Origin: Cystobacterineae bacterium
GTDB lineage: Bacteria; Myxococcota; Myxococcia; Myxococcales; Myxococcaceae
Reading direction: 5' to 3'
DNA length: 38,826 bases
Assembly: GCA_009782175.1 (NCBI GenBank)
Contig: WRKR01000027.1
Coordinates: forward strand, 1-38,826
How positions within the stretch are numbered: the stretch's first letter is position 1; each line of letters begins with the position of its first letter. This document shows positions 1 to 38,826 of this stretch, piece after piece. Position numbers and translations under genes: made by a program. Below the pieces are notes generated by a model. That model was given only the letters and a program-made list of their open reading frames with translations. It was not told the origin of the DNA and searched no databases.

Positions 1-118
1 AACTGATTTGATTCTCCAGACCGGTTTCAATTTGACATGAGGTCGAGGCGGACGAGGCTTTTGTGAGGGGAGTGCACTTAAGTGCATGACCCGAACAAAA
101 ACGAGTCCAACGAAGAGA
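1..118. other. Non-coding left edge, downstream of tatD
   Basis: No gene is supported here. The stretch lies downstream of the minus-strand tatD stop. It contains a perfect 14-bp palindrome, TGCACTTAAGTGCA, at 73-86. There is no T-tract beside it on the minus strand, so it does not look like an intrinsic terminator. Confidence 0.5.
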
Positions 119-919
119 TCATGTCAAAGTGGAAGCGGTCTCGCCCCCAAAAAAACGAAGCGTATTGGCATAACACAACTCAGCCAATAACTCTGGTTTT
201 GCCCCTCTTAGGGACGCAACCGCTTTGGCCGTATAGGCCACAAAAGCAGGCTCGTTTGTTTTTCCTCGCATGGGCACAGGAGCTAAATAAGGGCTATCGG
301 TTTCCAACAACAGCCGCTCATCCGGAATGCGCCGCACAGCTTCACGCAATTTTTCGGCAGAAGCATAGGTGACAATGCCCGAAATGGACAAACAACAACC
401 CAGCGTGAGGTAGTCTTCTGCTTGTCTTAAATCCCCTGTAAAACAATGGATGACGGTTTGGCTCCCCACCCCCTCTTCCCGGAGAATGCACAAACAATCC
501 TCATGCGCATCCCTCATGTGCACAACCAAGGGCTTGCCCCAACACTTGGCCACCCGGCAATGCTTTCGAAAAGCCTCCCGCTGCTGCGCAGGCTCCGAGT
601 GCTTATAAAAATAATCCAAACCTGTCTCCCCCACCGCGCATACTTCTGCTTGTGCGCACAACCGCTCCCATTGTTTCCAGTCCTCAGCCAAAACCCTCCC
701 CGCCTCATGAGGGTGAATGCCCATGGTTGCAAACAACACTTCAGGAAACCGCTCCAACAACGCCAACGTCTGGCCAAAATCCCCTTCTCCCCTCCATTGC
801 CCAATGGCTATAATACGCATAACCCCGGCTTCTTTGGCCCTCTCCAGAATGGCTTTCGCGGCCTCCCAAGAGCCCTTCGCCAAAACATCCAGATGACAGT
901 GCGCGTCAATCAGTCGCAT
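119..919 (-). CDS. tatD: TatD family metal-dependent hydrolase (DNase)
   Basis: A 266-residue protein of normal length for the TatD family of metal-dependent 3'-5' DNases with a TIM-barrel fold. Visible family motifs are the N-terminal metal-binding HxH (H7, H9), MGIHPHE at 66-72, GETGLDY at 97-103 with the metal-ligand Glu98, His134 in VVHMRDA, HCFTG at 158-162, and ETDSPYLAP at 206-214 with Asp208. The ATG at 919 has a good ribosome binding site (AAGAGG, about 4 bases upstream). It is the last gene of a minus-strand run after metG, 56 bp away; the metG-tatD order is common in bacteria. Which of the TatD functions (DNA repair exonuclease or D-amino-acyl processing) applies cannot be read from sequence. 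Confidence 0.95.
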   Translation of the reverse strand: MRLIDAHCHLDVLAKGSWEAAKAILERAKEAGVMRIIAIGQWRGEGDFGQTLALLERFPEVLFATMGIHPHEAGRVLAEDWKQWERLCAQAEVCAVGETGLDYFYKHSEPAQQREAFRKHCRVAKCWGKPLVVHMRDAHEDCLCILREEGVGSQTVIHCFTGDLRQAEDYLTLGCCLSISGIVTYASAEKLREAVRRIPDERLLLETDSPYLAPVPMRGKTNEPAFVAYTAKAVASLRGAKPELLAELCYANTLRFFGGETASTLT

Positions 920-975
920 AACACCTCTTTTGCCTAAACCTCTTTCCCTCGTGGAAGGCTATAGCCCAGGAGCGC

Positions 976-3018
976 CTAGGTTATGGGGCTTCCCGGAGGA
1001 GCGTCTTGCACCTCAAGCAAACTCAGTTTGCCTGAGGCATTCTGCGCTGTCAGCAACATGCCGCGCGAGCTCAGCCCTCTTATTTTTCTCGGCTTCAAAT
1101 TTTTCACCACAACAACATGCTTGCCAACCAAAGCTTCAGGCAAATAGCTTTGAGCAATTCCTGAAACAATGCAACGCGGCTCCTCCTCACCCATGTCCAC
1201 CAACAGCTGCAAAAGTTTGCCGGCCCCCTCCACAGGCTTGGCTTCCACAACCTTCCCCACGACCAACTGGAGTTTCAAAAACGCGTCAAAATCCACTTCA
1301 AAACTTTCCTGAGTTTTGGGCTCTGGCTTTAAAAGCGCTTCTGAAGGCTTGGAAGCTTTGGGAGGGCAAACCATCGCCTCCGCGGCGGACTCTTCAATGC
1401 GGGAAATTAACGGGGAAACTCTCCCCAAAGGCTGTGTCCTGTCCAACAAAGGGTAGCTTGCGCTCAGCAAGTGCTGAAAGGTTGGCACCTCAACATCCAA
1501 CTGGGTGGCAAGCTTGGTCGCAAGCCTGGGGACAATGGGCCACAACAGGCCACTTAAAATAAAAATAACCTCTGCCGTTTCAGAAAGCACCGCTCTGGCT
1601 GCTTCAGGGCTTTCTTTGAGGCGTTTCCAGGGCGCTTGTTGCGTCAAATAGAGGTTGGCTTCCTGCCCTATCTCCAAAATCAGCTTGGTGGCCTGGCGAA
1701 AATCAACATTTTCAAAAGCCCGTTTTATGAGTGGAAGCTTCGCCAATGCGGCTTCAACCATGGCTTGCCCTTCCGTCTGCTGGCCCTGGGGGGCCAATTG
1801 CCCTTGCAAGGCGGGAGAAGAGAGCAAAGACAAGGTGCGCTGGGCAAGGTTTCCTAAATTGTTAACCAACTCAGCATTGGTGCGCTGGCGGAATTCCTTC
1901 AGGCTGAAATCCAAATCCTCATGCCCGGGGCCCAGCAAGGAGGCCAAATAAAACCGCAAATAGCTGGGGTCCAAATGGTTGAGGTATTTCCTCGCCTCAA
2001 TAAAGGTGCCTCGCGTTTTGGACATTTTTTCGCCATTCACCGTCAAAAACCCATGGACATGGACACGCTCCGGCAATTTGAGTTGGGCTGCATGCAAAAT
2101 GGCCGGCCAGAAAAGGCAGTGGAAATAGACAATGTCTTTGCCAATAAAATGGATAATGCGCGTGTCCCCCTCCGGGCTCCAAAGCTGCTGGGCACTTTGC
2201 GTTGGAGACTTTTGCTTTGCCCAAATGTCAGTGGTGGAAATATAGCCGATGGGAGCATCCAACCACACATAGAAAAACTTGTTCTCCTCCCCTGGAATGG
2301 GAAAACCAAAATAAGGCCCATCCCGGCTGATGTCCCATTCAGCAAGCCCCTTCTCAAAAAATGGCTTAAGCTGCATAGCAATGCCTTCTGAAACAAAGCC
2401 AGGCGTGGAGAGCAATTGCTTCAAAAACAACTCAAATTTCGGAAGCTCAAAAAACAAATGCTCTGAGCTTTTCCATATGCAGGGTTTTTGAGTCAGCGCG
2501 GAGCGCGCTTCTATCAACTCTTTGGGGCGATAGATGGCGCCACACTTCTCGCAAACATCCCCATATTGGTCCTCCGCTTTGCAGCGAGGGCAAGTCCCTT
2601 TGACAAACCTGTCTGGCAAAAAACGGCCGGCATGCTCGTCAAAAGCCTGCTCAATGTCGCGGCGGGAAATCAGCCCTTTCTTCTTGAGGCGCTCATAAAT
2701 TTCACTGGCCCAAAACCTGTTTTCAGGGCTGTGCGTCGAGCTGAACATGTCATGGCTTATGCCAAACTCGGCAAAATCCTTCTGGTGCTCCTCAAAAAAA
2801 CGCTGCACAAAAACTTCCGGCCTTTGGTTTTCTTCAAGAGCTTTTAATTCAATCGGCGTCCCATGGGTGTCATCCGCACACAAAAAAACAACCTTGTGGC
2901 CCATGGAGCGCAAAAACCGCACAAAAATATCGGCCTGAATATGCTCCACCATATGGCCCAAATGCAAAGGGCCATTCGCATAGGGGAGTGCACACGTTAT
3001 CAGCGTCAACTTCGACAT
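976..3018 (-). CDS. metG: Methionyl-tRNA synthetase with C-terminal tRNA-binding domain
   Basis: Charges tRNA-Met with methionine using ATP in the cytoplasm. From the ATG at 3018 the protein has 680 residues. Class I signatures are HLGH at 19-22 and KMSKT at 331-335. A zinc knuckle with Cys143, Cys146, Cys156 and Cys159 is intact, giving the MetG1-like form with one visible Cys4 site. Residues about 577-680 form the Trbp111-like tRNA-binding/dimerisation domain (LQLVVGKVVEAKPVEGAGKL). An upstream in-frame start would add 30 residues, but GAGGAG lies 4 bases before the ATG at 3018 and the family normally starts close to the LPYANGPLHLGH motif. The gene lies 70 bp downstream of holA in a conserved replication/translation cluster. 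Confidence 0.97.
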   Translation of the reverse strand: MSKLTLITCALPYANGPLHLGHMVEHIQADIFVRFLRSMGHKVVFLCADDTHGTPIELKALEENQRPEVFVQRFFEEHQKDFAEFGISHDMFSSTHSPENRFWASEIYERLKKKGLISRRDIEQAFDEHAGRFLPDRFVKGTCPRCKAEDQYGDVCEKCGAIYRPKELIEARSALTQKPCIWKSSEHLFFELPKFELFLKQLLSTPGFVSEGIAMQLKPFFEKGLAEWDISRDGPYFGFPIPGEENKFFYVWLDAPIGYISTTDIWAKQKSPTQSAQQLWSPEGDTRIIHFIGKDIVYFHCLFWPAILHAAQLKLPERVHVHGFLTVNGEKMSKTRGTFIEARKYLNHLDPSYLRFYLASLLGPGHEDLDFSLKEFRQRTNAELVNNLGNLAQRTLSLLSSPALQGQLAPQGQQTEGQAMVEAALAKLPLIKRAFENVDFRQATKLILEIGQEANLYLTQQAPWKRLKESPEAARAVLSETAEVIFILSGLLWPIVPRLATKLATQLDVEVPTFQHLLSASYPLLDRTQPLGRVSPLISRIEESAAEAMVCPPKASKPSEALLKPEPKTQESFEVDFDAFLKLQLVVGKVVEAKPVEGAGKLLQLLVDMGEEEPRCIVSGIAQSYLPEALVGKHVVVVKNLKPRKIRGLSSRGMLLTAQNASGKLSLLEVQDAPPGSPIT

Positions 3019-3088
3019 TTTGCTCCTCACAAACTTCTTTGAAAAACCTTCCTCAAAAACCGCATGGCACCCATGCCTTCTCAAAACT

Positions 3089-4195
3089 TCATGGAAAAAC
3101 GTGTCCAAACGCTTTCAGGCACATGTGCCCAACAAGCTTCTCAACCACAAAGGCGCTTTTGCCGGACTTGCAATCCACATCCGCCTGGGCACACAAAACC
3201 AACAAACGTTTTAGTGCATCCAATGAAAAACGTGAAGCCGCTGACATGCCCATAAACACAGCATAGGGGTGAGGCATTTTCCCCTGCCCGGAACGCTCTT
3301 CCAGTTTGGGCCAAACCCTCCTTTGGAATTCACCATAGCTTTTGGGAAAAGCTCCCCCCGCAACAACCCCATGCAGCCTCTCCATATTCAGCAACAAGCC
3401 GCGTACCACCGAGGCAATGGAGGCCACCAACATAAGGGGAGAGGCCCCTTGGGACAAAGCCTCGCTGACATGCGACAAGGCCCGCTCATAATTTTTTTGC
3501 TGCAAGGCCTCGGACAACTCTAAAAACTCTTCTTCCCTGGCATTCGCCACCAACAGCTCCACATCCCCCACCTCTATGCGTTTTTTCTCCGCAAACCCTG
3601 CAAGCTTTTCCAACTCCTGCCCCCAAAGGCGCAAGTTGCTTCCAAGCCGCATTTTAAGCAAGGCCTTCGCTTCCACAGAAAGCGTTTTCCCCAAAGGCTC
3701 CAGGCAACGCTGCACCAACGCGTCTACGTCCAAATCCTTCAACTTGGCGGCAACAGCATATTGCTGAAGGGTTGCATGGGCCTTCAGCCATTTCTCCATT
3801 GCAGGAGGAATGTCCAACTCAGCTTGTGTCAGCAAAACATAATTCCCCTCGGGCAGCCCTTGCTGAAAAAGACGCAGCAAGGCATTCCCCGGCACGGCAA
3901 CACCGGCGCTTTTGGAGGAAGCCTTTTTCTTTTTCTCGGCTTTTGGAGCCCCCTCTTTTGCCCATTGCACCTCTTTGGCCCAAACATATTTCTTCTCGCC
4001 AAAAAGGCTTAATGTCCGAAGCTCCGCCTCCAGCTCAGCTTCCGTTGCCCTGCTTAAAGTCAAAAACTCCGCCTGCACTCCTGCGGCCGCCCCCCAGGCC
4101 TTTGCCGCTTGCTCCACCAAAAACTCCTCCCCATAAAAAAAGGAAATGCCAGACGCAGCACCAGCCGGCTTTGCTGAAGGGCGTGCCGCACTCAT
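3089..4195 (-). CDS. holA: DNA polymerase III subunit delta
   Basis: A 368-residue protein with the organisation of the clamp-loader delta subunit, which opens the beta sliding clamp. The N-terminal FFYGEEFLVEQAAK segment matches the start of domain I in HolA, and the C-terminal half has the helical collar-domain pattern (SQGASPLMLVASIASVVRGLL). A Lys/Ala-rich linker near residues 85-95 (AEKKKKASSKSAG) is longer than in E. coli delta. The ATG at 4195 overlaps the holB stop by an ATGA junction, so the two clamp-loader subunits are translationally coupled. The family is divergent in sequence, so the call rests on overall pattern plus its position beside holB. Confidence 0.88.
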   Translation of the reverse strand: MSAARPSAKPAGAASGISFFYGEEFLVEQAAKAWGAAAGVQAEFLTLSRATEAELEAELRTLSLFGEKKYVWAKEVQWAKEGAPKAEKKKKASSKSAGVAVPGNALLRLFQQGLPEGNYVLLTQAELDIPPAMEKWLKAHATLQQYAVAAKLKDLDVDALVQRCLEPLGKTLSVEAKALLKMRLGSNLRLWGQELEKLAGFAEKKRIEVGDVELLVANAREEEFLELSEALQQKNYERALSHVSEALSQGASPLMLVASIASVVRGLLLNMERLHGVVAGGAFPKSYGEFQRRVWPKLEERSGQGKMPHPYAVFMGMSAASRFSLDALKRLLVLCAQADVDCKSGKSAFVVEKLVGHMCLKAFGHVFP

Positions 4196-5190
4196 AGAGG
4201 CACCCGCTCTGAAAATATGTTCAGCAACATCGCCTCCAGCTGCAAACGTGGAGCACCATTCCGACGTACAATGGCCACCTTGGCCTGCTCTATCTGCTCA
4301 TAGGCATAAAGCCACCTCCATGCCTCCTGGCCACCACCGCCTTCTCTCTTTGCGGACTCTTTTGCCTTGCCAGCCAACACCACCAACAAAGCATCCAAAC
4401 ATTGCTCTGCCACCCCCCGGTTGGCCCCGTGGCGCTCAGCAAAAGCCAACAGCCCACTCAAAGTTTTTGCCTCCAATGCAAAAAACTCTGCCTCCGTTTT
4501 CTGCTGAAATTCAAGCCAACCTTGCCCCAAACGCTGCGCCCTCCCTAAACTCCCCTCGGCTTGTTCCGCTAAACGCGCAGCTTGCCAAGGCTCGCCCACT
4601 CCCCATGCCACAAGCTGCTCCACAATAAACGCTAAAGGCAATGGCCTAAAGGCCAAGGGCTGGCAACGGCTTTTGAGGGTGGGCAGCAACAACTCTTTTT
4701 GGTGGGTACACAACAACAACAAGGTGTTGGCTGGGGGCTCCTCAAGCGTTTTTAAAAGCGCATTCTGCGCTTGCATGTTCAACTCATGCGCATCCACAAT
4801 AACCGCTATTTTGTGTTTCCCCTCCAATGCGCGCACATGCAGGCGCTCTTGCAAGCGCCGAATCTGCTCCACATGAATTTCCGCAGAAGGCTGCTTGCTC
4901 AATGCCTTCGCATCCAACCAACCGCGTTGCACCTGGCCGCGCTCCGAGCAGAGCCATGCCAAATCCACATGCGTCCGCTGCTTCGCCCGCTTGCACGCAG
5001 AGCAACTCCCACACCCCTCCCCGGGTTGTTGTGTGCACAGCAGTGCCTCGCAAACGGCTAATGCGGCTAGGCTTTTTCCCACCCCTTCGGGGCCGAAAAA
5101 AAGCCAGGCATGGGCCAGCCTGCTTTCATGAATGCTTTGCCTCAAGCATTCCACAGCGGCTTTTTGAAACTGTATATGGGCAAGCGGCAT
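4192..5190 (-). CDS. holB: DNA polymerase III subunit delta prime
   Basis: A 332-residue clamp-loader AAA+ subunit. From the ATG at 5190 it shows a P-loop GPEGVGKS at 33-40, a zinc-binding cysteine set (C52, C60, C63, C66), the DnaX/HolB signature NALLKTLEEPP at 143-153, and the SRC motif at 174-176 that supplies the arginine finger in delta prime. An upstream in-frame start at 5304 is possible, but it would run through the divergent gene at 5259 and add 38 residues unlike the family; family proteins begin with a sequence like PLAHIQFQKAAVECL. The stop overlaps the holA start. It is the first gene of the minus-strand holB-holA-metG-tatD run; tmk, which often precedes holB, is not present here. 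Confidence 0.93.
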   Translation of the reverse strand: MPLAHIQFQKAAVECLRQSIHESRLAHAWLFFGPEGVGKSLAALAVCEALLCTQQPGEGCGSCSACKRAKQRTHVDLAWLCSERGQVQRGWLDAKALSKQPSAEIHVEQIRRLQERLHVRALEGKHKIAVIVDAHELNMQAQNALLKTLEEPPANTLLLLCTHQKELLLPTLKSRCQPLAFRPLPLAFIVEQLVAWGVGEPWQAARLAEQAEGSLGRAQRLGQGWLEFQQKTEAEFFALEAKTLSGLLAFAERHGANRGVAEQCLDALLVVLAGKAKESAKREGGGGQEAWRWLYAYEQIEQAKVAIVRRNGAPRLQLEAMLLNIFSERVPL

Positions 5191-5258
5191 CCTTATGCTC
5201 TGCTCTATTAGGGCACCAGAAGTCAACCAAACTTGTTTAAGCTTCAAAAAGGGCGTAG

Positions 5259-6791
5259 GTGAGCGTTGTGTCCTTCTGGGAGTTTGCACAAAACAATTTT
5301 TCACTGCTCGCCGGTTTTTTATTGCTCCTGCTGACCTTTGCTGTGGGGCGGTTTATTCCCGAGGAGCAGTTGCGCTCAGAGCTTCGGCTTGTTTCCAAGG
5401 CTCTCTGGGGCTTTATTGCTCTCAAAATTGTCAGCATCATCCTGCGCTTCATTCTGCCTCTGCCCAAAGAGCCGCACCGGCCTGATGAGCACCTGTGGAT
5501 ATTTGGCTCTCTGGGGACAGCCATCCTGCTGCTGCTCGTCTTCGTCCTCGTCCGCTTCGTCGTCAGCATCAGCTTCTGGGCTATACGCCATTTCCGAAAA
5601 AAGCCTACCACCAAAATAATGAAGGACTTGCTCAATGTCGGCCTCCTCCTTCTGGCGGTTTTTCCCATCCTTCAAAGCCAATTCAAACTGGATGTTGCCT
5701 CCCTTTTGGCCCCCTCTGCCATCCTCTCTGTGGTCCTGGGCCTTGCCCTTCAGGACACTTTGGGCAACCTCTTCTCAGGCCTCGCCCTGCGTGCAGAGCA
5801 GCCCTTTGAGGTCGGCGATATTGTCGATTTGGGACAAAAGGACCAAATAGGACAAGTCGTCCAAATCGGCTGGCGCTCCATCCGTATACAAACCTTCAGG
5901 AATGAAATCCTCACCCTCCCCAATGCTGCCATCAGCAAAAGCATGGTCAAAAACCTCTCCCAAAAAGGACTGAACATCGGCGTAGAAACAGAATTCCTCA
6001 TCTCCTATGACATGCCCCCCAACAAAGTCCGCGCAGAAGTCCTTGAAGCCATCGAAGAAATATCCTTTGTCGTCCAGGAGCCTCCTTCTTTTTGCCGCGT
6101 CAAGTCTTTTGATGAGTCCGCTATACGCTATCTGGTGCGCGTTTTCACGACGAGTATAGAGCGCTATATGCTCGTGAGGGACGAGCTTTTGACGCGCCTT
6201 TGGTATCGCTTTGAGAGAAATGGCATTCAGTTTGGAATACCTCGCCGCATCATCCACGCGGAGGGCTCCACCCTCAGAGAGCCTCCTCCCCCCTCATACT
6301 CCCTCTTGGATGGTGTCGACCTCTTTGCCCCCTTCTCCTCTCAAGAGCGCGCCAAACTCCTGCACTCCGCGCAGGAGCGCCGCTTCGGCTGCGGTGAAGA
6401 AATTATCAGCGTTGGCGAAGAGGGGCATACTTTTTATGTGGTGGCCTCAGGCCGCGTCTCTGTGCGCATGAATACGGGCATGGAGTTGGCGCAGCTCGCC
6501 AAAGGCCAATATTTCGGCGAAATGTCCCTGCTGACAGGAGAGCCCAGAACCGCTACTGTCGTCGCCATGGAGGACGCCGTCTTGCTCGAGTTTGGACGCG
6601 AATGCTTCGCTGAGCACTTCGCCAATAACCCCCAACTCACCGAAAGCCTCTCCAAACTGCTGGCCACCCGCCGCACAGAGCTTGCCAAAGCCAGTGCCGC
6701 CCCGGAAATACCCCTGGCCACTACACAACAATCCGAAGCCAACCGCATTTTTACACGCCTGCGCCAAATTTTTGGCTTGCGACACCACTAG
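5259..6791 (+). CDS. MscS-type mechanosensitive channel with cyclic-nucleotide-binding domain
   Basis: A 510-residue inner-membrane protein. Hydrophobic segments lie near 14-30, 45-66, 83-105 and 122-138, followed by the MscS pore helix and beta domain (about 145-235: LLAPSAILSVVLGLALQDTL, then FEVGDIV and GxxGxVxxIGWRS-type residues). A C-terminal cNMP-binding domain covers about 355-470, with the phosphate-binding cassette FGEMSLLTGEPRTATV at 419-434. Arg430 and Thr431 sit at the ligand-contacting positions, so cAMP or cGMP binding is plausible. This architecture matches the known bacterial cyclic-nucleotide-gated branch of the MscS superfamily, which gates poorly to tension in studied members. 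The start is GTG at 5259, after AAAAGGG. The gene is divergent from holB across 68 bp. Confidence 0.92.
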   Translation: MSVVSFWEFAQNNFSLLAGFLLLLLTFAVGRFIPEEQLRSELRLVSKALWGFIALKIVSIILRFILPLPKEPHRPDEHLWIFGSLGTAILLLLVFVLVRFVVSISFWAIRHFRKKPTTKIMKDLLNVGLLLLAVFPILQSQFKLDVASLLAPSAILSVVLGLALQDTLGNLFSGLALRAEQPFEVGDIVDLGQKDQIGQVVQIGWRSIRIQTFRNEILTLPNAAISKSMVKNLSQKGLNIGVETEFLISYDMPPNKVRAEVLEAIEEISFVVQEPPSFCRVKSFDESAIRYLVRVFTTSIERYMLVRDELLTRLWYRFERNGIQFGIPRRIIHAEGSTLREPPPPSYSLLDGVDLFAPFSSQERAKLLHSAQERRFGCGEEIISVGEEGHTFYVVASGRVSVRMNTGMELAQLAKGQYFGEMSLLTGEPRTATVVAMEDAVLLEFGRECFAEHFANNPQLTESLSKLLATRRTELAKASAAPEIPLATTQQSEANRIFTRLRQIFGLRHH

Positions 6792-6831
6792 AGCATTTCA
6801 AACTTGAGCGTGGCGAGACAGACACCGCCTC

Positions 6832-7353
6832 TCAACGTTTGCTCAATTCCCTCACAACGTGCCCAAGCTCCGGCAAAATCAGCCGCCGCATCGCCAAATC
6901 CACCGCGGCCTTGGAGCCAGGCATCGCAAATATACACTTGCTGCCTATGCTTCCGGCCATGGCCCGAGACAACATGGCCGCACTCTCTATCTGCTTATAG
7001 GAAAGCATCCGAAACAACTCCCCAAACCCCGGCAAAGGTTTTTCTAACAGGGGCCCCAACACCTGCACCGTCGCATCCCTTTGGCCTATGCCCGTCCCCC
7101 CAGTCATCAAAACCACCTCTATGCTGGGCATGCCCAGTGCCAACTCAAGGGCTTCCTGTATAAGCACAGGCTCATCCACAACCACCTTGTAGCCATAAAC
7201 CTTATGGCCCGCCTCCTTCAGCAATTGCTGTATGTGTTGGCCACTTAAGTCCTCTTGAGCATTTCGAGAATCCGAGCAGCACAAAACAAAACACCCCACA
7301 ACCCCAGGGGCCTGCTGACGGTGTGCCACTACCACAGCTTCTTCAAAGTCCAT
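6832..7353 (-). CDS. moaB: Molybdopterin adenylyltransferase family protein (MoaB/MogA type)
   Basis: A 173-residue protein of the MoCF-binding fold that adenylylates molybdopterin or binds it during molybdenum cofactor synthesis. The signature MTGGTGIGQRDATV and the later AMPGSKAAVDLAM are clear. The N-terminal CSDSRN replaces the usual SDS(R/A)xxG-D segment and is followed by EDLSGQ. The start is uncertain: ATG at 7353 gives the usual family length but has no strong ribosome binding site, while an upstream GTG at 7404 would add 17 residues with no resemblance to the family. No other cofactor-synthesis gene is nearby. It is convergent with the channel gene and divergent from the kinase gene. 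Confidence 0.9.
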   Translation of the reverse strand: MDFEEAVVVAHRQQAPGVVGCFVLCCSDSRNAQEDLSGQHIQQLLKEAGHKVYGYKVVVDEPVLIQEALELALGMPSIEVVLMTGGTGIGQRDATVQVLGPLLEKPLPGFGELFRMLSYKQIESAAMLSRAMAGSIGSKCIFAMPGSKAAVDLAMRRLILPELGHVVRELSKR

Positions 7354-7537
7354 GCAGCACTTTTTTCGCCCATCCACCCCAGGCTTGCAACCTTTAGTTC
7401 TCACAATCTGCCCCTGGAGTGTGTTTTGCCCCCATTTAAAAATCAGCCTTTAAAAGGTGCTCTCAAAATTTTTTCATCAGGCTTGCAAAGCATGGGCAGA
7501 AAGCTTCGGGGACGCTTAAAAAAAGAAGAGCAACCTC

Positions 7538-9385
7538 ATGCAAACCAGAGTCCCATGCCCCCACCCCCATGCCTCCCTCATCGGCCAACAATTTGGGAGC
7601 TTCCGTACCACAAAACTCATTGGAGAAGGCGGCATGGGCTCCGTCTATTTGGGGGAACATACGCTGATAGGAAGCAAAGTCGCCATCAAAATCCTCCATG
7701 AGCACCTCGCTGCAAACCCTCAGCTTGTCCAACGCTTCTATGCAGAAGCCAAAGCCGTTAACCTCATTGGACATGCTAATATTATTAATATTTTTGACAT
7801 GAATCTCATCCCGCCCAGGCTCTATTATCTCACCATGGAATACCTGGAGGGCTATCCGCTCAACAATCTGCTTCTCCAGCCCATGGAATGCCACATGGCT
7901 TTGGGCATTTTAGAGCAAGTGTGTGATGCATTGGACGCCGCGCATGCCCACGGCGTCATTCACCGGGACTTGAAGCCCGAAAACATTTTCATCACCCAAA
8001 GAGGGCGCAACGCGCACTTCGTCAAAGTTTTGGACTTTGGCATTGCTAAATTGTTTTCTGAAAATACTTCACCTCACCAAACAGCCGCCGGCATCCTCGT
8101 CGGTACGCCTGAATATATGGCGCCAGAGCAAACTTCCGCTCTTCCCGTTAATGCCAAAACGGATATTTATTCACTCGGAGTTGTGGCTTATGCCATGTCC
8201 ACGGCCAGGCTTCCCTTCGGTGGAAACATGGCGGATTTGTTGCTGGCTCACCGGGAGCGCTTGCCGATGCCCCCTCATCAGCTCAACCCCAAGCTCCCTC
8301 AAGCCTGGTCCAATGCCATACTCAAAGCCCTCAATAAAAACCCTGAAGAGAGGTTTGAGAGTGCACGCGCTTTCGCTGAAGCCTTGGCTTGTTCCACGCA
8401 CCCGCTTCGCACAACAACACAAGCCCCGGCTTCCTCTCCACCGCTTTTCGCCAACGGCCTGCCTAAGCCACAGGAGGCGTATACAGCAGGGGTGGGAAAT
8501 GCCCAGGCTTGCTCCCTCGCCACCCAAGCTTCCGCTCCTTTGCCTCCCTTGGAAATATGGGATGAAGCTCAACACAACTGGTCTTCTCAAAAAACAGTGG
8601 AATGGAATAAAAGCGGTTGCTTTGTCCAGGGGACAAGCCTGCCTCCCCTGTTTTCACGCCTGCGCTTGCGCGTTGCCGGGCAATGGGTGCTGGAGGCCGA
8701 TGTCGTTCAACACGTCGGCGCGGAACAATCCAAACAATGGAGCTTGCCCGAAGGCTATGGCCTTCACTTTGTCTCCACAAATGCCTCTCTACAACCCATG
8801 CTGGCGGCCATTGAGCAAGGCCTATATTCCAACCCCATGCCCACAGCCGGCCTGAGCACCCAAGCCGAAAAGGAGTTGGATGCCCTGAAAAAACGGTTTG
8901 AGCAGCCAAGCCCCTATGAGCAACTTGGGCTCCAACCCAATGCCGAGTTTGCCAACATCCGCGCGCGCATTCGAGAAATACACAAACAACTCCACACCCT
9001 TGAGGGCCAAAACATTTCCGACCCGCAACGCCAAAGCATCCAACACCTTAAAAGCCAACTCGAAAAAACACGCGCAACCCTGGGCTCGCCTTTGGCCCGC
9101 GCTGCTTTTGACGCACAACAAAAAAACTTCCACGGCATCGCCCGCTCTGTGGCAGCGGGCCTTCGAGCCTCAGAAATGGAGCAGTTGCGGAAAAACCACT
9201 TAAACTCCCACCCCAAAGCCGAGGGCATCGCCCATTTCAAAATGCTCATGGCCGATGTTTTGTCTAAAAAGGGGAATATTTCCAGGGCTATACAGTTTAT
9301 GGAAGAAGCGCTCTCGGAGGATCCGCTCAACCTGGGTTTTCACCAGCGCTATTGGACTTTGCTTAACCAGGAGCCACAGCTGTGA
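7538..9385 (+). CDS. Hanks-type Ser/Thr protein kinase with PilZ-like, J-like and TPR-like C-terminal region
   Basis: A 615-residue kinase. The catalytic domain covers about 20-285, with the glycine loop GEGGMG at 29-34, ATP-binding Lys51, HRDLKPEN at 142-149 (catalytic Asp144), DFG at 166-168 and APE at 195-197. It is an RD kinase and should be activated by activation-loop phosphorylation. No transmembrane helix is visible, so it is probably cytoplasmic. After a Pro/Ala-rich linker (about 290-340), residues 370-425 resemble a PilZ-type beta domain ending in GYGLHFVS. Residues 458-530 begin with PYEQLGLQPNAE, as J domains do, but lack the HPD motif. Residues 563-605 look like one TPR pair. 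The last three assignments are pattern-based and uncertain. The ATG follows GAAGAG by about 8 bases. The stop overlaps the FHA gene start. Confidence 0.93.
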   Translation: MQTRVPCPHPHASLIGQQFGSFRTTKLIGEGGMGSVYLGEHTLIGSKVAIKILHEHLAANPQLVQRFYAEAKAVNLIGHANIINIFDMNLIPPRLYYLTMEYLEGYPLNNLLLQPMECHMALGILEQVCDALDAAHAHGVIHRDLKPENIFITQRGRNAHFVKVLDFGIAKLFSENTSPHQTAAGILVGTPEYMAPEQTSALPVNAKTDIYSLGVVAYAMSTARLPFGGNMADLLLAHRERLPMPPHQLNPKLPQAWSNAILKALNKNPEERFESARAFAEALACSTHPLRTTTQAPASSPPLFANGLPKPQEAYTAGVGNAQACSLATQASAPLPPLEIWDEAQHNWSSQKTVEWNKSGCFVQGTSLPPLFSRLRLRVAGQWVLEADVVQHVGAEQSKQWSLPEGYGLHFVSTNASLQPMLAAIEQGLYSNPMPTAGLSTQAEKELDALKKRFEQPSPYEQLGLQPNAEFANIRARIREIHKQLHTLEGQNISDPQRQSIQHLKSQLEKTRATLGSPLARAAFDAQQKNFHGIARSVAAGLRASEMEQLRKNHLNSHPKAEGIAHFKMLMADVLSKKGNISRAIQFMEEALSEDPLNLGFHQRYWTLLNQEPQL

Positions 9386-9810
9386 CGGGTTATAGCTATC
9401 CCCTCTCTGTGCTTCAGGTAGGCTTCCAAAATGCCCCCATAGAAGAGCTCCTCAGAGAGCATTCGGGCTGTTGGCTCATTTGGGAGGCAGAGTCCAGCGG
9501 TGGTGCTTTGGCCTTGGCTTTGCGTCTGAGCCCTGGCCAAAGGCAGTTGACATTGGGCAGGGGGGAGCATTGCGACCTCATCCTCAATGAAGGCACTTTG
9601 TCTCAGCTGCACTGGGTTTTCATCCATGTGGACAAGCATTGGACGGTGCGGGATGCGGCTTCCAAAAATGGCTCTTCCCTCAACGGCAACCCCCTGCTTC
9701 CTGGGCACCCTTGCCCTTTGCATGGGGGGGATCAGCTTGTTGCGGGAAAAGCCTTATTCACATTTCTTGAGCCATCTGGCATGCATCAGAGGTTGCAACA
9801 AAACCTCTAA
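9382..9810 (+). CDS. FHA domain protein
   Basis: A 142-residue protein dominated by a forkhead-associated phosphothreonine-binding domain: LGRGEHCD at 58-65, then LSQLHWVF at 73-80 and DAASKNGSSLNG at 91-102. The usual S-R-x-H is S-Q-L-H here, so one typical phosphate contact (Arg) is replaced by Gln; the glycine-rich and SKNGS elements remain. About 40 residues precede the domain and match nothing I recognise. It starts at a GTG that overlaps the kinase stop codon (GTGA), so the two are translationally coupled. The simplest reading is that it recognises a phosphothreonine made by the neighbouring kinase. Confidence 0.9.
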   Translation: MTGYSYPLSVLQVGFQNAPIEELLREHSGCWLIWEAESSGGALALALRLSPGQRQLTLGRGEHCDLILNEGTLSQLHWVFIHVDKHWTVRDAASKNGSSLNGNPLLPGHPCPLHGGDQLVAGKALFTFLEPSGMHQRLQQNL

Positions 9811-9813
9811 GCC

Positions 9814-10584
9814 ATGCCTTCTCCCGCTCGAATTTCACCGCTCGTGGAGGCCCTGTTGTTTTGGGCCTTCGCCTTTTTGTTGCTTGTGGGTTGCTCCCTC
9901 TTTTTTGGGCAGGGCAGCATAACCAAGCTGGTGGTTACGCTTTCATTCTTCCTCTTGCCCAGAGTGGCGTCCACCTTTTGTACCTCAACCCTTGGCCATG
10001 TCCAACGCGTCGACTTTGGGCTCCACTTTGGCTCCTGGAAAAAAGAGCTCCGCTTTTTTTTCCTGCTTTTTTTGCCCATCCTCATTTTGTATCCGCTGCT
10101 TCATGTGGCTTGGTTGGAGCTCCAACACCACCTCGCTTTTCTTCCTTTTGCTCAACTCCAAAACACCCCCATAGAGTGGACATTCAACCTTCAATTTCCG
10201 CTTCCGCCTCAAGCGCCATTCCCCTCCCTCTTCTCCCTGTTCCCCCAGTGGGGGTGGCTTTGGGTTATAGAGTTGACTTTGGACACCTATTGGGTCGTCG
10301 CCCTCAGTGAAGAGTATTTTTATAGAGGCTACCTCCAGTCACGCCTCAATGAGTATTGGCCCAGGCAAACCCCCTTGTTAAAGCCCGGCCTGTGGCTGGC
10401 CGCGCTGCTGTTTGCCTTGGGGCACCTGGGCCATTTCCAGGTGGCGCGCTTGCTGGTTTTCTTTCCTGCCTTGCTTTTTGGATGGGCCAAAGAAAAAACC
10501 CAAGGCCTCTTGTGTCCCATACTCTTGCATGGCAGCTGCAACCTCTTAGAAATGGTTTTGCGGGCAAGCTTTGTGCAAAACTAA
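9814..10584 (+). CDS. CPBP family intramembrane glutamic endopeptidase
   Basis: A 256-residue polytopic membrane protein with the three conserved motifs of the CPBP/ABI (Rce1-like) protease family: EEYFYRG at 166-172, FALGH at 200-204, and HGSCN at 239-243. Several hydrophobic segments precede the active-site half (about 12-32, 37-56, 80-100, 150-165). It begins 4 bases after the FHA stop. Members of this family process prenylated proteins, bacteriocins or C-terminal sorting tags. Some deltaproteobacterial members are myxosortases, but no tagged substrate is seen in this window, so the substrate is unknown. Confidence 0.88.
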   Translation: MPSPARISPLVEALLFWAFAFLLLVGCSLFFGQGSITKLVVTLSFFLLPRVASTFCTSTLGHVQRVDFGLHFGSWKKELRFFFLLFLPILILYPLLHVAWLELQHHLAFLPFAQLQNTPIEWTFNLQFPLPPQAPFPSLFSLFPQWGWLWVIELTLDTYWVVALSEEYFYRGYLQSRLNEYWPRQTPLLKPGLWLAALLFALGHLGHFQVARLLVFFPALLFGWAKEKTQGLLCPILLHGSCNLLEMVLRASFVQN

Positions 10585-10650
10585 ATGCCCATAGGGCACC
10601 TTTTTTGGAGAGTGCCTTGACAGTTTCCTCGAAAACCGAAACAAAGCGCT

Positions 10651-11457
10651 GTGAGTTTGGATACGTGGAGCCTTGTTGCCCTTGCCGTCTTCGCCCTCCT
10701 CGGGTTTTGGCGCGGTGCCGCCCGACAGCTGGCCAGCCTCGTCGCCCTCATCTGCGCCTCCATTGCCAGCCGCCCACTCTCCGAGGCCATAGGGCCCTGG
10801 TGGGCTCAAAAACAACCCGCGCTTTCCCTCTCTACGGCCGTATTTTTAAGCTTCGTCCTTTCCTTTATTCTGCTGAGCCTCATTGCCTATGCCCTGGTGC
10901 TCCGCTCTGTGCGCCCTCAACCCAGAGAGCCCGCAGAGCCCAAACAAACCCCCTCCCGCTTCAGCACTTTAGCCAACAGAGGCCTGGGGCTTTGCTTCGG
11001 CGCCCTCAAGGGAGCTGTGGTGCTCTGGCTGCTGCTCTCGGTGACAGCACTCCTCTCACAAGAGTTACATTGGCTTCCCTTCCGCTTGCCTTGGAATTTT
11101 GAAAACGCCCGCAGCTATGCCTTTGCCCAAAAATACAATGCCTTCAGCCAGGAGCAATGGACAAAACTTCTGGCCTTGGAAGAGCTGGCCCAACTCCCCC
11201 CCTATGCGGCACAGCTTCTGCCCATGGGGGACCCCAGCCAACTCCCCCCTTCCGTTTATGAGCAATTGGACAAGTTTAAAAAATTTTTTGACACACCCGA
11301 CATAGGCAAAGCCCTCAAAAACAAACAGTTTAAGAGCCTGCTCAAAGACAAGGAGTTGGATAAAGCGCTCAAAGACGAGCCTTTCTTAAAGGCACTGAAA
11401 GACTTTCGAAATTTTTCAAACACCACAAGCTCACCCCCAAAGCCTTCTGCTCCTTAA
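10651..11457 (+). CDS. CvpA family membrane protein
   Basis: A 268-residue protein whose first 150 residues match the CvpA/colicin V production family: WSLVALAVFALLGFWRGAARQLASLVALI, then two further hydrophobic segments (about 62-86 and 112-132) with the typical NRGLGLCFGALKGAVV turn. The C-terminal 110 residues are soluble and charged, with Lys-rich repeats of the form LKDKELDKALKDEPFLKAL. It starts at GTG 10651, 66 bp after the protease gene, on the same strand. CvpA proteins have been linked to colicin secretion and envelope homeostasis; the precise role here is unknown. Confidence 0.82.
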   Translation: MSLDTWSLVALAVFALLGFWRGAARQLASLVALICASIASRPLSEAIGPWWAQKQPALSLSTAVFLSFVLSFILLSLIAYALVLRSVRPQPREPAEPKQTPSRFSTLANRGLGLCFGALKGAVVLWLLLSVTALLSQELHWLPFRLPWNFENARSYAFAQKYNAFSQEQWTKLLALEELAQLPPYAAQLLPMGDPSQLPPSVYEQLDKFKKFFDTPDIGKALKNKQFKSLLKDKELDKALKDEPFLKALKDFRNFSNTTSSPPKPSAP

Positions 11458-11620
11458 TGGCTATATAAGCTCCACAGGCTGTTGCTCCTGGGCCTCCTGT
11501 GCTTTTTTTCTCCTTGGCCCTCACAGGGGGCCCTCTGTTTGCTTGCAAAACCGGACGGCCTCCACATAATTGAAAAGCTTTTGTATTCCTCCTTTAACAC
11601 TTTATTGGTTTTTGAATTTA

Positions 11621-13612
11621 ATGCACACAAGCCCTTCTCCACTCTGGACAGTTGCAGATTCTTTGGACACCTATTCCATTCGCCAATGGGGTGCTGGTTA
11701 TTTTGGCATCAATGACAAAGGACATGTCTGCGTCCACCCCGGGGGAGAGGGGACGCCCAGTTTTGACTTGAAAGAGCTGGTAGACGAAGTGCGCCGGCGC
11801 GGCATAGGCTTGCCTTTGCTCATCCGCTTTACGGATGTTTTGTGCAACCGCGTGACGCATTTGAATGAAGTATTCCACAAGGCCATTGCGGAATTCGGCT
11901 ATAAGGGCAGCTATAAGGGGGTTTTCCCCGTCAAAGTCAACCAGCACCGCTATGTCGTCGAAACCATTGTCAAGGCAGGCCAGCCTTATGACTATGGTTT
12001 GGAAGCCGGCTCAAAGCCCGAGCTTTTGGCCATTATGGCCTTGCTGGACAACCCCCAGGCCCTCATTGTCTGCAACGGCTATAAGGATGAGGAATATGTA
12101 GAGACGGCGCTCTTCGCCTCCAAGCTGGGGCGGCATGTGGTGTTGGTTGTAGAAAAACCCACGGAGCTGGAGCTGATTGCCGAAGTGGCTCGCCGGTGCA
12201 ATATTTCCCCGCGCATCGGCATTCGCGTCCGGCTCTCCACCCGAGGTGCGGGGCGCTGGGAAGCTTCGGGCGGGGACCGCAGCAAGTTTGGCCTCTCCTC
12301 TTCAGAGCTGCTCTCCTCCATCGCCTTCATGCGCGAGGCGGACTTGCTCAACAATTTTGAGCTGCTGCATTTTCACCTGGGCAGCCAAATTTCCAACATC
12401 CGCAACATCAAAAATGCTTTGCGAGAATTGTCCCGCTTCTATGTGGAAGTGGTGCGCATGGGCGCCCCCCTCAAATATTTGGACGTAGGGGGGGGCCTGG
12501 GCGTGGATTATGACGGCTCCAGAACCAATTTCACTTCTTCCATGAATTATACGGCTGAAGAATATGCCAATGATGTTGTCTATTCCGTCATGGAAACCTG
12601 CGACCTGGCACAGGTGCCCCACCCCATATTGGTTTCTGAATCCGGCCGGGCGGTGGTGGCCCACCATGCCATGCTGGTTACGGAGGTTTTGGGAAGCACA
12701 GGCTTTGACTTTCAAAATGTGCCAGAAAAAATCCCCAAAGATGCTCCCCAACTCATTAAAAACTTGCACTCAACCCTGAAGGATTTGACCAACAAAAACT
12801 TGCTCGAGTCCTTCCATGACGTCTGTGAATATAAGGAAGAAAGCCTCACGCTCTTCTCTTTGGGCCACCTCTCCTTGTCTCAGCGCGTGCTGGCTGAAAA
12901 CCTCTATTGGTCCGCCTGCCAAAAAATTATGCGGTTGACGCGTGAGCAAAATGACATTCCTGAAGACTTGAGTGTGTTGGAAAAGCAGCTGGCGGACACT
13001 TATTTTTGCAACTTCTCCGTCTTCCAGTCTTTGCCGGACTCCTGGGCTATAGACCAGCTTTTCCCGGTGATGCCCATCCACCGCCTCAATGAAAAGCCTA
13101 CGCGCCGCGCCATATTGGCAGATATTACCTGTGACTCGGATGGAAAAATCAACCGCTTCATTGACAAACGCGAAGTGAAAGACGTTTTGGAGCTGCATGC
13201 GCTCAATGACGACGACTATTATATAGGTATTTTTTTGGTGGGCGCTTATCAAGAAATTCTCGGGGATTTGCATAACCTCTTTGGGGATACGCACGCGGTG
13301 CAGGTTTCTCTGGCGCCCGGAGGCGGTTATTGGATTGACCATGTCGTCGAAGGAGACACCGTCACCGAAGTCCTCAACTATGTCAGCTACCAACGGGACG
13401 ACCTCATTGCCAAAATGCGCCGCCTCACAGAAGCCGCCTTGCGCGACAGCCGCATAACCTTGGATGAGTCGAGAAAAATATTGCAAATATATGAGGCCGG
13501 CCTTGCGGGTTATACCTATTTGGAGCGCGAAGTGGATGCCAAAACCTTCCGCATTTCCAACCACCTCCTGCTCAATGGCGGCTCCAAAAACCCTCTGCCC
13601 TCCATTGAATGA
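11621..13612 (+). CDS. speA: Biosynthetic arginine decarboxylase
   Basis: Converts arginine to agmatine and CO2 as the first step of the agmatine route to putrescine; PLP- and Mg-dependent. The 663-residue protein follows E. coli SpeA along its length. The PLP-binding lysine lies in FPVKVNQHR (Lys105), with GLEAGSKPEL, HFHLGSQISNIR, DVGGGLGVDYDG, SESGRAV and the active-site Cys region DITCDSDGKI also conserved. The start is uncertain: ATG at 11621 fits the family, and a TTG at 11570 would add 17 residues; neither has a strong ribosome binding site. The 163-bp gap before it has no convincing gene. No agmatinase or agmatine deiminase is in the window. Confidence 0.95.
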   Translation: MHTSPSPLWTVADSLDTYSIRQWGAGYFGINDKGHVCVHPGGEGTPSFDLKELVDEVRRRGIGLPLLIRFTDVLCNRVTHLNEVFHKAIAEFGYKGSYKGVFPVKVNQHRYVVETIVKAGQPYDYGLEAGSKPELLAIMALLDNPQALIVCNGYKDEEYVETALFASKLGRHVVLVVEKPTELELIAEVARRCNISPRIGIRVRLSTRGAGRWEASGGDRSKFGLSSSELLSSIAFMREADLLNNFELLHFHLGSQISNIRNIKNALRELSRFYVEVVRMGAPLKYLDVGGGLGVDYDGSRTNFTSSMNYTAEEYANDVVYSVMETCDLAQVPHPILVSESGRAVVAHHAMLVTEVLGSTGFDFQNVPEKIPKDAPQLIKNLHSTLKDLTNKNLLESFHDVCEYKEESLTLFSLGHLSLSQRVLAENLYWSACQKIMRLTREQNDIPEDLSVLEKQLADTYFCNFSVFQSLPDSWAIDQLFPVMPIHRLNEKPTRRAILADITCDSDGKINRFIDKREVKDVLELHALNDDDYYIGIFLVGAYQEILGDLHNLFGDTHAVQVSLAPGGGYWIDHVVEGDTVTEVLNYVSYQRDDLIAKMRRLTEAALRDSRITLDESRKILQIYEAGLAGYTYLEREVDAKTFRISNHLLLNGGSKNPLPSIE

Positions 13613-13673
13613 GTTTTTGCAAAGCCACACAAAGCGCAGATACCCCACTCAGAAACAAAGCGAAGAAATAAAG

Positions 13674-15407
13674 CTAAAGCCTCTCGGGCTCCAAGCTAAA
13701 ATGGCAGCGCTGCGCTTCGGCTGCAATGTCTGCCTGCTCGGAATTCAACTCTTCAGAAAATTTCGCATGAAGGCTGTGCACCATGTCCAGAGGCTCCCAA
13801 ACATAGGGCTGGCCGTTGAGTTGGACTTTTCCTTGCGCCAAAGCCTGCGTCGCCACAAGCAAGGGCCATCGCTCCAAATCCCTCATTAAAGCCAAAAAAC
13901 GCCCCTGGCGTTGGGCTTCGACAAAGCGGCAAAGCCGCCTGGCTGCATAGGCCATGTGGTACCACGAGGGTTTAAACACGACCCCATCCAAATGGCGCTC
14001 CTTGGCCAGGAGCAACAAAAAATGCGCTGTCTCCGTGCTTAAGCCCAAACCAGGAAAACTCTGCCCAGGCAGCTGCGGCCTGTTCTCTCTAAACTTGGCC
14101 ATGGGGTGACACAAAGTCAGCCAGTTAATATAAAGCACAGGGCGCTCTTTTATGCGCCCTATGCCCAACTCGCATTCTGCCAAAAGCACCAAGCCCAGCG
14201 CGCATTGCCCCAAAACTCTAATTTTGTCCCATGCGTCTTTTCTGGAAAGCTCCAAGCGGAATTCAGAATAGCCCAGCCGACGCACCACATGAAAAAATTG
14301 GAAACGCTCCAGCGCAAACTCAATGGCCTCGGAGCTATAAACCCCTAAAAGCTTCAATGGGCCTTTAGGGGCATTCCCCAAAGCTTCACCCAACTCCACC
14401 TCACCCAACTGAATGCTTTCTCTCAGCGTGCCGCGCTTCTTTTTTTTCCTCTTTGAGGTATATTGAAAACGCTCAGCCATGGGCTCAAAATGCTCAGGAA
14501 TGGGGTGGAGGCTTCCATAGGCCAGGGCCAAACCTGTACCCGCAAACACCTTCCATGCATGGGGGCCATAGCCTCCGGCCGGCAACCAAACACTGGGCTG
14601 CTTGTTGAGCTTGGAAGCCACCATCTGGTCTCTCTGGCGTACGCCTGCAAGGGACAAGGAGAGTTGCCCCAACGGGTCGTCCGCCAACACATCCCCACCG
14701 GCCAAAACAAAATTCAATTCAGCCAAGGGCATGCGCGCCAACAAACACTTCAACGCCTCTAAATAGCTTGTGTCACCACTCCCCTCGGGCAACAAAGTCT
14801 CATCGACTCCGGGTAGAGTACCCCATAGGGAGGCGGAGAGGGAGCCCATCCACACATGCCCCAGCGACTTTAAGCACTCTGCCGTCCCATCCGGAGGGTG
14901 CGCATCCAAATCCAAAATATTGATAGGGCCTTTAAAGCCTTGTTCTCGAAGCTCCGCGATGGCAACGGCCAGATCATTCAACGCACAAAACCCCGCTCCC
15001 CTTGAAGGCGCAGCATGGTGAAAACCACCGAGCAAATTGAGGGCCGGGCATTTTGTTTGGAGGGACCAATGCGCCGCCTCCACAGTCCCCCCACAAGCCA
15101 AACGCAAGCTGTGCAACAACTCGGCCTCCATCAACTCGTTGGCGTCCACAGCAAAAATATGAGCGAGCACTCCAGGCCGGCTTAAAGAGTGGAGGTATTC
15201 TTCAGTGTGTATATGGCTCAGGCTCGCATAGCTGATGGGTTTGGGGGTGTGGACTTTCTTTGGCAAAACAATTTTGTATTTGAGAAAAAAATAAAGCACT
15301 TCCTCCGGACGCCGGATGCTGATTCCACTTAAAGCCAGCGGCAGCCTATAGGCGGCATGAAACCAAAGCCCCAAGGCTTTTCGCCTTTGAAACCAGCGCC
15401 CCAACAT
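13674..15407 (-). CDS. Histone-deacetylase/AcuC-like superfamily protein with long C-terminal extension
   Basis: A 577-residue protein. Residues 1-310 belong to the arginase/deacetylase superfamily of zinc amidohydrolases. Catalytic elements are kept: paired His130-His131 in GGFHHAAPSRGAGF, zinc ligands Asp168 and His170 in ILDLDAH, Asp239 in LAGGDVLADDPLG, and Tyr280 in LPAGGYGPHA. The usual DLDxHHGDGT is DLDAHPPDGT, with the second His and the Gly replaced by two prolines. Residues 310-577 lie outside the usual fold and contain a basic RKKKKRG patch and segments I do not recognise. The ATG at 15407 has GAGGG 5 bases upstream and lies 7 bp from the stop of a small upstream gene. Possible substrates are acetyl-proteins, acetylpolyamines or small acetylated molecules. 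Confidence 0.85.
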   Translation of the reverse strand: MLGRWFQRRKALGLWFHAAYRLPLALSGISIRRPEEVLYFFLKYKIVLPKKVHTPKPISYASLSHIHTEEYLHSLSRPGVLAHIFAVDANELMEAELLHSLRLACGGTVEAAHWSLQTKCPALNLLGGFHHAAPSRGAGFCALNDLAVAIAELREQGFKGPINILDLDAHPPDGTAECLKSLGHVWMGSLSASLWGTLPGVDETLLPEGSGDTSYLEALKCLLARMPLAELNFVLAGGDVLADDPLGQLSLSLAGVRQRDQMVASKLNKQPSVWLPAGGYGPHAWKVFAGTGLALAYGSLHPIPEHFEPMAERFQYTSKRKKKKRGTLRESIQLGEVELGEALGNAPKGPLKLLGVYSSEAIEFALERFQFFHVVRRLGYSEFRLELSRKDAWDKIRVLGQCALGLVLLAECELGIGRIKERPVLYINWLTLCHPMAKFRENRPQLPGQSFPGLGLSTETAHFLLLLAKERHLDGVVFKPSWYHMAYAARRLCRFVEAQRQGRFLALMRDLERWPLLVATQALAQGKVQLNGQPYVWEPLDMVHSLHAKFSEELNSEQADIAAEAQRCHFSLEPERL

Positions 15408-15414
15408 TTTTCCC

Positions 15415-15579
15415 TCAAGTATTCAAAACCACCACCCCTCGCTTGGGGGCTTTGTCTTGCTCACTCTCTTGAGGAGGTGGCTCCTCAGGCAAACGTGGCA
15501 AATCCACCGTGGGACGTTGACGCTCCCGCTTCTCTTGCTCGCGCCGCTTGAGCTCCTCAATAATAAATGCTTCCAACAT
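15415..15579 (-). CDS. Small 54-residue charged protein upstream of the deacetylase gene
   Basis: An unannotated-size gene of 54 codons plus stop. The product begins MLEAFIIEELKRREQEKRER, a short hydrophobic start followed by a strongly charged helix. A Pro-rich middle follows (RPTVDLPRLPEEPPP), and the end is basic and hydrophobic (KAPKRGVVVLNT). The ATG at 15579 follows GTGAGGAACC, a good ribosome binding site. The stop lies 7 bp before the deacetylase start, which itself has a strong site, so the two are probably co-transcribed. I do not know a function. The N-terminal FIIEEL-(K/R)RRE pattern resembles short uncharacterised bacterial proteins, but that resemblance is from memory only. Confidence 0.7.
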   Translation of the reverse strand: MLEAFIIEELKRREQEKRERQRPTVDLPRLPEEPPPQESEQDKAPKRGVVVLNT

Positions 15580-15980
15580 GGTTCCTCACCCGTGCAGACA
15601 AATGCCTACAACTCCCCTTTCTTCCGAATTTTATATTCCTCTCAAAACAGGCTTTAATCAACAGCCTCTTTTTTAAATCTAACCCATTGTTCACCTTTGT
15701 AAACAAAGCCTGGCCTTCTTTCTCAGGACAGAGCGCTTGAGCTGCGGCCACACCACTGCGCAAGCCTAAGGCCTGGTGTTTGGCCACCCTCAAGGCAACA
15801 GGGAAGTCGACAAAAACAAAGCTATGAATAAGTTTAAATATGGAGATGCGGACAAGGTTTCCGCATGGCGGTGGAGGGGTGTAGCGCTGTTTTCAAGGCA
15901 CAAGTTTCAGGGCAGAAGTTTCAGGGCAGAAGTTTCAGGGCAGAAGGGTAGGGTGCAACACAGCTCTCTTCGTGCTTGCC
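15580..15980. other. 401-bp gap without a gene between glpX and the small gene
   Basis: No supported gene. It contains an exact 14-bp triplication at 15902-15943, a 7-bp-stem inverted repeat at 15846-15866 (ATGCGGA/TCCGCAT), a 6-bp-arm dyad CTTTGT-AA-ACAAAG at 15695-15708, and a weak 5-bp AGGCT/AGCCT hairpin near 15650 with T or A runs next to it. On the minus strand, which carries the flanking genes, the gap must hold any glpX terminator and the promoter of the small gene. A TATAAA sits about 70 bases upstream of the small gene but without a well-spaced -35 box. Confidence 0.5.
15902..15943. repeat. 14-bp tandem repeat, three exact copies
   Basis: AAGTTTCAGGGCAG occurs three times in a row with no mismatch, and a partial fourth copy (AAGGG) follows. 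It is intergenic, just downstream of glpX on the minus strand. Confidence 0.95.
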
Positions 15981-16946
15981 TCAGCTATAGCCAGGGGGTT
16001 TGGACTCAAAGCGGTGGGTTGCCGAAATATAGCGCACCGTCCCTGTTTTGGAGCGCATGACAATGGAGTTGGTTTCGCAGCTGCCGCCATAAAAACGCAC
16101 ACCCTTGAGGAATTCGCCGCCCGTCACACCTGTGGCGGCAAACATAACATCCCCCTTGGCCAACTCTTCCGCTGTATAAATGTGGTGTATGTCGTTAATG
16201 CCCATGGTTTTGGCGCGCCGAATTTCTTCCTCGTTTCTGGGTTTAAGCCTTCCTTGAAAATCCCCACCCATGGACTTGAGTGCCGCGGCAGAAATAACGC
16301 CTTCGGGTGCACCGCCTATACCCATCAACACATCCACGTCTGCACTTCCAATGCATGTGGAAACAGCAGCGGCCACGTCGCCATCCTCAATGAGGCGCAC
16401 GCGCGCGCCCACTTCGCGCACGGTGCGAATGAGGGCCTCATGGCGAGGGCGATCTAAAATAATAACGGTTAAGTCTTGAATGGAGCGTTTGAGGGCTTTG
16501 GCGATGCTGGCTAAATTTTCAGCGGGGGATTGGGCCAGGTTGATGTGGCCTTTGGCTTGGGGGCCTACGGCAATTTTTTCCATATAGGTGTCCGGCGCGT
16601 TGAGCAAGCAACCGCGGTAGGCCAGGGCAACCACGGAAATGGCTCCGGGGCGGCCATAGGCACAGAGGTTTGTGCCTTCCAGCGGGTCCAAAGCAATGTC
16701 AATTTGAGGAGCCCCCTGCACGCGGTTGCCCACGCGCTCGCCTATATAAAGCATGGGGGCTTCGTCGCGCTCGCCTTCACCAATCACCACGGTACCATCC
16801 ATTTGTATGGTGTCGAATGCACGCCGCATGGCGTCCACCGCGGCTTGGTCCGCAAGGTTTTTGTCACCGCGCCCCATGAGTCGGGCACAGGCAACGGCCG
16901 CCATTTCTGTAACACGCACCACTTCCAACGCCAGGTTTCTATCCAT
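15981..16946 (-). CDS. glpX: Class II fructose-1,6-bisphosphatase
   Basis: Hydrolyses fructose 1,6-bisphosphate to fructose 6-phosphate in gluconeogenesis; metal-dependent. The 321-residue protein shows the GlpX signatures GEGERDE at 56-62 and DPLEGT at 87-92, plus IGGAPEGVISAAALK and the C-terminal GVRFYGGSCETNSIVMRS. The ATG at 16946 has AAGGAG upstream and the expected MDRNLALEVVRVTE family N-terminus; an upstream start would add 55 unrelated residues lying inside the preceding gene. The start overlaps the end of the thioesterase gene by 8 bp, so the pair is probably translated together. Some bacterial GlpX enzymes also act on sedoheptulose 1,7-bisphosphate; sequence alone does not settle this. 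Confidence 0.95.
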   Translation of the reverse strand: MDRNLALEVVRVTEMAAVACARLMGRGDKNLADQAAVDAMRRAFDTIQMDGTVVIGEGERDEAPMLYIGERVGNRVQGAPQIDIALDPLEGTNLCAYGRPGAISVVALAYRGCLLNAPDTYMEKIAVGPQAKGHINLAQSPAENLASIAKALKRSIQDLTVIILDRPRHEALIRTVREVGARVRLIEDGDVAAAVSTCIGSADVDVLMGIGGAPEGVISAAALKSMGGDFQGRLKPRNEEEIRRAKTMGINDIHHIYTAEELAKGDVMFAATGVTGGEFLKGVRFYGGSCETNSIVMRSKTGTVRYISATHRFESKPPGYS

Positions 16947-17367
16947 GAGCTTCAATCTCCTTTTTGTCCGCGCGTTGCTGTTGAAAAAGGCGAACAGCTG
17001 CATCCGGCAGTCGAGCTGCACGCCCACTTTTTGAAATACACACATGCACTGTTTTGCCTGTGGCCAGAAGCGCTTCTTCCTTGTCCCGACGAAGCTCATA
17101 GGCAAAAACAATGCTCGCCCTTTTTATTTCCTCCACCCATACCTTAAGCTTGAGCAAGTCATCATAGCGCGCCGGTGCCCTATAGCAACATTGGGCCTCC
17201 ACCACAGGAAGCATAAAACCCTCGTCCTCCATCTGCTGATAGCTTCCCCCCAGAGAGCGGAAAAGCTCGCCGCGCGCCTGCTCAAAATAACGAAAGTGGT
17301 TGGCATAATAAACCACCCCCATCTGGTCCGTATCTCCATAAATAACGCGAATGGAAACCTCAATCAT
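16939..17367 (-). CDS. YbgC/FadM-like acyl-CoA thioesterase
   Basis: A 142-residue single hot-dog domain of the 4-hydroxybenzoyl-CoA thioesterase type. The active-site segment YGDTDQMGVVYYANHFRYFEQAR at the N-terminus carries the catalytic Asp and the VVYxANxFxxFExAR helix of the family. The ATG at 17367 fits this N-terminus; a longer reading frame from 17439 lacks family resemblance. The gene is not beside tolQRA-pal, the usual context of ybgC, but sits between a NIPSNAP gene and glpX. It probably hydrolyses an acyl-CoA of short to medium length; the true substrate is unknown. Confidence 0.87.
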   Translation of the reverse strand: MIEVSIRVIYGDTDQMGVVYYANHFRYFEQARGELFRSLGGSYQQMEDEGFMLPVVEAQCCYRAPARYDDLLKLKVWVEEIKRASIVFAYELRRDKEEALLATGKTVHVCISKSGRAARLPDAAVRLFQQQRADKKEIEAHG

Positions 17368-17395
17368 ACATGCAAGCCTAGCACTTTGGGCCTTC

Positions 17396-17710
17396 TCAGT
17401 CCTCACCGCCCAACACAGGACGCATAAAAGAGCGCTCAAAACTCAAAAAACAGCGCGTCTGGCGATAATATTCCATCACCGCTTGGCACTCGGCGTCGCT
17501 GGCTATGGCTATACGGTAAGTTTCATAGGCGGCCAAGGAAGGAAAGGAAAACAGGGCCACAGCGATGTTGTTGGGCCCCTCATGTGGCAAAAAATAACCG
17601 TGGTGCTTGCCCCCAAACTTTTCCACCAACACAATCCACTTTTTTCCATAAGTTTCGAATTCTTTAAGTTTAAAGGGGTCCACCACATAGCGTAGATAAC
17701 ACGTCACCAT
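17396..17710 (-). CDS. NIPSNAP family protein
   Basis: A 104-residue alpha/beta ferredoxin-like (dimeric alpha-beta barrel) protein with the family pattern MVTCYLRYVVDPFKLKEFE at the start, then KFGGKHHGYFLP and FSFPSLAAYETYR. The ATG at 17710 follows AAAGGG by 7 bases; a frame from 17740 would add ten residues. In bacteria the family is often annotated as ABM or NIPSNAP domain protein with unknown small-molecule roles. It lies 28 bp upstream of the thioesterase gene on the same strand. Confidence 0.88.
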   Translation of the reverse strand: MVTCYLRYVVDPFKLKEFETYGKKWIVLVEKFGGKHHGYFLPHEGPNNIAVALFSFPSLAAYETYRIAIASDAECQAVMEYYRQTRCFLSFERSFMRPVLGGED

Positions 17711-17889
17711 TTGAAAACCCTTTCGTGGCCCTTGGGCCATGTGGAGAAATGTTCAACCCAGCCCTTATAGCGCGCTTCAGGAAAAACCTCAGCAGACACT
17801 GTCCAAATAACCCACGGAAAGCCATGCCGGGGTGCCTGTTGAAAACCTGCGGAAACCTTTGAAAAAAACGTGGGGTGCTCGCCCTTCAA
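17704..17889 (-). CDS. Possible 61-residue ORF between mod and the NIPSNAP gene
   Basis: An open frame starting with TTG that overlaps the mod stop (TTGA) and ending 7 bases inside the NIPSNAP start region, so it exactly bridges the gap. The product is rich in aromatic residues (PWVIWTVSAEVF, YKGWVEHFSTWPKG). It matches no family I recognise, and it does not look like the Res subunit of a type III system. It could be a real small gene, a decayed remnant, or chance. Confidence 0.3.
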   Translation of the reverse strand: MKGEHPTFFSKVSAGFQQAPRHGFPWVIWTVSAEVFPEARYKGWVEHFSTWPKGHERVFKW

Positions 17890-19898
17890 AGCAGCTTGAG
17901 GTGGGTGCTGGGGCTATAAGTCCTGAAAATCTGCTCAAGGTTGACCAGCGCAAAATCCCCGCTGAAGCTGCTGTCGCGGAATATGGCATAATGCGGCTTG
18001 CTTTGGGCTATTTCGGTGAGCATTTCATCGCTCAGCGGCTCAAAACAGGCCATGAGGTGGTTGTCTGCGACGGAAAATATGGTTTTTCCATTTGTTTTTC
18101 GCTGCTCAATGGGGTTGGACAATAAAATCCCCAAGTCCAGCATCACCTGAAACAGCAAGTCTTCCGGGCTGCGGCCTTCCTTGAGGGTGTCCACCAGTCC
18201 GTCTAAGTCCATGTGCAAGGTTCCACCCTCGTCTACCATATCCTCCGGCCTATAATAGAGCTCTTTCATGTTGCTGCTGTCGAGTTTCAAAACACGAAAA
18301 CCCGTGTCCAGCGCTTCAATGCCCGGCTTGTGCGCGTTGTCAGCCTTTATTTTTTCCCCGGCACGGCGTATGCGCTCTTTGCCCATTTCGCAAATGTTTT
18401 TATAGCCTGCCGTGGCGGCCTCGCTGCCCTGCGCGCAGCGCTCGGGCAGTTGTACCATAATAAACTTGCGCTTGCCGCCATCTTCAGCGTTGAGTTGCAT
18501 CACCGCATGGGCGGTGGTGGCTGAGCCGGAGAAAAAATCCAAAACAACAGCATGGCTGTCCGTATTGGAAATGTGGAGAAATTCTCTGATCATCTTCGTT
18601 GGTTTTTTGCCGGAACGAAAATCCACGCCCCCCTCGTGGCGAATGTTGCCAAAATCCCCACTCAAGTCATAAAAATTGACGATAGGTTTGTATTTTCGCG
18701 CATGGCCGGACTTCAACTCCTCCAGCCTGTCCAGGGGAATACCGGAATAGAATTGACCTTTGGAGGCGCTTTCTTTTTTGGGGCCCCTAAAATATCGATA
18801 ACCCAAGCCATCTTCGCCTATACCGGCGACTTTATAGAGGCAGCCTAAGCCATCCATCTCTTTTCTGGGGCTTAAAAACCGGTCAAAAAATTTCCCGGAA
18901 GTATTCCCTTTTAAAACACTGCCGGAGGCCCAGGTGTCTTTGAGCCATCCCACCCGCCCCTCGGGGTGTCGCAAAATTTTATATTGCCCGGGTTTAAACA
19001 GGGTGACTTCTTTGGAGCCCAGCCTGAGTTTTTTTCCCTCTTCAAGCTCAATAATTTCATGGCAAAATTTGTTAATATTATATTCTTCAAAAGGTTTTTG
19101 GGGTTTAAATTGCCACTTGTTTTTGGCATAGACCAAAACCTGTTCAATCAGTTTTTGAAAGTCATCCTTCTCATTGAGGGATTTGTTGGCAAACCTCACT
19201 TGTATATAAAAAACATCAACAAGGTTTTCTTCTCCAAATATTTCATTGCATATTTTTTTAAGGTTTTCCACTTCATTGTCATCAATGCTGATGAAAATGA
19301 CGCCATCTTCTGTGAGCAATTCTCTGGCTATTTTAAGCCTTGGATAAAGCATGTTCAGCCAGTCGGTGTGAAAGCGACCGTTGTTGCTTGGGTTTTGAAG
19401 CATGCGGTTGCCATCCTCGTCATGCTCTCCGCTCTTTTTTTGCCATTTGTCTTTGGCCACTTTCCACTTGTCGCTATAAATAAAGTCATGGCCTGTGTTA
19501 TAGGGCGGATCTATATAAACCATTTTAACGCGGCCCCAATAGGCTTCGCGCAGCAGCTTCAACACGTCGAGGTTATCCCCTTCAATATAGAGGTTTTCCG
19601 TGTTGTCAAAGTCCACGCTTTCCTCGCGACAAGGGCGAAGTGTCGCGCAAATGGGCGTATTGGCCAGCAATATGGCCTTCTTTTTGTCCGGCCAACTCAG
19701 CTGATAGCGTTCCTCTTTTCCTGAAACAACATGCGTGTTTATTTCCTGCTGCAGCACATCCGCATCAATGGCGCGCACCAGCAGGCCGTTTTCGTCAAGG
19801 GTTTCGGTCAGGGCATGGGGGAACAAAGCCTTGAGGGTGGCATAGTTACGCTCAGTGAGGCTTGGGGTATGCAGGAGGAGTTTATCGGGTTTGTCCAT
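17886..19898 (-). CDS. Type III-like adenine-specific DNA methyltransferase (Mod), orphan
   Basis: A 670-residue beta-class N6-adenine methyltransferase. Motif IV DPPYNTG (residues 130-136 from the chosen start) comes before the AdoMet-binding motif DFFSGSATTAHA (about 454-465), with the recognition region between them (about 230-420). The N-terminus MDKPDKLLLHTPSLTE...LFPHALTE matches type III Mod proteins, supporting ATG at 19898; a GTG at 19928, one base after the upstream stop, is the alternative. No Res endonuclease/helicase gene is adjacent on either side, so it appears to be a solitary methyltransferase. The recognition region (about 18640-19210) is visibly richer in A and T than the rest. 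It probably methylates a short asymmetric site; the site cannot be predicted. Confidence 0.92.
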   Translation of the reverse strand: MDKPDKLLLHTPSLTERNYATLKALFPHALTETLDENGLLVRAIDADVLQQEINTHVVSGKEERYQLSWPDKKKAILLANTPICATLRPCREESVDFDNTENLYIEGDNLDVLKLLREAYWGRVKMVYIDPPYNTGHDFIYSDKWKVAKDKWQKKSGEHDEDGNRMLQNPSNNGRFHTDWLNMLYPRLKIARELLTEDGVIFISIDDNEVENLKKICNEIFGEENLVDVFYIQVRFANKSLNEKDDFQKLIEQVLVYAKNKWQFKPQKPFEEYNINKFCHEIIELEEGKKLRLGSKEVTLFKPGQYKILRHPEGRVGWLKDTWASGSVLKGNTSGKFFDRFLSPRKEMDGLGCLYKVAGIGEDGLGYRYFRGPKKESASKGQFYSGIPLDRLEELKSGHARKYKPIVNFYDLSGDFGNIRHEGGVDFRSGKKPTKMIREFLHISNTDSHAVVLDFFSGSATTAHAVMQLNAEDGGKRKFIMVQLPERCAQGSEAATAGYKNICEMGKERIRRAGEKIKADNAHKPGIEALDTGFRVLKLDSSNMKELYYRPEDMVDEGGTLHMDLDGLVDTLKEGRSPEDLLFQVMLDLGILLSNPIEQRKTNGKTIFSVADNHLMACFEPLSDEMLTEIAQSKPHYAIFRDSSFSGDFALVNLEQIFRTYSPSTHLKLL

Positions 19899-19929
19899 GG
19901 TTGCTTGTTGTGTATAGCCCAGCTTCACC

Positions 19930-21093
19930 TCAGCCCGGTGGTGAGCTTGGCGTTTCAGGGGCAGTATTGTGGCTTTCGGCCTTCAAAAGCGCGTCCAAAT
20001 CCACGTGTTGCTCAAAGCGTGGCCGCCGGGCGCTCGGGTGGATGCGCCTTATCCATATGGCTTCTACGCGGTGGGGATAGCGTTTTTGAATTTCCTCATA
20101 AATTTCTGGATCCTTCTCCCCATCATCCCCGACGAGAATGAAGCGGACATGCGGGAGGTATTCAAAAATTTCCTGAATTTTTTTAGTTTTATAGGCGGTT
20201 TGAGCCAACCATGCCTCGCTGGCCTTGTCCATGCTGATGCGTTTGGTCAGCAACACACCTCGAGGAAAATGGTTTTGCCCAAGGAACTGCATGAGTGGGG
20301 CATAGAGTTGCCGGGGAGAGCCTGAGAGATAAAACAGGGGAGCGGCCTGGGGCTTGGGGTTGCTGTTTGCAAGCTTTGCATAAAGCTTGGCCATGCCGGG
20401 GACAGCTTGGCGCTGAGCAGGGTTTTTCAAAAAGGTATTTTTCAACAGACGCCTTTTGCTCAAAACCTCAGAAATAAGAATGGTGTCGTCAATGTCCGAA
20501 ATGAGGCCGCGCCTATTTTCCAGGGGGACCACCAAAATATGGCCTTGGCCAAAGGCAGGGTGGATGTGGGAAGAGGGCGCCTGGGCCGCAGTGTGGCCTT
20601 GGGGCGCCGTGCTTTTTCCAGGCGCTGTGTTTTTTTGAGGCACCATGCTTTGGGCAAACACCGGATGCCACCCGGCCTCAAGCCCTTCGGGAATGTGTGC
20701 GTCAACGCGGAAATAGCCTTTGTTATCTGTCCGCGTTTGGAAGTGAAAGGGGCCTATGGAAAGCAGCAAAGGCCAATTTTTGCCTTTCTTATTGGAAAAA
20801 TGGCGAAGGTTCTGTTTCAAATTTTTTCTTGCACTGTCCTCTTTTCTTGCACTGTCCTCTTTTCTTGCACTGTCCGAGGCAGAGGCTTCGGGTTGGGTGC
20901 GCGCTTGAGTGAGGCGGCCTTCAATAAGCAGTTTCTGGCCATTGCTATAGCCCGTATAAAGGCGGATATGGTAGGGGTTGGCCCAGGCACTGGCCTGGGC
21001 AAAAAGCAGAGAGAAGAGCAAGCCTATGGCTGCAAAGTTTTTGGGAATTATCCATTTGAATGGACAACTCCCCCACTTTTCATCCGCACGCAT
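19930..21093 (-). CDS. App1 family (DUF2183) phosphatidate phosphatase-like protein, exported
   Basis: From the ATG at 21093 the 387-residue product has a signal-peptide-like start (hydrophobic AAIGLLFSLLFAQASAWA, likely cut before NPY). The C-terminal half carries HAD-type phosphatase motifs: LISDIDDTIL, YLSGSPRQLY, a YKTKKIQEI lysine, and VGDDGEKDPEIY. This is the App1/DUF2183 pattern; yeast App1 is a Mg-dependent phosphatidate phosphatase. The linker region holds two hexapeptide repeat blocks: DSARKE repeated nearly three times (from DNA at 20828-20875) and a degenerate KNTAPG/KSTAPQ/GHTAAQ block. A GTG at 21126 is an alternative start. It follows the GT28 gene closely and is probably co-transcribed with it. 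Confidence 0.87.
   Translation of the reverse strand: MRADEKWGSCPFKWIIPKNFAAIGLLFSLLFAQASAWANPYHIRLYTGYSNGQKLLIEGRLTQARTQPEASASDSARKEDSARKEDSARKNLKQNLRHFSNKKGKNWPLLLSIGPFHFQTRTDNKGYFRVDAHIPEGLEAGWHPVFAQSMVPQKNTAPGKSTAPQGHTAAQAPSSHIHPAFGQGHILVVPLENRRGLISDIDDTILISEVLSKRRLLKNTFLKNPAQRQAVPGMAKLYAKLANSNPKPQAAPLFYLSGSPRQLYAPLMQFLGQNHFPRGVLLTKRISMDKASEAWLAQTAYKTKKIQEIFEYLPHVRFILVGDDGEKDPEIYEEIQKRYPHRVEAIWIRRIHPSARRPRFEQHVDLDALLKAESHNTAPETPSSPPG
20828..20875. repeat. 18-bp coding tandem repeat in the App1-like gene
   Basis: The plus-strand unit CTTGCACTGTCCTCTTTT occurs twice exactly and then 12 bases of a third copy. The 18-bp period keeps frame and encodes DSARKE repeats, so copy-number change would lengthen or shorten the linker without a frameshift. 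Confidence 0.95.
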
Positions 21094-21133
21094 GTCCAGG
21101 GGCAACGTTTCTTCAGGCAGCCTCACAGCGGCT

Positions 21134-22270
21134 TTATAGTGGTTTTAGCGTGGCTTTCACAATGGTTTCCACAATGTCTTTGGCGGCATGGGGTTTGGCC
21201 ACGGCTTTTTGTTGGCGGCGCATGTGGGCCAGGCGCTCGGGCGTTTGAAACAAGGCTTTGAGTTTAAACAGCAATGAGGCTGCGTCCACGGCTTTTGAGG
21301 CACAACCGGTTTCCAGCAAAAAATCCGCATTGCGCTCCTCCTGGCCTGGAATGGGGGACACCACAAGCATGGGCAGCTGCATGGCCAGGCATTCAGAAGT
21401 TGTCAGACCACCCGGCTTTGTCACCGCAACATCAGCGGCCGCCATCATCCTCTCAATGCTTCTCGTAAACCCCTGGGGGAAAACACGCCCTGGGTGGCGC
21501 GTTGCAATTTCTTGGAGTTTGCCCAGCAAGGCTTCATTGCGACCGGCCAACGCCAAAATTTGCACCTCTTCCATGGTTTTGGCCACATGCTCTACCAGGC
21601 TCTCAATGCCGCCCACACCAAAGCCGCCCGACATCATCAACAAAGTCCGCTTGTCCGGTGAAAGCCCCAACTCCAGGGCCGCCGCCTCGCGAGAGAGTGC
21701 TTGGCTAAACTGTGGCATAATGGCGATGCCCGTCACATGGATGTGCTCCCTGCCCATACCTCGCCCCTCAAGCCGGGCCGCCACCTCCTCGCTGGCAACA
21801 AAATAACCTTGCATATGCGGGTGCAACCAAAAGCCGTGTACATCAAAATCCGTCACGTGTACCCATACGGGGGGTGTTGGTTTCCCCTTTCGAAGGCGGC
21901 GTGAGAGCAACTCGGCCGGCAGAAAATGCGTGCACACAATGACGTCAGGAGCCAGGTGCGCCATTTCTTTTTTGAGTTTTTGTGTGTTGAGCCTCTCCAA
22001 CTGGCGGCGGAAGCGATTGAAGAGCGACTTGGGTGCCGCGTCCGTGTGCTGATAGAGATAGGACCAGACTTCAGGCGCTTTTTCTACGAGGCCCATATAG
22101 CCCCTGCTATAAAAATTGCGAAAGCCCTTGGATACCAAATCCATCACATCCACGTGCACCGCTTCTATGCCCGGCATTTGGGCCGCAGCCGCACACAGCG
22201 CCTGGGCCGCACGCAGATGACCTGCTCCAGCGGATACACTCAAAACCACCATTCGCAAAGGTTTTTCCAT
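21134..22270 (-). CDS. MGDG-synthase-like GT28 glycosyltransferase
   Basis: A 378-residue GT-B glycosyltransferase of the MGDG synthase/UgtP group, which transfers a sugar from UDP-hexose to diacylglycerol at the membrane face. The N-terminal SVSAGAGHLRAAQAL (about 11-25) is the GAGH(x)xAA signature of the MGDG synthase N-domain. The C-terminal domain has MMSGGFGVGG and the donor-binding AVTKPGGLTTSECLAM, followed by PIPGQEERN. UDP-GlcNAc-using MurG is a related alternative, but the N-domain fits MGDG synthase better. The ATG at 22270 has only a weak ribosome binding site. The 13-bp repeat array lies immediately upstream and may cover its promoter. Confidence 0.88.
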   Translation of the reverse strand: MEKPLRMVVLSVSAGAGHLRAAQALCAAAAQMPGIEAVHVDVMDLVSKGFRNFYSRGYMGLVEKAPEVWSYLYQHTDAAPKSLFNRFRRQLERLNTQKLKKEMAHLAPDVIVCTHFLPAELLSRRLRKGKPTPPVWVHVTDFDVHGFWLHPHMQGYFVASEEVAARLEGRGMGREHIHVTGIAIMPQFSQALSREAAALELGLSPDKRTLLMMSGGFGVGGIESLVEHVAKTMEEVQILALAGRNEALLGKLQEIATRHPGRVFPQGFTRSIERMMAAADVAVTKPGGLTTSECLAMQLPMLVVSPIPGQEERNADFLLETGCASKAVDAASLLFKLKALFQTPERLAHMRRQQKAVAKPHAAKDIVETIVKATLKPL

Positions 22271-22309
22271 GATGAATTGCTGTCTTTAATTAAAAAATAC
22301 GCTTAATTT

Positions 22310-22611
22310 AACAATAGAACTTAACAATATAACTCAATAACATGACTTAACAGTATGACTTAATAACATGAGTCAACAACATGAGTCAATAACAGAAGTC
22401 AATAACATGACTCAATAACATGACTCAATAACATGACTCAATAACATGACTCAAGAACATGACTCAATAACATGACTCAAGAACATGACTCAAGAACATG
22501 ACTCAAAAACATGAGTCAAAAACATGACTCAAAAACATGAGTCAAAAACATGAGTCAAAAACATGAGTCAAAAACATGAGTCAAAAACATGAGTCAACAA
22601 CAGAATTTAAA
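22310..22611. repeat. 13-bp tandem array carrying TGA(C/G)TCA, about 23 units
   Basis: From 22365 to 22598 there are 18 consecutive units with an exact 13-bp period, consensus AACATGA(C/G)TCAA followed by T, G, A or C. Seventeen contain the pseudo-palindrome TGACTCA (9) or TGAGTCA (8), its reverse complement; the unit at 22391 reads AACAGAAGTCAAT. Degenerate units extend left to 22310 with spacings of 13, 16, 10 and 16, and one follows on the right (22599-22611). C-type units cluster at 22404-22507 and G-type units at 22534-22598, as expected from stepwise duplication. The array lies between the end of the CoA-disulfide-reductase gene and the start of the GT28 gene. It is not coding: 13 is not a multiple of 3 and stops recur. 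Confidence 0.97.
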
Positions 22612-22677
22612 CCTTTTGGGCTTAAGGATATGATGGTTTCAACAGAGGGCAACCTTTATGAGAGTGTTTTAAGGGGT

Positions 22678-25146
22678 TTATATAAATAGGTTGACGTTGG
22701 CGTTTTCTGCACACTCCATATAAGAGGCCACACCGCCTATGCTGCATTCATCCAACAATTCTTCTCTTTTTATCCCCATCACGTCCATTGACATTTGGCA
22801 TCCCATAAATTCAACACCTTGCTCCAAGGCTTGGGTGCGCAAGGACTCCAGTGAATCGATGCCTTTTTCCTTCATGAGATAGCGCATCATTTTGGCTCCA
22901 ATGCCCAACATATTCATTTTGGAAAGTTTCAGCTTTAAGGAGTGAGAGGGAAGCATCCAGGAAAACATTTTGCCAAACAAATCCTTTTCTGCGCGAGGCT
23001 TTTTGGATTTTTTAATGACATTCAAACCCCAAAAAGTAAAAAATATGGTTACTTTCTTTCCCGTGGCAGCTGCGCCATTGGCCAACACAAAGGTGGCCAA
23101 AGCTTTGTCTAAGTCATCACTAAACATAATAAAGGTTTTGGCATTTTTTTCATTTGTCAACATGTTGGACATGCGCTGAGGCTCAGGGGTTTTCTTTTCT
23201 ATAACCACCGTAAACTGTCCTTTGTCGGAGGTGCCAGATATCCACATGTTGCCCGTAGACTTGCACCAAGCTTCAGCATCTTTAGGAAAGCCAGCATCGG
23301 TTGACATTATTTCAACACATTCTCCTTCGGCCATTTCATCCATCACCTTTTTCAGTTTGAGAATGGGGCCCGGACATTGCAGCCCGCAAGCATCTATTTT
23401 TGTTGTTTTCATGTCTTGAGTTCTTTTTTGTGGTTCAACAGCTGAAGCTTTTAAGTTTTCTTTGTTGAAATGCTGTTTTTTTCCTTCGGTTTTGATGGGT
23501 GCAACAGCCAGGGCATAGGTTTTATATCCACCCGAGAGGTTTTTTATATTTTCAAAGCCCCGCTGCGTTAATATTTGCAATGCAATATATCCTCGCAAGC
23601 CCACCTGACAATATATATATATGGGTTTGTTTTTGGGGATTTCATCCAAGCGTGTGCGCAATTCATCCAGCGGAATGTTCAATGCGTGGGGGATATATTG
23701 TCCGCTGGCCCGTTCTTCTCGGGAGCGCACATCCAAGAGGGTTATTTCTTTGGGGTTTAAGTCTGCTATTTCTCGCCATTGAAAGACGGGCATTCGTCCG
23801 TTGATAATGTTGGAGGCCACATATCCGGCAATGGCAATCGGATCTTTCGCGGAAGAAAACGGTGGTGCATAACTGTGTTCCACTTTCATCAAGTCAAACA
23901 CGCTGCCACCCAATTTAATTAACAAAGCCAGCTGATCCACGCGTTTGTCTACGCCTTCATAGCCTATGCCTTGCGCACCATATATTTTTCCAGTTTGAGG
24001 GTGAAATGTCAGCTTGATGCTCAAGGGTCTGCTGCCTGGATAATAGCCTGCATGGGAAGCGGAATGGGTGGTGGAGCTTTGATAAGGAATATTCAGTTGT
24101 TTCAGTTTTTTCGCAGCCAAACCCGTTGTGGCCACGGTCAGCTCAAACACTTTGGCAATGGCTGTCCCTATGGCGCCTTCATATTTTTCTATGTTGCCTT
24201 TCACCATGTTGTCGGCAACCAAACGTCCTTGTCTGTTGGCTGGGTTTGCTAAATAATTCAACCACGCTTTGCCTGTCAGGGGATGAGGAAATTCAATGGC
24301 ATCGCCCACGGCATAGATGTCTTTCACAGAAGTTTCCAAATATTCATTCACCCAAATGCCGCCGGTTTCACCTGTTTTCAGGCCGGCCCTTTTGGCCAAT
24401 GCGGTTTCGGGGCGCACCCCCATGGATAAAATAACCATATCCGCAGGAAGGGTTTTGCCGCTTTTTAGGCAAACGTTGAGCTTGCCGTCTTTCTGCTCAA
24501 AACGTTCAACGGTTTGTTCCAAATAAAGGTGGACTCCTTTTTCTGACAAATGGTGGTGCACATGTGAGGCTATGGAAAAATCCACAGGCGCCATCACTTG
24601 CTTTGCCATTTCTATCATGGAAACTTCCGCGCCTGCTTGATGCAGGTTTTCAGCCATTTCAAGGCCAATAAACCCTGCACCCACCACCACGGCTTGTTGG
24701 ACCTTGTGTGTCTGAAGATGGTTTTTGATGCGGTCGGTGTCCACCACATCGCGCAAAACAAAAACCCCTTCTAATTCAACACCTTCTAACGGTGGTTTGG
24801 CCGGAAAAGCGCCGGGTGAAAGCAGCAGTTTATCATATGTTTCAATATAGGTTTTGCCGTCTGCCCCTTGGACGGTTATTGTTTTTCCATGGCTGTCAAT
24901 GTGGATAACGGTATTTTCAACCCTGATATCCACATTAAACCTTTTTCCAAATGAAGCAGGGGTTTGCAGAAAAAGCCTTTCCCGCTCTTGGATGGTTCCG
25001 CCTATATAATAGGGCAATCCACAATTGGCATATGAAATATATTTGCCTTTTTCAAAAACAATAATTTCAGCATGTTCATCTATTCTGCGGATTCTTGCTG
25101 CTGCAGTGGCTCCTCCGGCGACGCCTCCTACAATTAAGTATTTCAC
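22678..25146 (-). CDS. CoA-disulfide reductase fused to rhodanese, TusA and DsrE-like domains
   Basis: An 822-residue four-part sulfur-transfer flavoprotein. Residues 1-445 are an FAD/NAD(P)H disulfide reductase (GGVAGGATAAAR, active-site Cys42 in SYANCGLPYYIGG, second nucleotide site VVVGAGFIGLEMAENL, and YAVGDA). Residues 455-555 are a rhodanese domain with Cys513 in YCQVGLRG. Residues 583-652 are a TusA domain with CGLQCPGP (Cys587, Cys591). Residues 670-822 are DsrE/F-like, with candidate cysteines 783, 801 and 812. All key cysteines are present. The same domain order is known in Firmicutes and anaerobes; it likely reduces CoA disulfide/persulfide and relays sulfane sulfur. The start is GTG at 25146, preceded by GGAAAGAGA. 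Homologues have been linked to polysulfide handling. Confidence 0.95.
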   Translation of the reverse strand: MKYLIVGGVAGGATAAARIRRIDEHAEIIVFEKGKYISYANCGLPYYIGGTIQERERLFLQTPASFGKRFNVDIRVENTVIHIDSHGKTITVQGADGKTYIETYDKLLLSPGAFPAKPPLEGVELEGVFVLRDVVDTDRIKNHLQTHKVQQAVVVGAGFIGLEMAENLHQAGAEVSMIEMAKQVMAPVDFSIASHVHHHLSEKGVHLYLEQTVERFEQKDGKLNVCLKSGKTLPADMVILSMGVRPETALAKRAGLKTGETGGIWVNEYLETSVKDIYAVGDAIEFPHPLTGKAWLNYLANPANRQGRLVADNMVKGNIEKYEGAIGTAIAKVFELTVATTGLAAKKLKQLNIPYQSSTTHSASHAGYYPGSRPLSIKLTFHPQTGKIYGAQGIGYEGVDKRVDQLALLIKLGGSVFDLMKVEHSYAPPFSSAKDPIAIAGYVASNIINGRMPVFQWREIADLNPKEITLLDVRSREERASGQYIPHALNIPLDELRTRLDEIPKNKPIYIYCQVGLRGYIALQILTQRGFENIKNLSGGYKTYALAVAPIKTEGKKQHFNKENLKASAVEPQKRTQDMKTTKIDACGLQCPGPILKLKKVMDEMAEGECVEIMSTDAGFPKDAEAWCKSTGNMWISGTSDKGQFTVVIEKKTPEPQRMSNMLTNEKNAKTFIMFSDDLDKALATFVLANGAAATGKKVTIFFTFWGLNVIKKSKKPRAEKDLFGKMFSWMLPSHSLKLKLSKMNMLGIGAKMMRYLMKEKGIDSLESLRTQALEQGVEFMGCQMSMDVMGIKREELLDECSIGGVASYMECAENANVNLFI

Positions 25147-25232
25147 TCTCTTTCCTTCCTTTGGGAATGACTTATTCTTTTATACCTTCATTATTTATAT
25201 GGCGTCCATGTTCCGCAACACAACCAACAGTG

Positions 25233-25292
25233 TGGGCAAAACCACGGACAAAACCACGGACAAATACGCGGACAAATACATGGGAAAACACA
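25233..25292. repeat. 12-bp degenerate tandem repeat, five units
   Basis: Units related to CGGACAAAACCA recur at a 12-bp period, drifting to CGGACAAATACG and CGGACAAATACA. It lies in the 158-bp gap between the lipid-kinase gene and the CoA-disulfide-reductase gene, upstream of the latter. A 70-codon open frame runs through it on the minus strand (FVRVFVRGFVRGF), but it overlaps the kinase gene end and looks like a by-product of the repeat. Confidence 0.85.
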
Positions 25293-25304
25293 TCTGGAGG
25301 CAGC

Positions 25305-26222
25305 TTAAACGCACAAGCGTATGCTTTGTGGCAGCACGCGTATGCTGCAAGGCAGTTTGCCGGGCTGTTCGCCATCGCAGTCAATGAGTACCTCTTCTTT
25401 GGAGCGCGCCGTCAAGGCCTTGCAGGTATATTGCTGTGTGCGGCTAAAGCGCGTGTGGGCTCCGGAATAAATGCTGCGGTTCTTCCACACAAAGTCCGAA
25501 AGCCCATAGTCGGACCATAGGGTTACATTCAACAGGCCATCCCTCACATTGGCCTCAGGTGCCACTTTCATGCCTCCTCCAAAATAAGCACCATTGGCTA
25601 CCGTCAAAGTTGTTATAGGCCGCCGCTCAAAATTCCCGCCGTCCATGCACAGCTCTACCTCTTTGTCGGCATAGCGCATAAACACGCGGAGGGAGGCCAG
25701 CATAAATGACATTTTTCCACCCAAAGCCTTGGTGGTCTCATTGGCACGCTTCACAATTTCACCTGAAACCCCAAAGCTGCATTCATTGATAAAATATCTG
25801 GAGTGCGGCTTCCCATCCACGCCTTCGCATTCCAAAAACCCCACATCCACAGGCACCGTCTTCGCCAGGCGTATGCGCTCGAAAGCTTCATCCAACTTCA
25901 ATGTCCAACCAAAAGTTCTGCGAAAGTCACACCCCGTTCCCCGCGGCAAAACGGCCAAACAGGCATCGGGCGCTATGGGTCCCTTCTCATCAAAAAAACC
26001 ATTGACCACTTCATTGAGAGTCCCATCTCCTCCCACGGCCACAATGCAGTTATATCCACCGCGCAAAGCCCAACGCGTCAACCGTATTGCATCCATGGGC
26101 TGCTCCGTAAATGCACAGCTTATTTCACCCAGGCTGCGCATGCCTTGAGCGTGGATTTCTGCCCAACGCCTGCCCGTCTCGCCATTGGCGCTATATGCGT
26201 TGACAACAAAAAAAATCCTCAT
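25305..26222 (-). CDS. Diacylglycerol/lipid kinase family protein (YegS/DgkB type)
   Basis: A 305-residue protein of the diacylglycerol-kinase catalytic family, which phosphorylates diacylglycerol or related lipids with ATP. The hallmark GGDGTLNEVVNG at 64-75 and PRGTGCDFRRTFG at 93-105 are intact, as are NECSFGVSGEIVKR and VANGAYFGGGMKVAPEANVRDG. The C-terminal IDCDGEQPGKLP segment matches the final DGE motif. The ATG at 26222 follows AAAGG by 8 bases. It lies 42 bp downstream of aspS. The true lipid substrate (diacylglycerol, phosphatidylglycerol, sphingoid base) is not determined by sequence. Confidence 0.93.
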   Translation of the reverse strand: MRIFFVVNAYSANGETGRRWAEIHAQGMRSLGEISCAFTEQPMDAIRLTRWALRGGYNCIVAVGGDGTLNEVVNGFFDEKGPIAPDACLAVLPRGTGCDFRRTFGWTLKLDEAFERIRLAKTVPVDVGFLECEGVDGKPHSRYFINECSFGVSGEIVKRANETTKALGGKMSFMLASLRVFMRYADKEVELCMDGGNFERRPITTLTVANGAYFGGGMKVAPEANVRDGLLNVTLWSDYGLSDFVWKNRSIYSGAHTRFSRTQQYTCKALTARSKEEVLIDCDGEQPGKLPCSIRVLPQSIRLCV

Positions 26223-26264
26223 GCCATACCTTTGCTTCAGGCAAGCGCCACATGGAAAGCGCGT

Positions 26265-28082
26265 TTATGGTGAAGAGGTGGGCAACAGGCGAATGCCCAG
26301 CTCAGAGAGTTGGCTGCTCTCCACAGGTGTAGGCGCGCCGCTCATCAAGTCGGCCCCATTTTGTGTCTTCGGGAAAGAAATAACATCGCGCAGGGACTCA
26401 GCATTGCTGAGCAGCATCGCCAACCGGTCCATCCCCAAAGCAATGCCCCCGTGCGGAGGTGCGCCAAATTTCAAAGCATCCAACAAAAAGCCAAATTTTT
26501 GCCGCGCCTCTTCTTCGGGAATGCCCAATGCATGGAAAATGCGCGCCTGAAGCTCCGGGTTGTGCACACGTATGGAGCCTCCTCCAATTTCAAAACCATT
26601 CAGCACAACATCATAACGGTGGCATTTCACCTGAGCTGGGTTGCTTTCCAGCCACTCCACATGCTCATCCACGGGCCGCGTAAAGGCATGGTGAGCGGCT
26701 ACCCAGCGTTTTTCCGCTTCGTCAAATTCAAACAGCGGGGGGTTGACTACCCAGAGGAATTTCCACACCCCGCCGGAGCCATATTCGGGAATGAGGCCAA
26801 GCTGCTTGGCAACAAAAACACGCAAATTGGCCATCACCGTATGTACCTGCGCCGCACGTCCAAATTGGAAGGCCAAAATATCCCCTGCCTTTGCCCCACA
26901 AGCCGCGTTAATGGCTTGGCGCAATGGCGCAGAAATGTTTTTGGCCATCGGCGACTGCGTCCATTCTCCGGCTTCATTCAGCTTCGCACGCGCCAAACCC
27001 TGAGCACCCATGCTTTTAACATAGGCCTCGAGTTTCTCGCCATCCGAGCGAGACAAGGCATGCTTGCCCTCAATAACCATGGCTTTCACTATTCCACCGG
27101 TTTTCACCGCTTCCCACATCAGCGGCATTCCGCCTTCTGCGCCAAACTGTTGGATGATTTTTGTCAGCTCAATATGCGGCATGCCAAAGCGCAAATCCGG
27201 CTTGTCATTGCCATAGGTGGACATGGCCTCGTCATAATCCATGCGCAAAAAGGGTCGCGGAATGTCTATCCCCAAAACCTCTTTCCACAGCGTGGCCAAC
27301 ATGGCTTCTATCACTTCGAAAATATCATCCTCGCAGACGAAGCTCATTTCCAAGTCAATCTGCGTAAACTCCGGTTGACGGTCTAACCTTAAGTCTTCAT
27401 CCCTGAAGCATTTTACTATTTGGAAATAGCGCTCAAACCCCGCCACCATGAAAAGTTGCTTATAAAGCTGAGGGCTTTCGGCCAAGGCATAAAACTTTCC
27501 CGCATTCAGCCTGGAGGGCACCAAAAAGTTGCGCGCACCCCCGGGAGTATATTTGCCAATAAAGGGCGTCTCCAACTCCAAAAAGTTGCGCTCTGTCAGC
27601 ACAGAGCGGACCAGGGTATTCATTTTCGCGCGCGTTATGAGTGTCTGCTGCAAAGGGCGCCTTCGCAAATCCAAATAGCGGTAGGCCAAACGCTTGGACT
27701 CCGCCGTCGTCACCTTGTCGGAAATTTCAAAGGGAGGCGTTTCGGACTTGTTAAACACCGTCAACTGCTCAACCCGCACCTCAACCTCTCCCGTCGCTAT
27801 GCGCGGGTTGCTGTTGTTTCCCCGAGAAACCACTTTCCCCGAAACACCAATGCACCACTCGTGCCGCAACTGGCCCGCCAGCGCGTGGGACTCACACACC
27901 TCCGGCTGGAATACCACTTGGGTCACCCCCTCCCTGTCTCTTAAATCCACAAAAACAGCTCCCCCATGGTCGCGATAATTTTGTACCCACCCAAAAAGTA
28001 CAACTTCTCTTCCAATGTCCGAAGCACGCAGCTGCCCGCAACTGTCTGTCCTCTTCCGTTCCCTGATAAATGAGCCCGACAT
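26265..28082 (-). CDS. aspS: Aspartyl-tRNA synthetase, probably non-discriminating (Asp/Asn)
   Basis: A 605-residue bacterial-type class II synthetase with the N-terminal OB-fold anticodon domain, the GAD insertion domain (about 290-430), motif 2 (CFRDEDLRLDRQPEFTQID), and motif 3 (GIALGMDRLAML). In the anticodon domain the E. coli sequence RRDLGS is YRDHGG here, with His39 at the position where the discriminating enzyme has Leu30. His at that site is a marker of non-discriminating enzymes such as that of Pseudomonas aeruginosa, which also make Asp-tRNA-Asn for GatCAB. That inference rests on remembered literature and on one residue. The ATG at 28082 follows AAGG. Confidence 0.95.
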   Translation of the reverse strand: MSGSFIRERKRTDSCGQLRASDIGREVVLFGWVQNYRDHGGAVFVDLRDREGVTQVVFQPEVCESHALAGQLRHEWCIGVSGKVVSRGNNSNPRIATGEVEVRVEQLTVFNKSETPPFEISDKVTTAESKRLAYRYLDLRRRPLQQTLITRAKMNTLVRSVLTERNFLELETPFIGKYTPGGARNFLVPSRLNAGKFYALAESPQLYKQLFMVAGFERYFQIVKCFRDEDLRLDRQPEFTQIDLEMSFVCEDDIFEVIEAMLATLWKEVLGIDIPRPFLRMDYDEAMSTYGNDKPDLRFGMPHIELTKIIQQFGAEGGMPLMWEAVKTGGIVKAMVIEGKHALSRSDGEKLEAYVKSMGAQGLARAKLNEAGEWTQSPMAKNISAPLRQAINAACGAKAGDILAFQFGRAAQVHTVMANLRVFVAKQLGLIPEYGSGGVWKFLWVVNPPLFEFDEAEKRWVAAHHAFTRPVDEHVEWLESNPAQVKCHRYDVVLNGFEIGGGSIRVHNPELQARIFHALGIPEEEARQKFGFLLDALKFGAPPHGGIALGMDRLAMLLSNAESLRDVISFPKTQNGADLMSGAPTPVESSQLSELGIRLLPTSSP

Positions 28083-28229
28083 AATGACGCCTTATGGTTA
28101 TAACGAATTTTCGGAAAACAAACCTAGTGTGCCATTCTCAAAGACGCAATGAGAGAAAAGCCAACCCGCGTTTCCTTTCTCATTTATTTGATTGTTATTC
28201 ACGCTTTTATTTGGTGTATCATCCTCCTT

Positions 28230-29450
28230 ATGCGATATTTATTGCCTCTGCTCTTTGTTGCCTCCGCCATCGCTTGCGGCGGCCCAAGTTCTGAGCCTCC
28301 TGTGGATGTGATGGTGCTGGCCCCCAATTCCAATGGGGTGTTTTCACCTCAAAAAAAACGTCTCACCACCATTTCCAACATAGCCAAGCTTGAAGGAAAC
28401 ATTGCCAACTTCATCGGCAATGCGCAGATGTTTCTGGATGAGGACGACCCTGCACAGCAATCAGCACGTACCATAGAGGAATTTAAGAAGGCCATTTTTC
28501 AAAACAAAGGCAGCAGCGTTCGCGCACAGTTTATTGAGAAAGACGGCGCACTTTGGCCTGCGGATTTTCACTCCTGGGCCATGACAACGGCCTATTGGAA
28601 CCTCGAGCAGGCCTTTCTCTATTTCCAGCAGATGTATGACGGTCGAAGCACCAAAGAGCTTTTGGAGCTTCCTGTCTATTATTGGTTGGACACCAATGTC
28701 CAAAGCGTGGACCCCAAAGAAAGCAGCACAGACAATGCTTTCTATTGGGCAGGCGGCTTCAGGCTCATGGGTGTGCTTCCCTTCAAAGACTTCCAAACCA
28801 TCCCCATGTCCATCAACTTTGGCGTGATGGCCCATGAATATGCGCATTTTGTTTTTGATTCCCGCGTCGGTTCTTTTGAGGCCAGAGATGGCCTGCCCGC
28901 CAGCCTCTTGGCTGCGATGAATGAAGGGCTGGCTGACTTTCATGCTTTTGGCGCCACGCGAAGGCTCGACGGCAAGGGAACGGTGAATTTTCTGGGGTGG
29001 ACCATTGATATGCAAGACGCGATTGCGGCACGTGATTTTTCCGCCAACCAATGCATGTATCAAGACTTATATCTCGCATTGCATGGGCTTCCCACGGAAA
29101 CCTTCAGGGATGAATATGCGGCCCATTATCTCGTGGGCACTTTGTTGGCTTCAGCCTTTTATCATGCAGCCGAGACGCCAGAGGATTTTGATATTCTTGC
29201 CAAATCCATCATCAATGCCTATAGCAGTGACGACCTTGAAAGGCCTGGCATTCAACAACTTTATCTCAAATATTCCAACGAGGTCTCTCTTCAAACGGTG
29301 GCCGAAGTTTTCTTAAGCCACATCCCCTCGGGCAGAGACGACTTGTGGTGCAAAGCCTGCAACCAATTGGTGGGCCGCCTTCAAATTAATGCAACATGTC
29401 CAGCCAACTGCTCCAACTATAAAAAACCACAGTGTCCTTCCATCCATTAA
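28230..29450 (+). CDS. Predicted lipoprotein metalloprotease (HExxH gluzincin type)
   Basis: From the ATG at 28230 the 406-residue product starts MRYLLPLLFVASAIACGG, a lipoprotein signal with Cys16 as the probable lipidation site. The middle carries VMAHEYAHFVFD (His202, Glu203, His206: HExxH) and 26 residues later NEGLADF with Glu232, the spacing and sequence of a gluzincin third zinc ligand. I do not recognise the wider family, and the family call rests on these motifs. The C-terminus is Cys-rich, with five Cys after residue 375. A start at 28149 would add a second hydrophobic stretch and hide the lipobox. Neither start has a clear ribosome binding site. The gene overlaps nothing and is followed 2 bp later by an exported protein gene. 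Confidence 0.75.
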   Translation: MRYLLPLLFVASAIACGGPSSEPPVDVMVLAPNSNGVFSPQKKRLTTISNIAKLEGNIANFIGNAQMFLDEDDPAQQSARTIEEFKKAIFQNKGSSVRAQFIEKDGALWPADFHSWAMTTAYWNLEQAFLYFQQMYDGRSTKELLELPVYYWLDTNVQSVDPKESSTDNAFYWAGGFRLMGVLPFKDFQTIPMSINFGVMAHEYAHFVFDSRVGSFEARDGLPASLLAAMNEGLADFHAFGATRRLDGKGTVNFLGWTIDMQDAIAARDFSANQCMYQDLYLALHGLPTETFRDEYAAHYLVGTLLASAFYHAAETPEDFDILAKSIINAYSSDDLERPGIQQLYLKYSNEVSLQTVAEVFLSHIPSGRDDLWCKACNQLVGRLQINATCPANCSNYKKPQCPSIH

Positions 29451-29452
29451 AC

Positions 29453-30178
29453 ATGAAAACCTTCATCGCCGCTATTGCTCTGGTTTCAGGAGTGGCCTTT
29501 GCCCAACGCAATGATGCCCCCATTCCCTTTGAGAATGAAACCCCCTCCGCGCCTTTGCCTCGACATCAGAAGCCTGCTGATACAGACAATTTTTCTGATT
29601 ATGTCCAGCATGAAGAAAGCTCATTTAAGACACTGGCACATGAGGACGACCCAACCACGGGAATCAGTTTGGACCTGCACCTGGGTTATATAGAGCTTGC
29701 CGAATCCAAAAAAGGCTCGAGCGGTCGGTTTACGTTGGGACTGCGTGGCACCTGGGAATGGAGCCGCGCGTTTTTTGACGATGAATATTGGCGCAAAGTC
29801 TTCTTTGTGGACCTGACATGGAATATTACCATGGCCACGGCGGGGACGGATTATGTTTATACGAAGGTTACCCATAATTATTTGGCGCTCGCTCCAGCCT
29901 GGTCCCATCCCTTCAGCCTTGGCGGCATCCCCTTGGCCGTCTTCGTCCAAGGCGGAATAGGCCTCTTCTTCCTCAATTCCACGTTAACCGTCGGAAGCGC
30001 CACAACCAGCAACAGCGGCGTTTATTTGCTTGGCCAATATGGCCTGGGCGTTCGCTCGCGCATCTCTTTGGATCCAAAAAAGGCTTTCTTCATCGTCGCT
30101 CGGTTGGAGTTTACGGGCTATATCCACCGCCATACGCATGACTTCCTCCTTTCAGCTGGCGTAGGCCTGGGCTTTTAA
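29453..30178 (+). CDS. Exported outer-membrane beta-barrel-like protein
   Basis: A 241-residue protein with a clear signal peptide (MKTFIAAIALVSGVAFA, cleaved before Q). After a low-complexity acidic and Pro-rich stretch, the body alternates aromatic and polar residues in strand-like fashion (ISLDLHLGYIEL, FTLGLRGTWEW, VFVQGGIGLFFL, LLGQYGLGVRSRI). It ends in Phe (SAGVGLGF), the usual last residue of outer-membrane barrels. Length fits a barrel of about 8 strands. The ATG at 29453 lies 2 bp after the stop of the upstream gene, so the two are probably co-transcribed. No family was recognised. Confidence 0.72.
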   Translation: MKTFIAAIALVSGVAFAQRNDAPIPFENETPSAPLPRHQKPADTDNFSDYVQHEESSFKTLAHEDDPTTGISLDLHLGYIELAESKKGSSGRFTLGLRGTWEWSRAFFDDEYWRKVFFVDLTWNITMATAGTDYVYTKVTHNYLALAPAWSHPFSLGGIPLAVFVQGGIGLFFLNSTLTVGSATTSNSGVYLLGQYGLGVRSRISLDPKKAFFIVARLEFTGYIHRHTHDFLLSAGVGLGF

Positions 30179-30180
30179 TC

Positions 30181-30222
30181 AGCACAGGTTTTTAAGCACG
30201 GTGTTTTAAGCGCGGCATTTTA
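30181..30222. repeat. 14-bp degenerate tandem repeat, three units
   Basis: AGCACAGGTTTTTA, AGCACGGTGTTTTA and AGCGCGGCATTTTA follow each other at a 14-bp period in the gap between the convergent barrel-protein gene and recJ; the last unit supplies part of the recJ stop codon. Confidence 0.8.
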
Positions 30223-31974
30223 AGTCGCCTGGGCTTTTGTCGGGCGAACAGCTCTCAGCTTCAAGCAGGTGGTTGTGCGGCCATTCCACGTGCTCATTTC
30301 TGCACAAAAAGCAATGTCAACATTGGTTGTACCCCTGGGGGCAGGCAGGTTTTCCGGTGTGGGCAAAGCTTCTGCCATGTTGAAGCCAATAACATCCATA
30401 TGCGGTGCATCCAGGAGTTTCAACTTGAGGTGCGCCGCCTTTGCTGTCCGCACAATATGCGGGGTGGCTCGAATGTCCGTCACCGCCAAAACAGGCTCAG
30501 GGTTTCCAGCTCCAAACGGCGCCAGCAGAGCAATGGCGTTCACCAACTCCTCGTTCAGCTGCTTTAAAGCAAGGCTTAAGTCAATGCGACAGCGGGGAAT
30601 GAGTGCCTCCTCACTCAAACATTCCTCTGCCAAGGCTTCAAATTTCTGCTCAAAGTCCAGCAGGTATTTTTCCTGCAAAGTAACGCCTGCCGCGTGGTGG
30701 TGTCCGCCAAAACGCTCAAACAACTCTGCGCAGCGGCTTAGCGTCTCAAACAAATGCAAGCCCTCCACACTTCGCGCAGAGCCCTTCCCCACTCCCTCGT
30801 TGAGGGCCAGCATAACAACAGGGCGGTGGTATGTGTCCACCAAACGCGAAGCCACAATGCCGATGACGCCTGCGTGCCACCCTTCTTTGGCCAATACCAA
30901 AGCTTTGGGCTTGCGTGTCATTTTCGCCTCCGCCAATGCACGGGCTTCTTCTTCAACCGCTTGCTCAATGGCTCTGCGCTCGTTGTTGGCCTCATCCAAC
31001 AAACGCGCAAGCCTTTGTGCTTCACTGGGGTTTTTAGAGCACAACAGTCGAATGCCCAAGTCCGCATCATCCAACCTGCCTGCAGCATTAATGCGAGGCG
31101 CCAGCTGGAAAGCCACCCTCCCTGCTGTGAGTGCTTTGTCACTTAATGCGGAAACCTCTTTGAGCGCACAAATGCCATAACGCTTGGAGCGAGACAATTC
31201 CTCAAGGCCATGTCGGACCAAAATCCGGTTGACACCTTTCAGCGGCACCACATCTGCAATGGTCGCCAATGCCACCAAATCCAAAAAGGATTTTAAATGG
31301 GGTTCTCCTCCGCTGGAAAACCACCCCGCCTCTCTCACATGCTTCCTGAGCGCCATGCACAAAGCAAAGCTGAGTCCCGCTGCACACAGGTTTTTGTCTG
31401 GGTAGAGGCAACCCGGCTTGAGTGGATTTAAAATAACATTGGCTTCGGGGAGAGCCTTGGGGACTACATGGTGGTCCACAATAACAACATCCATCCCCAG
31501 CTTCCTGGCGTGAAAAACTTCTTCATGTGCAGAAATGCCACAATCCAATGTCACCAAGAGGCTTGTCCCTCGCTGAGCAATACGCGCTATGGCCCCTAGG
31601 TTCAGGCCATAACCTTCGTTGAGCCGGTGGGGAATATAGCTGTCTACCTGGGCCCCCAACGCTTCTAAAAACAACTTTAAAATGCTCGTCGAGCACACCC
31701 CGTCTACGTCATAATCCCCAAATAAAGTTATTTTCTCCTTGCGCGCCAAAGCCAACACCAAACGCTCTGTGGCTTGCGGCATGCCATCCATTTGCCGTGG
31801 ATCCGGCAACTCACCCAGCGAGGCATGCAAAAACTGAAAAGCACTTTGCTCATCCACAATGTTGCGCCGAAGCAATATTTGAGCAACCAAAGGCGGAAGC
31901 TTTAAAGCCTTCGCCAATGGCTCTGCCCTTTCATCCGCCGGAGGCTCCGGCCAAACCCAATGGCGCTCTGTCAT
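30220..31974 (-). CDS. recJ: Single-stranded-DNA-specific exonuclease RecJ
   Basis: A 5'-3' single-strand exonuclease of recombination and repair. The 584-residue protein has the DHH-family motifs FGDYDVDGVCST at 85-96, LDCGISAHEEV around 143, VDHHVVPKA at 166-174, and the DHHA1 motif FGGHHHAAGV in the C-terminal half, followed by an OB-like end (APFGAGNPEPVL). Motif II reads LVTLDCGIS where TVDxG is usual. The ATG at 31974 has GAGGG 5 bases upstream; a TTG four codons earlier would overlap the phosphatase stop. It lies 8 bp downstream of the phosphatase gene. Confidence 0.95.
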   Translation of the reverse strand: MTERHWVWPEPPADERAEPLAKALKLPPLVAQILLRRNIVDEQSAFQFLHASLGELPDPRQMDGMPQATERLVLALARKEKITLFGDYDVDGVCSTSILKLFLEALGAQVDSYIPHRLNEGYGLNLGAIARIAQRGTSLLVTLDCGISAHEEVFHARKLGMDVVIVDHHVVPKALPEANVILNPLKPGCLYPDKNLCAAGLSFALCMALRKHVREAGWFSSGGEPHLKSFLDLVALATIADVVPLKGVNRILVRHGLEELSRSKRYGICALKEVSALSDKALTAGRVAFQLAPRINAAGRLDDADLGIRLLCSKNPSEAQRLARLLDEANNERRAIEQAVEEEARALAEAKMTRKPKALVLAKEGWHAGVIGIVASRLVDTYHRPVVMLALNEGVGKGSARSVEGLHLFETLSRCAELFERFGGHHHAAGVTLQEKYLLDFEQKFEALAEECLSEEALIPRCRIDLSLALKQLNEELVNAIALLAPFGAGNPEPVLAVTDIRATPHIVRTAKAAHLKLKLLDAPHMDVIGFNMAEALPTPENLPAPRGTTNVDIAFCAEMSTWNGRTTTCLKLRAVRPTKAQAT

Positions 31975-31982
31975 AAAAACCC

Positions 31983-32654
31983 TCAACCTCGCAGCGACAG
32001 CAGTTGGAGGGGTGCGTTTAAAACAAAAGACGCCCCCACCTCATAAAGCTTTTTTTCGCGGCCAAAGCCCCAGGAAACCCCAATGGCCTTCATTTGGGCT
32101 GCATGTGCCGTTTGCATATCCACGGCGGTATCCCCCACAAATACGGTTTCTTCCGGTTTCACATGAAGCCTCTGCGCCATGTCCAATGCCGAAGAGGGGT
32201 CGGGTTTCCTGGGCATTCCAGCGCGTTCCCCGCGGATATCAACAAAACGCCACGGGGCCAACAAAGCCTTGCTCAACGGTTGAATAAACTCATCCCCTTT
32301 GTTGGACAGCACGGCCATGGGTATTTCAAAGGCCTGCAACTGCTCCAACAAGGCCGAAATGCCTTCATAAAGCCGGATGGATTCCCACATCAACAAGCGG
32401 TAGTGCTCTCGGTATTTGCCAATAAGCGCCTCTATAGAGCCCCCCCATGTCGCCGGTATCGCTTTTTGGGCCAAAACTCGCACTCCTTCTCCTACCCTCG
32501 TTTTATAGCTTTGCACGCTGTGCTCCAAAAGCCCAAAGTCGCGAAGCGCTGCATTCATCGCCAAAGCAATTCCACACAAAGAATCCACCAAAGTCCCATC
32601 AAAATCAAAAATAACGGCCTTAAATAACAACGCTCCTCTCTCTGTGCTCCTCAT
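31983..32654 (-). CDS. HAD family phosphatase, Gph-like (phosphoglycolate phosphatase type)
   Basis: A 223-residue HAD hydrolase of subfamily IA. Motif I is DFDGTLVDS at 17-25, motif II LSNKGD, motif III lysine in MPRKPDPSSAL, and motif IV VFVGDTAVDMQTA. The helical cap between motifs I and II fits Gph or PpaX/5'-nucleotidase-like members. Gph removes 2-phosphoglycolate formed from DNA 3' ends during repair, which would fit the position beside recJ, but this is inference. ATG at 32654 follows GGGAGG by 8 bases. Confidence 0.87.
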   Translation of the reverse strand: MRSTERGALLFKAVIFDFDGTLVDSLCGIALAMNAALRDFGLLEHSVQSYKTRVGEGVRVLAQKAIPATWGGSIEALIGKYREHYRLLMWESIRLYEGISALLEQLQAFEIPMAVLSNKGDEFIQPLSKALLAPWRFVDIRGERAGMPRKPDPSSALDMAQRLHVKPEETVFVGDTAVDMQTAHAAQMKAIGVSWGFGREKKLYEVGASFVLNAPLQLLSLRG

Positions 32655-32740
32655 TCGCTTTGCCTCCCGCTCTTCTGTGGGTCATACCTCTTAAAGCCTT
32701 ATGCTGTAGGCCTTTCTTCAGCCCCTGCACGCTTTAACCC

Positions 32741-32782
32741 TTGTTGCTTTGGGCCTTGTTGCTTTGGGCCTTGTTGCTTTGG
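32741..32782. repeat. 15-bp tandem repeat, about 2.8 copies
   Basis: TTGTTGCTTTGGGCC is repeated at 32741, 32756 and, incompletely, 32771. A diverged copy (GTTTGGGGCCTTGTT) follows at about 32791. It lies in the divergent gap between the HAD phosphatase and tolC genes. Confidence 0.92.
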
Positions 32783-32852
32783 ATGGGGTTGTTTGGGGCC
32801 TTGTTATTCTGGCCATGCTCCGTTTCCATCTCCTTTATGCCATGTATTCTAT

Positions 32853-32881
32853 TTGAAGGCACTCCGTCTCATTGTTGTAAC
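32853..32881 (+). promoter_or_regulatory. Candidate sigma-70 promoter of the efflux operon
   Basis: TTGAAG (-35, 4 of 6 matches) and TGTAAC (-10, 4 of 6) are separated by 17 bp and end 31 bases before the tolC-like ATG. It is the best-spaced pair seen in this gap, but neither box is strong. No divergent regulator gene of the TetR or MarR type is next to the operon. Confidence 0.35.
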
Positions 32882-32912
32882 ATCGTTTAAATAGAGCTAG
32901 GAAAACAACCCT

Positions 32913-34256
32913 ATGTCTGCTGTTATGTACGCTGCCTGGTTTTTAAGTGTTTTGCCTTGGGGTGCTTTGCCTCTGCAAAACCCAGCGTCGGCGAACCCGC
33001 CGGCGCAAGTCCTCACATTGGAAGCGGCAGTCCAACGCGCAACCCGGGAAACCCAGCGCGCAAAGCTGACGCAGGAGCAGGAGGTTATAGCCCAGGCGGC
33101 CACCACAAAAGCACGGGCGTTTTTTTTCCCAACGCTCGAGTTGACGGGCAACTATACCCGGCGGGCCTTTGAAACCATCCGTGACATTGGGGGAGAGCGC
33201 GCTGTTATGCAAGCCAGAAATGCGCTCTCTTCAACGGCAAACCTGCGGTGGACGCTGTTGGATGTGCGCGGAATTCCGCTCTATCGCGCTGCTTGCTCCA
33301 CGCGTGAGGCAGGGCGCCTTGAAGCTCAAAACCAACGCCGTTTAAATGGCATGGAAGCCGCGGATGCTTTCTTGCAAACGTTGGCTGCACAAGCTGTTGA
33401 AGAGGCAGCACGGCACCGCATTGCGCTTGCAGAAAAAAACCTCAGTGATGCAACGGCGCTGCATGCGGCAGGCTTGGTGAGTTTGAATGATATTACGCGC
33501 GCAAAACTTGAAAAAGCCAACGCGGAAACCAGTCTGGAAAACGCCCTGGGCATAACACTTGCCGCCAAGCTGCGCTTGGCAACATTGTTGGATTTGGAAT
33601 GGGAGGCCAACTATCAATTGCTGCCCCCTGAAGCCTTTCTTCAGCATGCGGAAAACCAAAATACGCAGGGAGAGCAACCCCCTGTTGAAAAAGTGCTCGC
33701 TCAACGTTTGGATTTTCTCGCCCTTGAGCAACAAGCAGAAGCAGCCCAATTTTTTGCGCAAGAGCCATGGATGCGCCTCTTGCCCACGCTCAGCCTCATC
33801 GGCCAAGGACGGCTGACGAATGAAACGGGGCTGAGCAATCGCAAATGGGATGGCAACCTGGGGTTGGAGCTCAGCTGGACTTTGTTCGACGGGGGAATGC
33901 GCTATGGAGAATGGAATGAAAGGCGTGCGCAAGCTCAAATGGCCTCTATACGCATGGAGCTGCAGCGAAGGCAAATTCATGCAGATCTCCACATCGCCTT
34001 TCAAAACATGCACATTGCACAAACAACACTACGCCAAGCCCGAGCCACTTTAGAGCTTGCCACTCAAAACATTCATGAAACCACAACACTCTATCAGCAA
34101 GGGCTGACAACGGCCTTGCAGCTCCTGGATGCCTCCGTAAAAAAATTCGAAGCCGATGTTCATTTTGCCACCCAACGCTATGCGCTGGGGCTTGCTTTGC
34201 TCAATCTCTATTCCGTCACAGGCATGGATGCCCTCGGCCAAGAGGTGGGACTATGA
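32913..34256 (+). CDS. TolC family outer-membrane efflux protein
   Basis: A 447-residue outer-membrane channel protein of the TolC/OEP family, exporting substrates through a periplasmic alpha-barrel. A signal-like start (MYAAWFLSVLPWGALPLQNPASAN) is followed by two repeated halves with long amphipathic helices. Typical OEP segments are LTLEAAVQRA at the start of the mature protein, FFPTLELTGNYTR, LGLELSWTLFDGG for the second strand hairpin, and ATLELATQNIHETTTLYQQGLTTALQLLDA. Length is normal. ATG at 32913 follows AGGAAAAC. Its stop overlaps the next gene start by ATGA. Confidence 0.92.
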   Translation: MSAVMYAAWFLSVLPWGALPLQNPASANPPAQVLTLEAAVQRATRETQRAKLTQEQEVIAQAATTKARAFFFPTLELTGNYTRRAFETIRDIGGERAVMQARNALSSTANLRWTLLDVRGIPLYRAACSTREAGRLEAQNQRRLNGMEAADAFLQTLAAQAVEEAARHRIALAEKNLSDATALHAAGLVSLNDITRAKLEKANAETSLENALGITLAAKLRLATLLDLEWEANYQLLPPEAFLQHAENQNTQGEQPPVEKVLAQRLDFLALEQQAEAAQFFAQEPWMRLLPTLSLIGQGRLTNETGLSNRKWDGNLGLELSWTLFDGGMRYGEWNERRAQAQMASIRMELQRRQIHADLHIAFQNMHIAQTTLRQARATLELATQNIHETTTLYQQGLTTALQLLDASVKKFEADVHFATQRYALGLALLNLYSVTGMDALGQEVGL

Positions 34257-35407
34257 AGCGTTTTATTCCGCTCTCTCTTGTTTTCTTCGCCCTCTCCCTG
34301 TCCATGGCTTGCGACCTGCTTTGGAAAAAAGAGACGGACAATACAAAATCCAGGCAACCCGTTTTCCCCGTAGAGTTGGCACCTCTGCAGGAGCTCAATC
34401 TCCCCTTTGTCATCCAGGCCGTGGGTTCTGTTGAGCCTTATGAAATGGTGCAAATTACTTCGCGCGTGCCTGGCGCTGTTGACAAAGCCAATTTTTTAGA
34501 AGGCCAATATGTGAAGGCCGGAGAGCTCATCGCCGAAATTGACATCAAACGCTATCAAGTTTCCGTCAAATCCGCAGAGTCCACCCTTCTGCGCGCCAAT
34601 GCCACCAAGGCAGAAACCAAAGCCGCTTTGGAGCGGCGTCAACAAGCGCAAAAAAACTCACCAGGGCTTATTTCAACAGAAGAGCTGGAGCTCCACAACG
34701 CAAAATATTCAACCGCCCTGGCAGACCAAATGTCTGCCCAAGCCGCGCTCGAGCAAGCCAAACTCAACTTGAACGATGCCTATGTGAGAGCACCCTTTGA
34801 AGGTATACTCCAGTCACGCACTGTGCAAACCGGCCAATATGTGCAACCGGGACATATTTTAACCACCCTGCTTCGGAAAAACCCCATTTTGGTGCGCTTT
34901 AAAGTGACGGACAGCGAAGCCTCCCACATCAAAACGGGAATGAAAATTTCATTCAACGTCGGCAACAACCTCCCCCCCTTGGCGGGTGAGGTTTTCTTCA
35001 TCGCCTCTTCCGCGGATGTTGTCTCTCGCATGGTTCTCGTTTCTGCCAAAATTGACAATGTGGAGTCCAAGGATATACCCCTGGGCTCTTTTGCCAATGT
35101 CACTGTCTCCGTCGGCAACAAACCCAACTCCCTCGTCATCCCTCAAATGGCCATCCGCCCCACGGAAAGAGGGTTTCTCGCCTTCGTTGTGGAAACCATG
35201 GTGGAAGACAATGTAGAAAAAAAAATAGCACGAGAACGTGTCTTGCAACTTGGACTTCGAACGCCTGATGGCCTCGTGGAAGTCCAAAAAGGACTTCACC
35301 CCAATGAGATGCTCGTCATCCGCGGAGCAGAAGCTCTCAAAGAGGGCAGCCTCGTCTCTGTGCAAACCACAGCTCCCCCAGCTGCTGAACTGAAAGCCAT
35401 GCCATGA
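34253..35407 (+). CDS. RND efflux periplasmic adaptor (membrane fusion protein), lipoprotein
   Basis: A 384-residue adaptor that joins an inner-membrane RND pump to the TolC-like channel. The signal MKRFIPLSLVFFALSLSMACD has a lipobox (SMAC), so it is probably an inner-membrane-anchored lipoprotein like AcrA. The barrel-sandwich/lipoyl half motifs are TSRVPGAVDKANFLEGQYVKAGELIAEID and LNDAYVRAPFEGILQSRTVQTGQYVQPG; the helical hairpin lies between (about 95-170). ATGA overlaps connect it to genes on both sides. Confidence 0.93.
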   Translation: MKRFIPLSLVFFALSLSMACDLLWKKETDNTKSRQPVFPVELAPLQELNLPFVIQAVGSVEPYEMVQITSRVPGAVDKANFLEGQYVKAGELIAEIDIKRYQVSVKSAESTLLRANATKAETKAALERRQQAQKNSPGLISTEELELHNAKYSTALADQMSAQAALEQAKLNLNDAYVRAPFEGILQSRTVQTGQYVQPGHILTTLLRKNPILVRFKVTDSEASHIKTGMKISFNVGNNLPPLAGEVFFIASSADVVSRMVLVSAKIDNVESKDIPLGSFANVTVSVGNKPNSLVIPQMAIRPTERGFLAFVVETMVEDNVEKKIARERVLQLGLRTPDGLVEVQKGLHPNEMLVIRGAEALKEGSLVSVQTTAPPAAELKAMP

Positions 35408-38400
35408 ATTTGACAGAAATCAGCGTGCGAAAGCCTGTCCTTGCGTGGATGATAATGGCTTCGACTGTCTTGTTCGGCATTGTTGCGCTCACCCGCATTG
35501 GCATCAGCCAGTTTCCAGATGTTGACTTTCCAACCATCAACGTCTCCCTTATATGGGAAGGTGCTGCTCCAGAAGCCATGGAGCGCGATGTGGTCGAGCC
35601 CATTGAAGAAACCGTCATGCAAGTTGAAGGCATCAAAAGCCTGACATCCGTTTCCAGACAAGGCTCTGCCAACATTGTCATTGAGTTCGACCTCAAACGC
35701 AACATAGATGTTGCCTTGCAGGAAGTTCAAACCAAAGTGGCACAGGCACAGCGAAGGCTGCCTACGGATATGGATCCGGCCATTGTCTCAAAATCCAATC
35801 CCGAAGACATTCCCATCATCTGGCTTGGGCTTTCTGGCCCCTATTCCGACCAGGAGCTCTCGGATTATGTGCGCTATCGCGTCAAAGAGCGCCTGCAAAC
35901 ACTCAATGGTGTCGGAGAAATTTCTATTGCCGGTGCTTTAGAGCGAAACATTCGCGTTTGGATTGATGCCAATGCGCTGGATAGGTTTCAGGTAACCGCA
36001 GCAGACGTCATTCGGGCTATAGGCGAACAACACATCGAGTTGCCTTCGGGGTATTTGGAAACACCAGGCCGGGAAATCAGCGTCCGCGTTATGGGGGAGG
36101 CCTTTGACTTGGAAACCATCGGCAACTTGGTCGTCCGAAAAGTGAGCGGCGCTCCCATTTATTTAAAACAGGTTGCCCTCGTTGAAGATGGTTTTGAGGA
36201 CCAGCGCGTCATGGCCCGTGTCAACGGAGAGCCTGCAAAAGGCATGGGCATTCGAAAGCTGCGCGGAGCCAATGCTGTGGCTGTAGCCAAAAGCATTAAA
36301 GCCGCCATGGTTGAGCTCAACGAAGAGTTCCCCGAAGGCATGAAGCTGGAAATTAATAACGACGCCACAAAGTTTATTGAAGATGCTGTGACGGATATTC
36401 GGGACGAGTTGGTTTTGGCGATTTTGTTGACAGCCTTGGTGTGCTGGCTGTTTTTAGGAAATTTTTCCAGCACGCTGAATGTCATCCTCGCCATCCCCAT
36501 GTCCCTTTTGGGGACGGTGGCCGTTATTTATTTTCTGGGCTTCACCCTCAACACCTTCACCCTGCTTGGGCTGTCGCTCGCGGTTGGCATTGTCGTGGAT
36601 GATGCCATTATGGTGATAGAAAACATTTTCCGCCATGCAGAGCAGGGAAAACCCAAAAAACGTGCAGCACTGGAAGGCACTGACGAAATTAAGTTTGCAG
36701 CCCTGGCCGCAACCATTGCCCTTGTCGCTATTTTTATTCCCGTCATTTTCATGGACGGCGTCATCGGCAAGTTTTTCTTGCAGTTTGGCGTCACCTTGTG
36801 TCTGGCCGTCATCTTCAGCTATGCCGAAGCCGTCACGCTGGCACCTGCCCGCTCTTCACAAATTCTAAAGCTCAAACACGCCAAGCAATCTGCCCTCAAC
36901 CGTTGGATAGACAAAACCTTCGCACGGTTGGAGCATATATATGAATGGCAACTTCGTCGTGCACTCAAAACACCTTATTTTATCCTGGCCCTTGCAACGG
37001 TGTTGTTGCTTGTTTCAGCCTGGATTTTTTATAAATTGCCTTCAGAGTTTGTTCCACCTCAGGACCAAAGCCGCCTCATTATCCGCTTTCAAGCCTCCAT
37101 GGGCTCCAGCTTGAGCGAAACCAGCAAACTGATCAAACAGGTGGAGGACTTTATAGCGCAACGCGAGGAGACAGCGCGTGTTTATACCATCATCGGCGGG
37201 TTTACGGGGAATGTTGCAAGCGGCCAAACCTTTTGGACGCTCAAGCCGCGAAAAGAGCGCGCGCTCTCTCACAACGAGTTGGCCGCCATATTAAGGAAGG
37301 AGCTCAAAGTACCTGGGCTGCGCTTTTCTATACAAGATCCATCCTTAGCGGGTTTCACGGCACAACGAGGTTATCCCATAGAATTTTCTGTGCAAGGCAG
37401 CGACTGGGACACGCTGGTCGCGCAGGCTGAGCTTGTTCGGCAAAAACTCTCCGCTTCTGGCAAGGTGGTGGACTTGGACACGGACTATAGGCTTGGGCAA
37501 CCCGAGCTTCGCATTATACCCGACAGGAATGCAGCCATGGACAAGGAAATTCCTCTTTCTGATATTGCCAACACCATGAATGCCTTGGTGGGCGGCGTAC
37601 GTGTTGGAAAATTCAACTCCCAAGGAAGACGCATTGACATCCGCACCCGGCTGATTTCTGAGCAACGCACGCGAGGCGAAGATGTTTCAAACCTTCGTTT
37701 CCGGACGGCTTCCGGTGAGTTAATTCCTTTGTCCTCACTGGCCAGCACGGAAGAAAAACCTGCATTCCAAGCCATTACGCGCAAAAACCGTGAGCGCGCC
37801 ATCACCTTCTTCGCCAACCCCGCTCCAGGCCACTCTCAAGCTGAAGCCATCAAGTTGGTTGAGTCCCTAGGGCAAGAGCTCAAACAAGGCTATCGCGTCG
37901 TCTTTGGTGGCGCATCGACCACTTATAAAGAGTCTTTATATGGCCTCCTTTTCTCTCTCGCTTTGGGGATACTTGTCGCTTATATGGTGCTCGCCGCACA
38001 GTTTAACTCTTTTTTGCATCCGGTGACGGTACTCACCATCTTGCCTCTTTCAGCAGCAGGTGCTGCCTTCGCATTGTTGGGTTTTGGCATTACCATCAAC
38101 ATTTTTAGCCTCATTGGCATTCTCCTGCTCATGGGCATTGTGAAGAAAAATTCCATCATCCTCGTGGACTATGCCACTCAACAACGCGAAAAAGGGCTCA
38201 ATGCCTTTGAAGCCATGTTGTGTGCAGGCCCTGTACGCCTTCGCCCCATTTTGATGACTTCCATTGCCACCGGCATGGCTGCCGTCCCCGCAGCCTTGGG
38301 CCTTGGCGAAGGCTCTGAAACACGCCGCCCCATGGCCATTGCCGTCATTGGAGGCTTGGCGCTCTCCACCTTTTTAAGCCTCCTGGTGGTGCCGGCCTTC

Positions 38401-38499
38401 TATGTTGTTGCCGACAAACTCAAACAACGCCTCAGCAGAAAAGCAACTCAACACCCAGGGCTGGAGGAGGTAGAGCCCCCTCATACTCACCCTTTATAA
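35404..38499 (+). CDS. RND family efflux permease (AcrB/MexF-like)
   Basis: A 1031-residue inner-membrane drug/proton antiporter of the HAE1-type RND superfamily. The N-terminus MNLTEISVRKPVLAWMIMAST is the typical first TM segment. The proton-relay pair lies in GIVVDDAIMVIENI (Asp399, Asp400), equivalent to AcrB Asp407-408, and the TM10 Lys in GIVKKNSIILVDYA is present. Two large periplasmic loops and the RRPMAIAVIGGLALSTFLSLLVVPAFY end match the family. Hydrophobic drugs, detergents or lipids are possible substrates; the sequence does not tell which. It is the last gene of the operon. Confidence 0.95.
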   Translation: MNLTEISVRKPVLAWMIMASTVLFGIVALTRIGISQFPDVDFPTINVSLIWEGAAPEAMERDVVEPIEETVMQVEGIKSLTSVSRQGSANIVIEFDLKRNIDVALQEVQTKVAQAQRRLPTDMDPAIVSKSNPEDIPIIWLGLSGPYSDQELSDYVRYRVKERLQTLNGVGEISIAGALERNIRVWIDANALDRFQVTAADVIRAIGEQHIELPSGYLETPGREISVRVMGEAFDLETIGNLVVRKVSGAPIYLKQVALVEDGFEDQRVMARVNGEPAKGMGIRKLRGANAVAVAKSIKAAMVELNEEFPEGMKLEINNDATKFIEDAVTDIRDELVLAILLTALVCWLFLGNFSSTLNVILAIPMSLLGTVAVIYFLGFTLNTFTLLGLSLAVGIVVDDAIMVIENIFRHAEQGKPKKRAALEGTDEIKFAALAATIALVAIFIPVIFMDGVIGKFFLQFGVTLCLAVIFSYAEAVTLAPARSSQILKLKHAKQSALNRWIDKTFARLEHIYEWQLRRALKTPYFILALATVLLLVSAWIFYKLPSEFVPPQDQSRLIIRFQASMGSSLSETSKLIKQVEDFIAQREETARVYTIIGGFTGNVASGQTFWTLKPRKERALSHNELAAILRKELKVPGLRFSIQDPSLAGFTAQRGYPIEFSVQGSDWDTLVAQAELVRQKLSASGKVVDLDTDYRLGQPELRIIPDRNAAMDKEIPLSDIANTMNALVGGVRVGKFNSQGRRIDIRTRLISEQRTRGEDVSNLRFRTASGELIPLSSLASTEEKPAFQAITRKNRERAITFFANPAPGHSQAEAIKLVESLGQELKQGYRVVFGGASTTYKESLYGLLFSLALGILVAYMVLAAQFNSFLHPVTVLTILPLSAAGAAFALLGFGITINIFSLIGILLLMGIVKKNSIILVDYATQQREKGLNAFEAMLCAGPVRLRPILMTSIATGMAAVPAALGLGEGSETRRPMAIAVIGGLALSTFLSLLVVPAFYVVADKLKQRLSRKATQHPGLEEVEPPHTHPL

Positions 38500-38544
38500 A
38501 CCAGCTGAGGGACATGCTTTTAAATGAGGGGGGTTTTATTTTTT

Positions 38545-38570
38545 CCCCTCCGGGGGGGAGTTTGTTTTTT
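38545..38570 (+). terminator. Possible intrinsic terminator after the RND operon
   Basis: CCCCTCCGGGGGGGAG, with a C4/G4 stem, is followed by TTTGTTTTTT at 38561-38570, about 45 bp past the permease stop. A second possible stem (GAGGGG 38526-38531 with CCCCTC 38545-38550) overlaps it. The stem is short, so this is tentative. Confidence 0.4.
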
Positions 38571-38665
38571 CCCTTCCAGGAGGGGAGAGTCGCCTCCGGC
38601 GAAGGGTTTTTTTCGCCTTCAGCGGGGGGAGGTTGAGGTTCGCTTCGCTCACCTGACTCCGCTCC

Positions 38666-38705
38666 GCACAACATGAGAGAGAGCAAGCTCTCTCTCATGC
38701 TGTGC
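38666..38705. repeat. Inverted repeat 1, AA-centred
   Basis: The perfect core CATGAGAGAGAGC-AA-GCTCTCTCTCATG covers 38672-38699. One mismatch pair then separates GCACA (38666-38670) from TGTGC (38701-38705), so the stem extends to 19 positions. No T-tract follows. Confidence 0.95.
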
Positions 38706-38742
38706 TCCACTCCGTCCCGCCTCCCGGCGAGTCACTTTTTAG

Positions 38743-38762
38743 AGGCGAGCTAAAGCTCGCCT
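38743..38762. repeat. Inverted repeat 2, AA-centred
   Basis: AGGCGAGCT-AA-AGCTCGCCT is a perfect 9-bp inverted repeat with the same AA centre as its neighbours but a different stem sequence. Confidence 0.95.
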
Positions 38763-38776
38763 ACACTCCGCTCCAT

Positions 38777-38812
38777 GAATGACAAGAGAGAGCAAGCTCT
38801 CTCTTGTCATTC
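38777..38812. repeat. Inverted repeat 3, AA-centred
   Basis: A 17-bp perfect inverted repeat. Its inner part, AGAGAGAGC-AA-GCTCTCTCT, matches the centre of inverted repeat 1, while the outer parts (GAATGACA and TGTCATTC) differ. Confidence 0.95.
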
Positions 38813-38826
38813 CCTCCGCTCCGTTT

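Follow-up and report, generated by a model that had tools for sequence, protein, structure and literature searches.

A long 13-bp repeat array upstream of a GT28-type glycosyltransferase gene in a Cystobacterineae genome is probably a young intergenic minisatellite

Results

Position and composition of the array

Within the window analyzed, a stretch of 38,826 nucleotides, an array of 13-bp units lies upstream of a GT28-type glycosyltransferase gene, and we consider it to be a young, lineage-specific intergenic minisatellite of the VNTR type, seen in one genome, that spread by slippage or unequal exchange (probability about 0.8). On the plus strand, 21 units with the consensus TGASTCAANAACA follow each other in a single register at 22330-22602. 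TRF reported a period of 13, 20.8 copies, 90% matches and a score of 346, with the exact copy number being uncertain because the draft assembly consists of 65 contigs. As the preliminary description had stated, 18 consecutive units (22369-22602) stand in exact 13-bp register and 17 of them contain an exact TGASTCA, the unit at 22395 having GAAGTCA instead. The whole window contains 18 exact TGASTCA motifs, 17 of them in the array, compared with a mean of 3.06 and a maximum of 8 in shuffled sequences. Irregular spacings of 10, 13 and 16 bp had been described for flanking degenerate copies, but the left copies at 22304, 22317, 22330, 22343 and 22356 all fall on the 13-bp register of the array. 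Nor does the array occupy the whole leader, as had been thought; it covers 22304-22602 of the intergenic gap 22271-22677. It is non-coding, being located between the open reading frames 21134-22270 and 22678-25146, and has a GC content of 30%.

The array and its neighbors comprise the following features, where G001 is a genome of the same genus.

21134-22270, minus strand: GT28-type glycosyltransferase gene (MGDG_synth and Glyco_tran_28_C), downstream of the array, with an 83% ortholog in G001 that lacks the array
22304-22329, plus strand: two strongly decayed units, TAATTTAACAATA and GAACTTAACAATA, in the same 13-bp register as the array
22330-22407, plus strand: six units, mostly moderately decayed, with changes in dyad arms and spacer
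22408-22602, plus strand: homogeneous core of 15 units TGASTCAANAACA with five variants
22678-25146, minus strand: gene for a Pyr_redox/rhodanese/TusA/DsrE fusion protein that groups with Bacteroidota; not present at the corresponding locus of G001
25237-25280, plus strand: small array of 12-bp repeats on the opposite side of the redox gene
25305-26222, minus strand: diacylglycerol kinase family gene (YegS type, DAGK), which in G001 lies directly upstream of GT28

The five unit variants of the core differ only at position 4, the dyad centre (C or G), and at position 9 in the spacer (A, C, G or T), and the drift noted earlier at the dyad centre and at one spacer base holds for the core.

Variation among units

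Comparison of adjacent units over the whole array gave 25 differences, compared to 38.0 when their order is shuffled (P = 5e-5), and in the core alone 8 differences were counted compared to 17.2 in shuffled order (P = 3.5e-4). Such greater likeness between neighboring units is the expected outcome of local duplication. Among the eight units on the left (22304-22407), changes affected 10 of 48 dyad-arm sites and 4 of 40 spacer sites; the arms are therefore not protected, and the special conservation of the dyad that had been proposed was not borne out. Variable sites are confined to fewer columns in the core than simple slippage would lead one to expect. In a simple slippage simulation, only about 1% of five-variant arrays had no more than two variable columns, and all six dyad-arm columns stayed unchanged in about 5%, although this test for concentration was chosen post hoc, after the data had been seen, and the residue is only weakly unexplained.

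Gene neighborhood and comparison with congeners

Along the minus strand, AspRS is followed by DAGK (YegS-type lipid kinase), the redox fusion gene, the array, GT28, APP1 and a mod gene (N6_N4_Mtase). A Pfam scan of 19 proteins of the window matched 18 of them to a family. In G001, the sole congener with an orthologous locus, the order is AspRS-DAGK-GT28-APP1 with a gap of 68 bp between DAGK and GT28, and redox gene, array and mod are absent there; for a second congener, G002, no full-length GT28 ortholog was obtained.

The array (30% GC) and the redox gene (45% GC) are richer in AT than DAGK, AspRS, GT28 and APP1 (52-56% GC), and the redox gene product is 73-75% identical to a protein from a Dysgonamonadaceae MAG. 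In the phylogenetic tree, the redox protein groups with Bacteroidota (support 96/94), full-length homologs from congeners are placed outside that group, and a third homolog, a partial one from G001 (L066) with a long branch, is weakly placed beside it. Due to this grouping, we regard the array segment as lineage-specific and probably acquired. In the simplest reading, a foreign redox gene would have been inserted and the array would have grown in the adjoining non-coding DNA, the comparison resting on one genome and loss from G001 being the alternative. To see whether the array could have arrived together with the redox gene from a Bacteroidota donor, the 3' flanks of 14 Bacteroidota redox homologs were inspected; they contain no such array, with the flank of the closest homolog (L072) ending 109 bp past the gene.

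Some other features of this region were noted. The mod gene (17886-19928, type III-like) has no evident res gene. In G001, it was not found in the interval that separates the APP1 and 4HBT genes, which holds about 1.6 kb of different sequence. Within the APP1 coding sequence (20824-20875) there is an in-frame 18-bp repeat of 2.9 perfect copies, and this genome commonly has coding repeats whose period is divisible by three.

Uniqueness of the array

In the genome (2.70 Mb), neither the 20-bp two-unit motif (up to 3 mismatches) nor the pair TGASTCA-N6-TGASTCA (any 6-bp spacer, up to 1 mismatch) was encountered outside the array. Near-matches to a single unit (up to 1 mismatch) amounted to a few dozen off the array, compared with 18 for a reversed-pattern control, and nearly all of the 26 that were inspected lie within long reading frames. 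When 60 relatives were searched for the two-unit motif, the array was absent and only scattered chance matches at 2-3 mismatches appeared. The preliminary description had suggested such a search of genome and relatives, with absence of the motif elsewhere pointing to slippage, and this is how it turned out. The exact two-unit motif gave no match in the genome_contigs or viral_contigs collections, in scans that may omit records very near this genome, and no publication describing a comparable array turned up in the literature search.

A repeat-rich genome

TRF analysis of 839 kb sampled from the genome (score of at least 50) revealed 233 arrays, corresponding to 27.8 per 100 kb; 89 of these are non-coding, with periods that peak at 13-16 bp. 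The array studied here is the highest-copy non-coding one in this sample and its 20.8 copies are about twice those of any other. Among the non-coding arrays with units of 10-30 bp, 25 of 74 contain a dyad of at least 7 bp, compared to 18.9 expected. In smaller samples of the congeners, the density was 10.3 arrays per 100 kb for G001 and 14.9 for G002, a contrast that is approximate because many of their contigs are short.

Loss of mismatch repair was considered as a cause of the many arrays and rejected, MutS being present. SbcD (TIGR00619) was not detected in the three small-genome congeners G000, G001 and G002, and it was found in two family members with larger genomes. The absence of SbcD alone does not explain the array load, since congeners also without SbcD have fewer arrays.

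Two other repeat loci were observed. In L117 (G000:C1:140000-159999), CRISPR-like arrays with the repeat GTTTCAATCCACGCGCCCGTGAGGGCGCGAC and a period of about 65 bp are located at 16734-18861, and in L135 (G000:C26:10000-29999), a 78-bp repeat of 11.3 copies lies at 17527-18405 within a long reading frame that likely encodes a repeat protein.

Predicted folding and alternative explanations

Both strands of the array are predicted to fold into a nested ladder of hairpins in which C-units pair with G-units, with MFE z-scores relative to dinucleotide shuffles of -6.4 (sense RNA) and -7.7 (DNA), and the sense strand has three terminator-like stem/T-run sites. These properties would suit a structure element, a transcribed ladder of 7-bp stems tuning readthrough or translation of GT28. 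However, when the dyad-centre base was permuted among units, the energy hardly changed (-91.4 observed compared to -89.5 ± 1.9; 29 of 200 permutations as low), and pairing is complete whatever the order of the C- and G-units, provided that they are equal in number, because adjacent unlike units can always pair and drop out. The ladder thus follows from the mixture of C- and G-units and gives no evidence of selection, so that RNA structure as a selected feature was not supported. In addition, no known RNA family of Rfam was detected in the window or matched the array, and the array is absent from G001, and we therefore consider a structure element very unlikely. Similarly improbable is an operator array, in which a dimeric protein bound to each TGASTCA would control GT28-APP1-mod and copy number would set the response. 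The 17 exact dyads, centre changes that preserve the dyad, the location immediately upstream of genes that run in the same direction and the invariant arm columns of the core (about 5% in the neutral simulation) speak for an operator. Yet paired motif copies occur at no other promoter or elsewhere in the genome, single near-matches lie mostly inside reading frames, G001 retains DAGK-GT28-APP1 without the array, the arms have decayed in the left units, and 7-bp dyads are common in the arrays of this genome. Furthermore, operator sites would not lie on one face of the helix, because 13 bp correspond to about 1.24 helical turns.

The array, with its directly repeated units and regularly phased dyads, is also reminiscent of plasmid-origin iterons or parC-type centromere repeats, and an iteron-like replication origin or partition site was therefore weighed as well. 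In contrast to those systems, the spacing is 13 bp, the surroundings are chromosomal and housekeeping, no initiator or partition gene is linked to the array (Rep, Par and ribbon-helix-helix domains were absent from the 19 window proteins scanned), and the array is not conserved in congeners, which makes this explanation extremely improbable. Of the three readings offered in the preliminary description, slippage is thus the supported one, and nothing was found to support a binding-protein regulon or an iteron-like segregation site.

Template switching in quasipalindromes is known to turn imperfect inverted repeats more perfect (PMC7202029, PMC8794818), and neighboring dyads of the array could in like manner template C-to-G changes at their centres, although the known hotspots are imperfect inverted repeats and not tandem arrays, so that the parallel is only suggestive. 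That the dyad array edits itself in this way, by replication template switching in nascent-strand hairpins, seems unlikely to us. A C/C or G/G mispair between neighboring units would be copied into a C/G pair, the centre would toggle between C and G, and the arms would stay fixed. If this were true, the array would drift to an equal mixture of C and G and to a foldable ladder without selection, and the lack of detected SbcD, a part of a hairpin nuclease, could let such a self-editing array persist. In other arrays, complement changes were found at 2 of 3 changed dyad centres and in 45 of 310 cases elsewhere, numbers that at the centres represent few cases.

A young minisatellite as the best explanation

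The array resembles bacterial intergenic minisatellites and the VNTR loci employed in MLVA typing in that it consists of non-coding, head-to-tail 13-bp units (within the roughly 10-60 bp of such loci), is locally homogenised, has a decayed edge and is lineage-specific. It differs in a copy number that is large for this genome and in a unit that happens to contain a 7-bp dyad; it is ordinary in kind and unusually long for this genome.

For the minisatellite reading, we propose that the foreign redox gene with AT-rich flanks came between DAGK and GT28, a difference seen against G001 whose direction would be that of an insertion, and that replication slippage or unequal exchange then duplicated the 13-bp unit many times within the newly arrived non-coding DNA. 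The left edge would be the older part, which drifted freely, and the core and right side would be recent and homogenised. A dedicated binding protein would not be required, and presumably none exists. The array probably sits in the GT28 leader or in a redox-GT28 intercistronic RNA, and it may affect GT28 expression only incidentally. For the earlier suggestion that its copy number could change how strongly the genes downstream are expressed, no support was found.

In summary, this case illustrates that even a striking dyad repeat can be nothing more than an ordinary minisatellite when the genome is rich in repeats. The array would serve as a strain-typing marker, and it could be a test case for template-switch mutation within tandem arrays.

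Follow-up and report, generated by a model that had tools for sequence, protein, structure and literature searches.

The right-hand end of the window, a 38,826-bp stretch that makes up the whole of contig C27 in an assembly of 65 contigs and 2.70 Mb (G000; its two congeners are G001 and G002), is best explained by two double-hairpin (DH) modules successively inserted in the outer edge of a larger palindromic repeat, E1, which occupies the spacer downstream of an RND efflux gene, and we regard it as likely that these are non-coding, non-autonomous repeats nested in one another. This reading is built on copy number, on module boundaries given by empty and filled sites, on T-adjacent contexts used, where compared, in one orientation and on stem covariation. 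As the window is the whole contig, its right edge is an assembly break.

On scanning the window for perfect inverted repeats (stem of at least 9 bp, loop of at most 6), only three were found, all AA-centred, at 38672-38699 (palindrome 1, stem 13 bp), 38743-38762 (palindrome 2, 9 bp) and 38777-38812 (palindrome 3, 17 bp). These are exactly the stems and positions listed by the first-pass annotation, except that the extension of palindrome 1 to 19 pairs (38666-38705) contains one mismatch. Three such repeats were found in none of 2000 dinucleotide shuffles of the 177-bp stretch (shuffle mean 0.013), nor was a stem of at least 13 (0/2000), and 20 shuffles of the whole window gave 0-3 repeats each with a longest stem of 12. 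The common core of palindromes 1 and 3 and the CTCCGCTCC-like spacers described earlier are both present in the sequence. Also the structure is not unique in its genome, as GAGAGCAAGCTCTC occurs 12 times in G000 (reversed control 0) and a 327-bp query gave 104 local matches there, self included. A multi-copy palindromic mosaic running to the contig edge is borne out, but its units are not the three palindromes; they are two 83-nt DH modules, M1 and M2, inside a larger repeat, and the start moves left from 38650 to 38635 because the first module opens with a short hairpin (38636-38654) missing from the earlier list. An assembly artefact is disfavoured, since an M1-type module followed by M2 recurs in contig C25.

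Both modules are placed on the forward strand, as are the E1 parts next to them, the efflux gene, the hairpin mosaic behind it and the truncated E2 copy described below, and follow one plan, namely a head hairpin, CTCCGCTCC, a long AA-centred hairpin and CTCCRCTCCG. M1 (38635-38717, 83 nt) has its head at 38636-38654, then CTCCGCTCC, the long hairpin at 38666-38705 and CTCCACTCCG. In M2 (38741-38823, 83 nt) the head is palindrome 2 (38743-38762), followed by CTCCGCTCC at 38766-38774, the long hairpin at 38777-38812, which is palindrome 3, and CTCCGCTCCG. Between them lie the E1 foot hairpin CGCCTCCCGGCG (38718-38729) and, at 38730-38740, AGTCAC and five T from the left side of the E1 end hairpin, which is broken by M2 and reads GTCACTTTTTTTGTCTGGACAAAAAAAGTAAC when intact in other copies. 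E1 resumes with TTT at 38824-38826, its remainder lying past the contig end; past the same point C25 and C38 continue with TTTTGTCTGRACAAAAAAAGTAACC.

E1, in whose outer edge M1 and M2 sit, is a multi-copy inverted-repeat element. One-piece copies were found in C4, C38 and C33, the latter two with DH inserts; the C4 copy measures 555 nt end to end, and the ends are inverted, each being the hairpin GTCACTTTTTTTGTCTGGACAAAAAAAGTAACC or a similar one. The end hairpin was counted 63 times in G000, 11 in G001 and 12 in G002 (controls 0), and it was absent from the other 192 of the 195 genomes of the phylum searched. E1 covers 71 of 129 contig ends of G000 (129 of the 130 ends were counted, two N-reading ends being scored as misses), and nested E1/DH repeats at contig ends account for the poor assembly of this genome. 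Over the first 100 nt the arms are 75% alike in the C4 copy (65% for its whole halves) as against 98% in the E1 of G002, so that the C4 copy is the less palindromic. In C33, E1 adjoins a repeated small module consisting of a ~150-aa protein and then a protein that is HTH-like by reading; the same module is seen at the G000 ends C4_L, C14_R, C17_R, C46_R and C49_L and at locus L004. Contigs also break near genes of glycine-rich repeat proteins (GGLVG...NSYATG; C14_R, C29_R, C30_R, C32_R, C40_L and C50_R), which look like surface proteins from their sequence.

The foot CGCCTnCCGGCG precedes the E1 end hairpin at 41 of 41 outer edges, the edges themselves being matched by this pattern. Thirty-seven of them are empty and read GGTTTCGCC (26), GTTTTCGCC (5) or TTTTTCGCC (6), and four (C27, C33, C48 and C54) are filled, with an 83-nt insert before CGCC; this comparison defines the boundaries of M1. 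Another M1 copy lies inside the E1 of C33, again after a T before CGCC, which is the same kind of site used in the same orientation. In C27, C25, C38 and C21, M2 splits the end hairpin of E1 within its T run, which makes 4 M2-type modules at this place, with 9 more in site A of a second repeat, E2; in two of these nine the head is no longer a perfect palindrome, which implies that it is dispensable or decaying. By pattern, M2 was found 9 times in G000 and in neither congener. The head TCGCTTCGCTC with its spacer was found 21 times in G000, 14 times in G002 and not in G001 (controls 0). On dividing the 21 by location, E2 site B has 13, the E1 outer foot 4 and the right-hand foot 2 (one of which, on C2, has a degenerate right side), while single modules are found at the loop edge of an E1 hairpin (C24) and in tandem behind another DH (C28). 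The 11 distinct DH sequences among the 14 places of G002 are all at the E1 outer foot, where DH could be ancestral in this species. M1 copies that share this edge of E1 may have travelled along with E1 and not been inserted separately.

DH modules therefore occupy at least seven contexts, i.e. the E1 outer foot, T run, interior and hairpin loop edge, two places in E2, the right-hand foot and the tandem position behind another DH, and empty forms were found for all except the tandem. In the sites compared, the module comes after a T and keeps one orientation to it. The first-pass annotation had proposed looking for target duplications; no clean one was found at the filled DH sites, which have 0-2 extra T, or 3 in C24, and a target-site duplication for DH was set aside as not resolvable within T runs. 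No long terminal inverted repeat was seen in DH. C24 is a hybrid with an M1-type head and an M2-type long hairpin, which indicates that the DH halves recombine.

E2 is a MITE-like repeat of ~170 bp with inverted ends which hosts DH modules at other loci and has a truncated copy at positions 1-145 of the window. It is present in three species of the genus, with 56, 38 and 20 local BLAST matches in G000, G001 and G002, respectively, where one copy can give several matches. It is 99% identical over 126 bp to a G002 copy with unlike flanks. Its best match in G001 is 91% identical, as against 81% identity for aspS between G000 and G001; aspS had no full match in G002.

For the covariation analysis of the DH long hairpin we used 11 sequences picked as distinct alleles of three subfamilies. 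Here 9 of the 19 pairs are changed on both sides (32 cells, 91.7% of cells paired); the covariation score was reached in 0 of 500 shuffles and the number of such pairs in 3 of 500, and controls with the hairpin slid gave at most 0.121 against 0.394. In the DH head (5 sequences) 3 of 6 pairs covary, with the score reached in 10 of 500 shuffles. The E1 central hairpin has two alleles, with two-sided changes at 8 of its 28 pairs and 97.4% of cells paired (matched in 0 of 500 shuffles), but only 2 of the 11 copies carry the rarer allele, so this covariation may be one event. For all three hairpins, further pair types were no more numerous than in shuffles. Fold z-scores were -9.5 for 38500-38826 as RNA, -7.7 for 38629-38826 as DNA and -13.1, also as RNA, for a 756-nt stretch with the E1 copy of C4 (20 shuffles).

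The covariation of stems and the z-scores of -9.5 and -13.1 would also suit hairpins that are kept for an RNA task at gene ends, as bidirectional terminators or 3′-end shields, their mobility being secondary or ancient. Both bidirectional termination and 3′-end shielding have been proposed for some REP elements. This is the main rival to our reading, and the surroundings of the modules lend it some weight. The gene before them encodes an AcrB/AcrD/AcrF-type RND efflux pump (ORF 35404-38499; Pfam ACR_tran, 912.6 bits). About 34 bp past its stop codon, which ends at 38499, starts a GC-rich mosaic of terminator-like hairpins with T runs (~38533 to 38634; see for example CGCCTCCGGCG at 38591-38601) that forms the outer flank of E1. 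Several of its hairpins have UNCG-type loops by reading, and similar hairpin words in varying combinations precede E1 in other contigs, as they do in the two congeners. A loose scan of 38300-38826 gave 8 terminator-like sites against 1.1 expected, of which 4 overlap partly at 38538-38602, 2 fall within the efflux gene and the remaining 2 correspond to the inner part of palindrome 3 on both strands, where the ‘tail’ CTTGTCATTC belongs to the stem. The hairpins upstream of M1 have the form of intrinsic terminators, with a T tract directly behind a GC stem, and probably end the efflux transcript as judged from their sequence. None of the three palindromes has a T tract after its full stem, as noted in the first pass, and plain terminators were rejected for them; the earlier view that the region does not hold ordinary terminators is right for the palindromes alone, as terminator-like hairpins do sit between the efflux gene and the modules.

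Gene orientation also agrees with a role at gene ends. On simple ORF calling, 30 of the contig ends that carry E1 have an ORF of 250 aa or longer, and in 24 of these the stop side of the gene is towards E1; when ORFs from 100 aa upwards are admitted the figure is 45 of 70, with one end lacking an ORF. Yet such a 3′ bias is also expected from selection against insertions in promoters. The missing T tract after the DH stems, the position of the modules within other repeats and the lack of M1 at 37 of 41 E1 edges, where it must be dispensable, argue further against the RNA task, and we consider it unlikely as the main explanation. A described RNA family in the elements of this genus was rejected: for the window and nine loci the one Rfam match at gathering level was a tRNA that lies outside the element, and there was one tRNA for loci L118, L231 and L252, where the miRNA-type matches stayed below gathering scores and were taken as chance.

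Under the nested-insertion reading, DH, E1 and E2 would all be palindromic repeats, non-coding and non-autonomous, that occur nested within each other. DH would be moved as a hairpin by a trans-acting enzyme encoded elsewhere, presumably other than a recognisable Y1 transposase, and would land in T runs or at the hairpin feet of other palindromic repeats; either selection for the hairpin or repair templated by it may keep the paired arms complementary. The DH modules themselves may be little more than passengers. Apart from REP/RAYT, little is known of how bacterial repeats without genes spread. In this one small genome, where no Y1 transposase was found, nested insertions occur alongside covarying stems and both empty and filled sites, and this combination makes it possible to test the rule that insertion takes place beside T, in the T runs and at the hairpin feet of other palindromes. 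On searching the open-access literature by sequence strings and by theme, nothing on this element was obtained, only related themes.

It is somewhat less probable than the RNA task that no transposition is involved at all, the pattern having arisen by template switching at stalled replication forks and gene conversion between palindromes, which would also match the arms perfectly. The mosaic joins, the hybrid module of C24 and the lack of a clean target duplication fit this explanation, and template switching is described as a cause of quasipalindrome mutation (PMC7202029). It does not, however, lead one to expect discrete modules whose ends and orientation stay constant across seven or more contexts, nor an E2 copy that is 99% identical within the unlike flanks of another species.

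No mobiliser was identified, the family searched genome-wide being the Y1 transposases (RAYT/IS200-type, PF01797), which gave no match at E <= 0.001 in G000, G001 or G002; the same search was positive in 27 of the 60 genomes covered and in 5 of 14 controls. Translations at 15 contig ends that do not carry E1 were also read for a mobiliser and none was recognised; the proteins that could be placed resembled metabolic enzymes, surface proteins rich in repeats and small proteins of unknown kind. Many palindromic copies do occur between genes, as in REP families (intergenic position was judged at the loci read). Each DH unit, though, is made of two different hairpins in fixed order and not of two inverted REPs, and the check for a Y1 transposase proposed in the first pass came out negative, so that membership of REP/REPIN, which would need the enzyme, is not supported. 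Typical REPs start with GTAG, and palindrome 2 does so on the minus strand, where the M2 head reads GTAGGCGAGC-TTTA-GCTCGCC, but with no PF01797 match in three genomes a canonical REP/REPIN moved by a RAYT is very improbable.

Among known systems, neisserial intergenic mosaic elements and MITEs also form arrays of small repeats between genes, and E2 is MITE-like in its inverted ends; no transposase with matching ends was identified here and no clean duplication was seen, which separates the two cases. The BIME/REP and REPIN repeats known from enterobacteria and pseudomonads (PMC3116915 for REPIN; PMC2817692 for RAYT/BIME) are likewise intergenic, multi-copy, non-coding and non-autonomous palindromes in mosaic combinations, whereas here no RAYT was found, the double hairpins are asymmetric and nested in other repeats next to T, and the DH stems differ between copies with compensation. 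In mitochondria, palindromic GC clusters that merge and shuffle are reported for yeast (PMC4478555), and double-hairpin/RHE elements for sponges, of which two types differ by a few complementary substitutions (PMC2800124). These too are short (double) hairpins without genes, and they spread by an unsettled mechanism, as DH may, though DH is on a bacterial chromosome and the likeness is one of anatomy; also, within a sponge type the stems are described as conserved and the loops as variable (PMC2800124), in contrast to DH, whose stems vary with compensation. By analogy, the DH modules would behave like REP/BIME or mitochondrial GC-cluster elements.

We also looked for E1-like ends beyond the phylum. 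The 132-base end of the G002 E1 had no match in plasmids, and a 51-nt end-hairpin query gave 16 plasmid records at E <= 10 (8 covered to 80%) and 39 phage records, none of which was covered to 80% and which we took as chance A-rich matches. The end-hairpin pattern was present in 2 viral contigs, and counts over whole records were 19 in Caballeronia pNK81, 7 in Ilyobacter, 2 in Variovorax and 1 in Pasteurella (controls 0). In pNK81 of Caballeronia sp. NK8, eight inverted-end pairs enclose 477-500 nt (498-500 in 7 of the 8), a search with one copy of this ~500-nt element gave 22 places in the replicon, and one copy folded into a single hairpin (z -30.3). Its arms are on average 78.6% identical within a copy (8 copies) against 85.8% between copies in the better orientation; homogenisation of arms is therefore not supported there. 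Two-sided changes were found at only 8 of 165 predicted pairs (7 copies). The Pasteurella copy is a weak candidate by sequence, with arms 63-69% alike against 57-59% for shuffled Caballeronia arms. Ilyobacter polytropus pILYOP01 has seven copies of an AT-rich repeat with an E1-like end hairpin, in which GAGCGAAGCGAG, the complement of the DH-head motif CTCGCTTCGCTC, is exact in 4, has one change in 2 and is absent in 1. The Variovorax element also carries CTCGCTTCGCTC; used as query it gave 22 plasmid records, only itself being covered to 80%. Rfam RF02421 (Bp1_684) matched both outer ends of one Caballeronia E1-like copy with 49.5 and 38.0 bits, the former alone passing the gathering score of 44. 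This family is the Burkholderia sRNA Cand684, reported as RT-PCR tested and listed as validated (PMC3521395); it covers only the outer end and flank of the Caballeronia element and has no match in the scanned loci of our genus, so that in the loci scanned Rfam touches the E1-like class only through this sRNA family at its edge.

E1-like ends outside the phylum may reflect common descent, transfer or convergence, and the finding of such end hairpins in Myxococcota, Betaproteobacteria and Fusobacteria alike points to a broader class. We put forward only tentatively, and would sooner doubt than accept, the joint proposal that E1 is one member of a class of mobile, intergenic giant hairpins, so far undescribed, that crosses phyla (end hairpin GTnACTTTCTTTG-loop-CAAAGAAAGTAACCAAAGAAA, inverted ends, no genes) and that DH is a second, smaller mobile class which lands in such palindromes and whose stems stay paired as their sequence drifts.

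Elsewhere in the window, a 433-aa ORF at 28149-29450 had no Pfam match at E <= 0.001. A 13-bp tandem repeat array (ATGACTCAATAAC-like units; 20 overlapping register copies) is present at 22258-22647, directly outside a gene for an 822-aa redox/sulfurtransferase fusion protein (22678-25146).
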